Below are positions 1 to 64,000 of a DNA stretch of 64,000 bases, in pieces. Position 1 is the first letter of the stretch, and each line of letters starts with the position of its first letter. The notes under the pieces are model-generated. The model worked only from the letters and a program-made list of their open reading frames with translations. It was not told the DNA's origin and searched no databases. The position numbers were made by a program, and so were the translations under genes. Where the stretch lies: positions 3,286,001-3,350,000 of the forward strand of contig NC_005027.1 of NCBI RefSeq assembly GCF_000196115.1. Direction: 5' to 3'. Source of the DNA: Rhodopirellula baltica SH 1 (GTDB taxonomy: Bacteria; Planctomycetota; Planctomycetia; Pirellulales; Pirellulaceae).

Positions 1-1961
1 CTTGGCTGGACGCGAATGGCATTCTCGTAGGCTTTTGCAGCTTCCAAGTAATCGCCGCGTTGCTCGCTAAGCGATGCCCATGCCATGTGAGCGCCGGCTC
101 GGTCCGACGCCAACATCAACTCATCTTCGATCGCATCGATCGCCAAGTCGGCTTGCTTTTGCCGCGTACCAGAAAGCGTCTGATAGCCACCTGACGACAC
201 CAACGCCTTCGTCGCTTCGCTGCGAACCAACTGAGAAGAATCCTTCAACAGTGGCATCAAAATTTTCACGGCGTCCGATGGACTGCTTGCTCCCATCACT
301 CGCGCCGCCGTCGCCCGAAGAATCGGATGCTCACTCGGATCCTTCAAAACTGTTTTCGCGGCGGAGATCGCTTCTCGGCCTCGACCGTTCTGCAGAAGCT
401 CATCCAGCGTTGTCGCACGTGCCAGCACAGGAGCGATCTCAGGAGGTTGTGTCACGTACCGCAGTGCTTTTGAAACGATGCCTGAATCGCCCGTTCGCAG
501 TCCCGCCAGGATCTCGCCATAGTGTGCCGGAGTCTGGCGGTTGTCGCCATACCACTTCTCACAAGCTTCATCGCACCACTGATCGGTTTTCGAGATTGCG
601 TCGGCGACTTCTTCATCGCCTTCCGAAGCAGCCAATAGCCAATCCTGGTACAGCGTCAGCGATTCTCGTTTGTCTGCGGAGATGCTTTCGAGCTGATCCT
701 TTACATGGCAACTGCTGCATGCGTTCGGCGTCCCGATGGAAACGGATAGATCCGGCCGGGGAACTCGCAAGCTATGGTCGCGGCGTGGATCAACTTCCAT
801 GTACGTCGTGTGAGGCATGTGGCAATTGACGCACTTCGCACCCTCGGAACCAACCGCGTGATGATGATGAGATGGAACGTCATACTTTCCTGCGGCGTGC
901 TGGTGGCAAGACGTACAAGTTTCATTGCCAGGATGCTTCAATTCCAACGAGTGCGGGTCATGACAGTCCGTGCATCGGATTCCCTTGTGAAACATCTTGC
1001 TCTGCACAAACGATCCATAGACATAAACTTCGTCTTTGATCTGCCCGTCATCGTGGTAAGTATCACCGCGAAGCAATTCCAAGTTGAAGTGACTGCAGAA
1101 CGGATCGCCCGCCTGGTAGTCCGCATCCATCACACTCCTGCGACTGTGACACGGCGCGCACGCTTCCAATTGGCCGGTAGCGTCCTCGCCCTTTAATTGA
1201 GCAAGCCCGTAGCCATGGTGCCGATCCCAAAAAAGCGAGTTCCCACGAGCCATCTCGATGTGCAAACTTGCGGGACCGTGACAAGCTTCGCAACTAACGT
1301 CGATCTCTGAAAACGTTGTGTGGTAGGTCAGCGTTTCGACATCGTGGTTCGTCTTCAAGTTGGTCGAGTGACAATCCGCGCACATGGTTTGCCAACGCTG
1401 AGCCACACCGGTCCAGTGCAATGGGTCGTCGGGTTCAAGCTTCTCAGGCACATCCGGCGGACGCAAATAGAACCACTCTTCGCGCTGGGTATCCCAACTG
1501 ATTCTCAAGACTTGCAAACGCCCGATCTCATCCTCGCTCGCCTCCGGATCGCGATCAAACTCGACCATGTATTGCTGCAGCGGGTCGACTCCGAACACAT
1601 ACTTCACCTCGAAATCCTGCATCTCACCATCGGGGCCTTCGGTATGGACCATGAACCGGCCGCCGTCTCGAAACAGTCGGTTCTGCAATCCGTCATGCTC
1701 GAAGACGACATCGTTGAAATTGCCGATGACGCTTTCGTCAGTCGCCACATCCATGGCCAAATCATGGTGAGAACCTTTGAAGGCCAATGATTCGGTTTGG
1801 TGGCACTCAACGCAGGCATCTCGCCCGACATAAGTCGCAACCGCAGTTTTAGGCAGACCGGTGAAATAGTCCGCGGCAACAACGCCCGTGATCAACACGA
1901 CCAGAGAGACGAAGACCAGCGTCAACGGTCGCTTGAGTTGATTTCGAAGGGCGAGAAGCAT
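1..1961 (-). CDS. Octahaem c-type cytochrome with HEAT/TPR-like C-terminus (partial)
   Basis: The minus-strand frame is open from 1961 to the left edge, so the C-terminus is missing. It starts MLLALRNQLKR and has one hydrophobic segment (about residues 11-27), which could be an uncleaved anchor or a signal peptide. I read eight CXXCH haem c motifs in order: CVECH, CADCH, CEACH, CAPCH, CTDCH, CTSCH, CVNCH and CSSCH, between about 1825 and 680. After the last haem come alpha-helical HEAT-like stretches and then a TPR-like stretch (AWASLSEQRGDYLEAAKAY). This resembles the cytochrome c554 or doubled-CXXCH families that planctomycetes fuse to TPRs. It is probably periplasmic and involved in electron transfer; the substrate is unknown. 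It lies 81 bases after the preceding exported-protein gene, so it could be the last gene of that operon. Confidence 0.85.
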   Translation of the reverse strand, partial: MLLALRNQLKRPLTLVFVSLVVLITGVVAADYFTGLPKTAVATYVGRDACVECHQTESLAFKGSHHDLAMDVATDESVIGNFNDVVFEHDGLQNRLFRDGGRFMVHTEGPDGEMQDFEVKYVFGVDPLQQYMVEFDRDPEASEDEIGRLQVLRISWDTQREEWFYLRPPDVPEKLEPDDPLHWTGVAQRWQTMCADCHSTNLKTNHDVETLTYHTTFSEIDVSCEACHGPASLHIEMARGNSLFWDRHHGYGLAQLKGEDATGQLEACAPCHSRRSVMDADYQAGDPFCSHFNLELLRGDTYHDDGQIKDEVYVYGSFVQSKMFHKGIRCTDCHDPHSLELKHPGNETCTSCHQHAAGKYDVPSHHHHAVGSEGAKCVNCHMPHTTYMEVDPRRDHSLRVPRPDLSVSIGTPNACSSCHVKDQLESISADKRESLTLYQDWLLAASEGDEEVADAISKTDQWCDEACEKWYGDNRQTPAHYGEILAGLRTGDSGIVSKALRYVTQPPEIAPVLARATTLDELLQNGRGREAISAAKTVLKDPSEHPILRATAARVMGASSPSDAVKILMPLLKDSSQLVRSEATKALVSSGGYQTLSGTRQKQADLAIDAIEDELMLASDRAGAHMAWASLSEQRGDYLEAAKAYENAIRVQP

Positions 1962-2042
1962 GAAGAGAAAACGGGAAAGGAAGGGGAGGACGGGTCAGCA
2001 ACCGACGGCGATCCGGTCCAAGTTGAGGCGGGACCTTCGAGT

Positions 2043-2666
2043 TTACTCGCTGGAAGCGTTCAGACCACTCTGCATCAGCTGAACCGCACGTAGCCGCATC
2101 TGATAAACAAGCGTCTCAACCGGAAGCATGTCTGCACGGGGCTTCACCAAATCGTCGCTACCAATGATTCGCGGGACGCGATTTGTTTTTGAAAACGGAC
2201 TCGTCTTCTCCAGTCTTCGTGCCGTCGCCAACAATTGTTCAGCCAATCGGAAGGACTCTGCTGGTCCAGGCAATCGCTTGGAGGCAGTTTCGCCAGATTC
2301 TGAACCGGCGGCCCTCCCACTGACAGCATCGCCGAGAGGATCAATCTGAGAGTCCAAGACGGATCCATCCAGTACGCTGCCACGTTTTCGTATGACGCTC
2401 AGCACGTCGTCCAACATGCCATCGCCAGTTGGATTGAGCGGATCACCCTCAAGTGCTTTCTGAATCTTTTCCTCCGCTTCGTCCGCGGGTGTACCGTTGG
2501 GCGTCTCAACCGTCGGCAACTCCAATTCCTTCCAATCGTCCGTGGGCGGCTGAGCGATCACCGTCGTTGATATCGACATCAACATCACGGCGAGCGTCAT
2601 TCTGCCGCCAAACCACCGATTTTTCTTCTCAAAGTGATCCATGGGTCCATCCGTTGGGAGTGTCAT
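2043..2666 (-). CDS. Small exported protein of unknown function, last of GTPase/ExbB overlap group
   Basis: 207 residues. A basic N-terminus (DHFEKKNRWFGGR) is followed by a hydrophobic core (MTLAVMLMSISTTVIA), which looks like a Sec signal peptide. The mature part is polar and probably helical, with no recognised domain; residues 140-207 contain AEQLLATARRLEKTS and VYQMRLRAVQLMQSG. The start at 2666 gives an ATGA overlap with the ExbB-like gene; an alternative start (MDHFEK) lies eight codons later. Translational coupling to the channel gene suggests a periplasmic partner or substrate of that channel, but this is inference only. Confidence 0.75.
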   Translation of the reverse strand: MTLPTDGPMDHFEKKNRWFGGRMTLAVMLMSISTTVIAQPPTDDWKELELPTVETPNGTPADEAEEKIQKALEGDPLNPTGDGMLDDVLSVIRKRGSVLDGSVLDSQIDPLGDAVSGRAAGSESGETASKRLPGPAESFRLAEQLLATARRLEKTSPFSKTNRVPRIIGSDDLVKPRADMLPVETLVYQMRLRAVQLMQSGLNASSE

Positions 2667-3493
2667 CGGGTTCCATCTTGTTCAGGACGCGGTGCTTTGC
2701 GGCCGGGCATTTGAGCCGGTGGCACAGCAACGATTCTTCCGCCGCCAGGCGTACTCGCCGAAACCAATCGAGATGTTGCGGCCGCTCTTCGGCGAAGCGG
2801 AGCCAAAGCTCGATCCGCGTGCATTGTGACATCAGACAACAATGCGTCCACTCGATTTCGCAAAACACCCGATGCGGCAAGAGCCGGAATTGCGACCAGC
2901 AATCCACCAACCGTCGTGACCAGCGCCTGGTAAATACCCTCCGCCAAGTCACCAGCACCGGCGACACCACGTGTCGCCGCGACTTGACGAAATGCGAAGA
3001 TCATTCCCGTCACGGTTCCGAGCAACCCGACCATCGGTGCCAAATTCGCAATCATCGCCAAGTAGTCGATTCGCCGAAGCATCCGAGACGATTGGTCGAC
3101 CAATGCGTCCTCGACTGACTTTTCGACTTCCGGCCATCCGTACTCTCGATGATTCAATCCAACCGCAATGATCCCCGCCAGAACGCTGGGTTTCTGACGC
3201 AGCAACGTCTCAGCTTCCGCGACGCGAGAAGACTGCAAGGCAGCTGCCACTTCTTCGCTCAGCTTATCAGGAACCACATCTTGACAACGAAGCGCCAACG
3301 ATTGATCGACCACCAAGTAAACCGCCGCGATACTGAATGACAACAGTACAAACAGGATCATCAACCCAGGAATCCCACCGCTGGTCACGATCGACCATAT
3401 CGACTCCGGTTTCCCGGCTGGGACTTCTCCTTGAGAGAGCATCTGCGCCCATAGCATGTTGTTAGCAAGATCCGGCAGCTTGTTTCCAATCAT
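2663..3493 (-). CDS. MotA/TolQ/ExbB-family proton channel protein
   Basis: 276 residues. There are three predicted membrane segments at about 41-62, 145-168 and 188-212. The pattern around segments two and three (ANLAPMVGLLGTVTGMI, then ALVTTVGGLLVAIPAL) is the MotA/TolQ/ExbB signature. A cytoplasmic helical loop (70-140) separates the first two segments, and the C-terminal tail is basic and proline-rich. Family members form the proton-conducting stator that energises outer-membrane or flagellar machines, normally with an ExbD/TolR partner. No ExbD-like gene is present in this window. The gene overlaps both neighbours by four bases (ATGA), so it is probably co-translated with the GTPases upstream and the exported protein downstream. 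Confidence 0.9.
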   Translation of the reverse strand: MIGNKLPDLANNMLWAQMLSQGEVPAGKPESIWSIVTSGGIPGLMILFVLLSFSIAAVYLVVDQSLALRCQDVVPDKLSEEVAAALQSSRVAEAETLLRQKPSVLAGIIAVGLNHREYGWPEVEKSVEDALVDQSSRMLRRIDYLAMIANLAPMVGLLGTVTGMIFAFRQVAATRGVAGAGDLAEGIYQALVTTVGGLLVAIPALAASGVLRNRVDALLSDVTMHADRALAPLRRRAAATSRLVSASTPGGGRIVAVPPAQMPGRKAPRPEQDGTR

Positions 3494-5310
3494 CGTTCTC
3501 CATCCACTGCTCGGCCAACCGACAACAAAAACTCCGCATCGGCGAGCAATGGATCACTCCACGCCAAACGCAGCACACCGTCACGCTGCAATCTCTGAAT
3601 CAATTGCTCGTGTTCTTCTCGCAAACGAATTTCGATGCGATCAACTCGCGCCTTCGCTTGAACCCACGAAAGCACCAGCATCGAAAAGATCGCCACAGGC
3701 AAAACAGACAAGAGCAAGCTGGTCAGCATCATCGACACATCGGGACGCGGAAACTTGCCTAAATCTCCTGCGACGCCTTCGGCTTGCAACACGTCTCGCA
3801 TCGTCGAATAACTTGCGTCGAAGTAGCCTCTGTACAGTGCCACGAGTGGCCCGGTCATCAACAGCCAAAACAGCAGTGTTCCAGCGAGCCCCGCCACATT
3901 GGCGAACCAAGTCGTCGCGGAACCTTGGCTGATCGCGGTATCAAACGACTTCTGCGATGACTCCTGCAAAGTTTCGATCCCCGCCAAGGATGCAACCGGT
4001 GCGTCGGGCGAAGACTCGATCTCCGTTTCGATCGTTCCATGGCGGAGTTTGTTCAGCTCAGCCCGAAAACGTCTTGCCATCGGCCCCAATCGATCCGCCA
4101 CCGAGGCCGCTGTTCGTTGTCGCAATCCGGTCCGCAAATCCATGTCAGCGGCTCGTTGATCACTCACGTTTCGAGCCCCCGCGTAAACGGCACCGATCAA
4201 CGAAGGCAACGACCCCGACAATGACAACAACACACGATCCCACGCACCGTGAGTCAAATTCAGCAATGACAACAGCGTTCGATAAGGAAACCAAATCGCG
4301 GCAGTGTCAGCCATCAGCGAAAGACGCAGCCGACTGCGAATCGCGGCTCGTAGTGGCGTCGTTCCACCGAGCAACGTTCCCGCCACTTCGGAAGGCAAAC
4401 GCGTCGCTTCCGCATTCAGTCGATCAACGGCATTGGTTAATTCTGGCAACTGAGTTTGCAACACAGAGGCTACCGCTGCGGAGAAACGTGCATCCAAAGC
4501 GGACAGCCGAGTGCTCCGACGTTGGTCACCGCCGCCCGATTCGCAGATGGCTTCTTCAATTCGGCGTCCCAAGGTCTCAGCCAGTTGGATGCCGATTTCA
4601 TCTTCACCACGAGCGTCGATTTCAAAATCGCTGACAATCACCGCGGGAGCAATCTGGCTCTGTGGTGCCGTCGATCGCAAACGTGCAACCAAAGCCTCGA
4701 CGTCGGCATCCAACGAATCATCATTGACGTCGGCCATGTTCACGACGGGAATGACGACGGTGCCTTCGGAGGCGGCTGCCAACCCCGATACACGCTGGCT
4801 TCGCAATTGATCGCGTCGAATGACCATCACCAAGACAGACGCGGTCGACAACGCTCGCTCAGCCACTCCCGCGATCGCCCGTCGATCATCGGTTGCGCCC
4901 GGAGCGTCGACCAGCAAGTAAGGCGAACCGATCGATCGCATTTTGCCGGCGTCGCACGCCAGAAAACGTTCGTGGCGAGCATCCAAGTCAGCAGGCGGTT
5001 TCGGTCCGATCCAAGTCAGTTTTTCAGTCGCTTCGTCAAGCGAGTTGCCGCTTCGAATCGCATCGACCGGACCGCCTCGAATCATTTGGCGAACCAACCA
5101 TGACTTGCCCTGTCCGGTTGCTCCCACGACGGCGACGACGACCGAATTGGATGCTCGGTCGGTCAAAATCATTTCGCGAGCTTCCGCATGATCGCGGCAG
5201 AGTTCGCCAATCTCACGCCCAGTTTGGCTGTTGCCCAGCACCCGGTCCGCGGCGTGGTGAACACGCTGCAAAAAACGATCACCCGAGTCATCCATCACAA
5301 TTGCGTTCAT
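3490..5310 (-). CDS. Membrane-associated P-loop GTPase (TRAFAC, Era/dynamin-like)
   Basis: 606 residues. The G1 P-loop GATGQGKS is at about 63-70, a G3-like DAPG follows in LLVDAPGATDD, and a G4-like NMAD occurs in VVNMADVNDD. This supports a guanine-nucleotide-binding P-loop domain at the N-terminus. The C-terminal half has two hydrophobic segments (around WFANVAGLAGTLLFWLLM and MMLTSLLLSVLPVAIFSML) and then a charged helix (IEIRLREEHEQLIQRLQ). The layout of N-terminal GTPase, helical middle and C-terminal membrane hairpin resembles bacterial dynamin-like or YcjX-type proteins, but I cannot assign a named family. The gene overlaps both neighbours by four bases. Confidence 0.8.
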   Translation of the reverse strand: MNAIVMDDSGDRFLQRVHHAADRVLGNSQTGREIGELCRDHAEAREMILTDRASNSVVVAVVGATGQGKSWLVRQMIRGGPVDAIRSGNSLDEATEKLTWIGPKPPADLDARHERFLACDAGKMRSIGSPYLLVDAPGATDDRRAIAGVAERALSTASVLVMVIRRDQLRSQRVSGLAAASEGTVVIPVVNMADVNDDSLDADVEALVARLRSTAPQSQIAPAVIVSDFEIDARGEDEIGIQLAETLGRRIEEAICESGGGDQRRSTRLSALDARFSAAVASVLQTQLPELTNAVDRLNAEATRLPSEVAGTLLGGTTPLRAAIRSRLRLSLMADTAAIWFPYRTLLSLLNLTHGAWDRVLLSLSGSLPSLIGAVYAGARNVSDQRAADMDLRTGLRQRTAASVADRLGPMARRFRAELNKLRHGTIETEIESSPDAPVASLAGIETLQESSQKSFDTAISQGSATTWFANVAGLAGTLLFWLLMTGPLVALYRGYFDASYSTMRDVLQAEGVAGDLGKFPRPDVSMMLTSLLLSVLPVAIFSMLVLSWVQAKARVDRIEIRLREEHEQLIQRLQRDGVLRLAWSDPLLADAEFLLSVGRAVDGER

Positions 5311-7502
5311 CGCAGGACTCCTGATTCAGCAGGTGAGCCACCGGCCCGTTTGCTCGCTCCGGTTGGCCGAGGTAACAACCGTTTCAGTTCAGCAATGAAC
5401 TCATCCCGAACCCGATACAGCGACACCATTCTTTCAGGAGGTTCGCCACTGGCAATTCGCGATGGCGGCAAGGTGACGTCCACATTGCCCACTCGTACGT
5501 CCATCGGTGGATCTGGCCGAGCCACACCGAGCTCATCACACAGCACCGCCAAAAAATCAGCGAGTTGTTGACGTGCGGCCTGTTGGCTGACGTCTTGCGT
5601 TCCCCGATTAGCTGCCCACATCGTCGACATGATCGTCAGCCCCGCAGCAGCCAGCATCTCTGGAATCGATGCGGCCAGAATTGCATTGGCACCTAGATCA
5701 ACAGGAATCATCAGCACCGCACCAAAGGTTGCAAAGAGTGCCGCGAGTGGAGTCAGTCCCGTCGCGATCTTTCGATGCACAGGCACTTCGGACCACATTT
5801 GCCGAACAGCGGTATCCAAACGTCGCGGATCCAACGTCGTAAAATCATCTTGTTCGAATCGCAAGACCGCTCGCTCGACCGGTTCACGGAATGCCGAAAC
5901 ACCGTCCTCCGACGCTGACGTGTGATCCGAAGTCTCGGCAAGATGTGTCAAAACCGTCGTTCCACCATGGCGTTCAATCTCGTTGATCAAACCGGTTGGC
6001 TCAATCAGCCCACCATATTCACCACTTCGGAATCGCCCTTTGATATCATCGGCGGCGCGGCGTGACACGGCCGTCGGCGTTAGATTGCGAATGAAGTCAC
6101 CCGCCCCTCCGACGACGCGTCGCAGCGTCGCGTTCAGGCGAACTCCCCAGCGAGCGTACCAAGGTGCGGTCGCCGCGAACGATTCACTGAGCTGGCGAAT
6201 AATGCGTTCGCTCTGATGCAAGCGCAGCTCAATCACCTCGCCGCCAATTTTTCGATGAGCGAAATATTCCAACGCCGAATCCAGCAACACCTGTTGGCAC
6301 TGACGCGTTTTCTCAAACGACTGATCCGCATCCCGCCGAATCGACTCCAGGCCCTGGTTCCAAACCGCATCTTCTAAGTTGATTCGAAGGGCTTGATGCA
6401 ATTGCGAAAACAGAACTCCGCGGTCCAGCTTGGACGGCAACGCCTGCAACAATCGATCCTCATCAATCGCCGCGGGTGGATTGCTATCAGGATCTTCGCT
6501 AACGGAAAAGAACACCGGCAATGGATCGGGATCGTCTTCTCGCTGAAGGTCTGATTCCTGCGCAGAGATTGCATCGCGTTGCGGATGCTGACCACCAAAC
6601 GCCGGGATGAAAGGGCGGCTCGAAGGAACATCAAAGTCGTAAGCGGCATAGAGCGTTCCGACACCATATTTTTGAACCAAAGGTGCAAACGTTTCGTGCA
6701 CTTGGTCCGGTGTTTGCCGCGGACGCACCTTGTTGACCGCCAACATTCGAGGCACACCTGGCATTAAATCGGAAGCAATGCGAAGCAAATCCGCCAGTGT
6801 CGTGTCGCGAGATGATTCAGCGCCGGTCACGATCAAGAACGCGGAACACAACGTCGCCGCGCGGCCCAACAATTCGCGACGTTGTTCAGGTGATCCCAAC
6901 CCAAACTCTTCATCCGAAACGATGTCAGGACAATCCAGCAAACCAACGCCAACTTCGTCGAGCCCGGGATCGGTGCCCAACAACGGCACGGACAACAACG
7001 ATGCATCGCCGTCTCGATTGTTGTACTGCTCTGCCGCGATATCAGGATCGAGAGACAACTCCTCGGGCGCGTTGCCCAGCGAATCACCGATTCGCGTGAT
7101 CAGAAGACTCCATAGCTCCACGTCCGAGCGCCAACTCTGTGGCAACCACAAGACAAATCGATGCGTCCCATGCCGGTTGCTCGTTCCTCGTAGCGTTCGG
7201 CGTTGGCCGGCTTCCGATAGAAACGAACTGACCAGGCTCGTCTTCCCGCTATTCAGCATTCCGGAAACAGCGATCGTGGGTCGATCGATCAATTTGGAAG
7301 CGGTGTGAAGTCGTCGCCCCGCCGCCAAGGTGGCCTGCGATTGTGCCGTTTCAATCCGCCGCAACGCAGTCAGATAGCTCTCGCGACCTTCACTGGGCGC
7401 AATTCGCGAAACCGCTGCCCGTCGATCATCGTCTTCCAACAAAGACAGCAACGCCGGCCAATCCACCGACGAGTCTTTTGTGGAACGTCGCAATGGAAAC
7501 AT
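5307..7502 (-). CDS. Large P-loop GTPase with C-terminal membrane segments (dynamin-like), first gene of overlap operon
   Basis: 731 residues. The P-loop GMLNSGKT is at about 81-88. A G3-type stretch (GLLDCPDIVSDEE) has DCPD instead of DxxG, and a possible G4 is VNKVRPRQ (NKxR rather than NKxD). The changed G3 and G4 suggest altered nucleotide handling or an inactive enzyme. A long helical middle follows (SFEKTRQCQQVLLDSALEYF). Near 595-640 there are hydrophobic segments (LTPLAALFATFGAVLMI and ILAASIPEMLAAAGLTIM). The downstream GTPase overlaps by four bases. Paired GTPases recall the two-subunit bacterial dynamins, but the similarity is architectural only. The start at 7502 has no clear Shine-Dalgarno; the 78-base gap to galE could hold its promoter. 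Confidence 0.8.
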   Translation of the reverse strand: MFPLRRSTKDSSVDWPALLSLLEDDDRRAAVSRIAPSEGRESYLTALRRIETAQSQATLAAGRRLHTASKLIDRPTIAVSGMLNSGKTSLVSSFLSEAGQRRTLRGTSNRHGTHRFVLWLPQSWRSDVELWSLLITRIGDSLGNAPEELSLDPDIAAEQYNNRDGDASLLSVPLLGTDPGLDEVGVGLLDCPDIVSDEEFGLGSPEQRRELLGRAATLCSAFLIVTGAESSRDTTLADLLRIASDLMPGVPRMLAVNKVRPRQTPDQVHETFAPLVQKYGVGTLYAAYDFDVPSSRPFIPAFGGQHPQRDAISAQESDLQREDDPDPLPVFFSVSEDPDSNPPAAIDEDRLLQALPSKLDRGVLFSQLHQALRINLEDAVWNQGLESIRRDADQSFEKTRQCQQVLLDSALEYFAHRKIGGEVIELRLHQSERIIRQLSESFAATAPWYARWGVRLNATLRRVVGGAGDFIRNLTPTAVSRRAADDIKGRFRSGEYGGLIEPTGLINEIERHGGTTVLTHLAETSDHTSASEDGVSAFREPVERAVLRFEQDDFTTLDPRRLDTAVRQMWSEVPVHRKIATGLTPLAALFATFGAVLMIPVDLGANAILAASIPEMLAAAGLTIMSTMWAANRGTQDVSQQAARQQLADFLAVLCDELGVARPDPPMDVRVGNVDVTLPPSRIASGEPPERMVSLYRVRDEFIAELKRLLPRPTGASKRAGGSPAESGVLR

Positions 7503-7580
7503 GAACGATTCGACGCCAACGACTTAGCAATGAAACTGAACTTGGCGAACCGAACCCGCCGTGACCTCTATCATCATGAT

Positions 7581-8699
7581 TCAATTCGACGACGACAACC
7601 AGTCGGAGGAGATCACAGGGCAAACTCGCCCCTCCGATTGGTACGTACTGCGACGGAATCGGGTTGCCGTGAAAACTCGATCCTGACCGCGGTTCGATGG
7701 CGAAAGCGGTCGCTCAAACGGTGTCGTAACCTGGGGGTGCGTTTGGTGCCAATTCCATGCTGTCTTCACGATGTCTTGGATGTCAGTGTAACGAGGCTTC
7801 CACCCTAGAACTTCTCCCGCCAACTTCGCATCGGCAATCAACTCCGCCGGATCGCCAGGACGTCGCTCGCCCATGACTTCAGGAATGGGGTGCCCAGTCA
7901 CTGCACGACACGCATCCACAATCTCGCGGACGCTCGTTCCTCTGCCGGTGCCGAGATTGACTTGGATGCCTTCGCCCGGTTTCAGTCGATCGAGAGCTCG
8001 CAAGTGAGCATCGCCCAAATCATCGACGTGGATGTAATCGCGAATGCAAGTTCCGTCTGGCGTGGGGTAATCGTCGCCGAAGATCGAGATCGACTCACGC
8101 TGCCCCAAAGCAACCTGCAAGACAATGGGAATCAAATGCGACTCAGGGTCATGATGCTCGCCAATCGTTCCATCGGGTCGAGCACCGGCCGCGTTGAAGT
8201 ATCGCAGTGCCGCATAGGCGAAACCGTATGCGTGGGCGTAGTCCGCCAACGCTTTCTCGATGACCAACTTGGAAAATCCGTAGGGGTTGATCGGATTTTG
8301 TGGAGTCGTCTCGGGAATCGGCACGGTATCCGGTTGCCCGTACGTTGCCGTGGTGCTGCTGAACACAATCTTCTTGACGTCCGCCGCACGCATCGCTTCC
8401 AGCAATGACAACGTAGCGACGACATTGTTTTGGTAGTAGATCGCAGGATCACGAACGGACTCACCAACTTCCGCGAAGGCGGCGAAGTGCATCACCGCAT
8501 CGATCGAGTGCTCTTTTAACAGCGATGTCAGTTTCGCCTGATCGTTCAGGTCGCCCTCAACCAGCAAACCTTCCGGAACCGATTTGGCATGTCCGCGCGA
8601 CAGATTGTCGAACACGACGACTTCGTGACCAGCGTCGAGCAACAATGCGACCGCGTGCGATCCGATGTACCCGGCACCGCCGACGACAAAAACTTTCAT
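7581..8699 (-). CDS. galE: UDP-glucose 4-epimerase
   Basis: Interconverts UDP-glucose and UDP-galactose (Leloir pathway, precursor supply for polysaccharides) in the cytoplasm. The start chosen is MKVFVVGGAGYIGSHAV, which puts the Rossmann GGAGYIGS at residues 7-14. The open frame continues upstream, but that extension is not family-like. SSTTATYG and YGFSK give the catalytic Ser and the YxxxK pair, and FNAAGA and HVDDL are typical of the family. At 372 residues it is about 40 longer than usual, because the frame continues past the normal end (WNWHQTHP) into a polar, Arg/Ser-rich tail. It is divergent from the recombinase gene, with a perfect inverted repeat between them. Confidence 0.95.
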   Translation of the reverse strand: MKVFVVGGAGYIGSHAVALLLDAGHEVVVFDNLSRGHAKSVPEGLLVEGDLNDQAKLTSLLKEHSIDAVMHFAAFAEVGESVRDPAIYYQNNVVATLSLLEAMRAADVKKIVFSSTTATYGQPDTVPIPETTPQNPINPYGFSKLVIEKALADYAHAYGFAYAALRYFNAAGARPDGTIGEHHDPESHLIPIVLQVALGQRESISIFGDDYPTPDGTCIRDYIHVDDLGDAHLRALDRLKPGEGIQVNLGTGRGTSVREIVDACRAVTGHPIPEVMGERRPGDPAELIADAKLAGEVLGWKPRYTDIQDIVKTAWNWHQTHPQVTTPFERPLSPSNRGQDRVFTATRFRRSTYQSEGRVCPVISSDWLSSSN

Positions 8700-8813
8700 G
8701 GAAGAATCTTGAAAAGGAGATGGTTCGAGAAAAATTGACATTGGCGGCGACGAGCCATCAAGACGATAACTCATTGGAATCGATCCAATGAAGAGCACAT
8801 ATGTAGTGCGTCC

Positions 8814-9791
8814 TTGAACGCCGTCGAGCACACCAGAGTGGCTAAACGACTCACAAAACTGCAGCAATTGAAGTCCGGACAGACAGAATCCGTGGCTCCG
8901 TCGGCCGGTCAAGCGGTTTGTGATGAATTTTTGGTTTACCTGAAACGGGAATGTCATCTAGCCGACAACACAGTTGCCGCCTACGGACGAGACATGAAAC
9001 GTTTCGTCACTTGGATGGACGGACGCCGCCCTGCGGACCTGACAATCACTGAATTGTCTGATTTTGTCGCATCGCTTCATGGCGAAGGCCTGGCTCCGGC
9101 ATCCATCTCGCGGGCCATCGTCGCAATTCGGACCTTCTTCAAATACCTGCAGCTCGAAGGTATCACGGTCGACAATCCGGCCGAGCTGCTGGCAACACAG
9201 AAGGCTTGGCAGCGAATGCCGGGCGTCTTGTCGCCAAATGAGGTCGAGGCATTCCTTTCCGCGGTCAAGAAGTCCGATTCGTTTTGGCAACGGGATCGTG
9301 CCCTGCTGGAGGTACTCTACGCCACCGGCTGTCGAGCTTCTGAAGTTTGCACCCTTCGCGTTCGCGACCTGACCCTCGATGAGAAGACACTTCGTTGCCA
9401 CGGCAAAGGCGACAAGCAGCGAATGGTTCCGATTGGCGGCCGCGCGATCCGAGCGATCCAGCTGTACCTCGAAGAAAGCCGCCATATCCTGGCCGATCGA
9501 AATCCGGGACAGATCGATGAACTCTTTCTATCCCGAGGCGGCAAAGCACTCGACCGAATTCAGTTGTGGCGGCTAGTGAAACGCTATGCCAAGCGTGCAG
9601 GGATCTCAGACGAGATCAGCCCGCACAGTTTGCGACATAGTTTCGCAACTCACTTGCTGGCCGGCGGAGCTGACCTTCGGCAGGTCCAAGAGATGCTTGG
9701 ACACGCCAGCATTCAGACGACCCAGATCTACACACACGTCGAACACTCTCGCCTGCAACGCGTGCACCGGGACTTTCACCCGCGAGCGTGA
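8814..9791 (+). CDS. xerD: Tyrosine recombinase XerC/XerD type
   Basis: 325 residues. An N-terminal SAM-like core-binding domain (about 31-115) precedes the catalytic domain. All catalytic positions are visible: Arg in ATGCRASEV, Lys in HGKGDKQR, His-x-x-Arg in SPHSLRHSF, His in LGHASIQTT and the nucleophile Tyr in QIYTHV. Xer recombinases resolve chromosome dimers at dif with a partner. The start is TTG at 8814; no in-frame ATG lies upstream near it, and residues 1-30 are not conserved-looking, so a start a little further in is possible. XerC and XerD cannot be separated by eye; the overall pattern is closer to XerD. No integrase-associated element is nearby, which fits a housekeeping role. 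Confidence 0.9.
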   Translation: MNAVEHTRVAKRLTKLQQLKSGQTESVAPSAGQAVCDEFLVYLKRECHLADNTVAAYGRDMKRFVTWMDGRRPADLTITELSDFVASLHGEGLAPASISRAIVAIRTFFKYLQLEGITVDNPAELLATQKAWQRMPGVLSPNEVEAFLSAVKKSDSFWQRDRALLEVLYATGCRASEVCTLRVRDLTLDEKTLRCHGKGDKQRMVPIGGRAIRAIQLYLEESRHILADRNPGQIDELFLSRGGKALDRIQLWRLVKRYAKRAGISDEISPHSLRHSFATHLLAGGADLRQVQEMLGHASIQTTQIYTHVEHSRLQRVHRDFHPRA

Positions 9792-9806
9792 GCGTCCTTG
9801 AGTTCG

Positions 9807-10985
9807 CTACCAACGAAACAGCGCGGTGCCCCAGGCCAAACCTGCACCGAAGCCGCACAGCAGCACTAGATCGCCTTCTTTCAAACGGCCGGCTCGAGCG
9901 GCTTCGTCCAGGGCGAGTGGAATGCTGGCTCCGGAGGTATTGCCATACTTGTCGAGATTGACGAACACTTTTTCAGGCGGAACGTTCAAGTCGGAAACCG
10001 CTGAATCAATGATTCGTTGATTGGCTTGGTGCAACACAACCAAGCTGAGTTGATCCGAAGAAACGTTGGCCGCTCGCAAGACGTCCTTGGCACTCTCGTC
10101 AAAGACTCGCACTGCCCACTTGAAGACACCACGACCATCCATCTGCAAATAACGGCTGGCTGAGTCTTCGCCATCGGTGGTAATTGGCGTTCGGGATCCG
10201 CCCGCAGGAATGCACAGCATTTCGCCACCGCATCCTTCACTGCCTAACTGATAGGCCAAAAGACCATCGGTTTGGATCGTGGAATCAGCTGCTGAACCGT
10301 TGCATTCTGTTGATTGGCATTCGTCTTGGGTCGATGGCACCAGCAGGGCTGCGCCAGCGGCATCACCAAACAACGGATAGGTTTTCTTGTCCTCAGGATC
10401 CACCGTGCGACTCATCAGGTCAGCACCGATGACCAAAACGTTGCGAGCATTGCCGTTGGAAACGAACTGGGCACCAGTGACCAACGCGTACATGAATCCA
10501 GCACACGCAGCACCGATGTCCATTGCGGGTGCAACCGCACCGAGACGACGTTGCAAGTGACAAGCCGTCGATGGAGTGGGATGGTCGGGTGTGATCGTGG
10601 CAACCAGGATCAAGTCAATCTCGTCGACCGAAACATTCGCGTTCTCAAGACAACGAAGCGCCGCCTCGTAACAAAGATCGCTGGTCGCTTGCCCAGGCTC
10701 CGCGTGTCGACGTTGCAAGATGCCGGTGCGGCGAACGATCCAATCGCTGTCGCAACCCAGAGCGGCCAAGTCTTCATTCGTGACAATGCGTTCGGGAACG
10801 TACGATCCCGTGCCGGCAATGCGAACGCCTTTCAAATTTCCCATCCGACCGCGAGTTGTCGCATTGCCCGGCATCACTGCCGAAACAGCTTCGGTTGGAA
10901 CAGCAGTCGATTCAGCGGAGGATTCTTCGTTCACAGATTTCGCGGCCAAGTCATTGGCGGTGACGTTCGAGGAAGTTTCGATCAT
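9807..10985 (-). CDS. fabH: Beta-ketoacyl-ACP synthase III
   Basis: Condenses acetyl-CoA with malonyl-ACP to start type II fatty acid synthesis. The catalytic Cys lies in GAACAGF, the His in VVLHQANQR and the Asn in KYGNTSGAS. The C-terminus GFGAGLAWGTALFRW is family-typical. Two oddities are a low-complexity N-terminal extension of about 47 residues before MGNLKGVRIAGTG, and an acidic, Ser/Cys-containing insertion (STQDECQSTECNGSAAD) after the LFGDAAGAALL stretch. If the extension is not translated, the start would be 10844. A TATACT -10 box at 11025-11030 lies about 40 bases before 10985 and supports the longer form. The gene converges with xerD. Confidence 0.93.
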   Translation of the reverse strand: MIETSSNVTANDLAAKSVNEESSAESTAVPTEAVSAVMPGNATTRGRMGNLKGVRIAGTGSYVPERIVTNEDLAALGCDSDWIVRRTGILQRRHAEPGQATSDLCYEAALRCLENANVSVDEIDLILVATITPDHPTPSTACHLQRRLGAVAPAMDIGAACAGFMYALVTGAQFVSNGNARNVLVIGADLMSRTVDPEDKKTYPLFGDAAGAALLVPSTQDECQSTECNGSAADSTIQTDGLLAYQLGSEGCGGEMLCIPAGGSRTPITTDGEDSASRYLQMDGRGVFKWAVRVFDESAKDVLRAANVSSDQLSLVVLHQANQRIIDSAVSDLNVPPEKVFVNLDKYGNTSGASIPLALDEAARAGRLKEGDLVLLCGFGAGLAWGTALFRW

Positions 10986-11024
10986 GTTGCCGCCGAGAAA
11001 AGATCATGGATGAAAAGCGGGTGA

Positions 11025-11030
11025 AGTATA
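11025..11030 (-). promoter_or_regulatory. Candidate -10 box of fabH
   Basis: On the minus strand this reads TATACT, 39 bases before the fabH ATG. The same hexamer precedes ahcY and the PSCyt gene in this window. No convincing -35 is seen. Confidence 0.4.
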
Positions 11031-11111
11031 GCGGGATTGCCTCTCGCTGGCATCCCGATTCAGCGATGGCTTCCTGGAACGGTGCTTCACGGCGCAAACG
11101 TTTCGCCCACA

Positions 11112-11152
11112 AACGAAAACTGCCCCGCAACGCAGAACGCGATGCGGGGCAG
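11112..11152 (-). terminator. Rho-independent terminator after the HU gene
   Basis: The perfect 10-bp inverted repeat CTGCCCCGCA / TGCGGGGCAG is at 11120-11129 and 11143-11152. Read on the minus strand it is followed by TTTTCGTTT, and it lies 34 bases after the HU stop codon. Confidence 0.85.
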
Positions 11153-11186
11153 CCAATTCGAACTTCGAAGGAAGCTGATCAATTGA

Positions 11187-11504
11187 TCAGATCATTTCCT
11201 TCAGGCCCTTCAGTGGGCGGATAGTCAGCTTCTTGCTGGCGGGCTTTGGAGCCAACCAGATTTCTTCGCCGTTGGCAGGGTTGCGGCCTTTGCGCTTTGG
11301 CTTGGCGGGAACGTCCTTCAACACGATCTTGCAAAGACCTGGGATTGCGAATTGTCCGGGGCCACCCTTTTGCAGCGACTTTTCAATCTCAGCGGCCAAC
11401 GAGTCGAGGACTGCAGCAACGTCTTTCTTGGTCAGTTCGGTCTCTTCTGCAATGTTGGCGATGATTTGAGTCTTCGTCGGCGGTTTGGGCGGTACTTTGG
11501 CCAT
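11187..11504 (-). CDS. HU/IHF-family DNA-binding protein
   Basis: 105 residues when started at MAKVPPKPPTKTQ, which has an AGGTG Shine-Dalgarno seven bases upstream. The open frame extends 39 codons further, but that part is not family-like. TQIIANIAEETELTKKDV is the helical dimerisation part of HU, and the beta-arm region contains GRNPANGEEIWLAPKP, close to the classic GRNPxTG arm with Pro. The C-terminus KKLTIRPLKGLKEMI differs from canonical HU. It is a nucleoid-associated protein that bends DNA. The gene is monocistronic, with its own terminator. Confidence 0.92.
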   Translation of the reverse strand: MAKVPPKPPTKTQIIANIAEETELTKKDVAAVLDSLAAEIEKSLQKGGPGQFAIPGLCKIVLKDVPAKPKRKGRNPANGEEIWLAPKPASKKLTIRPLKGLKEMI

Positions 11505-11655
11505 GAGCGGCACCTGCAAAAATGGGAGAACTAAATAGTGAGTAGGAGTTAGAACGTTGGGATTCCCCTCCGATGCGGCACAAGTGTTATGTCCCGCGTG
11601 GTCGCTCCGCAACCCTTCCAAAGGCCAAAAACCCCGTGTTTTTCAGCCTTTTCTG

Positions 11656-11674
11656 GAATTCGAGGGTCGAATTC
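11656..11674. repeat. Perfect inverted repeat GAATTCG-N5-CGAATTC after the giant exported-protein gene
   Basis: The seven-base arms at 11656-11662 and 11668-11674 are separated by AGGGT. It lies just beyond the stop codon at 11678. No T-run follows immediately on the minus strand, so termination is possible but unproven. Confidence 0.4.
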
Positions 11675-11677
11675 GGG

Positions 11678-14600
11678 TCAGTTGGACCCAGAAACGCCTG
11701 TCAAGACCTCATCGACGGCTTCGCCGAGCAATTGAGGCTGGCCTGTCACACCGCTCGCGACCACGTCTTCGGCGTCCGAAATTCGGGTCAAACTGTCGGT
11801 GACATCGGGCATCGCGGCGTCGATTTGACTGGCGTCATCCGACTCGGCCACGACCTTCTCGGAGTCCCCTGAGAGGACCTCGATTGGCTCACCGGCTGGC
11901 TCCACGCTGCTCTGAATTCGAGAGGTTCCCAGTTCGCTGACCGGAACAGTTGCATCAGCCATCGTCACGGCGGAAGCAAGCGGTTCGCCGGCTGCTTGAG
12001 TCGTGGATGACTGAGTGCTGGCGGCAGCGGTGGAACTCGATGTTGGTGCTTCTAGCTCGATCCCGGTCTCATCGAAGTTCAGGATCAACAGACGGAATTC
12101 ACCAACCTGCCCGCGGACTTCGAGTGCGTTTCCATCATTCAGGTTGGCGGTACCACTGACTTGAGCCGTGGTGGTCGCACCGTTGGCCGTGGTCGATTCC
12201 GTCGCATTGACAGTGATGCTGGTGCCGGCTGCGTTGAGCGACAATTCCACGTCACTCAATCGCGAGTCCGCAGCGCCACTGGACTGCATGTAGAAAGCAT
12301 TGCTGCCCGGCAAAACCGCAGCGACCACTCGACGAGCAGGCGCGGAACCAAACCAGTCATTGACCCGGATGTACTGAGGCAACAATCGCCCAAAGCTCAA
12401 CGAAAGGTTTTCGTCAGATTCATCGGCGCCGCTTTCAATGTCGATTTCGCGAGCTTCCTCACCACCTTCAAAGAACGGAACCGCGGGGATGCTCAACTTG
12501 TACGAACCAGGCAACATGTCCGGAACACTGATGGTGCCGCCAGAAACCACGACGGAGGAATCCGACAAAGGAATCGAAACAGATTCGCCACGTGCGTTGG
12601 TGCCGGACAAGATCGCCGCTTCGTAAAAACTGCTTGACAAAGCACCGATCGAATCGAACTGAAAATTGAATGCCCGAGCGAGATAATCCGCGATGTTCAC
12701 CGTGATGGTGGCAGTCGAACTCGACAATCCACCAGCGTCTTGCACTTGATAAGTGAATGTGTCGGTGCCCGTGAACGTGCTGCTCGGCGGCGTGTACAGG
12801 ATGCTCGAACCATCTGAGCTAACTGTCACGGTCCCGCCTGCCGATGGCGTGCTGAGATTGACGAACTGCAACACCTCGCCGACGTCGACATTCGCAGGAA
12901 GATCGCCACGCGTCAGAACCGCTTCGTTGCTCGTCCCGCGAACGGTGTCGACGGTCACGTTTTCGCTGAGGGGAGCGTCGTTTACCGCAGTCACAGTGAA
13001 GGTCACCGTCGCTGTCGACAATCCACCGCCGGTGTCGCGGATGGTGTAGGTCACTGTTTCAGTGCCATTGAAGTTGGCGGCCGGCTTGTAAGAGAGCCCA
13101 GACCCACTGTTGACGATCGAAACCTGACCTCCATTGGACGCCGATCCAACACCCGTGATCGTGAACGATTCGTTGTCCGCGTCCGTCGTGTCGTTCGCCA
13201 GGACATCGTAGTTCACCGCATTGGAGTCTTCCAAAATCGTTCCGGTTGCAGGGAACGAATCATTTACCGCCGTCGGTGCGTTGTCATCGCTTTGGATATT
13301 GACGGTCACTTGCACTGTGTCGGTGCTGGTTCCATCACTGACCGTGTACTGGAAGGTATCTGTTCCAATGAAGTTGGCCGGTGGCGTGTAGTTGATCGAC
13401 AATCCATTGGACGCAATGCTCAACGTGCCTCCGTTGCTGGCCGTACCAACAGCGGTAATCGTCAGCGTTTCGCCAGGATCAGCAGTGGACGCTTCATTGG
13501 CCAATACATCCAACGTGTTCTGGCCCGAACCCGAAATCACCGTGAACGTGTCGTCGACACCAACCGGTGGGTTGTTAGTGGTGACATCGCCAACGGTAAG
13601 TGTGGTGCTGCCATAGTTGATCGAACCGGCGGGCAAGCGATCGTTGTTGAAGAACAACAACGTTTCGTTTGCACTCACGTCGGCGGGATTGGTGGTGAAC
13701 GTCAACGAACCATCGGAGATCGCACGCATGCGAACCGTTGCCATCACCGACTCTTGCAAGTTGGTTGGTGAGAACCGGCTACTCGCCGCTCCAATTTCAT
13801 TGAACAGCCCGCTGGACAAGGTTCCGCGAGGCAGGAAGTCGAAATCGTTGTCGTACTCGATGGATGTTCCAGGGACAAAATCAGCGATCGATGAATCAAA
13901 TTCGATGTCGGCGTACGCGGAGTAGATCCCTCCACGCTCGCTAAGGTCTCGAGCGTCGACACCAATCAATTGCAAGAAGAACTCCTGGCCGACGTCCACC
14001 GAGTCAATTGTGTTGCCGTCCAAGTCAGTCAGACGCACTTCAAGTCGTGCCAAAGCTTCTTCTGCAATCGTCACGGAGAACGATTCCGTGTAGGTGTTGC
14101 CCGCCAAGTCGCGGATCTCGACCGTGAAATCGTTCGATCCCAACTGAGCCGCAGTGGGCGTCCAATTGATGATCCCTGTTGATGAACCAATCGTGGCTCC
14201 GGTCGGGAAAACAGTCAGGCTGTAAGTTGCACCACTGCCTTCTTCGCTACTAGAAAGATTGGCTTGGTAAGCAGCACCAACGTTGCCTGTGCTCGAGTTG
14301 GCAGGCAACGTGAATGAAGGATCAGTTCGATCCAATGTGACAGACAAAGCTGTCGAAGTTCCACTGGTGACACCACCAACGATTTGGCGGGCCGCCAAGC
14401 TGTAGGTGCCATCGCCAATTGCAGCCAAGTTGCTGGTTGTGATCGCGATCGATCCGCCCGTCGCCGTCCCAACACCGACAACGGTGTTGTCCGCGGTGTT
14501 GATGATTTGAACCGTTGCTCCCGTCGTCACTCCGGAAACATCAAACGTCAACGATGCTGCATTGGTCAGGTTGTCCCCGCTGCTGTTGCCCGTATCAGAC

Positions 14601-16303
14601 GAGGAACGCAGATCCAAAGACGATGGCGCGGCCGGTGCTTGCGTGTTGCTATCGGTGAATGTGAAGACCAGGCTTTGCAAGTCCGAATTCGACCCAGCAT
14701 TGGACGCAGCAGCGACTCCAACGGTCAGCGAAACGGTTTGCGTCCCCGAAACATTCGCGGCCGGCGTCACTTGCAACAAACCGGTTGATGCATTGACCGT
14801 GGCGGTACCACCGGTCACGCCACCGCTGACGAAGTACTGAACCGCGTCGCCTTCCAGGTCGAAGCTTTCCAACTGCAGCTCAACCGGTGTCGTCTTTGGT
14901 GACGAAGCTGGGACGTTGATGTCCTCGAGGTAGGGCTGAGCGTTGCGGCGGTCAGTTGGCGGGTCCGTGATTGTCACCGGAACAATTTGATCGAACGAAT
15001 TACCGTCCGAATCGGTAATCGTCACCGTCACCGTCGTGCTGCCGGTGCCGCCCAATCCCTTCAGCATGATCACCGAGTTCTCGGTGTCGTTGAACACCGT
15101 CGCGTTGTTGATCACGATGTCCGTGGTCGGCTTGTTCGACGTGCTGTTGTTGACCTGCATATTGCTGATCGCTTCGCGTACGTCTTCTCCTTCAACCAAC
15201 TGGCCAAACACCGAGTGGTTGAAGTCGAGGAAATCGGTTTCGACTTCCGTAATGAAGAACTGCGAATCGTTCGTGTCATCCGACGACTTCGCGAAAGACA
15301 GCACACCCGTTCGGTTGTGTTGCAAATCGGGATGGAATTCGTCGTCGAAGTCACCCAGATTTGATCCGCCGGTCCCGGTACCGGTGGGGTCACCACCTTG
15401 AATGACGAAACCGTTGACGACGCGGTGAAAAATCAGACCGTCGTAAAAGCCGCTGTTCGCCAAATCGATGACTCGCTCGGTCGGACGAGCAGCACGCTGC
15501 TCGAACAATTCGAACACCATGTCGCCAAAGCCATCCATGTCCAAACGCAGCGAACGATTTCCGCTCAGAACAGTGGCTTCGACCAAGTTCGGGTTGGCGA
15601 CCGAGACGGTCACGGTCAGCGGACCGCCTTCAGCATCGTATCCGTCGATCGGAATGTGCAGCGGCGAACCAAGTTCGACAGTTTGGGCATCGATCGTTTC
15701 AAACGAAGGATTTTCGTTGTCCGAAGTTGGAATCGCAACGCCGCTTCGCGTGCTCAGAGTTTGCAGCGATTGAACCCCAGTCAATCGCGTCCCATCCGGA
15801 AAGACCCAGGTCGGATACTCGCTGATGTTCAACGACGAAAACTGAGGATCCTGTGTTCGATCCGGCAACGTGACTTCGACGAATGGAAGGTCATCGCCAC
15901 CATCCTCGAACAATTGTTTTTGTTGGGTACAGGCCGGGCACCAATGGGCACCATAGAACGTCACGCCAGCCGCGTCCAAATCTTTCGCGAACTGCACCAA
16001 GTCCTGCCCAGGCTCGCCTTCTGCAGCACGATCCGACGTTCCGCGATCGGTCGACGAACTTTCCACCGCCGCCGAGGATTCACCAGCAGAACCGAAGAAC
16101 CCTTCGGTTGCGAAAAGCTCGACGTCGCCAGCCATCATCTGGCGTTTTTCCAACGACTCCAACTGCAAACGCCCTCGCTGGACTGGTTCACCAGAGGGTG
16201 CAGCGGACGTTCCTTGGATCCAAGACATCAAACGTCGTCGAACCTGGCTTTGGAACGAGTGTTTGGAAGCAGATGGACGGCGGGAAGAATTGTCGAAGTT
16301 CAT
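11678..16303 (-). CDS. Giant exported protein: thioredoxin-like + cyclophilin PPIase + adhesin-type repeats
   Basis: 1541 residues. The N-terminus holds the planctomycete export-associated motif LESLEKRQMMAGD (about 48-60) after a basic stretch. A thioredoxin-like domain follows (about 104-187) with Cys122 and Cys125 in HWCPACTQQ and a cis-Pro stretch SEYPTWVF; it looks like the Trx domain of VKOR fusions. A cyclophilin-type peptidyl-prolyl isomerase spans about 250-390 (FHRVVNGFVIQGGDP, NSQFFITE-like NDSQFF). The rest is beta-rich: Ig-like modules, a cohesin-like segment (around RLEVRLTDLDGNTIDSVDVG) and three tandem Ig/cadherin-like repeats sharing the pattern YTPPANFxGTDTFxYxVxD. The C-terminus is Ser/Thr/Ala-rich. 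It is probably an extracellular or cell-surface protein combining disulphide and proline folding modules with adhesive repeats. Confidence 0.88.
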   Translation of the reverse strand: MNFDNSSRRPSASKHSFQSQVRRRLMSWIQGTSAAPSGEPVQRGRLQLESLEKRQMMAGDVELFATEGFFGSAGESSAAVESSSTDRGTSDRAAEGEPGQDLVQFAKDLDAAGVTFYGAHWCPACTQQKQLFEDGGDDLPFVEVTLPDRTQDPQFSSLNISEYPTWVFPDGTRLTGVQSLQTLSTRSGVAIPTSDNENPSFETIDAQTVELGSPLHIPIDGYDAEGGPLTVTVSVANPNLVEATVLSGNRSLRLDMDGFGDMVFELFEQRAARPTERVIDLANSGFYDGLIFHRVVNGFVIQGGDPTGTGTGGSNLGDFDDEFHPDLQHNRTGVLSFAKSSDDTNDSQFFITEVETDFLDFNHSVFGQLVEGEDVREAISNMQVNNSTSNKPTTDIVINNATVFNDTENSVIMLKGLGGTGSTTVTVTITDSDGNSFDQIVPVTITDPPTDRRNAQPYLEDINVPASSPKTTPVELQLESFDLEGDAVQYFVSGGVTGGTATVNASTGLLQVTPAANVSGTQTVSLTVGVAAASNAGSNSDLQSLVFTFTDSNTQAPAAPSSLDLRSSSDTGNSSGDNLTNAASLTFDVSGVTTGATVQIINTADNTVVGVGTATGGSIAITTSNLAAIGDGTYSLAARQIVGGVTSGTSTALSVTLDRTDPSFTLPANSSTGNVGAAYQANLSSSEEGSGATYSLTVFPTGATIGSSTGIINWTPTAAQLGSNDFTVEIRDLAGNTYTESFSVTIAEEALARLEVRLTDLDGNTIDSVDVGQEFFLQLIGVDARDLSERGGIYSAYADIEFDSSIADFVPGTSIEYDNDFDFLPRGTLSSGLFNEIGAASSRFSPTNLQESVMATVRMRAISDGSLTFTTNPADVSANETLLFFNNDRLPAGSINYGSTTLTVGDVTTNNPPVGVDDTFTVISGSGQNTLDVLANEASTADPGETLTITAVGTASNGGTLSIASNGLSINYTPPANFIGTDTFQYTVSDGTSTDTVQVTVNIQSDDNAPTAVNDSFPATGTILEDSNAVNYDVLANDTTDADNESFTITGVGSASNGGQVSIVNSGSGLSYKPAANFNGTETVTYTIRDTGGGLSTATVTFTVTAVNDAPLSENVTVDTVRGTSNEAVLTRGDLPANVDVGEVLQFVNLSTPSAGGTVTVSSDGSSILYTPPSSTFTGTDTFTYQVQDAGGLSSSTATITVNIADYLARAFNFQFDSIGALSSSFYEAAILSGTNARGESVSIPLSDSSVVVSGGTISVPDMLPGSYKLSIPAVPFFEGGEEAREIDIESGADESDENLSLSFGRLLPQYIRVNDWFGSAPARRVVAAVLPGSNAFYMQSSGAADSRLSDVELSLNAAGTSITVNATESTTANGATTTAQVSGTANLNDGNALEVRGQVGEFRLLILNFDETGIELEAPTSSSTAAASTQSSTTQAAGEPLASAVTMADATVPVSELGTSRIQSSVEPAGEPIEVLSGDSEKVVAESDDASQIDAAMPDVTDSLTRISDAEDVVASGVTGQPQLLGEAVDEVLTGVSGSN

Positions 16304-16950
16304 CGGCGGAATTTTCTTCAGCTGAAGGAGTTCCAGTTTTGGTCGCTGCCCCTGAAAGCTCAGGGCCCAAAATCCGGGGGATATCGGTGGTTATTCGACG
16401 ACGCGGAGTCGTTGTGACAAGCTTTTTCGGCACAGCCGCGCCGGTCAAGCTAATCGGTACGGTTTAACGCACCGTTTCAGGTTAAAGCCGGCACGCAGGA
16501 GGATCCAAACCCAACCAGCACTTCAACCAAATTCTCAGCCAAACCCGTGTGGAATGTTTCGATTTTGAGGCTTGCCGAGCGCACGTCTGCCACAGCAATG
16601 ACGACACGCTCCGTTGAAAAGGGGGACTTTCACGTCCTCAATACGACGTTTTCCGTCGCAAATTGGTTCCAATCGATCTGGACGCTCTGGGAATTCTTGC
16701 CGATCAGGCAGGCTGCCCGACGGGAAATCCCTCGAATCACCCTCGCGATGCTTCCCCAGGGATGCCCAGTTCCACGGAGGGGCACGACTGACCGATGCGG
16801 GTCGACTCCACCGCCCTTCGCAGTCATGATGAAACAGTGGCGAAGCCGTCCTGGCCGCGAACCATCAACGGAAAATCGACGTCGAAAGATTGGGCCAGGC
16901 TAATCTCGCCCGTTCATTGCCAGAACCACATCCACCGAGGAGCCGCCGGG
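16304..16950. other. Intergenic region without a recognisable gene
   Basis: This 647-base spacer lies between the divergent giant exported-protein gene and the YbjN-like gene. It must contain both promoters. I see no tRNA, structured RNA or conserved-looking reading frame; the short open frames here have no family character. Confidence 0.5.
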
Positions 16951-17397
16951 ATGTCTGCCCAAGTCGACCAGTTTTCTGCTTATTTGGACCGTGGAGAGAT
17001 CAAATACGAGCAAGACAGCGAAAACAGCTTCTTCCGGATGATGTTCGACGGAAAACACGGTGACATTCGCGTTTTGATTGTGGTTGAAGACTCTCTCATC
17101 CAAGTCTTCTCTCATCCAGCTAACAAAATCCCCGAAAACAGCCGGCGAGCGATCGCAGAAGCGGTTTGTCGTGCCAACTACGGGCTGAAGGTGGGAAGCT
17201 TCGAACTTGACATGGAAGACGGCGAACTGCGTTACCAAACATCCATCCCGTTGGGCGATGACTTCCCCGACGACGATGTCCTGGACCACATCCTTTATGT
17301 CGGTGGAGCGATGGTTGATCGATACGTCCCCGCATTTCTTTCCATCATCTATGGCAACGAAGACGTGAAATTGGCAATCGAAGCAGCGGAGATGTAA
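16951..17397 (+). CDS. YbjN-domain protein
   Basis: 148 residues from the ATG at 16951, which has AGGAG ten bases upstream. The longer open frame from 16795 is rejected because its first 52 residues are unstructured. The sequence MFDGKHGDIRVLIVVEDSLIQVFSHPA and the acidic LDMEDGELRYQTSIPL pattern fit the YbjN / type III secretion chaperone-like fold. These are small cytosolic proteins of unclear function. It is monocistronic and followed by a terminator shared with ahcY. Confidence 0.75.
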   Translation: MSAQVDQFSAYLDRGEIKYEQDSENSFFRMMFDGKHGDIRVLIVVEDSLIQVFSHPANKIPENSRRAIAEAVCRANYGLKVGSFELDMEDGELRYQTSIPLGDDFPDDDVLDHILYVGGAMVDRYVPAFLSIIYGNEDVKLAIEAAEM

Positions 17398-17426
17398 ACC
17401 TCTTCACAACATCAGTCGCCAGCCAA

Positions 17427-17470
17427 CCAAAAACAGCCGACCGGGATTTTCCCAGCCGGCTGATTTTAAA
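17427..17470. terminator. Bidirectional rho-independent terminator
   Basis: A hairpin at 17434-17462 with arms CAGCCG / CGGCTG and an inner CGGG / CCC stem sits between two convergent genes. On the minus strand it is followed by a run of five Ts, serving ahcY. On the plus strand it is followed by ATTTTAAATTGTT, serving the YbjN-like gene. Confidence 0.8.
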
Positions 17471-17598
17471 TTGTTAACGCCACAAATTTCCGTGGCGTTG
17501 AGCATGCCTTTAGTGCCGTCGGCATCGCCTTCCCGCGATGCCCTGGCTCTGCAAACGCGGCTTTGTTTCGAAGAGCCTACGCCTTTCAAAACACCGGC

Positions 17599-18945
<1,347 letters not shown>

Positions 18946-19135
18946 TACTTCTGTCTCTCAAATGTCGTGGAAAAGCCAACGCATTGAAAACAGCCCTCAA
19001 ACGACGGGCGTCAGAGGGGTTGAGGACCGATCACAGGGACTCCTGCTGGTCCACAATCCGCCGCACGCAGCGTCGTCTTGGTGGGCTGATCGGGAAAACG
19101 CCCGATCGGCTGGCTTTGAAAGCGCGCAAAGTATA
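18946..19135 (-). promoter_or_regulatory. ahcY promoter and long structured leader
   Basis: A -10 box reads TATACT on the minus strand at 19130-19135, with no good -35. The expected transcript start is about 175 bases before ahcY. The leader contains a stem GATCGGG / CCCGATC (19088-19094 and 19101-19107) enclosing AAAACG. It does not show the conserved core of the SAH riboswitch that I know from other ahcY leaders. Confidence 0.45.
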
Positions 19136-19190
19136 GACGAACCAGTTTTTTTGCCATCCCCATTTGAGAGTTCCGATTCAGATCTTTCGT

Positions 19191-19219
19191 TTCGCAAACG
19201 GGAGTCGATAGGCTATACT
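19191..19219 (+). promoter_or_regulatory. Candidate promoter of the PSCyt gene
   Basis: TTCGCA (19191-19196) and TATACT (19214-19219) are separated by 17 bases, about 80 bases before the start codon. Only the -10 box is strong. Confidence 0.5.
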
Positions 19220-19299
19220 GGCTCCCAGGAGACGACTAAAACTCTAAGAAATAGCGTCACCGCCAGTTTTCCCACCTATCTCGCCCTCACGAGTCACGC

Positions 19300-21852
19300 A
19301 TGAACGCGATCTGCGGCCCCACCCTCATGCTCACCAAACCGATGCCAGCCCAACCGCGAATCCTGGACAAGGCCGGTTCGGCAAAACCGTTTCTGCGATT
19401 TGCTTTCGCAGCAGCGTGCTGCTTTTCGTTCAGCCCTGAAGCCCGAGCGGAAGTTGATTACGCAACGGAAATCAAACCATTGCTGGCGAAGCGTTGCTAT
19501 TCCTGCCACGGCCCCGATCAGGCCGAAAGTGGGCTGGGACTCCACAATGCTGAAACATCCATCATCGAAGGTGACTCAGGCGAGCGACTGATCGTACCGG
19601 GCGACCCAAACGCCAGCCACTTGCTGGAACGTATTGTCGCTAATGAAGACTACGAATTGATGCCACCAGAAGGAGAACCACTCGGTGAAGCAGAAGTCGA
19701 ACTCATTCGACGTTGGATTGAAGAAGGTGCCACGTTCACCAAGCACTGGGCGTATGAACCAGTGCAGAATGTGACGCCGCCAGACATGTCTGTTGCAATC
19801 CAAAAGCACATCGTGGCCCAGGCCAAATCAAATGACGAACCGCCAAAAATTTCCCCCGTGGTTCAGGATTGGGAAAAGTCGGGACATCCCGTCGATGCAT
19901 TTCTGCTGGACTCACTGCTCGCCTCGGGACTGACACCGAACGCCCCCGCAGATCGCCGAACATTGATTCGCCGGGTGACACTCGATCTGACCGGTTTGCC
20001 GCCAACACCGGAAGAAGTTGCCGATTTCCTTCGCGATACCGCCCCCGACGCTTTCGAGAACCTGATCGAACGCTTGCTGCAGTCGCCTCACTATGGTGAA
20101 CGCTGGGGGCGCCACTGGTTGGACCTGGTCCGTTATGCCGAAACGAATTCGTTCGAACGCGATAACCCCAAACCCAACGCCTGGAAGTATCGCGACTACG
20201 TCATTCGCTCGTTCAATGAAGACAAACCGTACGATCAATTCGTTCGAGAGCAACTTGCAGGTGACCTCCTTGATGATGTCACCACCGAATCACTCACCGC
20301 GACCGGCTACTATCGATTGGGTATTTGGGACGATGAGCCTGCTGACCCATTGCAAGCTCGCTACGACGAACTGGACGACTTGGTCGCGGTGACAGGTCAG
20401 ACCTTCCTCGGTTTGACGATCAATTGCGCGCGTTGCCACGATCACAAGATCGATCCGATTCCGCAAACAGACTACTACGGCATGTTGGCTTTTTTCGCCG
20501 ACGTCAGTCGTTACGGAACCCGAGGTGACCAAACATCCAACAACCAAATCGACGTTTCCGATCCAGCGCTGAACGAAGCGTACGCGAAACTGGATGCCGA
20601 ACAACGCAAGCTGGAAGAAGAAGCAACCCAAATCGAACAAGACGGCATCACTAAAATGTCGGCTCCCGATCAACGTGCAACAGAAGGCCCCAAGCGACAA
20701 CGCGAACGCATTTTGAAAAAGAAACTGCGTCCGCTGCTCTCAAAGGAACAACGCAAGCGATACGACGAAATCAAAGCGGCACTGAAGCTTGTCACGGAAA
20801 AACGCAATGACCTTCCAGATCGCGAGCAAGTCCTCGGGCTCGGCAAACTGCGTCCTATCGAGGAAACGTTTCTGCTATTCCGCGGCAACCCTCACTCACC
20901 AACCGATCCCGTCACGCCGCGTTTCCCAGAGATTTTCAAAGAGACTGCACCAGAAATGACGCCGGACGAACGCCGTCGTGTTTTCGCGGATTGGGTGACC
21001 AGTTCCGACAACCGGTTGTCCTCTCGGGTGATGGCGAACCGAGTTTGGCAGCACCACTTCGGGCGAGGCATTGTCCGCTCGCCAAACAACTTCGGCGGTC
21101 TCGGCGTTCCTCCGACCCATCCTGAACTGCTCGACTACCTTGCAAATCGCTTGGTGGATGGTGGCTGGAAATTGAAGGATCTGCATCGTTTGATTTGCAC
21201 TAGCAAGGCATACCAAATGTCATCCGAGATCAACGAATCATCAAGTTCGATCGATCCGGGCAACGATCTGTTCTGGAGATTCGATTCCAGGAGATTGAGT
21301 GCGGAAGAAGTTCGCGATTCAATCCTGGCGGTCAACGAATCGCTCAATCGTGAGAGTTATGGCCCAAGTTTCTACCCGAGTCTTTCGGCCGAAGTGTTAG
21401 CCGGACAATCCAAACCGGGCCAAGGCTGGGGCGACTCAAGTGAAGCGGAACGCAACCGACGAAGCGTTTACATCCACGTCAAACGATCGTTGCTCACTCC
21501 GCTATTGTCCGCATTCGACTTCCCCGAACCTGACACGACCTGCGAGGCACGCTTCGCAACGCTTCAGCCAGGTCAAGCCATGTCGCTTTTGAACAGTGAT
21601 TTCATCCATGAAGAGGCTGACAAGCTGGCCAAATCAGTCCGCTCCCGATTGGCTGCTGACTCGGATTCCAAGGCATTTGTTGCAGCAGTGATCGAACAAG
21701 TCCTGATGCGTCCGGCTCTCGAAATCGAAATCAAAGAAGGCGTCGATCTTATCGATGAACTGATCGCCAAGTATGAAGTCGGTCCAGAACGAGCCAACGC
21801 GTTGTACGCACTCAGCGTATTGAACTGGAACGAATTCGTCTTCGTTTTCTAG
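19300..21852 (+). CDS. PSCyt1-PSCyt2-PSD1 planctomycete cytochrome protein (DUF1549/DUF1553)
   Basis: 850 residues. A signal-like segment ends near AEVDYATEIKPLL. The planctomycete cytochrome C domain PSCyt1 follows, with a haem motif RCYSCHGPD (about 64-72). PSCyt2/DUF1549 covers about 190-390, with RRVTLDLTGLPPTPEEV and a second CXXCH in NCARCHDHK. PSD1/DUF1553 covers about 560-820 (LSSRVMANRVWQHHFGRGIV). The family is massively expanded in planctomycetes and often paired with a DUF1501 sulfatase-like partner; no such partner is here. It is probably periplasmic or extracellular, with an unknown electron-transfer or degradative role. It ends tail to tail with the hydrolase gene, overlapping it by four bases. 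The start could also be a later ATG (MLTKPM or MPAQPR). Confidence 0.93.
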   Translation: MNAICGPTLMLTKPMPAQPRILDKAGSAKPFLRFAFAAACCFSFSPEARAEVDYATEIKPLLAKRCYSCHGPDQAESGLGLHNAETSIIEGDSGERLIVPGDPNASHLLERIVANEDYELMPPEGEPLGEAEVELIRRWIEEGATFTKHWAYEPVQNVTPPDMSVAIQKHIVAQAKSNDEPPKISPVVQDWEKSGHPVDAFLLDSLLASGLTPNAPADRRTLIRRVTLDLTGLPPTPEEVADFLRDTAPDAFENLIERLLQSPHYGERWGRHWLDLVRYAETNSFERDNPKPNAWKYRDYVIRSFNEDKPYDQFVREQLAGDLLDDVTTESLTATGYYRLGIWDDEPADPLQARYDELDDLVAVTGQTFLGLTINCARCHDHKIDPIPQTDYYGMLAFFADVSRYGTRGDQTSNNQIDVSDPALNEAYAKLDAEQRKLEEEATQIEQDGITKMSAPDQRATEGPKRQRERILKKKLRPLLSKEQRKRYDEIKAALKLVTEKRNDLPDREQVLGLGKLRPIEETFLLFRGNPHSPTDPVTPRFPEIFKETAPEMTPDERRRVFADWVTSSDNRLSSRVMANRVWQHHFGRGIVRSPNNFGGLGVPPTHPELLDYLANRLVDGGWKLKDLHRLICTSKAYQMSSEINESSSSIDPGNDLFWRFDSRRLSAEEVRDSILAVNESLNRESYGPSFYPSLSAEVLAGQSKPGQGWGDSSEAERNRRSVYIHVKRSLLTPLLSAFDFPEPDTTCEARFATLQPGQAMSLLNSDFIHEEADKLAKSVRSRLAADSDSKAFVAAVIEQVLMRPALEIEIKEGVDLIDELIAKYEVGPERANALYALSVLNWNEFVFVF

Positions 21853-22709
21853 CGATGACGGTTTAGAAAAGCCGCCGCGGTATCGGCAACCAAGATCGCA
21901 TCCCCGGGGTGCCGGATCAAAAGATGATCTGCCCCGGAAAGAGTGATCACGCTGCATCCGGGTTGATCGTTTTCGCTGCTGATCAAACTTGAGATTCTTA
22001 AAGCATGGTCGTATCCAACGGTCTCATCCGTGGGCGAATGGAATGCGATGACCTGGGCACGTACCTTCGGCAATTGGTCGGCGAGTTGATGCGTTCGAAA
22101 ATCGTCTAGCATCTCGCGACGTATCATCCAGCGACGACCGCCGATCTCAACCTCACCCGTTCCTTCTTCTTGGATCTTGGGATTCATTCGATCCAGCAAG
22201 TTGGCCAGATGGACCGTATCACTGGGTGCGGCGATGGCAACAACGGCTTTCAAGGTTTTCGGTCGAGCCACTTCATCAGAAGCAACCGCAAGCGAAGCGG
22301 CGCCACCGAAGCTGTGCCCAATAAGACCAGTCACCGACCCCAACTCGGATTCGGCAAACTGAATCGCGGACCTCAAATCAGCTTGATTTGAAGTGAAATG
22401 CGTGCGAGAAAAATCGCCGTCGCTTCCGCCCAAACCGGTCATGTCGAATCGCAGAACGTTAACGCCCAATTCCGCCAAGCGTCGCGAAATTCTTGCGATG
22501 GCCTTCAAATCCTTGCTGCAGGTGAAGCAATGACTGAAAACGGCCACGGGGGAATCGGCAAGCAATTCGCCCGTCAATCGTTCCCGAGGTCGATCGACGA
22601 TCCCCGCCAACTCGAAGCCGTTGCCGCCACTAAAACGCACCCGATAGGAATGGCGTTCAAAAGGTCCCTCAACCGGCTCACCGGTCAAAGATCGAATGCC
22701 CGAACTCAC
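21849..22709 (-). CDS. Alpha/beta hydrolase
   Basis: 286 residues with a full alpha/beta hydrolase triad: nucleophile Ser in IGHSFGGAA, acid in HSPTDETVGYD and His in SGADHLL. The oxyanion region is VFSHCFTCSKD, where Cys residues replace the usual HG. This pattern (SHCFTCSKDL) is seen in OsmC-associated or esterase-like hydrolases. It probably acts on small esters in the cytoplasm, with unknown substrate. The start overlaps the end of the flotillin gene by ATGA, so the two are likely cotranslated. Confidence 0.85.
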   Translation of the reverse strand: MSSGIRSLTGEPVEGPFERHSYRVRFSGGNGFELAGIVDRPRERLTGELLADSPVAVFSHCFTCSKDLKAIARISRRLAELGVNVLRFDMTGLGGSDGDFSRTHFTSNQADLRSAIQFAESELGSVTGLIGHSFGGAASLAVASDEVARPKTLKAVVAIAAPSDTVHLANLLDRMNPKIQEEGTGEVEIGGRRWMIRREMLDDFRTHQLADQLPKVRAQVIAFHSPTDETVGYDHALRISSLISSENDQPGCSVITLSGADHLLIRHPGDAILVADTAAAFLNRHR

Positions 22710-23743
22710 GCCGAGCCTTCCGCCGCTGCAACACTGGATACGTTTCCGATACGACCGGCTTTAAACGCCTCGGCGAGTGCACGAGGAACATCGGCTTCCG
22801 CCAGAACCAAACGCGAACGGTTTTCGGATACGCGGGCGTTCATCTGTTGCTCAGCAGCAATGGCCTCCGCCCGGCGACGTTCGGCTTGAGCACGGGCGAC
22901 CCGAGTGTCCGCTTCCGCCTGATCGTTCTGCAAACGAGCACCAATATTTTCACCGACATCAATGTCAGCGATATCGATCGAAACGATCTCAAACGCGGTT
23001 TGTGCATCGAGTCCACGCGAAAGAACGACGCGGGTAATCATGTCTGGGTTTTCCAAGACCTTGAAATGCGTCTCAGCGGATCCGATAGAACTGATGATGG
23101 CTTCGCCCACGCGAGCAATCACCGTGTCTTCGGTCGCACCACCGATCAATTGCTCAATGTTTGTCCGAACCGTGACGCGAGTGCGAACACGCAGCTCGAC
23201 ACCATTTTTCGTGATTGCGCTCAACGTTGTTTTGCCACTACGTTTCGGGTCAGGGCAATCGATGACCTTTGGATAGACGCTGGTTTGAACGGCGTCCAAC
23301 ACATCACGACCAGCCAAATCAATCGCCGCCGCCTGATCGAACTCCAAGGGAATCTGGGCTCGGTGAGCAGCAATGATCGCATGGATGACATTCATCACGT
23401 TGCCACCAGCCAGATAGTGAGCCTCCAACCGATGCGTGCTGATTCCATCGCGACGACCGATGTTCAATCCGGCTTGCGCGACCATCACCTTCGCCTGCAC
23501 GATCACGTTTGGATTGACTTTGGTGAAATGCATGCGAATCAAGTTCAGCAATTGCACATCCGCATCAGACATGAATGCCTGAAACCAGAGCTTCCCGTAG
23601 CGAAGGAAAAAGAATCCCAACACCGCAGCAAAGAACAGTGCCAGAAAAACGCCGACGAGCAACAACAACGAACTGGAATTCAATCCGCCCGCAGGATTTT
23701 GTGCAAGCAACTGCCAATCGTGAGTCAGATCAATCATCGCCAT
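22706..23743 (-). CDS. floA: Flotillin-like protein FloA (UPF0365/YqfA family)
   Basis: 345 residues. One membrane segment (about 24-48, SSLLLLVGVFLALFFAAVLGFFFL) precedes a long domain with VNPNVIVQAKVMVAQAGLNI and GGNVMNVIHAIIAAHRAQIPL, both diagnostic of FloA/YqfA. An Ala/Glu-rich helical part (about 270-330) contains NDQAEADTRVARAQAERRRAEA. FloA organises membrane microdomains. In other bacteria it is usually paired with an NfeD-like gene; here its downstream partner is an alpha/beta hydrolase and no NfeD is present. Confidence 0.93.
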   Translation of the reverse strand: MAMIDLTHDWQLLAQNPAGGLNSSSLLLLVGVFLALFFAAVLGFFFLRYGKLWFQAFMSDADVQLLNLIRMHFTKVNPNVIVQAKVMVAQAGLNIGRRDGISTHRLEAHYLAGGNVMNVIHAIIAAHRAQIPLEFDQAAAIDLAGRDVLDAVQTSVYPKVIDCPDPKRSGKTTLSAITKNGVELRVRTRVTVRTNIEQLIGGATEDTVIARVGEAIISSIGSAETHFKVLENPDMITRVVLSRGLDAQTAFEIVSIDIADIDVGENIGARLQNDQAEADTRVARAQAERRRAEAIAAEQQMNARVSENRSRLVLAEADVPRALAEAFKAGRIGNVSSVAAAEGSA

Positions 23744-23875
23744 GTTGTTTTCACTTGGTGAGTCAATTCAAAAACCTGACGCTCCATCCAAAGTTTGATG
23801 ACGGCAGGCGTCCTAATGATAGCAGTTTGCCTATGGGCAAGCGAAGCCGCAGCAAAACCCGATTTCGCCTTGGTC

Positions 23876-24694
23876 CTACGAGTTTTCCGGGGTGCGACCC
23901 GTCCCCAATGCCGGCAGCATCGCGGAAGCGACCAGAAACGCCGAATAGCCTTCTGAAACGAGCCCACGAACGTCCTTCACATTGCGAATCCCACCACCGG
24001 TGATCCAACTCATGTCGCCAAATCGCGAAACGCAATCGGAAAACATTTCGCCACTAGCTGGGCCGGATTCGCTGCCAACCGAGGCGACGTCCAAAAGAAT
24101 TCCTTCGCGAATATTTCGTTTGAGAGCGGCCAAGACCCAATTCGATGCGGTCTCCGGACCAACAAACTGCCCGGCTCGAAAATCCAAACTGAGTGTCAGG
24201 TTCGATGAATTGACGAACTCCAACATTCGGTCCTGCACGTCAAGCGAGTCTGCCGTTTCCGTGGCAATAATCCATCGCAAATTCGATTCATTTGCAATCG
24301 ATCGATTCATGCGACTCAACCATTCCTGGTCCATTCGCGAAATCGAACCGGTCCATCCACTGTCGATCCACAGTGTTTCCTCTTGGCGAATTTCGGTCAC
24401 CAAGGCGAGCAAGGCATCTCGCTGGCGTCCCGTCCCCATCAAGCCATTGAGATCCGCGACATAGAAACGTCGAATTCCAATCGACCGATACCAGTGCAGC
24501 AACGAACATTCGTCGGCGGACAGTCCAGCGATTGGTTGGTACTGCGAACGATTTCCCGCGATGCCATGCACCGCGACGCCATCTTTGAGATCGATGACTC
24601 CGATCAAGCGATCGAGCACCGGCTTCCATTGCTCGTGCAGTTGCTGAGAAAGCGAAGTCAGTCGCTGAGAAAGCGGAGTCCGCGGCGTGCTCAA
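23876..24694 (-). CDS. HisA/HisF-like TIM-barrel protein
   Basis: 272 residues. LIGVIDLKDGVAVHGIAGNRSQYQPI is the first strand and phosphate-loop part of the HisA family, YVADLNGLMG the second, and ITGGGIRNVKDVRGLVSEGYSAFLVASAM the closing phosphate-binding part. Many true HisA catalytic neighbours differ, and it is not in a histidine operon. The pattern fits the COG1411-type HisA relatives known from organisms with tetrahydromethanopterin-linked C1 metabolism, which planctomycetes possess; the link here is inference. The start overlaps the DUF2617-like gene by four bases (ATGA). Confidence 0.75.
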   Translation of the reverse strand: MSTPRTPLSQRLTSLSQQLHEQWKPVLDRLIGVIDLKDGVAVHGIAGNRSQYQPIAGLSADECSLLHWYRSIGIRRFYVADLNGLMGTGRQRDALLALVTEIRQEETLWIDSGWTGSISRMDQEWLSRMNRSIANESNLRWIIATETADSLDVQDRMLEFVNSSNLTLSLDFRAGQFVGPETASNWVLAALKRNIREGILLDVASVGSESGPASGEMFSDCVSRFGDMSWITGGGIRNVKDVRGLVSEGYSAFLVASAMLPALGTGRTPENS

Positions 24695-25266
24695 GCCGAA
24701 GTTGCGTCGGCTTCTGGCAGAGTGAACAACGATTCCACTTTGACGATGGCGTAGTCATCAGGAAATGTGTGGATCGCTTGAATCAGCATGGAACGTCGAC
24801 GCGTTTCAATGTTGACGTAGCTGATGGCCCCGAGTGCCATCCGACCGCTCGAATCAAAACGGTGCAGCAAACCTTCGGTGGGTCCAGTTCCCAATTGCTG
24901 GCCCACCATCCAGAACATCTTCGGATCGACCGTTTCGAGCTGGAAATGAGACCGATAAGACAATCCCGAACGACAAGTCGCTTCTTCCGTTCGGCTTCCC
25001 TTGAGCGATTGTCGAATCAAACAACGACGCGATGGCAAGGGTTGATGAGCACTGGTGGCAACCTCGCAAAGCGTGGTCGCAGGCGAATCAGCACTGGATG
25101 CTGAATTGAACGTGACCACGTGACCGCAATTGGTTACCTCGATCTTGGCATCGTAGCCGTCTCGTTCGATCCTCCGCGTTTGATGCACAACGAGAAGTTC
25201 CGGGTGCAGCGATCGACTGAACAAGTGAAACGCAAGTTCAGCAACTTTTGGGCGAACCGAAAGCAC
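24691..25266 (-). CDS. DUF2617-like protein
   Basis: 191 residues if started at the GTG at 25266 (MLSVRPKVAELAFHLF). The open frame also has a GTG at 25335, but a TATAAT box at 25338-25343 lies right against that codon, so a normal transcript would begin at or after it; I prefer the inner start. The sequence SRSLHPELLVVHQTRRIERDGYDAKIEVT and the closing HTFPDDYAIVKVESLF recall the DUF2617 family of planctomycetes. The function is unknown. It is cotranscribed with the HisA-like gene. Confidence 0.65.
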   Translation of the reverse strand: MLSVRPKVAELAFHLFSRSLHPELLVVHQTRRIERDGYDAKIEVTNCGHVVTFNSASSADSPATTLCEVATSAHQPLPSRRCLIRQSLKGSRTEEATCRSGLSYRSHFQLETVDPKMFWMVGQQLGTGPTEGLLHRFDSSGRMALGAISYVNIETRRRSMLIQAIHTFPDDYAIVKVESLFTLPEADATSA

Positions 25267-25337
25267 GATGAAGAGTCCAAAGAAGAGTTCGTATCTATCT
25301 CGTCGCGAAGATGGCTTCGCGTCGCGGTCAGTCACTC

Positions 25338-25343
25338 ATTATA
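25338..25343 (-). promoter_or_regulatory. Candidate -10 box TATAAT of the DUF2617/HisA-like operon
   Basis: This is a consensus -10 on the minus strand. TTTAGA lies 18 bases upstream as a possible -35. It sits so close to the GTG at 25335 that it argues for a later translation start. Confidence 0.5.
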
Positions 25344-25521
25344 CGCTGTCCGGCTGAACCTTCTAAAGAGCGTTTACGTCTTGACTCGGCAAGAATATCC
25401 TTTCCTTTTGAATGTCACGAATTCATCTTGACATCGCCGTTCCGCCTGATTTGTCGCTCCGACAGAATCCGCCTTGCCACCACTTCCGCAACCCAATGGG
25501 TTGCCACCCGGATTTGCCGCC

Positions 25522-26100
25522 ATGATTTTGGTTATCGATAACTACGACTCATTCACCTACAACCTGGTTCAGCGAATGGGTGAAATCGATCCGTCGGCGG
25601 AAATCCGAGTCCATCGCAATGACGATCTGTCGCCGGACGAGATTGAATCTCTCTCCCCTGAACGGTTACTCATCTCTCCAGGACCGTGCACTCCCACCGA
25701 AGCCGGGGTCAGCGTCGAATGCGTGCGACGGTTCGCGGGCAAGTTTCCGATTTTGGGAGTTTGCCTGGGGCATCAATCAATCGGCGAAGCATTCGGTGCG
25801 ACAATCATTCGTGCCCCCGAGCTGATGCACGGCAAGACGGATGGAATTCATCACGACGATGGCGGCTTGTTTGCGGGACTGACCAATCCATTCACCGCCA
25901 CACGATACCATTCGCTTGTGATTGATCCCGACACCGTCCCAAAAGACTTGGTCGTCGGAGCGTGGACGGACACGGGAGGAAATCGACAAATCATGGGAGT
26001 CCGGCACCGCCAACACAAATTGGAAGGCTGGCAATTTCACCCGGAAAGTTTTTTGACCGAGCCGGGCGTCGAATTGATCAAACGTTTTCTGGCGTGGTGA
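25522..26100 (+). CDS. pabA: Glutamine amidotransferase of para-aminobenzoate/anthranilate synthase
   Basis: 192 residues from MILVIDNYDSFTYNLV, the canonical first strand of PabA/TrpG. Cys in GVCLGHQSIGEAFG is the amidotransferase nucleophile, and WQFHPESFLT supplies the His and Glu. SPGPCTPTEAG is typical. It releases ammonia from glutamine for the chorismate-utilising partner (PabB or TrpE). It stands alone, divergent from the DUF2617/HisA-like pair, so PabA and TrpG cannot be told apart; a single subunit may serve both pathways. The frame extends 16 codons upstream without family match. Confidence 0.9.
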   Translation: MILVIDNYDSFTYNLVQRMGEIDPSAEIRVHRNDDLSPDEIESLSPERLLISPGPCTPTEAGVSVECVRRFAGKFPILGVCLGHQSIGEAFGATIIRAPELMHGKTDGIHHDDGGLFAGLTNPFTATRYHSLVIDPDTVPKDLVVGAWTDTGGNRQIMGVRHRQHKLEGWQFHPESFLTEPGVELIKRFLAW

Positions 26101-26117
26101 ACCAACGTGCGGCTGAC

Positions 26118-26134
26118 TCGAAACGCGGTTTCGA
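26118..26134. repeat. Perfect inverted repeat TCGAAAC-GCG-GTTTCGA between convergent genes
   Basis: The seven-base arms are separated by three bases, in the 85-base gap between pabA and the Nudix gene. It could form a terminator hairpin, although no T-run follows it. Confidence 0.4.
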
Positions 26135-26185
26135 CCGCCTGAAGATTTGGGCGAATCCCGTCAACCGGCCGCCTTTCGTCGCAAT

Positions 26186-26701
26186 TTAAATTTTCTGGAA
26201 CAAGAACGCCTGCAATCCTATCAGCGTTTTCGCATCGCGAATTTGACACGTCTGCACAAGCTTCAATAGCTGATCTCGGTGCATCAATTTGGTCTCGATT
26301 CGCTCAGTCGTCTCAAGCCGTTGCTCCCCAGCGGTGAGGTCTTTGGCGACGACCAAATGCATCAACTCGTTGCCCAACCCGGGTGCCGAATAGAACTCGC
26401 AGGCGACGCTCAAATCACCAGCTTGATAGCCGGTTTCTTCCGCTAATTCGCGAGCCGCTGTCACCAGCACCTCTTCACCGGGATCGCGTGTTCCCGCGGG
26501 CAATTCCAGCAAAGTTTCGCCCACTGCCGGGCGTTCATTTTCGATCATCACCACGGTGTCTTCGTCTACCAATGGCAACAACACCACCGCACCGGGATGC
26601 TGAATGAATTCCCGTCGGTGAGACTGACCATCTCGACCCGGTAGGTCCAAAGCGATGACATCAAAACGACTACCTCGCAACAGGATTTCAGGTTCGGACA
26701 T
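26186..26701 (-). CDS. Nudix hydrolase, ADP-ribose pyrophosphatase type
   Basis: 171 residues. The Nudix box is GTRDPGEEVLVTAARELAEE followed by TGY, matching GX5EX7REUXEEXGU. The N-terminal beta strands (HRREFIQHPGAVVLLPLVD) and the FYSAPGLGNELMHLVVAKDL stretch resemble ADP-ribose pyrophosphatase NudF, which cleaves ADP-ribose to AMP and ribose 5-phosphate. The substrate is not fixed by sequence. It is a single gene converging with pabA. Confidence 0.88.
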   Translation of the reverse strand: MSEPEILLRGSRFDVIALDLPGRDGQSHRREFIQHPGAVVLLPLVDEDTVVMIENERPAVGETLLELPAGTRDPGEEVLVTAARELAEETGYQAGDLSVACEFYSAPGLGNELMHLVVAKDLTAGEQRLETTERIETKLMHRDQLLKLVQTCQIRDAKTLIGLQAFLFQKI

Positions 26702-26901
26702 GGCAACAGCCTTCAGTACGGAATTGATTCATCGTGATCGAAACAAACTTAGAATGTCATCGCCGAGAAAGACGATCTTGGTGACATCGATCGAAACAAT
26801 AGGCAGCCAACCAACAATTCGCAACGAAGCGAAATGCCGGATTGAAACTCCAGAAAACGAAGATCAATCCCCCCAGAGGTGGCGAGGGGCTTCAACCTGA
26901 G

Positions 26902-26907
26902 TATTAT
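26902..26907 (+). promoter_or_regulatory. Candidate -10 box immediately before the GT2 start codon
   Basis: TATTAT ends seven bases before the ATG at 26914. If used, the transcript would begin at or next to the start codon, giving a leaderless mRNA. Confidence 0.4.
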
Positions 26908-26913
26908 ACGCGA

Positions 26914-28155
26914 ATGAACACTTCATCCTCTCCGATCTCGTCGCCGCTGGGCTCGCCAGCGCCGGTCACGTCAGGTTTGTCGGCTGGACTTCAGACCCCT
27001 GAACCGCAACCGAGCCGGCCGGCACCCGGTCAAAATCGCCTCGAAGAAATTTCGGTGGTGATTCCAGCGATGAACGAAGAGGCGTCGTTATCCGAGCTTC
27101 ACGGACGCATTCTCGAAGTTTGTGCAGAACAAAATGTTCGCGTTCAAATCGTCTTCGTGGATGACGGATCGACTGACAAAACTTGGCAGAAAATGGTCTC
27201 GCTATGCGGTACCGCATCGGACCAGTCCCATTCAACGAGTGCATTGCGTTTGCGTCGCAACTTTGGCAAGGCGGCCGCATTGAGTGCTGGCTTTTCCGTC
27301 GCTCGCGGGTCGATTGTCTTCACGATGGATGCGGATCTGCAAGACGACCCGACGGAGATTCCTCGCTTCTTGGAAAAGATCCAAGGCGGACTCGATGTGG
27401 TCAGTGGCTGGAAGCAAACTCGCCACGACCCGTGGCACAAAGTGTTACCCAGCCGAGTCTTCAACGCGTTGGTCAGCTCACTGACTGGCGTTCGGTTGCA
27501 CGATCACAATTGCGGCTTCAAAGCCTATCGCCGAGAAGTCTTGGCCGAAGTCGACCTGTATGGCGAACGTCATCGGTTCATCCCAGTGCTCGCATCCGCC
27601 CGCGGTTTTCGAGTGGGCGAGATTGTTGTCCAGCATCACGCTCGACAACACGGCGTTTCAAAATACGGAGTTTCGCGACTGGTCAAAGGATTTTTGGATC
27701 TACTCAGCATCCACCTCGTGACCGGATACGGTCGCCGACCGCTTCACCTGATCGGAACCGCTGGTTTGCTGTGCTTCGCGGTGGGCTCGGTTGGCATCAC
27801 CTACCTCAGCATCAAATGGGTTTGGTCTCGAATGGGCGACGGCGAAGTCCTGCACCTCCATTCAACCGCAATTTTCTATTACTGCATCCTGGCTGTCCTG
27901 CTTGGTGCCCAGTGTGTCTTGGCTGGCTTGCTCGCAGAGCTGGTGATTTCCGTCGCGGCAGCACGCGATCGCAGAGAAATAATGAACATGAGCGACGCTC
28001 AAACAAATTCCGTATCGAACACTGCCGATAGTTCTCGTCTGCTTCCCAATGCATCGGGATACAGCGTTTCTGATTGGGCTGGCTTAGGCGAACCCAACCA
28101 TCAATCGACTTCGTCGCGTGATGTGGATTCGACGGGGCCGATTCACGATGCGTAA
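26914..28155 (+). CDS. GT2 family glycosyltransferase (polyprenyl-phosphate type) with C-terminal membrane segments
   Basis: 413 residues. After a Ser/Pro-rich N-terminus of about 40 residues comes the GT-A domain: VVIPAMNEEASL, VFVDDGSTDKTW, RRNFGKAAALSAG and the metal-binding FTMDADLQDDP. These match polyprenyl-phosphate glucosyl/mannosyltransferases (GtrB/DPM1-like). Two C-terminal hydrophobic segments (LIGTAGLLCFAVGSVGITYL and FYYCILAVLLGAQCVLAGLL) anchor it. It probably transfers a sugar to polyprenyl phosphate at the inner membrane face. The next gene, a polytopic membrane protein, overlaps by eight bases and could be the lipid-linked-sugar user. Confidence 0.9.
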   Translation: MNTSSSPISSPLGSPAPVTSGLSAGLQTPEPQPSRPAPGQNRLEEISVVIPAMNEEASLSELHGRILEVCAEQNVRVQIVFVDDGSTDKTWQKMVSLCGTASDQSHSTSALRLRRNFGKAAALSAGFSVARGSIVFTMDADLQDDPTEIPRFLEKIQGGLDVVSGWKQTRHDPWHKVLPSRVFNALVSSLTGVRLHDHNCGFKAYRREVLAEVDLYGERHRFIPVLASARGFRVGEIVVQHHARQHGVSKYGVSRLVKGFLDLLSIHLVTGYGRRPLHLIGTAGLLCFAVGSVGITYLSIKWVWSRMGDGEVLHLHSTAIFYYCILAVLLGAQCVLAGLLAELVISVAAARDRREIMNMSDAQTNSVSNTADSSRLLPNASGYSVSDWAGLGEPNHQSTSSRDVDSTGPIHDA

Positions 28156-29779
28156 ACACGAGATACCGCGACAACATCGTCGCAATACCTACGCGATCAT
28201 GATCGTCGCGACGCTTGCCATTGTTGCTGGACGAATCGCAGTCGTCTCCAGCAAAGAGGGCGACACGGCATTCCTCAGTGCGAACGATCGAAGCCGCTGG
28301 TGCACAGTCGCTTCGCTGGTGGAGGAACACACATTCGCGATCGACGGCCCCATTTCAATTCGTTCGGAAGACGGCAAACGTCGGCCCTGGAACACGATCG
28401 ACAAGGTTCGTCATGTCGGCTCGGACGGCCAACTGCATTACTACAGCAGCAAGCCAACACTACTCGTCACAATGGTTGCGGGTGTCTACGGCGTGGTGCA
28501 CCACACGGCCGGTCTGACGATGACCGAACAACCGATCTATGTGCCTCGGTTGCTTCTAATGCTGATCAACTTGCCGGTGCTCGCGGTGTTTTTGGTGACG
28601 ATGGCGTTGATCGTCGAACTGATTGGCGCATCGGACTACGCGAGACGAATGGGAGTCGCTGCCGCCTGCTTTGGCACGATGATGGTTCCCTTTGCAATCT
28701 CGTTGAACAATCATCTGTTCGCCGCAGCGGCGACTTCGTTGACGCTTTGGTTGTACCTTCGAGCAGCCGATAAGATGAGCGATTCGTTCTCTGGCATTAC
28801 ATATCACCCCAAGCTCGCCCCTTGGGTTGTCGCGGGAGCTTCAGCCGCCTTCGCGGTCGCTTGCGAACTGCCCGCCCTTTCCATGTTGGCTCTTTGGGCG
28901 GTGTTGTTTGGCTGGATGAACCCTCGATCGATTCCGGGATTCGCTTTGGGTGCCAGCGTTGTCTTGATCGGAATTTTTGCGACAAACGTGTGGGCTCATG
29001 GCAGCTTGCGAACACCCTACGCGCACCGCAGCGCAGGCGAACAGCTTGAGGTGATCGAACTTCCCTCGACACCTTCGGCCAATCAAATAGACGTGTCGTT
29101 GTCGCACAGTGAAACACTTCGGACCGCGACTGAAATCGACCTCCGCGAACTCAACGAAGGCGGATATGAGGTCATTGCCGAGCAGAAAGACGCGAAAGGA
29201 AATTCCGTCCAAACCCAGTACAAACTGGCTCGATCTGGTGCCGGTTGGTCCTTGTTCGTTTGGGACGACTGGTACGACTACCCGGGAAGTTACTGGCGGA
29301 CAGACAAACGCCGTGGCGTCGATCTGGGTGAACCCAGCCGAATCGCGTACCTGTTTCACGCGACTCTAGGCTACTACGGCATCTTCTCCATCACACCGCT
29401 TTGGTTCCTCGTTCCTGTTGGCATGGTCGCGGGATGCCGTCACGGCCCTGGCTACATGCGGCGACTATCCGCTGCGATCGCATTGGCGAGCGTCGTTTGC
29501 CTGCTGTTTTACGTTGCGCGTCCGGAAATAGACCGAAACTACGGCGGGGTCAGTGTTTGCTTCCGTTGGATGCTCTGGTTTGCTCCGCTATGGCTCTACA
29601 GCCTGGTTCCTGAGCTGAGTTCGTTGAGTGAAAAAATCCAAGGCCGATATTTCACACTCGCGCTTCTCGCCGCCAGTGCATTTTCAGTTTCGACCAGCCT
29701 GTCCTCCCCCTGGCAGAGTCCCTGGATCTACCGTTTTGCGAGCTTTTTGGGGTGGTTGGGCGATGAAATGACCCGGTAG
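28148..29779 (+). CDS. Polytopic membrane protein, probable GT-C-like glycosyltransferase
   Basis: 543 residues from MRKHEIPRQHRR. A first transmembrane segment (about 13-33) is followed by an extracytoplasmic loop with NDRSRWCTVASLVEEHTFAI and LHYYSSKPTLLVTM, and then about nine more hydrophobic segments. A soluble insert lies at about 300-400. The Asp/Arg motif after the first segment and the alternating helix layout resemble GT-C transferases of planctomycetes that use polyprenyl-linked sugars; the activity is not proven by any motif I can name. It overlaps the GT2 gene by eight bases and is followed after 21 bases by the AsmA-like gene. A longer start at 28118 is possible. Confidence 0.7.
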   Translation: MRKHEIPRQHRRNTYAIMIVATLAIVAGRIAVVSSKEGDTAFLSANDRSRWCTVASLVEEHTFAIDGPISIRSEDGKRRPWNTIDKVRHVGSDGQLHYYSSKPTLLVTMVAGVYGVVHHTAGLTMTEQPIYVPRLLLMLINLPVLAVFLVTMALIVELIGASDYARRMGVAAACFGTMMVPFAISLNNHLFAAAATSLTLWLYLRAADKMSDSFSGITYHPKLAPWVVAGASAAFAVACELPALSMLALWAVLFGWMNPRSIPGFALGASVVLIGIFATNVWAHGSLRTPYAHRSAGEQLEVIELPSTPSANQIDVSLSHSETLRTATEIDLRELNEGGYEVIAEQKDAKGNSVQTQYKLARSGAGWSLFVWDDWYDYPGSYWRTDKRRGVDLGEPSRIAYLFHATLGYYGIFSITPLWFLVPVGMVAGCRHGPGYMRRLSAAIALASVVCLLFYVARPEIDRNYGGVSVCFRWMLWFAPLWLYSLVPELSSLSEKIQGRYFTLALLAASAFSVSTSLSSPWQSPWIYRFASFLGWLGDEMTR

Positions 29780-29800
29780 GATCGAGCCAATCGCTCATCC

Positions 29801-32800
29801 ATGTCTCAAGGAGGAGACAGGCCTTTGACCGAACCGGGTCAGGAAAATCCGCCTCGCCGCAAAGCCGGCCGTTTAAAAACGGCAGTGGTCCTGGTGATCA
29901 CGTGCATTCTGACTGGCTTCCTGGTTCAATCGTTGCTGCCTCAAACCGTCGGCGAACAAGCCCGGCGTTACTTTGAGAAAACACTCGACGAACACTACGC
30001 CGACTGGGATGTGACGATCCAACGTGGCACGTTCCAAGCCGGAACTGGACTGATCTTTGAATCCATCGAGATCAGCCCCAAAACCAGTCGAGCCAATCTG
30101 GTTTCGAAATGGTGGTCGCAACAGCCCGCCGTCAAAATCGAACGCCTCACGGTCTTCGCTGACCTGGACCCGCAAAAGTGGATGTCAGGAGACAGCCCTC
30201 TTTCCACGCGTCGTGTCGCGATCGAGGGTGTCGTTGCGAACGTGCAAGTTGCCCAAGACAACGGCATCTCGCTGGAGACGCTCTACCCGTTGCCACAAAT
30301 GGGACCGGCCTGCCCGCAGATCGATCTGTATGGGGTGGTAACGAATGTAACCTTCGAGGCAGCTGCATCTCGAGAAGCCTTGAACGGCAATAGTGAACCG
30401 CGAAGCACTTCGGCGGCAACGCAGCCGATCCAACTTCGATGGTCGGACATCGCCATCTCAACCGAGACATCAAGCGACGAATCGGCACTGATCGCAGGAT
30501 CATCTAGTGAACGCAAATTGGTGTTCGCGCGAGGCGACAGCAACTTCAGCGGTCCGATCGAGTTGGCGTATGACAAGTTGCAGGAAGGCTCCGATGAACA
30601 ACTGCGACTGAAGACAACGATTAAAGACTGCCACATCGATGACGCGATCATCGCACGAGTCCGTTCGCGAATTTCCAAGTGGCTGCCGGCGAAAGCCCGT
30701 GTCAGTTTGCATGGTGACCTCTCCGCCGAGTACATCCAACAGAACGAAACGGACCAATTCGAACTCGACCTGGTGGTGCACGATGGCAACTTGGACGACC
30801 CTCGCTTGCCATCGAAGATTCGCCAAGCTCGCGGCCGAATTCAAATCACCCCGGAACAAATCAAACTCTTTCCAACGCAAGCCAATTTTGGTGACGCCCA
30901 CTGCACGCTGCGTGGTACCGCGGCGCTGGTTCGTCAATCTCGCACAAGCTTTGACCTTGGACCGACGGACTTCCATTTCACCGGAGAAGGCCTGACACTT
31001 GATCGCCCTTTCGCGGAAGCGATGCCCGAAAAGCTGCATGACCTTTGGCAGAAATTCCAAGCTCAAGGACGATTGAACCTTCGTGCCCACGCGAGCAACC
31101 CAGCTCCACTTCGATCCAAAGCGTGGACATTGCAATCGGAAGTCGACATCCGTGGAATCGATGTGCAGTTCGACAAGTTTCCCTACCCGGTCGAACAACT
31201 CGTTGGCACGATCCGAATCGACAACGGATTCGCGATTGCCGAACAACTCACCGGACGGGCCGGCGGACAACGAGTCAATTGCGGATTTCGCGTTCCGGTG
31301 CGACTTGATCCAGATGCACCCAAAGTCCATACCAAACAAGTCACGATTCAAACGGAAGGATCGGTCCTGATCGACGATGCCCTGATCACATCGCTGACAC
31401 CGCGCGAAGCCCAAGCAAGCGATCAAGGCAGCGTTTCGACGACGACGGGTGCATTGATCGAGACCAGCTCCTCCCGTTCGGTATCGAAGGTCGAACAGTT
31501 TGTTCGATCATTGCGTCCACGCGGCGTGATCGAGTGGGCCACGGCAACACTGGAAACCGACGCATACGGAAACTCATCCCGTCAGTTTGATTTCCGTGTC
31601 TCGGGTGGAACGCTTCGATACGACAAGTTCCCCTATCCTCTGTACAACGTCGAAGGCCGTGTTCAGATCAAAGACGATCTGGTGCGAATGATTGGTTTCA
31701 CCGCCAACAACGCTGGCTCGGCAAAGGTCGATTGCAATGGTCTGTATCGGATTCCAAATCCAGCCGCAGCGATGAAAGCCGATTCGGAACTGAACCTTCG
31801 TTTCCAGATCGCTGATTTGTCGATGGACCAATCGCTCCGCGTGTCGCTACCCGAATCGACTCGTCACATTTGGGATTCACTCTCACCGGGTGGAACTCTG
31901 GACCAATTGGATGTGCACGTCCATCAGTCGGGCACCAATCCACTGGATTTGACTCTGGTTGCCGATCAAAACGAATCCGGTCAAGTCACCCCCGACTCGC
32001 TCAGTCTTCGTCCCGTGGCAGTCCCCTACCGAATTGACATCGTTGGTGGTCATGTTGAATACCGGGACAACGAGGTCCGGATCAGCAACCTTCGTGGTCG
32101 ACACGACGGTTCGAGAATGGTTGCCGACGGCACGTGCATTCAACATCCATCGGGACGTTGGTTATTGGCGATGGATCTGCACAGTGGTTGTCGCTTGGTT
32201 CCCGACGAGGAGTTGATGGCGGCTATGCCGGAACAAGTCGGCCGCGCGATGCGTGCTCTTGACCTGCGCGGTCCAATCAGCCTCCGTGGCAAGACCAATT
32301 TGTTGATGGCGAATGATGACACATCGACCCCCGTGATCGATTGGGACCTCCTGTTGCAATTGGAAGGCAACCGAATCGCGGACGTGGGCCCAGTCCATTC
32401 GCTACGCGGTGAAATCCAGGTGCAAGGCGTTCGCGACGCCGAAGTGCTGCAGGCGGTCGGAAACATCGCTTTGGATTCCATGCACGCGTATGGGTTGCAG
32501 ATCACATCGTTGCGCGGCCCGTTCTCGATCACCAACGAACAACTTCGCCTGGGTGAAAACGCACGACTGCCTTCCCCCAATCCCGATCCGAACGGCGGTG
32601 GCGTGCCAATCGTGGGTGCTTTGTTCGGAGGCAAGATCAGCCTCAGCGGTGGCGTCCTGCTCTCTTCAGGCGACTTTGAAATCGATGCCGCATTGGCCAA
32701 CGCACAAATCGCGACTTGTCTTGCTGAAATTGGTCAGCATCGTACGGGCATCACAGGACGCTTCGATGGCGACTCTCATTTAGAAGGTCGTTTAGGTGAT

Positions 32801-33265
32801 TTGGATCTGCTGAAAGGAAACGGGCGTGGAAGCGTCAGCGGTGCCAACCTGTACCAGTTGCCATACCTTGTTCAGGTGCTGAACTTGCTTCGCATCAAAG
32901 CCACCGAAGACGTTGCCTTCACGAATGGAGAGACCGAGTTTTCAATTTTCGGCGAAGACCTGAACTTCAACCGCTTGGTGCTCTGGGGTGATCTTGTGGC
33001 ACTCGAAGGTGGTGGCACACTCAGTCGTCGCGAACACCTGGACATGTCTTTCAACACACGTGTTAGTCCGCAGAACTTGTTCAGCAAAGTCATCAACCCG
33101 CTGAGAGACAACCGCTACACGCTGTGGACGATTGAGGTGGACGGCCCGATCGAAGCTCCCACGATTCGCAGAAAATCACTCAGTGGGATCACGCAGACAA
33201 TGGAAGACTGGTTCCCAGGAATGGTCCGATCCACCACCGCGGATGGCGGAAACGTCAACCGATAA
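29801..33265 (+). CDS. AsmA-like/YhdP-like large membrane-anchored protein
   Basis: 1154 residues. A single N-terminal transmembrane segment (about 26-46, LKTAVVLVITCILTGFLVQSLL) precedes a long beta-rich periplasmic part built of repeated modules: a segment with the pattern FDKFPYPVEQLVGTIRI recurs as YDKFPYPLYNVEGRVQI. The C-terminus (about 975-1110: ISLSGGVLLSSGDFEIDAALAN, GRGSVSGANLYQLPYLVQVLNLL, GEDLNFNRLVLWGDLVAL) is the AsmA-like C-terminal domain. AsmA relatives such as TamB, YhdP and YdbH bridge the periplasm and move phospholipids. Its place behind two glycosyltransferase-like membrane genes suggests envelope lipid or glycan handling. The start ATG is at 29801; AGGAGGAGAC lies after it, not before. 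Confidence 0.82.
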   Translation: MSQGGDRPLTEPGQENPPRRKAGRLKTAVVLVITCILTGFLVQSLLPQTVGEQARRYFEKTLDEHYADWDVTIQRGTFQAGTGLIFESIEISPKTSRANLVSKWWSQQPAVKIERLTVFADLDPQKWMSGDSPLSTRRVAIEGVVANVQVAQDNGISLETLYPLPQMGPACPQIDLYGVVTNVTFEAAASREALNGNSEPRSTSAATQPIQLRWSDIAISTETSSDESALIAGSSSERKLVFARGDSNFSGPIELAYDKLQEGSDEQLRLKTTIKDCHIDDAIIARVRSRISKWLPAKARVSLHGDLSAEYIQQNETDQFELDLVVHDGNLDDPRLPSKIRQARGRIQITPEQIKLFPTQANFGDAHCTLRGTAALVRQSRTSFDLGPTDFHFTGEGLTLDRPFAEAMPEKLHDLWQKFQAQGRLNLRAHASNPAPLRSKAWTLQSEVDIRGIDVQFDKFPYPVEQLVGTIRIDNGFAIAEQLTGRAGGQRVNCGFRVPVRLDPDAPKVHTKQVTIQTEGSVLIDDALITSLTPREAQASDQGSVSTTTGALIETSSSRSVSKVEQFVRSLRPRGVIEWATATLETDAYGNSSRQFDFRVSGGTLRYDKFPYPLYNVEGRVQIKDDLVRMIGFTANNAGSAKVDCNGLYRIPNPAAAMKADSELNLRFQIADLSMDQSLRVSLPESTRHIWDSLSPGGTLDQLDVHVHQSGTNPLDLTLVADQNESGQVTPDSLSLRPVAVPYRIDIVGGHVEYRDNEVRISNLRGRHDGSRMVADGTCIQHPSGRWLLAMDLHSGCRLVPDEELMAAMPEQVGRAMRALDLRGPISLRGKTNLLMANDDTSTPVIDWDLLLQLEGNRIADVGPVHSLRGEIQVQGVRDAEVLQAVGNIALDSMHAYGLQITSLRGPFSITNEQLRLGENARLPSPNPDPNGGGVPIVGALFGGKISLSGGVLLSSGDFEIDAALANAQIATCLAEIGQHRTGITGRFDGDSHLEGRLGDLDLLKGNGRGSVSGANLYQLPYLVQVLNLLRIKATEDVAFTNGETEFSIFGEDLNFNRLVLWGDLVALEGGGTLSRREHLDMSFNTRVSPQNLFSKVINPLRDNRYTLWTIEVDGPIEAPTIRRKSLSGITQTMEDWFPGMVRSTTADGGNVNR

Positions 33266-33454
33266 CTTCGGCTGACAGTTTGCCCTTTAGCACGAGACGG
33301 AAGTGCACCGTTCGTTCCATTGTTTCATGAGCCGTGCGTCATTTTGCACGCGCACAAAGAATCCTTCCAAGACTCGACCAAACTGTCCGATCGTCGAGAA
33401 ATCCTCTTCGATCTGCCCCGGAAAATTCTGATCGAGTATTGGAAGGATACTGGG

Positions 33455-34228
33455 TTACTCGTCAACTTGAACAGTTGATCTTGATACGGAGCCGCGCAAC
33501 GCCATCGGGCGTTGAAAGGAACGCCCGACTTCCGCAGAGTCAAATCGGTGATAGCGATCCAACAGCTTCTCAACAATGCGATGCTCGCCCACCACTGCGG
33601 TCAGCTCTGCGGTGCCGCCGACATTAAACGCCGAAAGCAAATGGCTTCGTTCAAATTCGATCAAACGTTTCGAAACGTTGTAATTGGCTGCAATCGCTTT
33701 GGTCGGCATACCTTCCATCACGCAGTTAAGCACTTTGCGTTGGCGTTCAGTCAAACCATCCAAGATTCGGTTGCGTTTGCGATGTGCCTTTTCCATGCCC
33801 ACTTGGAAACGGTCCCAATCGATTGCTTGGCGAATATGATCCCGCAACGAACCGCTGAATTTCTGCGCGTTGTCCGCGGACTTCAACACGACCGTCCAGG
33901 CACCATTTTCAAAAGCGTGGACCACGGTTTCAATCGGCAATTCACCAGCAACCAGAATGAGCGGAGCACTGCAACTCGCTTCGGAAAGCGCCTTCTGCAC
34001 CCGTTGAAAACCGTCGCCAATCAGCTCAACGTCCACGACCAAACAACCAGGGCGTTCCAACCGACCTTCCGAGATCCATTCCAACAATTGATCACTCGAA
34101 GAACACGGTATGACCGACCAATCGGAGCCCGTCTCGATCATCGACTTCAGGTCGATCGTCGCGGTCTCTCCGTTTGTTTGTCGAGCCAATAAGAAAACTG
34201 CTGCACTCTCGTTCGCAGAATCAATCAC
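33455..34228 (-). CDS. LuxR/FixJ-type response-regulator-like transcription factor
   Basis: 257 residues. The N-terminal receiver-like domain keeps a phosphoacceptor-type Asp in CLVVDVELIGDGF and the Lys in WTVVLKSAD, but lacks the usual acidic pair near the first strand, so it may not be phosphorylated normally. A LuxR-type HTH is at about 155-215 (LTERQRKVLNCVMEGMPTKAIA, with VSKRLIEFERSHLLSAF as the recognition region). No sensor kinase is adjacent. It converges with the AsmA-like gene. Confidence 0.82.
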   Translation of the reverse strand: MIDSANESAAVFLLARQTNGETATIDLKSMIETGSDWSVIPCSSSDQLLEWISEGRLERPGCLVVDVELIGDGFQRVQKALSEASCSAPLILVAGELPIETVVHAFENGAWTVVLKSADNAQKFSGSLRDHIRQAIDWDRFQVGMEKAHRKRNRILDGLTERQRKVLNCVMEGMPTKAIAANYNVSKRLIEFERSHLLSAFNVGGTAELTAVVGEHRIVEKLLDRYHRFDSAEVGRSFQRPMALRGSVSRSTVQVDE

Positions 34229-35073
34229 GGTCAGCCCCTTCCCGATAATGGGATATCAAAGCCTTGAAAAACATCAGAAGTCGAACCCTCCCCACTTTCA
34301 AGTCAGTGGTGATGGTGACCTGTCAAGGCTAGCACCTCGCTAGGGTCGCGTAACGGATGCTTATCCCGCAACAAAGTGCGCATTATCGCACTTCGAGAGC
34401 GACAACCGAAAGTTTTGGGCCCCCCGAAAGGTGCACGCCCATTCACTTCCCGGCCCAAAGAGACGATTCCGCTTGATAGCGATCCTCTAAATGTCTCCGG
34501 CAACCGCCCGTTCAAAACGATCCGTCGCGAACGCAAAGAGGCGACGTATCATTGCGAGACCGATGGCTGATCGGCTTTGGATGCCACCGCGATTGAGTCG
34601 CCTGCCATCAAGTCGCAATCTGAACCTTACCACAAATCTGCTGATGGCCTGCGCTGATCGCAACAGTCCACTTAGCAGTGAGCGGATAAAAACGACCGAG
34701 GTGAGGCCGACAGACCGGCATGAACAGGTGACGATTTCAGTCACCGCAGACGATTGCCCGCAGCTGTCGGAAGAATTGCTAGGCGTTTAGTGCGAAAGGC
34801 ATACTCACGCCGAGAGCAAGCCAATCATTCTCTAATTCGCCGGCTTCGATGGTTCACCACCCACCACATCCGCTCATGGAGCGGAGTGCTGGAAAGCGAC
34901 CATTTCAAATTGTCGATGCCGTCAAGATGATTCGCCGTCATTGGTATCGCGATCAACAACGCCTCACTGTTCTACACGGCGACACATGATGTGACACAGC
35001 GACACCTGATGCGAAACAGCGAGGCTCAATTCAGAACGGCGAAGGCCGATCGACAAACCGACGATCACCGTGC
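34229..35073. other. Long gene-free region with a short tandem repeat
   Basis: 845 bases between the regulator start and the next gene end. The only structure I see is an imperfect tandem repeat of a 20-base unit (GCGACACATGATGTGACACA, then GCGACACCTGATGCGAAACA) at 34979-35018. The short open frames here have no family-like character and may be eroded coding sequence. Confidence 0.5.
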
Positions 35074-35409
35074 TTAGGAAACCAATTCGGCGGAGTCCGT
35101 GGACGCTTCGGCGGTCTTCTTTTCGCTCGCGCGACGGCGTCGTTTCTTCGGCTTCGTGATGCCCCACTCCTTCGTCAGCATTTCAAACACTTCAGGCGTT
35201 TCATAGCGAACGATGTTCTTGCCTTCAGGCATTGGTCCGATCAAGCCACGGAATACCGGCATCCCACGAAGAGCGAGGTCAGTGCTGCAGTCATCAATCC
35301 CGACTTGCTCGTGATGGTCCGTCAAAGGATCGAGCGACGTGTAATCGCGAATCTGAAGTGAACCGTCTCTGCCGCGAGCAACGACGCGAAAAGTATCTTT
35401 TTTGGTCAT
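35074..35409 (-). CDS. Conserved-looking hypothetical protein with basic C-terminal tail
   Basis: 111 residues from MTKKDTFRVVARGRDGSLQ; an alternative start eleven codons earlier lacks support. The core YTSLDPLTDHHEQVGIDDCSTDLALRGMPVFRGLIGP looks globular. The C-terminus is rich in Lys/Arg (KPKKRRRRASEKK), suggesting a nucleic-acid-binding or otherwise charged tail. No family is recognised. It is divergent from the SDR gene. Confidence 0.55.
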   Translation of the reverse strand: MTKKDTFRVVARGRDGSLQIRDYTSLDPLTDHHEQVGIDDCSTDLALRGMPVFRGLIGPMPEGKNIVRYETPEVFEMLTKEWGITKPKKRRRRASEKKTAEASTDSAELVS

Positions 35410-35756
35410 GGCGGAATCATTCCGTTGGAGAGGTGAAAGCAAATCAATCCGATGGCGGCGAAAATGGGGAGGTCACCGCCGCGAAACTGATTTCATCGGT
35501 GCCATGAAACTCTTATCGACCATCGATGATGCAAACCCAAAGAACTGACGATTGCCCGATGCACATGGAATCGCCGCTTTGACATGCGTGACCGGTCGAA
35601 CACGCCCCCTCCGAACAATCGTCGCAGTTGATTCCATCAACCGATCGTCAATTGCCAAGGCTGCAAAGCTCACAACACCTTCTCCCAATCACAATTTGCC
35701 ATCGTTCTACCGTTGACTGTCCTTATCAACCTCAACGACAGACGCAATCTCGTGCC
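35410..35756. other. Divergent intergenic region without a recognisable gene
   Basis: 347 bases between the basic-tail hypothetical gene and the SDR gene. TTGACT at 35713-35718 could be a -35 for the SDR gene, but no good -10 follows. I see no RNA gene or repeat. Confidence 0.4.
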
Positions 35757-36500
35757 ATGCCCAACTCAAAATACTTCGTCGTCGGTGCCGGTGGCGGCAT
35801 CGGCACCGAACTCTGCAAACAACTCGTCGCGACTGGTCATCAAGTGATGCTGGTCGGCAGAAACGAAGCTAAATTGCAGACACTCGCCAATGAACTTCAA
35901 CAACCTTTTCAAGTCTGCGACGGAACTGATTGGGACGGATTGGCCGGAGTCGCAGACTACACGCTCGAACACTTCGGCGGACTTGACGGCGCAGTCAACT
36001 TGGCCGGATCAATCCTGTTGAAACCAGCTCACCTGACCAGCAAAGATGAGTTGCAATCAGTGATCGAAGCCAATCTGATCACCGCATTCGGATTGGTTCG
36101 TACGATGGCACCTCGATTGAAAAAGCAAGGCGGCGGCTCGATCGTTTTGATGTCCAGCGGTGGTGCCGCAATCGGGCTCACCAGTCACGAAGCGATCGCC
36201 GCGGCGAAGGCCGGCGTAGCCGCCATGGCTCGAGCCGCCGCGGCAACCTATGCAGCCAGCAACGTTCGCATCAACACCGTTGCACCGGGCTTGGTCGAAA
36301 CCGAATTGACCGCTCGAATTTGGCAGAACGAACGTTCCGCTGATGCCAGTCGAGCCATGCATCCGATGGGTCGTCTTGGAAAACCGGAGGACATCGCCTC
36401 GATGATCGCATGGCTGCTGGCTCCTGAGAACTCGTGGATCACCGGTCAAGACATCGCGGTCGATGGCGGACTCAGTTCGATCAAATCAGCCACTCGTTGA
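35757..36500 (+). CDS. SDR-family oxidoreductase lacking the catalytic Tyr
   Basis: 247 residues from MPNSKYFVVGAGGGIG. The cofactor loop GAGGGIG, the VNLAGS motif and the C-terminal GQDIAVDGG are typical of short-chain dehydrogenases. In the active-site stretch MSSGGAAIGLTSHEAIAAAK the Ser and Lys are kept, but Ile sits where the YxxxK Tyr should be. It therefore either works with another residue or is not a classical dehydrogenase. The 3' end overlaps the convergent CYTH gene by 15 bases. Confidence 0.85.
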   Translation: MPNSKYFVVGAGGGIGTELCKQLVATGHQVMLVGRNEAKLQTLANELQQPFQVCDGTDWDGLAGVADYTLEHFGGLDGAVNLAGSILLKPAHLTSKDELQSVIEANLITAFGLVRTMAPRLKKQGGGSIVLMSSGGAAIGLTSHEAIAAAKAGVAAMARAAAATYAASNVRINTVAPGLVETELTARIWQNERSADASRAMHPMGRLGKPEDIASMIAWLLAPENSWITGQDIAVDGGLSSIKSATR

Positions 36501-37052
36501 TTCGAGTTGCATCCGCAAATAGCTTCGCGACTCGGGTGATTTCAACCCGAGCTCCGAAGCCAAATTGAGGACTTCCTCGCGAGCCTTTTCGACAGCTTCA
36601 TCGCTCGGTGAACCTTCGTGCAACACACGTTCAATCTCTGCAAATTCGCCCAACCCTTCGACACGGTCGATCGTAACCGTCATCGGATTTGACGATCCGA
36701 GATGAAACGTCTCACGCTGCTTCGTCACCGTCGCGACCTTTCGAAAACCGAGCCGATCAAACAGCGTCTCCATCGACTCGCCTGTCGGATCGCCTGGATC
36801 TAAACGCCACTCCAATTCTTCCCGTGCTTTGACCGCACCCGGCCGCTTGGAGCCTTTGTAGGTCACCAGGGGCGTTCCATCGATTCGTCGAACCCGCAGC
36901 GCTTCCCCGGACTCCGCGAAGTCACGCGACGGATGGTTGTAGTAGGTGTCCTGATTCTCGTTTTCCGAAACCAACACCGCGTCATTCTCCGCCAATCGTT
37001 CGCGCAGTTCGCTGCCATCGCCAACGCGAAACTTCAATTCGATTTCAAACAT
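36486..37052 (-). CDS. CYTH-domain protein (class IV adenylate cyclase/CyaB-like)
   Basis: 188 residues. The N-terminal EIELKF is the ExExK signature of CYTH proteins, which bind triphosphate and metal in a beta tunnel. Further charged strands (RVRRIDGTPLVTYKG, VKAREELEWRL, TVTIDRVEGLGEFAEIE) match the CyaB subfamily. Possible activities are cAMP formation, inorganic triphosphatase or thiamine triphosphatase. Cotranscription with ThiE (two genes upstream) makes thiamine triphosphate an appealing but unproven substrate. Confidence 0.85.
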   Translation of the reverse strand: MFEIELKFRVGDGSELRERLAENDAVLVSENENQDTYYNHPSRDFAESGEALRVRRIDGTPLVTYKGSKRPGAVKAREELEWRLDPGDPTGESMETLFDRLGFRKVATVTKQRETFHLGSSNPMTVTIDRVEGLGEFAEIERVLHEGSPSDEAVEKAREEVLNLASELGLKSPESRSYLRMQLESTSG

Positions 37053-37120
37053 CCGTACTCTTTATGCTTTCCGTGACAGTTCAATTTAGAAACTTGCTTC
37101 CGGCGTTCCATGATCAGTGT

Positions 37121-38008
37121 CTAGCGAACGTTCAAACGGACCAAGGGAGCCGGGCTGCCCTCGCTGGTGACCCAGACGTTTGATTCCGAGTCAACCGCGA
37201 TCGCTTCGATCTGTTTTAATTTCGGCAAGTCAAACGCCACAGGGGTTTGTGACATCTGAGTTTTCAGCGTGACGTGATCTGCCTTGGCAAATTTGATCGC
37301 TTGCCAATAAGTCGAGACCCAAACGTCGCCCGTCACCGGATCGCGATCCGCGGCGGTCGCCAACGCTAGCGGCAACCGCTGGATTAACTCAGCGACGAGA
37401 TCGGTGCTCGATTCTTCGTTGCCTCCATCCTTCAATGCAACACGGTAAAGGCCCACCCAAGGCGTGAACCTCTTGCACAGCAGAATCAATCCTTGGGACG
37501 GCTCATCGAACCAGATTGCCTCGCAATCCTGAGCACCGTCGGGATATTTGATGCGAAGGACACGGACGTTTTCGCGAGTTACGACGCCAGACTTCCTGGG
37601 ATCCATCTCATCGATCACCAGCAATTCGATGTGGTCGCGTCGCTTTTGATTGTCACCGGAATCAGCGATCACCAACCGCGCTGGGCCACCGGCATTGACA
37701 GGTGGAAGCATGGCGAGGTCTTCCCAGTCGACTGCGGTGACACCTTGCAGATCCCATTGCCCTGTCGCCTCGCCGGTCTTCGCATCGAACGCAAACAACC
37801 TTGCGCGATCACCCGAATCATTGTGTGACCAAATGCAGCTTGGATCAGTTGACGAAAAAACCATTCCGCTGCTTTCACTCAACTCCCGATCGGCCAACGT
37901 GATTGAAATGACCGCAGGTTCGTCCGCGCGTAAATTGGCCTGGGTAGCAATTGCAACCAACATCCACGCTAGCGTCGCTGCATCAAAGTGAAATCGACGA
38001 GTTGTCAC
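37121..38008 (-). CDS. Exported beta-propeller-like protein of unknown function
   Basis: 295 residues. A short N-terminal hydrophobic stretch (LAWMLVAIATQANLRA) looks like a signal peptide. The mature part contains repeated strand patterns (CIWSHNDSGDRARLFAFD, RLVIADSGDNQKRR, VTGDVWVSTYWQAIKF, SESNVWVTSEG), suggesting a beta-propeller. No enzymatic motif is recognised. It lies 15 bases after the thiE gene, so probably in the same transcript. Confidence 0.7.
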   Translation of the reverse strand: MTTRRFHFDAATLAWMLVAIATQANLRADEPAVISITLADRELSESSGMVFSSTDPSCIWSHNDSGDRARLFAFDAKTGEATGQWDLQGVTAVDWEDLAMLPPVNAGGPARLVIADSGDNQKRRDHIELLVIDEMDPRKSGVVTRENVRVLRIKYPDGAQDCEAIWFDEPSQGLILLCKRFTPWVGLYRVALKDGGNEESSTDLVAELIQRLPLALATAADRDPVTGDVWVSTYWQAIKFAKADHVTLKTQMSQTPVAFDLPKLKQIEAIAVDSESNVWVTSEGSPAPLVRLNVR

Positions 38009-38023
38009 AAACGTTTCCCTGAC

Positions 38024-39151
38024 TCAATCATTCGGAAGGGGACAGACATCACTTGAGTCGGGCGTAATTCGTAGCGGGACTCGTTCCAGTATTTCTCGCA
38101 TGCCCATTGCCGTCTGGTGCAGCCCGTCATGAGGTGCCAACGCTCCCGTGACCGCAACTCGTCCGATTCCCGACTGTGCGACCTGTTCGACGTTACCCAA
38201 ACCGATGCCTCCGATCGCGAATGCGGGCAACGTCAATTCACCGGACCGTTCGGCATCGCTGACCTGCGTCAAGAACTCACAACCAGGATAGCGATCGAAC
38301 GATTTGGTTTTGCCGGGGAACGTTGGTCCGCATCCGATGTAATTCGCCGTGGTGCGAGTTGCCAGGCGAACTTGTTCGATGCTGTGAGTCGACAATCCAA
38401 TCAAACGCTCTGGTCCCACGACTTCTCGAACAGCATCCACCGGCAGTTCCTCTTGTCCGACATGAACACCATCGGCACCGGATGCCACCGCGATGTCGGC
38501 ACGATCATTGATGATCCAAAGGACATCTCGCTCCGCCGCAATCGCCGCCCCGAGTTTGGCTTGTTCAAACAACGTACGGTCGTCGACGCTTGAATCGCGA
38601 AGCTGAATCACATCGACGCCTGCATCAACCAACTCCGCGATCCGAGCTTTCAGATAATCCGCATTGGGCTCGCAAGCGATCAAGGCATACAGGCGGGCTT
38701 CTACCAATTTTCGAGAACGTGCGTTCAGCCCAGCCATCTTCAGCTCCAATTCACGGAAGGTGGCATAGCACTGATAGCGGATCGACTCAATACAAGCGGC
38801 GAATTCGGAGTCCGCCGTCTTTCCGTACTCTTCCAGACACCGCAAAGCTTGCTGGGTCCGAGTCGTCGCGGCCGCGATCACGGAAGACAGATCAGCTCGC
38901 GATTGTTCGCTGGCGGTTTGGACGCCGGTACCAACGTCGCCAGGCGTGTCGCGAGAACCGATCAACTGAAACCGATTCCAACGTCGCATCGCGACCGCTA
39001 GATCGTGCCGGTGCGTCTTCAACCGCTCCGTCAGACTAAGATCGTTTAAGATGAAGCGAGCGGATTCTTCGAGCGTCCGAAGGCCTTCACCGGCGCGATT
39101 CGCGTTGGCATCCAAGATTCTCAATACGGTTCTGGATTCGGCATTCGTCAT
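38024..39151 (-). CDS. thiE: Thiamine-phosphate synthase with N-terminal ThiD2-like domain
   Basis: 375 residues, against about 210 for a plain ThiE. Residues 1-150 (LRILDANANRAGEGLRTLEESARF) form the extra N-terminal domain known from cyanobacterial-type ThiE and called ThiD2. Residues 165-370 are ThiE: VDVIQLRDSSVDDRTLFEQA, WIINDRADIAVASGADGVHVGQEELP, RLIGLSTHSIEQV and a C-terminal AIGGIGLGNVEQV phosphate loop. ThiE joins HMP-PP and thiazole phosphate to thiamine phosphate. No THI-box-like leader is seen. It is the first gene of a probable thiE-exported protein-CYTH operon. Confidence 0.93.
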   Translation of the reverse strand: MTNAESRTVLRILDANANRAGEGLRTLEESARFILNDLSLTERLKTHRHDLAVAMRRWNRFQLIGSRDTPGDVGTGVQTASEQSRADLSSVIAAATTRTQQALRCLEEYGKTADSEFAACIESIRYQCYATFRELELKMAGLNARSRKLVEARLYALIACEPNADYLKARIAELVDAGVDVIQLRDSSVDDRTLFEQAKLGAAIAAERDVLWIINDRADIAVASGADGVHVGQEELPVDAVREVVGPERLIGLSTHSIEQVRLATRTTANYIGCGPTFPGKTKSFDRYPGCEFLTQVSDAERSGELTLPAFAIGGIGLGNVEQVAQSGIGRVAVTGALAPHDGLHQTAMGMREILERVPLRITPDSSDVCPLPND

Positions 39152-39221
39152 TCGTTTCGTTGCTCACTTTGTTTCTTGAACATGCATCTCAACTTCCAAT
39201 CATCCCACTGACCGGCCAGCC

Positions 39222-39974
39222 ATGTCCATTCGTCGCCTCAGCTTCTTCACTGCGTTCGTTTTGTCGATCGCTGGTGCCTTACCATCCGTTTTGCTCTCCA
39301 CCGGACACGCCGATCAACCGACCCAAAAGTCATCTCCACGTCAAGCACGAGCGAACGACCCGTTCGCTCCCCCCAAAGTCGATCCATCACTCCCCAACGT
39401 TCTGTTGATTGGTGATTCCATTTCGATCGGTTACATGCTGGATGCCCGACGAGCATTGGAAGGCAAAGCCAACGTGTTCCGTCCAGGAACAAACTGTGGC
39501 CCAACGACTCGCGGTCTCGAACAACTGGATTCGTGGTTAGGTGACCGCAAGTGGGATGTGATCCACTTCAATTTTGGTTTGCACGATTTGAAATTCTTGG
39601 GCCCCAACGGGAAAAATCTCGCTGATCCGAAACTGCCAACCAGCAAACGGCAAGTCCCACTCGAAGAATACTCCGCCAACCTGGAAACGATCGCAAAAAA
39701 ACTGAAAGCGACCGGCGCGACGGTGATCTGGCGAGAGACCACCCCCGTCCCCGAAGGAGCCAGTGGTCGATTGCCAGAGGATGGCCCGATTTACAACGAA
39801 GCGGCAGCCAAGGTGATGGAATCGGTCGGCGGCATTCAAACCGATCCATTTTACGACTTTGCTATGCATCACGCCTCAACGCAGCGCAAAGCCAACGTGC
39901 ACTACACACCAGCGGGTTCCAAACTGCTCGGTCAACACGTCGCCGAAATCGTCGTCAAAGCGTTGAAGCAATGA
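39222..39974 (+). CDS. Exported SGNH/GDSL hydrolase
   Basis: 250 residues. A signal peptide (LSFFTAFVLSIAGALPSVLL) precedes block I GDSIS (LLIGDSISIGYML), the Asn-containing FNFGLHDLKF and the C-terminal catalytic His in NVHYTPAGSKLL. SGNH hydrolases remove acyl groups from sugars or esters, and an exported planctomycete member could deacetylate polysaccharides; the substrate is inferred only. It is divergent from thiE. Confidence 0.85.
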   Translation: MSIRRLSFFTAFVLSIAGALPSVLLSTGHADQPTQKSSPRQARANDPFAPPKVDPSLPNVLLIGDSISIGYMLDARRALEGKANVFRPGTNCGPTTRGLEQLDSWLGDRKWDVIHFNFGLHDLKFLGPNGKNLADPKLPTSKRQVPLEEYSANLETIAKKLKATGATVIWRETTPVPEGASGRLPEDGPIYNEAAAKVMESVGGIQTDPFYDFAMHHASTQRKANVHYTPAGSKLLGQHVAEIVVKALKQ

Positions 39975-39980
39975 TACGCC

Positions 39981-40038
39981 CCAGTCGGCATACGTCTTCC
40001 AGCCTGTGGATAGACACGGTGGAAGACTTGGCGACTGG
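39981..40038. repeat. REP-like long imperfect inverted repeat
   Basis: Two nested arm pairs: CCAGTCG (39981-39987) with CGACTGG (40032-40038), and GTCTTCCA (39994-40001) with TGGAAGAC (40020-40027). The loop is 18 bases. It lies directly after the SGNH hydrolase stop codon in the spacer before a convergent gene. Size and position fit a REP-type element or a terminator without a T-run. Confidence 0.55.
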
Positions 40039-40077
40039 CATCGAATCTCCAAGCAATCGCGTTTTTAGTTGTCGTAC

Positions 40078-40341
40078 CTAAACGCGAATTAGACTGGCCA
40101 GCTTGTTTCTAAGCAGAGACAGCACTGGCCAGGAAACCCATCCCCAGCCCAACGCCATTGAGAAAAGGATGACGGGATCGACGGTCCATGTCACGGACAT
40201 TCCCAGCGAACAAAGTGTCATCAACGCCAGCAAGACGGTGACGGGAAGGCGCTCAACAACGAAGTCTTTCTTTGGTTCCTCCGCTTCGATGTCGCTCGTT
40301 TGCTGATACGGATTTGGTCGCAGCACATCACCATCTGGCAT
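40078..40341 (-). CDS. Small membrane protein of unknown function
   Basis: 87 residues from MPDGDVLRPNPYQQ (ATG at 40341). A longer TTG start at 40395 is possible. Two hydrophobic segments follow a polar N-terminus: LPVTVLLALMTLCSLGMSV and ILFSMALGWGWVSWPVL. Small two-segment proteins with an NPYQ-like N-terminus are common in Rhodopirellula. No function can be assigned. Confidence 0.6.
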   Translation of the reverse strand: MPDGDVLRPNPYQQTSDIEAEEPKKDFVVERLPVTVLLALMTLCSLGMSVTWTVDPVILFSMALGWGWVSWPVLSLLRNKLASLIRV

Positions 40342-40472
40342 GAGTTGGAATGAATTGAAAAGGACACGAACGCTTCGTTCCAAAACGTCGCTCAAGTTTT
40401 TCGGCTTTGATCCACGCGACAGGGTCGGTCATGAACCCAATGGACATCGATCACGATTCGGACCAGAGACAC

Positions 40473-40508
40473 AAAAAAGCGAACGTCCGCACCTGCTGAC
40501 GTCCGCTT
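40473..40508 (-). terminator. Rho-independent terminator
   Basis: On the minus strand a ten-base stem AAGCGGACGT / ACGTTCGCTT (one G-U pair) is followed by TTTTTT. It lies 175 bases after the ABC-2 permease pair and before the small membrane-protein gene. The rest of the 341-base gap (40342-40682) shows no gene. Confidence 0.8.
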
Positions 40509-40682
40509 CGTCTTGGAATCGAATTCTTATTGTGGTCCTGCTTCTTGCTGACATGACACCGAGCGTTGTCAAACTCAAATCAGTCACTAACGCCGCGAGC
40601 GATCGGTGATCAGCGTTAACAAACCTATTGCTGATTCAAAGCTTCTTCCATCGCATCGTTGCGTCCATCGACAGCAACAGTC

Positions 40683-41633
40683 TCAAGAACTCGCGCTTCG
40701 GTAGCTGCTTAGTGCTCGGCGAAAAACCCAACGACTAAAGGTGACGCTCATCACGGTCGCGATCAACGCCCAACCGACCAGCAGCCACTCTTCGTTGGTC
40801 CGTGGGTCAATCGGTTTTGCCAGCAAGCGAGCCGGGACGTTCACAACCACCAAGACGGGCACCACGAAAGTAAAGAAACCGTACATGGGCGTGCCCCAAC
40901 CACGGTTGTAGATCTCCATCGGATAGCGACTGAAGTTGGTGATGTAAAACCAAAAATTGTAAAGCGTTTGATTGCGTCCCAACCAGATGCTCGTCGCGGA
41001 CAAGCAGATCATGAGGCTGTACATGATCACAATGCCGCACATGCAAAAGAGCACATAGAGCAGTAAAGAGGTGACCGACGGTATGTGCGGATCAACCTCG
41101 CGAGTTGCCAGTTTGGTCAGCGCCACCCCGGCGATCACCAAACCCGCCAAGAAGTTGGCTAGCGACGACCAACTGACGCGTCGAAACGAGATCAAAAACT
41201 GCGTGTCGATGGGTTTGAGCAAGGCAAAGTCCAACCCGCCCGTCCGAATCAACTCACTGAATTCTTCGGCGTTGGGCATGAAGAACGCTTGCACAATCGA
41301 GTTGATGAACCAGGTCGTGGCCAAAAACAAAAAGAATCGCTCGCGATCCCAACCGGTATCCGCTCCGATCGATCCGGTGAATTGAAAGATGATCAGGTAA
41401 AAGCCGACGTTCATCAGCGTCCAACCGATGCTGCTCAAGCACTCGATCACGAAGTTCGCCCGAAACGTCATGTCGCGAACCAAACTGTTGCGAGCGAATG
41501 TTCCGAAAACACGGACATAGCGCATCCACTCGGATCCGGCCTCTCGTTCCGAAACACTTGCTTCGTTCATCCAGTGGTCATCCATGGCAGGTCTGTCTTG
41601 ATTCGAACCGTCAGTTGCTGGCTTGGATTGCAT
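40683..41633 (-). CDS. ABC-2 family transporter permease
   Basis: 316 residues from MQSKPATDGSNQ; the start is chosen because GGAGG lies eight bases before the ATG at 41633 and overlaps the end of the upstream gene. Six hydrophobic segments (for example IGWTLMNVGFYLIIFQF, FLFLATTWFINSIVQAFFM, LANFLAGLVIAGVAL, VTSLLLYVLFCMCGIVIMY) and the motif FSELIRTGGLDFALLKPID place it with the ABC-2/DUF990 permeases. It probably forms a heterodimer with the neighbouring permease. The ATPase is not in this window. Confidence 0.85.
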   Translation of the reverse strand: MQSKPATDGSNQDRPAMDDHWMNEASVSEREAGSEWMRYVRVFGTFARNSLVRDMTFRANFVIECLSSIGWTLMNVGFYLIIFQFTGSIGADTGWDRERFFLFLATTWFINSIVQAFFMPNAEEFSELIRTGGLDFALLKPIDTQFLISFRRVSWSSLANFLAGLVIAGVALTKLATREVDPHIPSVTSLLLYVLFCMCGIVIMYSLMICLSATSIWLGRNQTLYNFWFYITNFSRYPMEIYNRGWGTPMYGFFTFVVPVLVVVNVPARLLAKPIDPRTNEEWLLVGWALIATVMSVTFSRWVFRRALSSYRSASS

Positions 41634-41637
41634 GGCA

Positions 41638-42606
41638 TCAACCTCCATACCCGCTGTAACGGGCCACGCCGCGAGAGTACGACCAGCGGCAGACAACGAT
41701 GAAGAACGTCAACCAAGCCGCCTCGATCGCCATCTCCATCGGCAGGTCTTCATCAGGAATTTTCCCCAGGAACACGGCCGCGGGGAAATAGGCGAGGTAC
41801 TTCAGCGGCAACAAATTAACGAACCACTCGATGCTGTCGGGTAACAACGAAATCGGAAACATGTGCCCAGACAGAAAGAAGCTGAACAACATGTAAAGGA
41901 ACAGCAGCGACGAGACCTCCAAAAACCAAAAGCCAATCATTCCAATCGCCGCTTCGAGAAAGAAGCCGATTAGAAACCCCATCACCAACGATCCGACAAA
42001 AGCGGCGAACAAATGCGGTGGCGGAAACCCACCGACAAAGTAGTCGCGGCAAAGAAAGAACACCAAACCAAACGGTGCGAACGCGATCGCGTAGTAAGCG
42101 ACTTTGTGAGCAACTCGGTTGATCAACAAAAAGCTGATCAAGTCGATTGGCTGGATCAAATAGCGTTTGATTTCGCCTTCGCGAATCTGCAGAGCGATCC
42201 CAGATGCCAAACCCGGCATACTGGAGAATGCCCGTGCCAACATGGTGATCAAGTAGTACGCCACCATGTCGCGGAAACCGAAACCGCCAATTTGAACCGC
42301 CTCGGTCGCCGAACTGAGCTCTGAACCGTTCACCTCGGATCCGCCGACGGCCGACTCGACCATTTGCTCGGCCGCTTGGCTGGCGGCGATTGAATCATAG
42401 ATCGCCCACCACAGAAAAATCTGGGTGACGATTGGCAGGAAACGCATCAACGTCCCGAGAGCGAAGTCGCCGCGATAAACCAATCGTTCCGATAGAGCGG
42501 TGGTGAAAATTTTTTTCCAAACTCGCACGCGGCTGCCCCACGTCGTAGCGGCGAGATGATGCGAATCCAGATCAGGGTCGTCAAACGACGAAGTTGCGGT
42601 CGCCAT
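41638..42606 (-). CDS. ABC-2 family transporter permease
   Basis: 322 residues from MATATSSFDDPDLD; the upstream 47 codons of the open frame are not family-like. It has six hydrophobic segments, including LPIVTQIFLWWAIYDSI, AYYLITMLARAFSSMP and LLFLYMLFSFFLSGHMF, and a cytoplasmic GIALQIREGEIKRYLIQPID motif that matches the partner permease's LIRTGGLDFALLKPID. Export of an unknown substrate across the inner membrane is likely. The upstream 676 bases hold no ATPase gene. Confidence 0.85.
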   Translation of the reverse strand: MATATSSFDDPDLDSHHLAATTWGSRVRVWKKIFTTALSERLVYRGDFALGTLMRFLPIVTQIFLWWAIYDSIAASQAAEQMVESAVGGSEVNGSELSSATEAVQIGGFGFRDMVAYYLITMLARAFSSMPGLASGIALQIREGEIKRYLIQPIDLISFLLINRVAHKVAYYAIAFAPFGLVFFLCRDYFVGGFPPPHLFAAFVGSLVMGFLIGFFLEAAIGMIGFWFLEVSSLLFLYMLFSFFLSGHMFPISLLPDSIEWFVNLLPLKYLAYFPAAVFLGKIPDEDLPMEMAIEAAWLTFFIVVCRWSYSRGVARYSGYGG

Positions 42607-43282
42607 GAAGAATGACAGAAAGGTTTTCGAGGATGGCAAGCGGTCGACGTAGCATCGGGAACCGAACAACGGATCCGATCGCCGTCCCGAACCAAAGTAG
42701 CCGAGAGGCGAGGTTCTTCCGATGCCCCTCGGGCCGAGAGCCACCACGCTGACCGCTCAGTTGTGCTAGCAAATCCGCTGATTGCGATCGGCGACGAAGG
42801 CGTTTTTCGCTGAATCAAACGGCATTTGCGACCATCTGATTCAAAAGAGGTTCCGCCTCCATTTTTGCATCTGATTGGTATTGACGCGTCCGTGAAACCC
42901 CAGCAAACTTCTCGCATGCTTGTAACGAAGCGGGCAGCCTGCCATTTGGGGAATTCCACCCACCGCGGCTGACACACTACGCTACAGGGATGTAACCGGA
43001 CCGAAATTTGCCTCGGCACCTCGCTTTCCCAGCCTTTCGCAGGGAACGTCGAAACGCCGGTCGCTCAGGAAGAGTGACGATCACTTCGCAGTCGCGAAGC
43101 CGGGTTGACCGTTCCACTGACCGCATCCAATTTGGATCGGCAGCCGTTGACAAGCCAGCGAGAGAAATCTTGCTCGACTTGCCCGCCGCATGTCGTTTCT
43201 GGAGTGGATGTCCCCCGCGTTCGTGCTGGTTGAATTTGTCGCCAACGACATTTTGATCCGGCCTTTTGACAGGAGCGTTCGT
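42607..43282. other. Divergent intergenic region without a recognisable gene
   Basis: 676 bases between the permease pair and dnaG. It must contain both promoters. An open frame on the minus strand here is only the reverse of dnaG. I see no RNA gene; the 93 bases before 43283 are open in the dnaG frame but are not primase-like. Confidence 0.5.
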
Positions 43283-45400
43283 TTGTCCCCTTCGACGGAC
43301 TTCGACGTCAAAGAGCGAGTTCGCGCCGCGACCGACATCGTTGATGTCATCGGGCATGATCTGGAATTGCGTCCGCAGGGCCGTCACTTCGTTGCCCGCT
43401 GCCCATTCCACAACGACACTCGTCCGTCGATGACGGTCAACCAAGAACGCCAATCTTGGAAGTGCTGGGTCTGCGACATCGGCGGAGATATTTTCAGCTT
43501 CGTCATGCAACGCGAAGGCGTGGACTTTCCCACCGCACTGCGAAGTCTGGCTGAACGAGCCGGGATCGAAATCCCTGAATTCAATCGCGGCCCCAAAACT
43601 CAACCGGGAAGCCCCGACGACAAAGCCACCTTGATGAAGGCGGTGGACCTGATCTGTCGAGCCTACTTCGACGAACTGGCCTGCGGAAAATCCGACGACG
43701 CCAAACTGGCACGCGACTACCTCGCCAGCCGTGGCATCGATGACAGCAATCGCGAACTGTTCAAAATCGGTTTTGCTCCAGACTCGTGGGACTTCGCCGT
43801 CAACCTGCTGAAACGAAACAAGTTCTCCGAAGCCGTCGCCCAAGCCGCTGGCGTCGCAATCGGCCGAGATGGCAAATCGGGTTGCTACGATCGCTTTCGT
43901 GGTCGACTGATGTTCCCGATCGACAACGCGCAGGGCCAAGCCATCTCACTGGGTGGACGAATCATTCCCGCGATCGCCAACCGCATCGCGGAAGCCAAAG
44001 GCGACGGGTCCAACGGAGGTGCGAAGTACATCAATGGTCCTGAGACCATGTTGTTCCGCAAATCCAACGAGCTTTATGGATTGCACCTCGCTCGCGACGC
44101 GATGCGAGCGGCCGATGAAGTCCTCGTCATGGAAGGCTACACCGACGTGGTAGCGACTCGCATGGCGGGCATCGACCACAGCGTTGCGGTGCTCGGAACT
44201 GCTCTGACCGCCTCGCACGTTCGCGTGCTGAAACGTTTCGTCAATCGAGTCGTTCTGGTTCTCGATGGCGATGACGCTGGCAAACGACGCGCAGAAGAAG
44301 TCCTCGAATTATTTGTTACCGCCGACGCGGACCTGCGAATCCTGACGCTGCCCGACGGGTTGGACCCGGCTGACTTCCTGGCCCAACAATCCGCCGCAAA
44401 TTTGCTGGACATGGCCGGCAAAGCCCCCGATGCGATGGACCACAAGCTGAATCGCTTGACCGAGGGAGTTGACGTGACTCGCGACACACACCGAGTCACA
44501 ACCGCGATCGAAACGATGTTGGGCGTGCTAACGAAAACACCCACCAAAAGCGACAAGACCGAACTCAAAATCGACCAACTGCTGGTTCGCATGAGCCAAA
44601 CGTTTGGCCTACCAGTCGAACGTCTGCAACGCCGCCTCGAAACGGTTCGCGAAGAAACCGCGGAGCGAGAACGCAAGCAAGCCCGCTACCGCAAAGCTAA
44701 CACGAGCGGTGGACATCAAGACTCGGCACAAACCAGTGCACCGGCATCGCAAAAACCAGCCTCACGCCCGCCTTCTTCCGCGTCGATGGACGACTTCGAT
44801 CCGTTCGAGCAAGCGGCCATGGAAGACGCTGCCGCGTTTGGCATCGACGAAGGCTTTGATGACTACGCTCCTTCGACGCCCAGCGACTTTGGTGCCGCGA
44901 ATCATCCACGGCGAAACTCTCCGAGTGGCCCGACACGACCTCAGCCGCCCGAACAAGGTGCCGCGATCACCGGTGTCGATCGCGAACTCTTTGAGATCCT
45001 GATCGAGTCACCCGAGGTCGCCGCGATGGCCGTGGAAGCGATCGATCCATCGTGGCTGCACTCCAACACCGCGAAGATGTTGCTGTCCGCTTATCAAGAC
45101 CTGGATCTACAAGGCCGCGACCTGGACGTCGACTCCGTGCTTGTCCTGCTCGAGAATGATTTTTTGAAAAATCAAATCATCACTTTGCAAGAACGAATCG
45201 AGCAACGTGCTGGCCACGTTTTAGACGAGCCACACCTACGATACACCGCGATCTTGACTCGTTTTCGCGAACGCGAATTTGACGCCGAAAAGACTCGCCA
45301 AATCGAAAAATTACAATCAGCATCCTTGCCCGAAGACGAAGAGCTCGCGATGTTAGAACAACTGTTTGCTGCCGAACGAATTCGGCAAACGCCCCGCTAG
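43283..45400 (+). CDS. dnaG: DNA primase
   Basis: Makes RNA primers for replication. The start is TTG at 43283, preceded by AGGAG at seven bases spacing, giving MSPSTDFDVKERVRAATDIV; earlier in-frame starts lack both a Shine-Dalgarno and primase similarity. The CHC2 zinc finger uses C40, H43, C61 and C64 (RCPFHNDTRPS and KCWVC). The TOPRIM core has EGYTD (about 284-288) and VLDGDDAGKRRAEE (about 328). A linker at 470-570 is low-complexity and acidic. The C-terminal helical part would bind the helicase. At 705 residues it is larger than E. coli DnaG. rpoD follows 210 bases later, the classic macromolecular-synthesis order. Confidence 0.95.
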   Translation: MSPSTDFDVKERVRAATDIVDVIGHDLELRPQGRHFVARCPFHNDTRPSMTVNQERQSWKCWVCDIGGDIFSFVMQREGVDFPTALRSLAERAGIEIPEFNRGPKTQPGSPDDKATLMKAVDLICRAYFDELACGKSDDAKLARDYLASRGIDDSNRELFKIGFAPDSWDFAVNLLKRNKFSEAVAQAAGVAIGRDGKSGCYDRFRGRLMFPIDNAQGQAISLGGRIIPAIANRIAEAKGDGSNGGAKYINGPETMLFRKSNELYGLHLARDAMRAADEVLVMEGYTDVVATRMAGIDHSVAVLGTALTASHVRVLKRFVNRVVLVLDGDDAGKRRAEEVLELFVTADADLRILTLPDGLDPADFLAQQSAANLLDMAGKAPDAMDHKLNRLTEGVDVTRDTHRVTTAIETMLGVLTKTPTKSDKTELKIDQLLVRMSQTFGLPVERLQRRLETVREETAERERKQARYRKANTSGGHQDSAQTSAPASQKPASRPPSSASMDDFDPFEQAAMEDAAAFGIDEGFDDYAPSTPSDFGAANHPRRNSPSGPTRPQPPEQGAAITGVDRELFEILIESPEVAAMAVEAIDPSWLHSNTAKMLLSAYQDLDLQGRDLDVDSVLVLLENDFLKNQIITLQERIEQRAGHVLDEPHLRYTAILTRFREREFDAEKTRQIEKLQSASLPEDEELAMLEQLFAAERIRQTPR

Positions 45401-45461
45401 GACAACCCTTCCAAGGCCACCACTTATAGGAGCCTCGACACCCGACCCAACTGAAGCGTTC

Positions 45462-45585
45462 GCGATTCATGATGAATCGCATTTGAAAAGATTTCAAACA
45501 CGACATTCACAGTCATTGTTGAACTGAATCACGTGATTCAGGTTCCCGCAAACACCAACATGACTGACCGTTCCATGAAGGAACG
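45462..45585. promoter_or_regulatory. Cluster of four perfect inverted repeats in the dnaG-rpoD spacer
   Basis: Four dyads lie within 124 bases. They are GCGATTCAT-G-ATGAATCGC (45462-45480), TTTGAAA-AGA-TTTCAAA (45482-45498), the 18-base palindrome CTGAATCACGTGATTCAG (45524-45541) and CGTTCC-ATGAA-GGAACG (45569-45585). The first and third share GATTCA/TGAATC half-sites in opposite arrangement. They could be operators for one or more repressors, or stems of a structured rpoD leader. The AGGAGG ribosome site follows at 45597-45602. Confidence 0.65.
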
Positions 45586-45610
45586 TGACCCATAACAGGA
45601 GGTTTTTCCG

Positions 45611-47314
45611 ATGCAATTGATGGACCAAGATCTTTCGCAACTCATCGCCCGCGGAACCAAGGACGGTTTCCTCACCTACGATGAAGTCAACGCATACCTG
45701 CCCGATGAAGATGTCAACCCAGAGAAGCTCAACTCGCTTTTGTTGGCCCTGGAAAATCGTGGCATCCAACTGATTGAAGCCTCGGAAAAGAAGGCTCGCG
45801 ACGCCGCTGCACGTCGCCCGTCCCCAAACGTTCGCGGACTGCGTTCGGTCGACATGACTGCCGACGAAGAATCGCCCGAACAAATCTTGGCAAACGAAGC
45901 CGCGTCGCAAAGCTTCTCTTCGGCTGACATGCCAAAGGCCAGCGAAGATCCCATTCGCATGTACCTCAGCCAGATGGCCGAGATCCCATTGCTGTCTCGC
46001 GAAGAAGAGATCGCACTGGCAAAGAAGATCGAAATCACTCGCAAGCAATACCGTCGCTCGCTGTTGGAAACCGACTACGCTTTGCGAGCCACCGTCGACA
46101 CTCTGCAAAAAGTCCACTCGGGCGAACTTCCCTTCGACCGCACAATCAAAGTCTCGCTTACCGAGCGATTGACCAAGGAACAAATTTCCCAGCGAATGCC
46201 GCACAACCTGCGAACGCTGAATGATTTGATCGCCAAGAACAAAGCCGACTTTGAAATCCTGGTTCGACGCAGTGCATCGCCACGCTTGAAAGCCGAAGTC
46301 CGCAAGCAATTTCTTCGTCGCCGTCGCAAATGCCTGGAACTCGTCGAAGAATTGTCGCTGCGAAGCCGCCGCGTCACACCATTGCTGCATCAACTCGAAA
46401 AAATCTCTGGCCGAATGACTTTCATTCGTGAGCGTTTGGCCGACCTCGGCAACGACGCGATGAGCCGCGACGAAGCTGCTGATCTGCGTCAAGAACTTCG
46501 CGAATTGATGTTGGTCACACAAGAAAGCCCAACCAGCTTGCACAACCGCATGGCCAAGGTTCGCCGCCACTTTGATCAATACGAAGCAACCAAACGCGAA
46601 CTCAGTGCCGGCAACCTTCGCTTGGTGGTTTCGATCGCGAAAAAGTACCGCAACCGCGGTCTGTCGTTCTTGGATCTGATTCAAGAAGGCAACACCGGCT
46701 TGATGCGAGCGGTCGACAAATATGAATATCGTCGCGGTTTCAAGTTCAGCACTTACGCAACATGGTGGATTCGTCAGGCGATCACTCGTGCCATCGCTGA
46801 CCAGGCTCGCACAATCCGAATCCCCGTGCACATGATCGACGTTCTCAGCAAACTTCGCCAAGCACAAAAGCGACTCACTCAAACACTCCGTCGCGAGCCA
46901 ACCTACGAAGACATTGCCGAAGCGACCGATGTTCCGATCGAAGAAGTTCGCCGAGTGATGGACATCGGACGACACCCCGTCAGCCTGGACCGTCCCGTCG
47001 GCGAAGGCGAAGACAGCAGCTTTGGCGAATTTGTCCAAGATAGCGAAACGGACAACCCGGTCCGTATCGCCGCCAGTGGCATGTTGCGAAACAAGATTGA
47101 CGAACTGCTGAAAACACTGACCTTCCGCGAACGCGAAATCATTCGCTTGCGTTACGGCTTGGTTGATGGATACAGCTACACGCTCGAAGAGTGCGGTCGA
47201 ATCTTCAAGGTCACTCGCGAACGCGTTCGTCAAATCGAAGCCAAAGCGGTTGCGAAGATGCAGAGCCCATCACGTGCCGAGCGTTTGTCGTCTTACCTCA
47301 AACCCGCCGCTTAA
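45611..47314 (+). CDS. rpoD: Primary sigma factor RpoD (sigma-70)
   Basis: 567 residues; the start ATG at 45611 has AGGAGG upstream. Region 1.1 (about 1-85) is present ([24 protein letters not shown]). Region 1.2 has [22 protein letters not shown] long non-conserved helical insert lies between 1.2 and 2. Region 2 is about 332-400 ([41 protein letters not shown]). Region 3 includes [13 protein letters not shown]. Region 4 ends with [23 protein letters not shown], the -35-binding HTH. It directs RNA polymerase to housekeeping promoters, consistent with the TATACT and TATAAT boxes seen here. Confidence 0.97.
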
Positions 47315-47360
47315 CACTTTCGGCGTGCTCACCCTGAACCGGGTGAATTGAAACACAGAG

Positions 47361-47409
47361 AGCCTTCGGGGAATCGTCTTACCCAGACGAATTCCCGAAG
47401 GCTTTTTTT
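47361..47409 (+). terminator. Rho-independent terminator of rpoD
   Basis: A long stem opens with AGCCTTCGGG at 47361 and closes with CCCGAAGGCT, ending in seven Ts (47403-47409), about 45 bases after the rpoD stop. Confidence 0.93.
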
Positions 47410-47610
47410 GATTGAAACGGCCTGCTGACGTTTCAACCCAGACACCCACATTTCGCGAATTGTGATACAACTCTGCGACGACGCCCCCTCCCTGCAGCTC
47501 GGGACGATTGGACTGACCCCACGGCGAAATACGTGGCGTAATGTCGCGGAAACCGAAATCTGCAGGTGTTGGTATGGGTTTTTAGGACGACTAAGTTTTT
47601 AATATTGGCA

Positions 47611-47630
47611 GGTGATCTTCACTGATCACC
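47611..47630. promoter_or_regulatory. Inverted repeat GGTGATC-N6-GATCACC upstream of the cbb3 oxidase operon
   Basis: The seven-base perfect arms are 100 bases before the ccoNO start. A possible -10, TAATAT, lies at 47600-47605, so the dyad would sit at the transcript start. The spacing does not match the FNR (TTGAT-N4-ATCAA) or CRP consensus, so the regulator is unknown. Confidence 0.5.
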
Positions 47631-47710
47631 GATGCCCGTGGCGATTGCCGCTTGGGTGTTGCCGCATTCGTGTTTGGATGCTGTTCAACTACGGAAATCT
47701 GAGGATAGAA

Positions 47711-50110
47711 ATGGCGACTGGTACGCCGACGAACGGTCCGGATGACGCAGCCTTGTCATCGGACTCAGGCACAGAAGAGGTTCGGCTGGAACAGTTTCAA
47801 TATGACGACGGCATTGTCCGTTTGTTTGCGACGGCCACGATTGTGTGGGGCATTGTCGCAACCCTGGTTGGTCTGATCGTCGCTGTGCTGCTGGTGCTTC
47901 CGTCGATCACGGGTGGATTGCCCTGGTTCTCGTTCGCGAGGCTGCGTCCTCTGCACACCAACGCCGCCATCTTCGCATTTGCCGGCAACGGAATTTTCGC
48001 CGCGGTCTACTACAGCACACAACGACTTTGCAAAGCCCGTATGTGGAGCGACGTCCTCAGTCGTCTGCACTTCTGGGGTTGGCAACTCATCATTGTCCTG
48101 GCAGCCATCACGCTTCCTCTGGGGATCACCCAAAGCCGCGAATATGCGGAACTGGAATGGCCGATCGATTTGTTGATCGCGGTCGTTTGGTTGTTCATTT
48201 TCGGTGGCAACTTTTTGATGACGTTGATCAAGCGACGCGAGCGACACATGTACGTCGCGTTGTGGTTCTACATTGCCACGATCGTGACCGTCGCGCTGTT
48301 GCACGTGTTCAACAACCTCGTCATTCCCGCTGGTTGGTTCAAAGGGTACAGCGTTTACGCGGGTGTCCAAGACGCATTCATGCAGTGGTGGTATGGCCAC
48401 AACGCGGTTGCGTTTTTCTTGACGACGCCATTCCTGGGGCTGATGTACTACTTCCTGCCCAAGGCGGCTGAACGGCCGGTTTTCAGCTACAAACTCAGCA
48501 TCATCCACTTCTGGTCGCTGGTCTTCATTTACATTTGGGCCGGTCCTCACCACCTGCACTACACCGCACTTCCCGAATGGGCCAGCACACTGGGCATGTT
48601 GTTCAGCCTGATGCTGTGGATGCCCAGCTGGGGTGGAATGATCAATGGTTTGCTGACCCTGCGTGGTGCATGGCACAAAGTCGCCGCTGATCCGGTGCTG
48701 AAGTTCTTTGTCGTCGGCGTAACATTCTACGGCATGAGCACCTTTGAAGGCCCCATGTTGTCGATCAAGTCGATCAACGCGTTCACTCACTACACCGATT
48801 GGACCATCGCACACGTTCACGCGGGTGCACTCGGTTGGAACGGATTCATGGTGTTCGGAATGCTGTACTGGCTGCTACCACGGTTGTTCCAAACCAAAAT
48901 GTGGAGCGACAAACTGGTCAGCTTGCACTTCTGGACCGGGACCATCGGAATCCTGCTCTACATCATCCCGATCTACGCTGCTGGCCTGATGCAAGGCTGG
49001 ATGTGGCGAGCGATGGATGACACCGGCCACTTGATGTACCCGGACTTCATTGAAACAACTCAATCCATCGTTCCACTGTGGTGGCTGCGAGTTGTAGGAG
49101 GCGTGCTGTACGTCAGCGGCATGCTGATGCTGGGTATCAACTCCATGATGACATGGATGGGACGCCCTGCTGAGTATGAAAACCCAGTTCATACCGCACC
49201 TCGCTTGACCAAAACCTACATCGATCACACACCGACTCCCACCAGTGCGATTGATGGTGCCCCAGTGCTGGAGCTCGGCAAAAAGGTCAGTATTTGGAGT
49301 CAAATGGGATGGCACCGTCGTTGGGAACGGTTGCCAGTTCGTTTCACTGTGTTCACCACAATCGCCGTCGTTGTCGCCACATTGTTTGAGGTGATTCCGA
49401 CGTTCTTGATCCGGTCCAATGTGCCGACCATCGCGACCGTCAAACCATACACACCGTTGGAACTCGCCGGACGACACATCTTCGTCTCGGAAGGCTGTTA
49501 CAACTGCCACTCACAAATGATTCGCCCAATCGTTTCGGAAACCAAACGCTACGGCGAGTACAGCAAGCCAGGCGAATTCATCTACGATCGTCCGTTCCAG
49601 TGGGGCAGCCGCCGCATCGGTCCTGACTTGGCTCGCGAAGGTGGCAAGCAAAGCAGCTTTTGGCATTGGACTCACTTCGAGAACCCAGAGAACGTTTCGC
49701 CGGGAAGTGTGATGCCCGCCTATGGGCATCTCCTGACCGAGGAAATGAACTACGACGCCATCGCCCCACACGTCAAAGTCGCGGCCTACTTGGGCGCGGA
49801 GTACACCGACGAAGAGCTGAACAACACGGCCGAAGTCGCTTACAAACAAGCTGAATACATCGCGGCGGACATTGTCGCGCAAGGTGGCCCCGCGAAGGCT
49901 TACGAAAAACAAGCGGTCGCGTTGATCGCCTATCTGCAACGCGTCGGCGTGGACTTGTTCGCGACGGAAGAACCGGCCGCGGAAGAATCCGCCGAACCAG
50001 CAGACGCGGACTCCGAATCGAGTGAAGAAACCGCTGAACCTGCGGTTGAAGAAGCGGCCCAGGCCGTAACGGGCGACGGACCAAACCAAGACACTTTCGT
50101 GGTGAACTAG
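47711..50110 (+). CDS. ccoNO: Fused cbb3-type cytochrome c oxidase subunits I and II
   Basis: 799 residues from MATGTPTNGPDD (GAGGA Shine-Dalgarno at 47701). Residues 40-520 are the CcoN haem-copper core with 12 membrane segments. LHTNAAIFAF, WYGHNAVAFFLT, HFWSLVFIYIWAGPHHLHYT and AHVHAGALGWNGF carry the haem and CuB histidines. Residues 560-760 are CcoO: one membrane anchor (FTVFTTIAVVVATLFEVIPT) and one haem motif GCYNCHSQMIRP (about 596-600). The usual separate genes ccoN and ccoO are one reading frame here. The C-terminus is a Glu/Ala-rich acidic tail. The enzyme reduces oxygen at low concentration and pumps protons. Confidence 0.95.
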   Translation: MATGTPTNGPDDAALSSDSGTEEVRLEQFQYDDGIVRLFATATIVWGIVATLVGLIVAVLLVLPSITGGLPWFSFARLRPLHTNAAIFAFAGNGIFAAVYYSTQRLCKARMWSDVLSRLHFWGWQLIIVLAAITLPLGITQSREYAELEWPIDLLIAVVWLFIFGGNFLMTLIKRRERHMYVALWFYIATIVTVALLHVFNNLVIPAGWFKGYSVYAGVQDAFMQWWYGHNAVAFFLTTPFLGLMYYFLPKAAERPVFSYKLSIIHFWSLVFIYIWAGPHHLHYTALPEWASTLGMLFSLMLWMPSWGGMINGLLTLRGAWHKVAADPVLKFFVVGVTFYGMSTFEGPMLSIKSINAFTHYTDWTIAHVHAGALGWNGFMVFGMLYWLLPRLFQTKMWSDKLVSLHFWTGTIGILLYIIPIYAAGLMQGWMWRAMDDTGHLMYPDFIETTQSIVPLWWLRVVGGVLYVSGMLMLGINSMMTWMGRPAEYENPVHTAPRLTKTYIDHTPTPTSAIDGAPVLELGKKVSIWSQMGWHRRWERLPVRFTVFTTIAVVVATLFEVIPTFLIRSNVPTIATVKPYTPLELAGRHIFVSEGCYNCHSQMIRPIVSETKRYGEYSKPGEFIYDRPFQWGSRRIGPDLAREGGKQSSFWHWTHFENPENVSPGSVMPAYGHLLTEEMNYDAIAPHVKVAAYLGAEYTDEELNNTAEVAYKQAEYIAADIVAQGGPAKAYEKQAVALIAYLQRVGVDLFATEEPAAEESAEPADADSESSEETAEPAVEEAAQAVTGDGPNQDTFVVN

Positions 50111-50170
50111 CACTTCCGCGAAACGTCATTTGACTCCGAAGCCTTTCCAAATTTCCTTTGTGAGAACGTC

Positions 50171-50347
50171 ATGATCCGAGATCTAGTCAGCGCTCTCGAT
50201 TATTCATCGTTTGCCGAATTGGCACTCGCTCTGTTTGTCATCGCCTTTGCCACGATGACTTATGGAACACTCCGACTTTCCAAGAATGCAACTGATCGAT
50301 TCGCATCGATTCCACTGAGTGACGAAGTGGAGGACCCACGACCATGA
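50171..50347 (+). CDS. ccoQ: CcoQ-like small membrane subunit of cbb3 oxidase
   Basis: 58 residues (MIRDLVSALDYSSFAELALA). A single membrane segment (AELALALFVIAFATMTYGTL) is followed by a short polar tail. Position between ccoNO and ccoP, size and topology fit CcoQ, which stabilises the oxidase; sequence similarity alone would not decide it. The stop overlaps the ccoP start by ATGA. Confidence 0.75.
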   Translation: MIRDLVSALDYSSFAELALALFVIAFATMTYGTLRLSKNATDRFASIPLSDEVEDPRP

Positions 50348-50961
50348 GCCAAGTGACAGAATACGACAACGCGCCCAAGACCGATCACGCATATGACGGG
50401 ATCGAGGAGTTCGACAATCCGTTGCCGGGTTGGTGGAAGTGGTTGTTTGTTGCTTCGATCGTGTTCAGCCCGTTCTACTTCCTCTTCTATCACGGCGGTG
50501 CCGCTGGTCGTTCGGTGGAAGATCAGTACGGCATCGCTTTGGCGGAAAACACTCGTCTGCAATTCGCAGAAATCGGTGATTTAAATCCAGACGAAGCGAC
50601 CCTGGCCAGCTACATGAACAAACCCAATTGGGTTCGTGTCGGTCAGTCTGTCTTCAAAGCCAACTGCATCTCTTGCCATGGGCGCGAAGGCGAAGGGCAG
50701 GTTGGTCCAAACCTGACCGATGAATACTACAAGAACGTGAAGAACATCGAAGACATCGCCAAGGTCATCATCAATGGTGCCGGTGGCGGAGCGATGCCGA
50801 AGTGGTCGGATCGGCTGCATCCGAACGAAATCGTTCTGGTTTCCGCGTATGTCGCAACGTTGCGTGGCCAGAACATTGAAAGCAACCGAGGTCCGGAAGG
50901 CAAAAACATTCCACCGTGGCCCGAACCTGTTGAAGACGAACCCGAAACCCCCGAAGAATAA
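50344..50961 (+). CDS. ccoP: cbb3 oxidase subunit III, single-haem form
   Basis: 205 residues. The N-terminus (YDGIEEFDNPLPGWWKWLF) and one membrane segment (about 33-52) are typical of CcoP. Only one haem motif, NCISCHGREGEG (C108-H112), is present, followed by the distal-Met region GGAMPKWSDRL. Ordinary CcoP has two haem domains and about 300 residues, so this is a shortened, one-haem version. The C-terminus is acidic (EPVEDEPETPEE). It receives electrons from soluble cytochromes and passes them to CcoO and CcoN. Confidence 0.92.
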   Translation: MSQVTEYDNAPKTDHAYDGIEEFDNPLPGWWKWLFVASIVFSPFYFLFYHGGAAGRSVEDQYGIALAENTRLQFAEIGDLNPDEATLASYMNKPNWVRVGQSVFKANCISCHGREGEGQVGPNLTDEYYKNVKNIEDIAKVIINGAGGGAMPKWSDRLHPNEIVLVSAYVATLRGQNIESNRGPEGKNIPPWPEPVEDEPETPEE

Positions 50962-50972
50962 GACCAAATCCA

Positions 50973-52490
50973 ATGTCCACCCGAGCATCGTTGCCTCTGT
51001 TTTCGCCTTCGCCTTGCAAGGTGTGCTATGCGGCGGATCGCGATGGGACATCGAGTGGATCGGGAGCATCTCAAAACAATGAAGCGTTGCTCAAACCAGA
51101 AGATCACGTTTTGAGCACGCTGGAAGCCGATGGCAGCCGCCGTTGGCTTCGACCAAAGCTATCAATGGGCGAATGGTGGAAACGCCGGCGCGTCATCGCT
51201 TACATCTTGATGGTGGTTTTTGTAGCCATCCCGCATTTGCGGATCGGTGGAAAGCCTCTGATTTTGCTCGACATCGCCGCCCGTGAATTCACGGTGCTGG
51301 GCAAAACCTTTTATCCAACCGACACGTTGGTGCTGGCATTGTTCATGCTCAGCATCTTCGTGAGCATCGTCTTGATCACCGCGATCACCGGCCGAGCTTG
51401 GTGCGGTTGGGCATGCCCACAAACCGTCTACATGGAATTTTTGTTCCGCCCCATCGATCGCTTCTTCGATGGCACGCTGGGCAAAGGCGGCAAGCCGGCC
51501 CGCGGAATCAGCCCGGTTTGGCAGATCGCTCGCTTTGCCGTTTATCTTGTCCTCTGCATGTTTTTGGCTCACACATTTCTGGCCTACTTTGTGGGCACCG
51601 AGAAACTTGCCCAGTGGGTCCGGAGTTCACCAATCGATCATCCGTCGGCGTTTCTCGTCATGGCGGCCACGACAGGATTGATGCTGTTCGATTTTCTGTT
51701 TTTCCGAGAACAACTGTGTCTCATCGCGTGCCCCTACGGACGCTTTCAATCGGTCATGCTCGACGAGCAATCCAAGATCGTTGCCTATGACCCGGTACGC
51801 GGCGAACCTCGCATCAAAGGAAAACGAACACACGACGATGATCGTGGAGTTGATCTGGTGCGTGGAAAAGCCGCCGGCGATTGTGTCGATTGCCACCAAT
51901 GCGTCGTGGTTTGTCCAACCGGAATCGACATTCGCGACGGACTGCAAATGGAGTGCATCAATTGCACCCAGTGCATCGACGCGTGCGATGACGTGATGGA
52001 AAAAGTGGGTAAACCGAAGGGATTGATTCGCTACAGCTCACAGGACGCCATCGCTCGCAAACCGAAGAAATTGCTGCGTGCAAGAACGATCATTTACCCA
52101 ATCGTTTTGGTGGGAGTCTTCTCCGGTTTGGCCATGGCGATCTCCAGCAAAAGCGGATTTGACGCGAGGATTCTCCGCGGACGCGGGGCACCTTACTCAC
52201 TGCTGGGTGCCAAAGAAGTTTCCAACGCATTCAATCTTCGTTTGGTCAATCGCACCGAGATTGCCCAAACCTATGAACTGTCGACAAACGACTCGAGTGT
52301 TGAGGTCGAAATCATCGACGCCGACGCCCAACACCTCGAACCAGCCGAATCGAAACTGCTGCCGATTCGATTGAATTTCCCTTCATCCATGACCATGGGC
52401 GATGGAAACGAATCAATCGAACTGACGGTCAAGGATCAAAGCGGCAATGAACGCATTATCTCTATGAAGGTCTTGGGGCCACGCCGCTAA
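50973..52490 (+). CDS. ccoG: Cytochrome c oxidase accessory protein CcoG (FixG/RdxA)
   Basis: 505 residues. Membrane segments include VIAYILMVVFVAIPHL and DTLVLALFMLSIFVSIVLI. The motif AWCGWACPQTVYMEFLF is diagnostic. Two 4Fe-4S ferredoxin sites follow: CVDCHQCVVVCP and CINCTQCIDACD. A C-terminal Ig-like domain (about 400-505) lies outside the membrane. CcoG is a cupric reductase needed to load copper into cbb3 oxidase. The first 40 residues are polar with an extra CKVC and could be absent if a later start is used. It lies 11 bases after ccoP. Confidence 0.94.
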   Translation: MSTRASLPLFSPSPCKVCYAADRDGTSSGSGASQNNEALLKPEDHVLSTLEADGSRRWLRPKLSMGEWWKRRRVIAYILMVVFVAIPHLRIGGKPLILLDIAAREFTVLGKTFYPTDTLVLALFMLSIFVSIVLITAITGRAWCGWACPQTVYMEFLFRPIDRFFDGTLGKGGKPARGISPVWQIARFAVYLVLCMFLAHTFLAYFVGTEKLAQWVRSSPIDHPSAFLVMAATTGLMLFDFLFFREQLCLIACPYGRFQSVMLDEQSKIVAYDPVRGEPRIKGKRTHDDDRGVDLVRGKAAGDCVDCHQCVVVCPTGIDIRDGLQMECINCTQCIDACDDVMEKVGKPKGLIRYSSQDAIARKPKKLLRARTIIYPIVLVGVFSGLAMAISSKSGFDARILRGRGAPYSLLGAKEVSNAFNLRLVNRTEIAQTYELSTNDSSVEVEIIDADAQHLEPAESKLLPIRLNFPSSMTMGDGNESIELTVKDQSGNERIISMKVLGPRR

Positions 52491-52492
52491 TC

Positions 52493-53026
52493 ATGTCATC
52501 GCAAACCGAACTCAAACCATCCGTGGAAACGCAACAAAAGGATGAGCGTCGTGCCAAACGATTCTACATTGGTTTGGTGCTGTTACTTTTCGCGATCCAA
52601 GCAACCATCCTCGGCACCGCGCTCAAACTTGCGATTGGCGATCCGGCTTTGGCCGTGGTCCCGGACTACCATCAGGCAGCATTGAACTGGGATGAGTCTT
52701 ATCGCGCTTCGCTGGCGTCCGATCGCTTGGGATGGAACGTCGATGTCATCGTTTCAAAAGTCTCAGACTCAAAAGGACAGCGAGCGATCTCTGTCGAATT
52801 GCACAACCAGCAAGGGAAAACACTGGACGATCTGAATGTTGACGCGGTCGTTTATCGCCATGCGGATGCGGGTGCGTTTCAGGCGGTTGACTTGCCAAGC
52901 ACGGGCGAAGGCCGTTACCTCGGAATGGCCTCGATGCCGCAACAAGGACTATGGCAACTCGAAGTGACCGTCGATGGAGCGGGAGAACCGATGACACTTT
53001 CTCGCACACTCGAATTGGAAGATTGA
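52493..53026 (+). CDS. ccoH: FixH/CcoH-family protein
   Basis: 177 residues. One N-terminal membrane segment (FYIGLVLLLFAIQATILGTAL) precedes a periplasmic beta domain with PDYHQAALNWDESYRAS, the recurrent FixH pattern, and GRYLGMASMPQQGLWQLEV. It helps assemble or stabilise the cbb3 oxidase. It lies two bases after ccoG, and the next gene follows after one base, so all are cotranscribed. Confidence 0.9.
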   Translation: MSSQTELKPSVETQQKDERRAKRFYIGLVLLLFAIQATILGTALKLAIGDPALAVVPDYHQAALNWDESYRASLASDRLGWNVDVIVSKVSDSKGQRAISVELHNQQGKTLDDLNVDAVVYRHADAGAFQAVDLPSTGEGRYLGMASMPQQGLWQLEVTVDGAGEPMTLSRTLELED

Positions 53027-53027
53027 G

Positions 53028-53849
53028 ATGTGGATGTTAGCCAGTGCCGTCGTCACGGCCAGTTTATTAGGCAGCATGCACTGCGTTGGCATGTGCGGAC
53101 CTCTGGCGATTTGGGCCAGCGGTGCTGGTGAGAAACAACCGAAGTCGACGGTGATTTGGTCCACGACGCTATATCACCTTGGTCGACTATCGACATACGT
53201 CTTGGCGGGACTGATCGCCGGCACCATTGGCAACTTGGTTGAAATTGGTGGCGAAACGCTCGGGATTCAGCTAGCTGCCGCACGTGTGGTTGGCTCGATC
53301 ATGATGGGACTGGGCATTTGGAAACTTTGGCAAATCGTTTCCGTTCGCAGCAACGCCCCGAAACCAATCACCCCGTCTCGAATTGGTGGCCTGCTCGTAC
53401 GGTTGCGCCCCCTGATTTTCAAATTGCCAGTCGGCGGACGAGCCCTTGCGATTGGAATGCTAACCACGTTGCTGCCTTGCGGATGGTTGTATTTGTTCGC
53501 TCTGGTCGCAGCGGGTACTGGGCAAACACTCAATGGTGGTTTGGTGATGGCAGCGTTTTGGTTGGGAACCGTTCCCGCGCTGACGGCGCTCATTGCGGGC
53601 ACCCAATCGCTATCTCGCCGTTTCACTAAATTCATTCCCACCGCGGCCGCCGCGACGTTGATTATCACCGGTGGGTACACCGCATCAGGACGCGGCTTCG
53701 CGGATTTGAATTCATTGACAGATATCCGTGCCAATGTGGACTTGGATCTGAATGGCACAAACTCGCAGCAAACACTTTCCGAGCTGACCGAGACACCGCT
53801 GCCTTGCTGCTGCGCCGAGGGCATTCCCTGCGAAACGCCGCAGGAGTGA
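53028..53849 (+). CDS. TauE/SafE-like (DsbD_2) copper-associated membrane protein
   Basis: 273 residues with about six membrane segments. The first carries GSMHCVGMCGPLAIW, a Cys/Met-rich CxxxC motif typical of the SafE/UreH-like proteins found in cbb3 assembly loci, where they probably carry copper. A second conserved motif is LPCGWLYLFALVAAGTGQT. The C-terminal tail contains a Cys cluster (LPCCCAEGIPCETPQE) that could bind metal. It sits between ccoH and ccoI. Confidence 0.88.
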   Translation: MWMLASAVVTASLLGSMHCVGMCGPLAIWASGAGEKQPKSTVIWSTTLYHLGRLSTYVLAGLIAGTIGNLVEIGGETLGIQLAAARVVGSIMMGLGIWKLWQIVSVRSNAPKPITPSRIGGLLVRLRPLIFKLPVGGRALAIGMLTTLLPCGWLYLFALVAAGTGQTLNGGLVMAAFWLGTVPALTALIAGTQSLSRRFTKFIPTAAAATLIITGGYTASGRGFADLNSLTDIRANVDLDLNGTNSQQTLSELTETPLPCCCAEGIPCETPQE

Positions 53850-53858
53850 TGACAAATC

Positions 53859-56360
53859 ATGCCTTCGAATCTCGGTGCGTCGAAGAACGAGGACGCTTCG
53901 TCGACCGTCGAAACGTCGCTTCCTTGCGTGCACTGCGGTGAACCAACCGAGGTGCATCGCGATGCCGATCCGAAGACTGTCTTTTGCTGCAATGGTTGTC
54001 GTGGTGCCTATGAGCTGATCCATGGCTGGGGCTTGGAAAGCTACTACGGATTGCGAGACCAATTGGCGGGCGGTGGACAGCCAATCGACCGCGACGGCCA
54101 AGCAACGTCCGCGGATTCGCTGCACGAGCGATACACCGTCTTTGATCGAGCCGATTACTTGGGTGCATCTCAACCAATCGAGCAATCCGACGGAACGATG
54201 GTGTGTGAACTGGCCGTGCATGGACTGCATTGTGCCGCCTGTGCGTGGCTGATTGAAAACGTTGCGACTCGAACGCCAGGTTGGCTGGATGCTCGCGTGA
54301 AGATGAGTGAGCACACCATGCGAGTCGTGTTCGATCCTAAGAAAATCTCACTCAGCCGAATCGCGCAACCGCTCGACCGGCTCGGCTATGAACTATCGCC
54401 GCTACCCGAACACCGCGAAGATCATTTTCGGCAAGAGAATCATCGACTGCTGATCCAGATTGCTTTCGCAGGGTTTTGCGCCGCCAATGCGATGTGGATT
54501 GCGATTGCGTTGTACGCTGGCGAAGCATCTGACGTGGAGGCCGAGCACTGGTCATTTCTCAGATGGATGGGGACCGGGTTGGGATTGGCAGCCGTGCTTT
54601 TACCCGGTCGGACGTTTTTCCAAGGTGCTTGGGCCTCGATTAAAACGCGAACGCCGCACATGGACCTTCCCGTTGCATTGGGCCTGACGGTCGGAACCGT
54701 CGCGGGCGTCATTGCGGCGATCACGGGGCAGGGCGAGTCCTACTTTGATTCGCTGGCGGTGTTGGTTTTTCTGCTCTTGATTGGACGCTGGATTCAGTTT
54801 CATCAACAGCACCGCGCAGCAAAAGCGGTCGATTTGCTGCTTCGAATCACACCTCGTCACACACAACGCATTTTGGCAAACGATCAGACCGAACTCGTGT
54901 TGGTCGACAATTTGCGTCCCCACGATTCGGTACGGGTGATGGCGGGACAAAGCGTTCCGGTCGATGGAGTGATCCTTGTTGGCCAATCATCGATCGATCA
55001 ATCATTGCTGACCGGCGAAAGCTTGCCGGTCTCGGTACAGGAAGGCGATTCCGTTTCCGCTGGAACGGTGAACCTGCAAAGTCCGCTGGACATTCGCGTG
55101 ACGTCAGTCGGGCGTGAAAGCCGCATTGGACAGGTCATGCAATCGGTGGAAGAGGCGGCGGCGCAGAAGACTCCGATCGTGCAGCTTGCCGATTCGATCG
55201 GTGGCTACTTCGTTGTGATCGTCACTTTACTGGCCATCGCGACTTTCTTCGCTTGGCTGAGCGACGGGTTTGGGATCGCTGCTTCGCACGCGACTTCATT
55301 GCTCATTGTTGCCTGTCCGTGTGCGTTGGCGTTGGCCACACCGCTGGCAATCGCGGTGGCACTGGGACGAGCAGCCAAGCGGAAGATCTTGATTCGCGAC
55401 GGATCTTCGCTGCAAACGCTGGCTTCCGTCGGAACAATTTGGTTCGACAAGACTGGCACACTGACCGAAGGCAAACCAAGAGCCACCTTTGTCGAGGGTG
55501 ATGCTTCAGCGATCGCTCACGCAGCCGCAATCGAACGGCACTGTGAACATCCAATCGCGATTGCAATTCAGAGGGAAGCTAGTCGACGTGATTCAATCGT
55601 TCCGACAAATGCTCAACTCGGGCAAGTCCACGTTGGTGGCGTTTCCGGATACAGCGATGGGCACGCGGTTTTAGTTGGCAGCCTTTCATTCATGCAAGAA
55701 AACCATGTTGTCATCACCGAACCGGTTCTCTCCGCGTGCGATCACTGCACCAATCAATCTGCCAGTCCCAGTATCATTGCAATCGACGGCATCGCCTCAT
55801 GCGTGCTCGCGATCAATGACCCGCTCAAACCAAACGTCGGCCAATTCATCGAATCGCTAAAACGCCGAGGTTGGCGAGTTGGAATTCTATCCGGGGACCA
55901 CCCCCAAATCGTGGCTCATGTTTCCGAACAGTTGAACCTGGACGCCGCGAAGGCACTCGGGGGTTTGTCGCCCGAGGACAAATTGCAACACGTCCGCGAT
56001 CACTCAAGTGGTTCAACGGTCATGGTTGGCGACGGTGCCAACGATGCCGCGGCACTGGCGGCGGCCGATGTGGGAATCGCGGTTCGCGGTGGCGCCGAAG
56101 TCAGTCTACAAGCTGCACCGATTTACGTTGCCTCGGACAGTATGACATCCATTTCAGATCTGATTGGTGCCGCACGGCGAACACAAGCTCTGATACGAAC
56201 GGCTTTCGCCGCCTCGCTCAGCTACAATTTGGTAGCGGTTGCTTTGGCAATGTCGGGACGAATCAGCCCCCTCGTCGCGGCGATCTTGATGCCGATCAGT
56301 TCGGTCACCGTGCTAGCACTCACGCTGGCATGGCCCATTTTTCGCGAAAAACAATCATGA
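53859..56360 (+). CDS. ccoI: Copper-exporting P1B-type ATPase CcoI
   Basis: 833 residues. The N-terminal Cys-rich domain (PCVHCGEPTEVHR, FCCNGCRGAYELI) is the extra metal-binding module of CcoI/FixI. A heavy-metal-associated domain follows (HGLHCAACAWLIENV, CxxC). Eight membrane segments include the CPC motif VACPCALALATP. The A-domain TGES (LLTGESLPVS), the phosphorylation Asp in DKTGTLTEG, HCEHPIA and VGDGANDAAAL are all intact. It delivers copper across the inner membrane for the oxidase CuB site. Confidence 0.95.
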   Translation: MPSNLGASKNEDASSTVETSLPCVHCGEPTEVHRDADPKTVFCCNGCRGAYELIHGWGLESYYGLRDQLAGGGQPIDRDGQATSADSLHERYTVFDRADYLGASQPIEQSDGTMVCELAVHGLHCAACAWLIENVATRTPGWLDARVKMSEHTMRVVFDPKKISLSRIAQPLDRLGYELSPLPEHREDHFRQENHRLLIQIAFAGFCAANAMWIAIALYAGEASDVEAEHWSFLRWMGTGLGLAAVLLPGRTFFQGAWASIKTRTPHMDLPVALGLTVGTVAGVIAAITGQGESYFDSLAVLVFLLLIGRWIQFHQQHRAAKAVDLLLRITPRHTQRILANDQTELVLVDNLRPHDSVRVMAGQSVPVDGVILVGQSSIDQSLLTGESLPVSVQEGDSVSAGTVNLQSPLDIRVTSVGRESRIGQVMQSVEEAAAQKTPIVQLADSIGGYFVVIVTLLAIATFFAWLSDGFGIAASHATSLLIVACPCALALATPLAIAVALGRAAKRKILIRDGSSLQTLASVGTIWFDKTGTLTEGKPRATFVEGDASAIAHAAAIERHCEHPIAIAIQREASRRDSIVPTNAQLGQVHVGGVSGYSDGHAVLVGSLSFMQENHVVITEPVLSACDHCTNQSASPSIIAIDGIASCVLAINDPLKPNVGQFIESLKRRGWRVGILSGDHPQIVAHVSEQLNLDAAKALGGLSPEDKLQHVRDHSSGSTVMVGDGANDAAALAAADVGIAVRGGAEVSLQAAPIYVASDSMTSISDLIGAARRTQALIRTAFAASLSYNLVAVALAMSGRISPLVAAILMPISSVTVLALTLAWPIFREKQS

Positions 56361-56566
56361 GTGTTCTGTTCATCGCTCTTCCGTTGGCCCTGTTGTTGGG
56401 TGCGGGTGGAACAATCGCCTGCATCATGTGCATCCGCGGTGGCCAATACGACGATTTAGAATCCCCCGCCGTCCGAATTTTGATCGACGACGAGCCCAAA
56501 CCGAAGCAATCGACGGCCACGAAAACAGCCGACACCGCCCAGCCTTCCCAAGATCGCACACGCTGA
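56357..56566 (+). CDS. ccoS: cbb3 oxidase maturation protein CcoS
   Basis: 69 residues. MSVLFIALPLALLLGAGGTIA is one membrane segment, followed by CIRGGQYDDLESPAVRIL, the diagnostic CcoS stretch (GQYDDLExPA). It is needed for cofactor insertion into the oxidase. It overlaps ccoI by ATGA. The tail is Lys/Thr-rich. Confidence 0.93.
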   Translation: MSVLFIALPLALLLGAGGTIACIMCIRGGQYDDLESPAVRILIDDEPKPKQSTATKTADTAQPSQDRTR

Positions 56567-56609
56567 ATTTTGAGCGAAATTTGGCTTGGTGGTGGCCGAT
56601 AAGAGGCTT

Positions 56610-57374
56610 ATGGACCGCCACTCGCTCAAAATTGCAAAATTGCACGATCACGACACCCACGACTTGGTGATCGCAACTCACGGTTTCCTTTCCAACGGAA
56701 AAAGCCTGGATCCAATCGCGGATTCGCTAACGTCCGCCGGGTATGAAACTTTGGTGTGGGATTACCCCAGCTTGCGCGGTTCGATTTTGTCGCATGCAGG
56801 TTGCCTTACTGCGGTGATTCAGAAAGCCCTCTGCAGACCCGACATCGGACGAATCCACTTCGTTACACACAGCATGGGCGGCATCATTGCGAGAGCGGCC
56901 ATCGCCCAATCTCGCATGGAAACGATCGCGAAAAAGCGTTGTGGCCGATTGCTGATGATGGCACCGCCGAATCGCGGTTCTTGGCTGACAAGATTGCCAC
57001 TCGGGCCGTTCGCGAACCGTTTTCCACAACTCGCGGAACTGTCCGAGAACGAGAGCAGCCTGGTCAACCAGCTACCGCGTCCTCATCGAATTGATGTCGG
57101 CGTGATCGCGGCGCAGAAAGACTGGATCGTTTCTGAGAGTGCGACCCACCTGGACGGGCAAGCCGATCATGCCGTGATTGCGACGTCGCATCAGCGATTG
57201 GTTCAACATCCGCTCGCCATCGAGATGACGCTTCGCTTCCTCGAAGAAGGGAGATTGCGAACGGTTGCCGAAACCGATGCGGCGGCAATGACGATTCCAA
57301 TTCGTCCGCAGACCGAACTGAACGATTCAGTCCACGACGAGCGAACGGCGGGCAATCAACGGCGTGCCGCCTGA
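56610..57374 (+). CDS. Alpha/beta hydrolase (lipase/PGAP1-like)
   Basis: 254 residues from the ATG at 56610; a GTG at 56586 would add eight residues. The oxyanion part IATHGFLSNGKSL, nucleophile Ser in VTHSMGGIIARAA and MAPPNRGSWLTRL match PGAP1/lipase-class hydrolases. The acid is probably in AAQKDWIVS and the His in ADHAVIATSHQRL. It probably hydrolyses a lipid or ester, with unknown substrate. It lies 43 bases after ccoS but has no functional link to the oxidase that I can see. Confidence 0.8.
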   Translation: MDRHSLKIAKLHDHDTHDLVIATHGFLSNGKSLDPIADSLTSAGYETLVWDYPSLRGSILSHAGCLTAVIQKALCRPDIGRIHFVTHSMGGIIARAAIAQSRMETIAKKRCGRLLMMAPPNRGSWLTRLPLGPFANRFPQLAELSENESSLVNQLPRPHRIDVGVIAAQKDWIVSESATHLDGQADHAVIATSHQRLVQHPLAIEMTLRFLEEGRLRTVAETDAAAMTIPIRPQTELNDSVHDERTAGNQRRAA

Positions 57375-57389
57375 CACGCGGCGATCTGA

Positions 57390-58547
57390 CTACTGCTTGA
57401 CGGCTTTCACTTCCGCGGACGGCTTGGGAACCGCGAAAAACGTGTTGGCACGGCGGACGCTATCAGGGTCCACTTTTTCAAGCTCTTCGATTGCTTCGGC
57501 GGCCTCTGGCTTTGGGCAGGCTCGAAGGTAATTGACCGCGGGCACTCGCACCCAGTTGTTCTCCGCGTCAGCGTCCAAGAACAACTGCTTGATACGATCG
57601 ATTTGGCTCCAATCTTTCCAACGAGCCAAATCGGGAATCACCAAGTCAGCCAGGTCAGGCCGGTCGAGAATGTGGTGCAGCGATTGAACCAAGGCACTGC
57701 GAGCAATCACGCCGCCCTCACTGCCGTGAAACCGGACCGCCATGATCGCGGCATAGGTGTCAGCATAGGACGCCTGCTTGTTCTCAAGAAACAGCTCGTC
57801 GATCACTGGCAGGCCCTGCTCTCCCGCAAGAGTCAGGTAGCAAGCGATCAGAGCGTCGAGCCCTGAACGGCTGCTCTTTTGCGTGCTTTTGAGCATCGAT
57901 TCCAGCATCGGCAGGTCTTCTTGATCGCCGCAAATGCCCAACAAAGTCAAATACATGCGTTTGCGGTCGGGCGACATTTCGGGATCTTGAATCCAAGTGA
58001 CCAAGGTATCGTGGTCCAAGGCCGATTTGATCTTTTGAATTTCATCGTAAGGCGTGGATGCAAATTCGTCGTACGCGTCCCGCGACAGCATTGAATCTTC
58101 GTCTTGCAGGTACTCGTAGTAGAACAGCAATCGCTCGGACGGCTCTTTGTCAGCCAGCTGCGTGATCTTTTCCAGATACTTCTCGCTTTTTGGAGTCAGT
58201 GGCAGGCAAGACCATTGCATGTCGCGAGGATCGACTCCGCTGAGCATAAAGCGGCGTCCTTTGGCCACATCGCCGAAATAGACCGCAGTGACCTCTTGAC
58301 CAGCTTCGACGTGTTCGCCGCCCTTGAGCACGGTTTCAATTCGCATTTTTATCTGTCCAGTGTCCGCATTGCGGGTCAGATCGCTCTGCAACGCCGTTGC
58401 GACGACCACCGCGTCCATGACCTCCATCTCTTGCCGCAGCGTTTGAGACACAGCACTGCAGAACGGGCAGGCGGACGCGATTGGACCGGCCACGAGAGTT
58501 CCGAGCACCAACACGCCGACGAGGACACGAGTTTTCAGAGTGGTCAT
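57390..58547 (-). CDS. Exported protein of unknown function with N-terminal CPFC motif
   Basis: 385 residues. A signal peptide (VLVGVLVLGTLVAGPIASA) ends just before CPFCSAVSQTLRQEMEVMD, so the CPFC is at the mature N-terminus and could be a redox or metal site. A beta domain follows (DAVVVATAL, KMRIETVLKGGEHVEAGQEVTAVYFGD), then a helical region (about 180-360) that looks HEAT-like. No family name is recognised. It converges with the hydrolase gene. Confidence 0.75.
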   Translation of the reverse strand: MTTLKTRVLVGVLVLGTLVAGPIASACPFCSAVSQTLRQEMEVMDAVVVATALQSDLTRNADTGQIKMRIETVLKGGEHVEAGQEVTAVYFGDVAKGRRFMLSGVDPRDMQWSCLPLTPKSEKYLEKITQLADKEPSERLLFYYEYLQDEDSMLSRDAYDEFASTPYDEIQKIKSALDHDTLVTWIQDPEMSPDRKRMYLTLLGICGDQEDLPMLESMLKSTQKSSRSGLDALIACYLTLAGEQGLPVIDELFLENKQASYADTYAAIMAVRFHGSEGGVIARSALVQSLHHILDRPDLADLVIPDLARWKDWSQIDRIKQLFLDADAENNWVRVPAVNYLRACPKPEAAEAIEELEKVDPDSVRRANTFFAVPKPSAEVKAVKQ

Positions 58548-58825
58548 GAATTCACAAAAGGTGGGTGGGTGACTTGCGGGATATCGAGGACATTTTCTGT
58601 CGCCGATGCATCAGAGTCTACGTTTCAGATCGGGCGGTGTTCAGACCGACCCCAACCGAAATTCTAGCACTTGGACCAATAATCGGAAACGAAACGACTC
58701 ATCCTGATCGATGGGTTGTGCCGATAACTCCGATGAAACCAGTGTGGACCACGCCACGCGGGAAAACCACGCGATCAAAAAGATCCATCGCCTAACGCGA
58801 TTCATACCCGGGGGGGAATGTCGGA

Positions 58826-59236
58826 ATGTACCAACGAGCTACCATCTTGGCCGCAGCAGCGGTCGTCTTCATTGTGGGCTTTGCCTGCGATTCTCATCAC
58901 GCCGCCGCTCAGGGCTACGGTGCCCCTGTGGCAATGGGAGCCGGTGGAACCCTTCCCAATGCGATGGGTCAAATGGGCTACCAGGGCCAGCGTGCTTATG
59001 GCCAAAGCTGGGGATCATCCGCCGCCAACACCGATTGGAACCGGATGTACCACTATCCCTATGTCTATTACCCCCAAAACTTCTGGGGCCAGGATTATTA
59101 CAAGAGCAGCGACAGCTTGTATCATCGCTACCCAACGGAAATGAGAATTCCCGTTTACAATAAAAGCTGGCACAACTATTACCCCAGCAATCGCCGGTTC
59201 CACAAAGGGCACCACTTCATTCTTGACACGTTCTAG
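58826..59236 (+). CDS. Small exported Tyr/His-rich protein
   Basis: 136 residues. A signal peptide (ILAAAAVVFIVGFACDSHHAAAQ) with an internal Cys could be a lipobox-like variant but is not convincing. The mature part is Gly/Gln-rich and then Tyr/His-rich (WNRMYHYPYVYYPQNFWGQDYY, shown here only as a guide to composition). It ends RRFHKGHHFILDTF. It looks like a structural or secreted planctomycete protein of unknown function. A G-rich stretch before the ATG may act as ribosome site. The next gene overlaps its end by 14 bases. Confidence 0.7.
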   Translation: MYQRATILAAAAVVFIVGFACDSHHAAAQGYGAPVAMGAGGTLPNAMGQMGYQGQRAYGQSWGSSAANTDWNRMYHYPYVYYPQNFWGQDYYKSSDSLYHRYPTEMRIPVYNKSWHNYYPSNRRFHKGHHFILDTF

Positions 59237-60725
59237 TCGACCGTCACGCCCCAGATCGCTCATCAAACAGCTCGATGCATCCACCGCACGCGTGTGGATC
59301 ATCGATGCTGCCGGTGACCTGATTCACCTTTCGCCCTCAATGGCGGAGTGGCTGGGGGAATCCACCGAGACGGACGAGTCACAAACGGTCCAGACGATGT
59401 CCGACCAATGGGTCGACGCGCTGCGTCCCGATCCATCGATCCGTATTAGAGGTCACCAAACCCGACGGATCACTCTTTCAGACCATATTGGCGATTCAAA
59501 GGGTGTCGGCGATCGAGAGGGTGTCGGCGAGAGTCGCACCAGCGATGAAGCGTTGACCGCGGTCGCCCATTGGGTATCACTCGGCGACAGCGGCTACACG
59601 ATTGGCTGCGTTGGTGAATTTCTTCGTGATAGCGAAGTGCCGCTTTCCGACTGGCTGGGTGAAGGCGGACTGCGTCAGGAGTCGCTGCTTCGCGAATTGA
59701 TTGCCAAGCATCAAACCTCCAATGCCCGCACCGCGGACATTTTGCTGGCGGGAGAATCCGACGCCGCGGAGTTGCTGCGTCGACGCGTGACCACCGCAAC
59801 TTCGATGCGATGTCATCTTGGTCTGTTCACGCCAACCAATTCGAGCAGTCGTGAACTGGCGTTGCGACTTCACGACGCGTCCGCACCTGGCGAATCACTC
59901 ACGATCGTCGACGGAGCCTTGATGGATGCCGAGCTTTTGGAAGCTTACGCTGCTCCGGCGATCCAATCGATCAACCAACACGATTCCCATCGCAGCAACG
60001 CGACGCTGCTGATCGAACGTCTGGATGAAATGCCCGACGATGCCCAAGTCAAATTAAGTCAGTGGGTGGAAGTGTTTGGCGACCACCTTCGTCTCATCGG
60101 CATGCTTGATCCTGCGCGTGTCGTGGAGAACCATTTGCATCGCGGCGAACCCGATGATCCTTTGGATGCGCAAATTGCTGAACTGACTCATATGCCGCAA
60201 GCGGTCACGGGCATCGCTAAGCCATTGATGAACCTGATGCGTGCCATGCCAATCACGATCCCTCGATTGAAGGATCGTCGCGAGGACATCCCGACGTTGG
60301 CAACGGCGTTGCTTCGGGAGGCTCATCGATCTGGCCAACCGCAGAAGCGAATGTCCGACTCTGATCTGCCCCGCTTGGGTCGCGACGCGATGGACGCGTT
60401 GACACTGTATCCCTGGCCGAATGATTTTGATGAACTTGCCGAAGCGATGGGCTCTGCACTTGGTCGCGTTGTGGGAGATCGAATCGGGCGTGATCACCTG
60501 CCCCTGGTCATTCGTTCCTATCGAGTCGGCCCTCGAACCGAATCGGAACAAGAACCCGAAAGAATCGAAAACAACTTCCGGATCGATTCACTGGACGAGG
60601 CTGTTCAGAAGTATGAACGAGAATTGATCGAACGAGCGATGGAAGCGTCGCAAGGCAACAAGGCCGAAGCGGCTCGCCGTTTGGGAATCAGCCGTGCTCG
60701 ATTGCTGCGAAAGCTGGACGGATGA
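59223..60725 (+). CDS. Degenerate bacterial enhancer-binding-like protein with Fis-type HTH
   Basis: 500 residues, TTG start at 59223. The N-terminus (about 20-150) looks like a PAS-type sensor (ARVWIIDAAGDLIHLSPSMAEWLG), interrupted by a Gly/Asp-rich repeat (GDSKGVGDREGVGES). The middle (about 180-380) has the shape of a sigma-54 activator AAA+ domain: ATLLIERLDEMPDDAQVKLSQWV and IPRLKDRREDIPTLATALL. It lacks a Walker A motif and the GAFTGA loop, so it is unlikely to hydrolyse ATP or contact sigma-54. The C-terminal Fis HTH (NKAEAARRLGISRARLLRKL) is intact. It is likely a DNA-binding regulator that has lost activator function. Confidence 0.8.
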   Translation: MTRSSRPSRPRSLIKQLDASTARVWIIDAAGDLIHLSPSMAEWLGESTETDESQTVQTMSDQWVDALRPDPSIRIRGHQTRRITLSDHIGDSKGVGDREGVGESRTSDEALTAVAHWVSLGDSGYTIGCVGEFLRDSEVPLSDWLGEGGLRQESLLRELIAKHQTSNARTADILLAGESDAAELLRRRVTTATSMRCHLGLFTPTNSSSRELALRLHDASAPGESLTIVDGALMDAELLEAYAAPAIQSINQHDSHRSNATLLIERLDEMPDDAQVKLSQWVEVFGDHLRLIGMLDPARVVENHLHRGEPDDPLDAQIAELTHMPQAVTGIAKPLMNLMRAMPITIPRLKDRREDIPTLATALLREAHRSGQPQKRMSDSDLPRLGRDAMDALTLYPWPNDFDELAEAMGSALGRVVGDRIGRDHLPLVIRSYRVGPRTESEQEPERIENNFRIDSLDEAVQKYERELIERAMEASQGNKAEAARRLGISRARLLRKLDG

Positions 60726-61120
60726 ATGCCGTGCAGATCAAACTTTGGGTGACCGGCCCCGAGTCCGAACGCTGGTTCGATGCCGTGAGGGTGTTGTGGA
60801 GCACTGATTTCCACCCGGAATCATTTACCTCGCTCGACGATATTCCGATTCGCAAACGCAATCTTCGGTCCTCGCAACCGGCCACCGCCGAAGTCGTTTT
60901 GTGGGCCGGCGACCAAAATGGGATCCACGAACTGATCCAGTGGCTCCACTCTCGATCAACTCAGCCCGGCAATCGCCTTTACATTGCGGCGGGTCAATGG
61001 TCCGATGCCGAACGTTCGGTACTGCAACGATTTGGCGTTCGTCTGATTGTTGCCGAGTTGACCGACCTGATCGCTGTTGAGCACGTTGTGCGAGAGTGGT
61101 CGCTTCGCATCTCACATTGA
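60722..61120 (+). CDS. Hypothetical protein cotranslated with Fis-like regulator
   Basis: 132 residues, starting with an ATGA overlap with the regulator gene. The sequence alternates strands and helices (IKLWVTGPESERWFDAVRVL, AEVVLWAGDQNGIHELIQWL, NRLYIAAGQWSDAERSVLQRF), suggesting a small Rossmann-like or receiver-like fold without the usual acidic pocket. No family is recognised. It may be a partner of the regulator. Confidence 0.7.
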   Translation: MNAVQIKLWVTGPESERWFDAVRVLWSTDFHPESFTSLDDIPIRKRNLRSSQPATAEVVLWAGDQNGIHELIQWLHSRSTQPGNRLYIAAGQWSDAERSVLQRFGVRLIVAELTDLIAVEHVVREWSLRISH

Positions 61121-61142
61121 CCAATTCATCTCGCTCGCATTC

Positions 61143-62357
61143 ATGACTTCCACCAATGAAACGACCGCAACTCGACTGACGGGCGTGGGGCTTTCAGCCG
61201 TTGCCGTGATCGGTCTTCGCGGCCCGCGGGCACTTCAGTGCGTGCAAGATTGTTTCACTCCCGCAACGAATGCTTCATCAAGTTTGTCGGCAGGACAGGT
61301 TCGCTACGGAACGTGGAAGAGCAGCGACGACGGTCCCGGAGAATCAATCGTCCTGACCCCAATGACCGATGGCAGCTTTGAGATTCATGGGCATGGAGGA
61401 GAGGCCGCGGTCAGTGCCATCCTCGCTTCGCTCACCGATCGCGGTGTTGAATCGGTTGAGTCATCGACTTGGCAAAAATCCGCACCGATCTTGTTGTCCG
61501 AAGCGGAACACGTCCTGCAACGCTGTGTGACCAGCCAACAAGCTGCCGTCGCGCTCGATCAAACTCGAGGCCAACTGGCTCAGTGGGGTCAGCATTGGCT
61601 TCAGCGTATCGATGAGGTTTCATCTTCGGACGAGTTGTCAGAAGAAACAGAATCTTTGCTCGCAGCACTTTGCAAGGACGCCCAAACGATCGCGGCGAAC
61701 GGCGAACGTGGAGTCCGCCTAACGGAACCTCGTCGTTTGGTTTTGGCGGGACCACCAAATGTGGGCAAGAGCAGTTTGATGAATCAAATCGTCGGCTTCC
61801 GACGCAGCATCACGCATGACTCCGCGGGCACGACTCGAGACGTTTTGCAATGCGACACCGTGATTGCCGGGGTTCCGGTACGAATGAGCGATACCGCAGG
61901 CATTCGCGAAACGAGCCACCTGACGGAGTCGAGCGTGGCGATCGAACGAGAGGGGATTCGCCGCGCTTCGGTGGCCGTTGAGTCGGCCGATCTGCTGCTG
62001 ATTGTGTGTCAACCGTCGACGCTGATTGATTTGCAAGACTTTCGACGATCCCTGCCGGTCTCGAATAAAACCCATGTTGTGGAAGTGCTCAACAAAGCAG
62101 ACTTGCTGAGCGACAACGCCAAGTCGATCGCTAACGAAATTGAGCATCAAACCATCGCGAGTGAAGATGACGATCCCGGCGTCGGCAAACTAATGAAAAC
62201 GCTCGCCGCACACCTGACCGCAACACTTCCCCCTCGTCATTCACCGGTTCCAATCTGCCAACGACAGCTCGAACTGACGAATCAACTTTGCCAGACAACG
62301 TCATTGAAGAACGCGGCGACTATGTTGCGACAATTGCTAACCGGAGTGGCATCGTGA
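61143..62357 (+). CDS. mnmE: MnmE-like tRNA modification GTPase lacking the C-terminal CxGK
   Basis: 404 residues from MTSTNETTATRL. The N-terminal domain (about 15-120) has the MnmE pattern (VAVIGLRGPRAL, FEIHGHGGEAAVSAIL), then a helical part, then an embedded G domain with GPPNVGKSSLMN, SAGTTRDV, DTAGIRE and LNKADLL. MnmE with MnmG makes the cmnm5 modification of tRNA wobble uridine. The usual terminal C-[ILV]-G-K, whose Cys is important for activity, is absent: the protein ends LRQLLTGVAS, and it is about 50 residues shorter than usual. It is either a divergent true MnmE or a specialised paralogue. It overlaps the methyltransferase gene by GTGA. Confidence 0.85.
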   Translation: MTSTNETTATRLTGVGLSAVAVIGLRGPRALQCVQDCFTPATNASSSLSAGQVRYGTWKSSDDGPGESIVLTPMTDGSFEIHGHGGEAAVSAILASLTDRGVESVESSTWQKSAPILLSEAEHVLQRCVTSQQAAVALDQTRGQLAQWGQHWLQRIDEVSSSDELSEETESLLAALCKDAQTIAANGERGVRLTEPRRLVLAGPPNVGKSSLMNQIVGFRRSITHDSAGTTRDVLQCDTVIAGVPVRMSDTAGIRETSHLTESSVAIEREGIRRASVAVESADLLLIVCQPSTLIDLQDFRRSLPVSNKTHVVEVLNKADLLSDNAKSIANEIEHQTIASEDDDPGVGKLMKTLAAHLTATLPPRHSPVPICQRQLELTNQLCQTTSLKNAATMLRQLLTGVAS

Positions 62358-63616
62358 CCTCGTCATCGGTTGATTTGGAAGTCACGGACGAACTGCGTGA
62401 GGCCATGCGAGATTGCATCGCCGGACGCCTGCATTCGCCGGTGATGCAAACACTGTCCAGTGGAACCAAGGCGATCCTAAAAGACATCGCGGGATTGCAA
62501 ACCCGAGCGATCGCCACGCTTGGTCCACCTAAACGGGAAGGCGAATCATGGTGGGTGACTCGACGAGCGATCCAACAATCCACCACCCTGCGAGTCGCGG
62601 ACTTCAAAGCAACCTGGTTTGGCGATCAGCCGGTTACGGACATTTGCTGTGGCATTGGTGGCGACCTGATCGCTTTGGCCCGTCGGGGCCCAGCCACCGG
62701 GATCGACGCAAGCCAATCGGTTCTCTCGTTCACCGCCGCGAATTTGATCACGGCCGATGTCACCGCGAAGCTGCGTTGTTTGGATGTGATGCAATCGAAA
62801 CCGGCTGAGGTTGCCGATGGCTCGAAATGGATTCACATCGATCCCGACCGAAGAGCCGACAATCAACGACACACTCAACCTGATGCTTGGCTGCCGAGTT
62901 GGGAACGTACCAAGCAGTTGCTTGGTCAGGCCGAAGGTGGTTTGGTAAAGATGGCTCCCGCGACAACGCTTGATTCATCCGTCACACAGTCTTGTCACCT
63001 GATGTGGATCTCATCCGGGGGAAGCGTCCGTGAGCAAACCGCGATCTGGGGCAAACTTCCAACACCACCGAAAATTTCGAGCGATGAACAGGATTGGCAG
63101 GTCGGTGGACGATCCGCAGTCATTCTGAAGCATGACTCTGCTCATCGTTTCGGTTGCAGTTCGGACAACTGGACGGAGTCCGCACCATCCACATCTTCGG
63201 TCGAAAGCTGGATGATCGATCCGGATGGAGCCATTCGCGCAGCGGGACTGACGGACCATTTCGCTCGTCGTCATCACGCCAAAACGTTGGGCGGACCGTC
63301 CGGATTCTTGACCGCCGATTGGAATGAAACGGACGTCGAAAATCCGTCCTCACAAGCATCCATCCGTGAACTTGCCATGTTCGCGAAAATTCGCGATCGA
63401 CTTTCCTGTGACGATCGGGCGCTGCGACGATACTTTCGGAAAGCAAAGTCATATCCAGAAATCATCAAGGTTCGCGGAGTTGACATCGACCCAGCCAAGT
63501 TGGGAAAAAAGCTTCGCGAGTGCGGAGAGACTCCCCTGGCGTTGTGGATCGGCAGGAACGGTAAAAAAACCTACGCGGTTGTGACGAATTTGCCCCAGCA
63601 AGCCCCCACTTTCTAG
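62354..63616 (+). CDS. Class I SAM-dependent methyltransferase with THUMP-like domain
   Basis: 420 residues if the GTG at 62354 is used (four-base overlap with the MnmE-like gene); TTG at 62288 is an alternative with a longer overlap. The SAM site is VTDICCGIGGDLIALARRG, with the acidic GIDASQSVL next. HIDPDRRAD is the motif IV position. The C-terminal part (REMAMFAKIRDRLSCDDRALRRYF-like, ending YPEIIKVRGVDIDPAKLGKKL) matches the THUMP-like domain that follows such methyltransferases. An RNA substrate is plausible and would fit the MnmE-like neighbour. Confidence 0.85.
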   Translation: MTSSSVDLEVTDELREAMRDCIAGRLHSPVMQTLSSGTKAILKDIAGLQTRAIATLGPPKREGESWWVTRRAIQQSTTLRVADFKATWFGDQPVTDICCGIGGDLIALARRGPATGIDASQSVLSFTAANLITADVTAKLRCLDVMQSKPAEVADGSKWIHIDPDRRADNQRHTQPDAWLPSWERTKQLLGQAEGGLVKMAPATTLDSSVTQSCHLMWISSGGSVREQTAIWGKLPTPPKISSDEQDWQVGGRSAVILKHDSAHRFGCSSDNWTESAPSTSSVESWMIDPDGAIRAAGLTDHFARRHHAKTLGGPSGFLTADWNETDVENPSSQASIRELAMFAKIRDRLSCDDRALRRYFRKAKSYPEIIKVRGVDIDPAKLGKKLRECGETPLALWIGRNGKKTYAVVTNLPQQAPTF

Positions 63617-63651
63617 CGGGAAGACTCGGCCCAAATTCCGTTGATCGGTCG

Positions 63652-63682
63652 TTCGCACGAGCAATCGGGTTTCAATTATAGT
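63652..63682 (+). promoter_or_regulatory. Candidate promoter for the zinc-ribbon gene
   Basis: TTCGCA (63652-63657) and TATAGT (63677-63682) lie about 65 bases before the ATG at 63747. The 19-base spacing is slightly long. Confidence 0.4.
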
Positions 63683-63746
63683 GGTGCGGTTGAGATCGAC
63701 TGATCTCGTCTCCTCTCTTCTTCTTCTCGATTCGGACCACGGTGTT

Positions 63747-64000
63747 ATGGGCGTTCGTTTTGCTTGCCATGCGTGTGGGAAGCGACTGAACATCAAGAAC
63801 GAACTCGCCGGACGTCAGGGTGTTTGCCCAGCGTGCTCGGTCCGCTTTCGCATTCCGACAGAAGACCGCCCGCAGTCAATTGCTATCGAAGAAGAATCAT
63901 CAGGCAGCCACCCGGCGGAGGTTTCGGACGAGCAAGATCCGACCGACGTGCTTGATTCATCGGACCAGACCCCCAGCGTCGATGTCGCTGACTCATCGTC
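63747..64000 (+). CDS. Zinc-ribbon protein (partial)
   Basis: Starts MGVRFACHACGKRLNIK and continues past the right edge; 84 residues are visible. CHAC and CPAC, 18 residues apart, form a zinc ribbon of the type found at the N-terminus of many planctomycete membrane and signalling proteins. The remainder seen is acidic and Ser/Asp-rich and probably a linker to later domains. The function cannot be decided from the visible part. Confidence 0.8.
   Translation, partial: MGVRFACHACGKRLNIKNELAGRQGVCPACSVRFRIPTEDRPQSIAIEEESSGSHPAEVSDEQDPTDVLDSSDQTPSVDVADSS

Follow-up and report, generated by a model that had tools for sequence, protein, structure and literature searches.

An ExbB/TolQ-type motor gene overlaps the second gene of a predicted dynamin-like GTPase pair in Rhodopirellula baltica and some of its relatives

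In Rhodopirellula baltica SH 1, the gene for a TolQ/ExbB-type motor subunit lies within an operon of two large GTPases that are predicted to have a dynamin fold. The window, a stretch of 64,000 nucleotides (NC_005027.1, positions 3,286,001 to 3,350,000), carries four open reading frames on its minus strand in the order A-B-C-D. Genes A (5307..7502, 731 aa) and B (3490..5310, 606 aa) encode dynamin-like GTPases 1 and 2, C (2663..3493, 276 aa) encodes the motor subunit and D (2043..2666, 207 aa) a small exported-looking protein. What is new here is that a motor gene has moved from its own operon into a dynamin operon, where in most cases its reading frame overlaps that of B. We give an even chance to the reading that the unit combines two different bacterial dynamin-like proteins (DLPs) that form a heterotypic pair, A and B, with the overlapping TolQ/ExbB subunit of a vWA-class proton-driven force transducer, the remaining parts of which are encoded elsewhere.

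The four linked genes and the three ATGA overlaps of the original prediction are found as described, the overlaps being read from the minus-strand sequence at 5307..5310 (A/B), 3490..3493 (B/C) and 2663..2666 (C/D). All three recur in relatives: the linked loci allow an in-frame overlap of 4 nt or 1 nt at 20 of 39 A/B junctions, 26 of 36 B/C junctions and 10 of 11 C/D junctions. These counts drop 8 loci from genomes already represented and skip junctions at which a gene is split, the strands differ or the ORF ends match poorly (L043, L055, L085, L087, L091, L101). Overlaps of 4 nt are common in the window (7 of 31 same-strand ORF neighbours, 3 of the 7 being the junctions of the unit), and it is because they recur in relatives that those of the unit exceed chance.

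The two GTPases carry the distinct P-loops that had been noticed beforehand, GMLNSGKT in A (residues 81-88; 7239..7262, minus strand) and GATGQGKS in B (residues 63-70; 5101..5124, minus strand). Residues G81, N84, G86 and K87 are invariant in 56 aligned A proteins (GxxNxGK), as are G63, G66, Q67, G68 and K69 in 53 aligned B proteins (GxxGQGK); the P-loop GTPase domain (G1) of bacterial DLPs is present in both. Canonical dynamins have DxPG as G3 and N/TKxD as G4. At G3, B has DAPG and A the non-canonical DCPD, while G4 is non-canonical in both, reading NKVR or NRVP in A and lacking a conserved form in B. The membrane segments expected in both proteins correspond to hydrophobic stretches towards the C-termini, at residues 583-625 of A and at 472-490 and 532-550 of B.

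Assigning a GTPase class by sequence alone was rejected, as Pfam, NCBIfam and PDB sequence searches gave sub-threshold matches only. The PDB searches returned no significant match of A or B to solved DLPs, and a profile comparison of A with B gave no confident alignment (probability 8.9%). The AlphaFold2 model of B has a mean pLDDT of 83.9, and its best Foldseek matches in the PDB are BDLP (6.7e-9) and chain C of the bacterial dynamin pair 5owv (2.8e-8). For the pair 5owv/5oxf, chain A takes ranks 4 and 8 with A as query and chain C ranks 2 and 3 with B; in keeping with their lengths, we take chain A to be DLP1 and chain C to be DLP2. These matches have low TM-scores (0.17-0.35, taken by query length, among the top rows listed), and in the residue-level VIA re-alignment of B plain G domains (EF-Tu, Era) rank above mitofusin, with SynDLP as the sole bacterial DLP among the best 50 rows. 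The predictions for A and B both have the dynamin fold, in which a G domain is joined to a helical neck/trunk made of N- and C-terminal helices. By predicted fold, A and B are a bacterial DLP pair.

Like the bacterial DLP pairs (Campylobacter Cj-DLP1/2; LeoA, IniA, BDLP, DynA/B), A and B are adjacent large GTPases with hydrophobic tips and a predicted dynamin-superfamily fold. They differ in their lack of significant sequence similarity to solved DLPs, in their atypical G3 and G4 and in the ExbB gene that overlaps the second GTPase gene. A side-by-side partner gene is a trait of bacterial DLPs that A and B share, and a passage of PMC6104087 calls such pairs the rule in bacteria. A and B occur in an identical set of genomes, 56 of the 149 family genomes searched, representing 17 genera of the family. 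No more than 3 kb separates them in 37 of the 56, or 38 if G340 is counted, in which A and B are adjacent and which was scored apart through merged coordinates. In another family (G470, G501), A-B pairs stand without a recognised ExbB in the surrounding 10-12 kb. Across 294 genomes of the phylum, a single-sequence search with B found 2 matches, including the window's own, and a profile search found 3, the third being weak (E 1.6e-5) and from another family. At the locus of this weak match, the matching protein is overlapped by another one that has the P-loop GPSGAGKS, and the two may be a distant pair of NTPases.

The third gene, C, encodes a MotA/TolQ/ExbB protein (PF01618, E 2.7e-25, 89 bits with a cut-off of 22.9), in agreement with the ExbB-type protein originally proposed. 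T160, T193 and T194 are invariant in 8 aligned ExbBs. In E. coli ExbB, TM helix 3 holds a Glu; the counterpart of this residue in C is Gln, as it also is in the relatives adjoining ExbDs, and the residue is therefore uninformative for C. Matches to C above a clear score gap (cut between 289.8 and 199.3 bits, best match per genome only) occur in 137 of the 149 family genomes, and 133 of 149 keep a match to ExbD2, likewise the best per genome, using a profile of two sequences only and a cut between 70.8 and 59.5 bits. Of the 93 genomes that lack A/B, 72 have C and ExbD2 no more than 3 kb apart; in the other 21 the genes are on separate contigs (7, scored as non-adjacent), far apart (2), reduced to one of the two (4) or both below the cuts (8). 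Since C and ExbD are widespread in genomes that have no A/B, neither part needs the other. The full order vWA - TPR-type - ExbB - ExbD1 - ExbD2 - exported TPR-like is found in 5 of 10 C-centred loci, 8 of the 10 being from genomes without A/B. C belongs to the same subfamily as the ExbBs that adjoin ExbD1/ExbD2. Judged by this kinship, it is a TolQ-like subunit of a family-wide motor made up of a vWA transducer, a TPR protein, ExbB, ExbD1, ExbD2 and an exported protein.

Such a motor resembles the vWA-type PMF force transducers, a class described in 2025 in the PVC group (PMC12204202, section 8). The class comprises a TolQ-like gene, two TolR-like genes that differ from each other, a gene for a TPR protein and one for a vWA protein whose anchoring TM helix carries a TonB-like His, and the loci of relatives contain the same genes. 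These genes are "often" clustered (PMC12204202), a wording by which clustering is not strictly defining. Here, by comparison, they lie in three places, with the TolQ-like gene inside the dynamin operon, and the section of PMC12204202 on these transducers does not mention GTPases.

Where are the partners of C in this genome? None of its 8 matches to PF02472 (ExbD) falls in the window, so the original prediction was right that no ExbD is to be seen there. Two different TolR/ExbD-type subunits are encoded at genome positions 1505235-1505741 and 1505738-1506178 (80.5 and 86.8 bits on PF02472), in a region (1.503-1.506 Mb) that holds ExbD1, ExbD2 and a TPR-like exported protein. The TPR matches of a 702-aa exported protein stay under the cut-off (23.8 vs 25 bits); in relatives, the gene that is clearly of TPR type reaches 31.8 bits (cut-off 26.3). 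A membrane-anchored vWA-type protein is encoded at 2819950-2821104, with 257 bits to the family profile; it scores 25.9 bits on VWA_2, 1.1 below the Pfam cut-off of 27, and has a DxSxS motif and, in its TM helix, an SxxxH motif (SCLVH) with the TonB-like S and H. The motor genes found in this genome stand in three separate places and not in one cluster. In one relative (locus L079), B, C, ExbD1 and ExbD2 follow in a row, and among the eight ExbDs of R. baltica those of L079 best match the pair at 1.505 Mb (84.7 v 65.9 and 85.1 v 45.8 bits). Two further ExbB-like genes (0.457 and 6.640 Mb) also have no adjoining ExbD match, and the pairing of C with the 1.505-Mb ExbDs therefore rests on L079 and the family gene order, not on elimination.

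The gene order had been expected to be conserved in related genomes, and this held in part. C adjoins B in 29 of the 56 A/B genomes, from 8 of the 17 genera, and in the other 27 it lies elsewhere or was not found; the B-C link is not universal. A matching ExbD2 is above the cut in all 29 genomes with the link, G313 being right at it. C is beside ExbD2 in 12 of the 56, and beside both B and ExbD2 in one of the 149 genomes, G442. On a tree of C, the label "beside B" requires 2 changes, compared with a mean of 15.5 after shuffling. A single origin of the link is not established by this tree, because 19 of 47 inner branches are open, the bootstrap is unsettled and two paralogues sit in an unresolved fork. 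Own-genome paralogues as outgroup gave no usable root; the tree omits L083 (a repeat), L087 (broken B) and L101, and its "Dlinked" group includes L155 and L157, in which C adjoins ExbD1 only.

Is the neighbourhood of B and C more than an accident of gene order? It is quite conceivable, if short of an even chance, that operons were only shuffled: on one or a few occasions an ExbB would have come to lie behind B and been inherited there, with the DLP pair and the motor functionally unrelated. The many genomes without A/B, the 27 in which C is not linked and the commonness of 4-nt overlaps in the window all fit such a history, as does a motor operon that is scattered in this genome anyway; other sorts of gene follow too, a cytochrome c homologue lying less than 100 nt downstream in 9 of 12 relatives checked. 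The retention of the B/C overlap in most linked loci and the spread of the link over 8 genera argue against shuffling alone, and so does the rarity of C beside B and ExbD2 together, found in G442 alone.

The other alternatives concern the motor itself. The original prediction envisaged an ExbD-independent channel gated by the GTPases, which agrees with a window devoid of ExbD in which C adjoins GTPases instead. We consider this very improbable, given the matching ExbD pair in the same genome, the ExbD2 of every genome with the B-C link and the kinship of C with ExbBs that adjoin ExbD1/ExbD2; the step from an absent ExbD gene to an ExbB working without one did not hold. Most of what that prediction had itself named as speaking against it was found, namely an ExbD pair to go with the ExbB and, for the GTPases, a match to the already described DLP kind. 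Its broader idea of a nucleotide-gated or membrane-remodelling machine powered by proton flow may still hold. It is also improbable that C is an ordinary energiser of TonB or Tol-Pal type, with the GTPases only regulating nutrient uptake. C does score on the TolQ (71 bits) and ExbB (41 bits) models, but far below both cut-offs (221 and 206), and in relatives its gene is flanked by genes for vWA and TPR-type proteins. An ordinary Tol-Pal system was rejected, the best TolB match in the genome having 84.4 bits with a cut-off of 343. The likeness to Tol-Pal and TonB-ExbBD lies in the ExbB/ExbD-type motor, the conserved Thr positions and the transducer TM helix with S and H; the difference is that a vWA domain replaces the C-terminal domain of TolA/TonB and that no TolB is over the cut-off here.

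If the unit is indeed a DLP pair joined to the subunit of a vWA-class motor, A and B would act from the cytoplasmic side, sinking their hydrophobic tips into the inner membrane and tethering or remodelling it with GTP. If C is made in step with them, the proton motor could be seeded at these dynamin sites or close by. Acting through the vWA transducer, the motor would then draw the outer envelope along, comparable to Tol-Pal at the division septum. The pair and the motor may thus be functionally coupled, possibly through direct contact at a shared site of action, with a putative role in invagination or budding. In Myxococcus, the AglRQS-MglA gliding motor is a TolQ/TolR-type motor functionally tied to a GTPase. 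It shares with the A-C unit a motor of this type and a GTPase; MglA, though, is small and Ras-like, unlike the dynamin-like membrane GTPases of the unit.

The proposed link bears on how planctomycetes, which lack a recognisable FtsZ (PMC5147048), divide and build their invaginated envelopes. The cluster, in an FtsZ-less budding bacterium, hints that membrane reshaping and trans-envelope force may be linked. A bolder version, which we regard as unlikely, is a composite machine: the DLP pair, through its GTP cycle, would place or gate the proton-driven trans-envelope motor and so join inner-membrane remodelling to outer-envelope pulling. In a subset of the Pirellulaceae, this machine would replace some of the FtsZ/Tol-Pal apparatus for division. 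DLP pairs and PMF force transducers have so far been studied apart. The move of a family-wide motor gene into a DLP operon offers a testable link between remodelling of the inner membrane by GTP and force applied to the outer envelope by a proton motor, and candidate motor genes are now named in Rhodopirellula. None of the open-licence papers listed as matches was seen to describe the A-D composition, and "dynamin-like" is absent from the 15 listed, of 157, on DLP, ExbB or TolQ. There is no passage on dynamin in the excerpts of PMC7203096, and the main text of a Planctopirus essential-gene paper (PMC10632474) mentions no ExbB, TolQ, dynamin, GTPase, MotA or Tol-Pal.

The last gene, D, has a signal-like N-terminus by eye, consistent with the exported protein originally suggested, and no Pfam match at E <= 0.05. 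The motif GS[VI][LI]DGSxLD is found in 11 aligned relatives, and a database search gave at least 28 homologues. Of the 7 listed with a species name, 6 are from Rhodopirellula, Allorhodopirellula or Neorhodopirellula and 1 from a "Pirellulaceae bacterium", so that among the matches listed D appears mainly in Rhodopirellula-type relatives. On the same strand, some 80 nt downstream of D, a gene for a multihaem cytochrome c begins, and with this gene so close the unit may extend past D.

Four minus-strand genes make up the unit in the Rhodopirellula baltica SH 1 window, whose genome (G000) is a single contig of 7,145,576 bases: A (7502-5307, 731 aa) and B (5310-3490, 606 aa), for predicted dynamin-like proteins (DLPs), C (3493-2663, 276 aa), for an ExbB/TolQ-type motor subunit, and D (2666-2043, 207 aa), for a small exported-looking protein. 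ORF coordinates and junction sequence bear out the order originally predicted, with an ATGA overlap at all three junctions, and the P-loops of A and B, the hydrophobic stretches near their C-termini and the ExbB identity of C are as described there. At the level of family or fold, these identities are held with high confidence. The absence of ExbD stands for the window, where none is found, but not for the genome, which has eight ExbD matches elsewhere; MotA/ExbB matches in the whole genome also number eight.

C is kin to the ExbB of a known kind of motor. Scores against its profile show a clear gap, and 137 of the 149 Pirellulaceae genomes have a match above it. Of the 93 genomes that lack A/B, 72 have ExbD2 within 3 kb of C. 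Ten C-centred loci were read (L140-L149), eight of them from genomes lacking A/B. The full order vWA, TPR-type, ExbB (C), ExbD1, ExbD2 and large exported protein is found in five (L140, L141, L144, L146 and L148), and partial versions in the other five; TPR domains were tested in the second genes of L141 and L146, the label elsewhere following from position. The vWA proteins aligned from eight loci have in common a TM helix in which four residues separate S from H in position, and Pfam VWA_2 scored above cut-off in one of the two scanned. This composition is the same as that of the proton-motive-force-driven vWA force transducers, a new class described in the PVC group in 2025 (PMC12204202).

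Where are the partners of the window's C? Overlapping minus-strand genes at 1.505 Mb (L132, G000:C1:1503130-1506178) encode an ExbD1-ExbD2 pair and then an exported TPR-like protein of 702 aa. The 15 kb read there contain no ExbB, and these proteins are likely the detached partners of C. Elimination alone does not give this pairing: ExbD lies close to each ExbB at 0.60, 2.03, 5.81 and 6.50 Mb, and the neighbour of the ExbB at 4.96 Mb looks MotB-like by eye, but next to the ExbB-like genes at 0.457 and 6.640 Mb there are single-TM proteins of which none matches ExbD. The pairing is drawn because B, C, ExbD1 and ExbD2 stand in a row in L079 (UBA6163; from its coordinates, the same record as genome G442), both of whose ExbDs are nearest to the 1.505 Mb pair among the eight of the window's genome, and because of the family-wide neighbourhood of C and ExbD2. 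The gene at 2819950-2821104 encodes a vWA-type protein whose TM helix contains SCLVH. As far as sought, the motor parts are present but scattered in this genome, with the ExbB in the dynamin operon.

At 0.457 Mb (L134, G000:C1:453154-457825, minus), a 499-aa ExbB-like protein is followed by overlapping genes for 702-aa and 356-aa proteins, each with one N-terminal TM by eye; the locus gave no ExbD match and the 702-aa protein no Pfam match. At 6.640 Mb (L139, G000:C1:6639175-6640721, minus), the gene of a 222-aa ExbB-like protein overlaps that of a partner of 293 aa, which has an N-terminal TM (LTPLMDLLLIIVF) that looks ExbD-like by eye and for which the Pfam scan gave no match.

A and B occur in an identical set of 56 of the 149 family genomes (17 of 68 genera), within 3 kb of each other in 37; in G340, too, they adjoin, though merged coordinates scored them apart. 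This adjacency agrees with PMC6104087, which states that most bacterial DLPs are operon pairs, side by side. Across the order, A has matches in 42 of 296 genomes, some weak; full-length A outside the family is found in G470 and G501 (another family), with B adjoining and no ExbB match within the 10-12 kb read. The pair of G340 is tandemly duplicated (L167, G340:C2:6000-24000) at a spacing of ~6.9 kb, the copies identical-looking in the parts compared. L166:5729-9689, in G206 from a different family of the order, encodes a protein that weakly resembles B and has a canonical-looking G4 motif, NKAD. Its gene is overlapped by that of a second P-loop protein (GPSGAGKS); the two are possibly a distant two-NTPase pair. 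A does not adjoin B in L079 and L082, where a divergent gene with the TM stretch WAISMLVH lies immediately upstream of B (L079:2066-3676 and L082:5144-6721); that of L079 has a squalene-cyclase-like domain.

Does the B-C link reflect more than gene order? Of the 56 genomes that carry A/B, 29, from eight genera, have C adjoining B. Each of the 29 also has an ExbD2 scoring above the cut, which is next to C in one and at another place in the genome in 28. The ExbD1 and ExbD2 profiles found no ExbD in loci L040-L102 except in L079. C adjoins ExbD2 in 12 of the 56, G442 having both links, and in L155 and L157 ExbD1 is still beside C and ExbD2 is not. Overlap recurs among the distinct linked loci: one of 4 nt is possible at 23 of 36 B/C, 18 of 39 A/B and 9 of 11 C/D junctions, and one of 1 nt at 3, 2 and 1, respectively. 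In the C tree, the proteins labelled 'beside B' cluster: the label needs 2 changes, where shuffling gives a mean of 15.5. Deep forks of this tree are open and its bootstrap had not settled, and the link may have arisen once or more than once. The main rival, operon shuffling instead of coupling between DLPs and motor, is favoured by the lack of the link in 27 of the 56 genomes and by the presence of the vWA motor in genomes without the pair.

We consider functional coupling of the DLP pair and the motor an evenly balanced proposition, and a true composite DLP-motor machine improbable. In the proposed mechanism, A and B would act on the inner membrane using GTP, C would assemble with ExbD1/ExbD2 and drive the vWA transducer, and coupled synthesis would place the motor where the membrane is being remodelled. 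The DLP pair and the vWA motor each belong to described kinds; among the open-licence papers listed by the searches, none was seen to describe the two together.

D has a conserved motif, GS[VI][LI]DGSxLD, and occurs in Rhodopirellula-type genomes, with a weaker match in K23_9 (L073). It has no Pfam match, and therefore none to ExbD, and a scan of its 19-residue segments found none strongly hydrophobic at the threshold used. A multihaem cytochrome c gene with several CxxCH motifs (1-1961, minus, open at the window start) begins ~80 nt after D, and in 9 of the 12 relatives examined a ~780-aa homologue follows D within 100 nt. Next after it there is often a nucleotidyltransferase gene, resembling mannose-1-phosphate guanylyltransferase.
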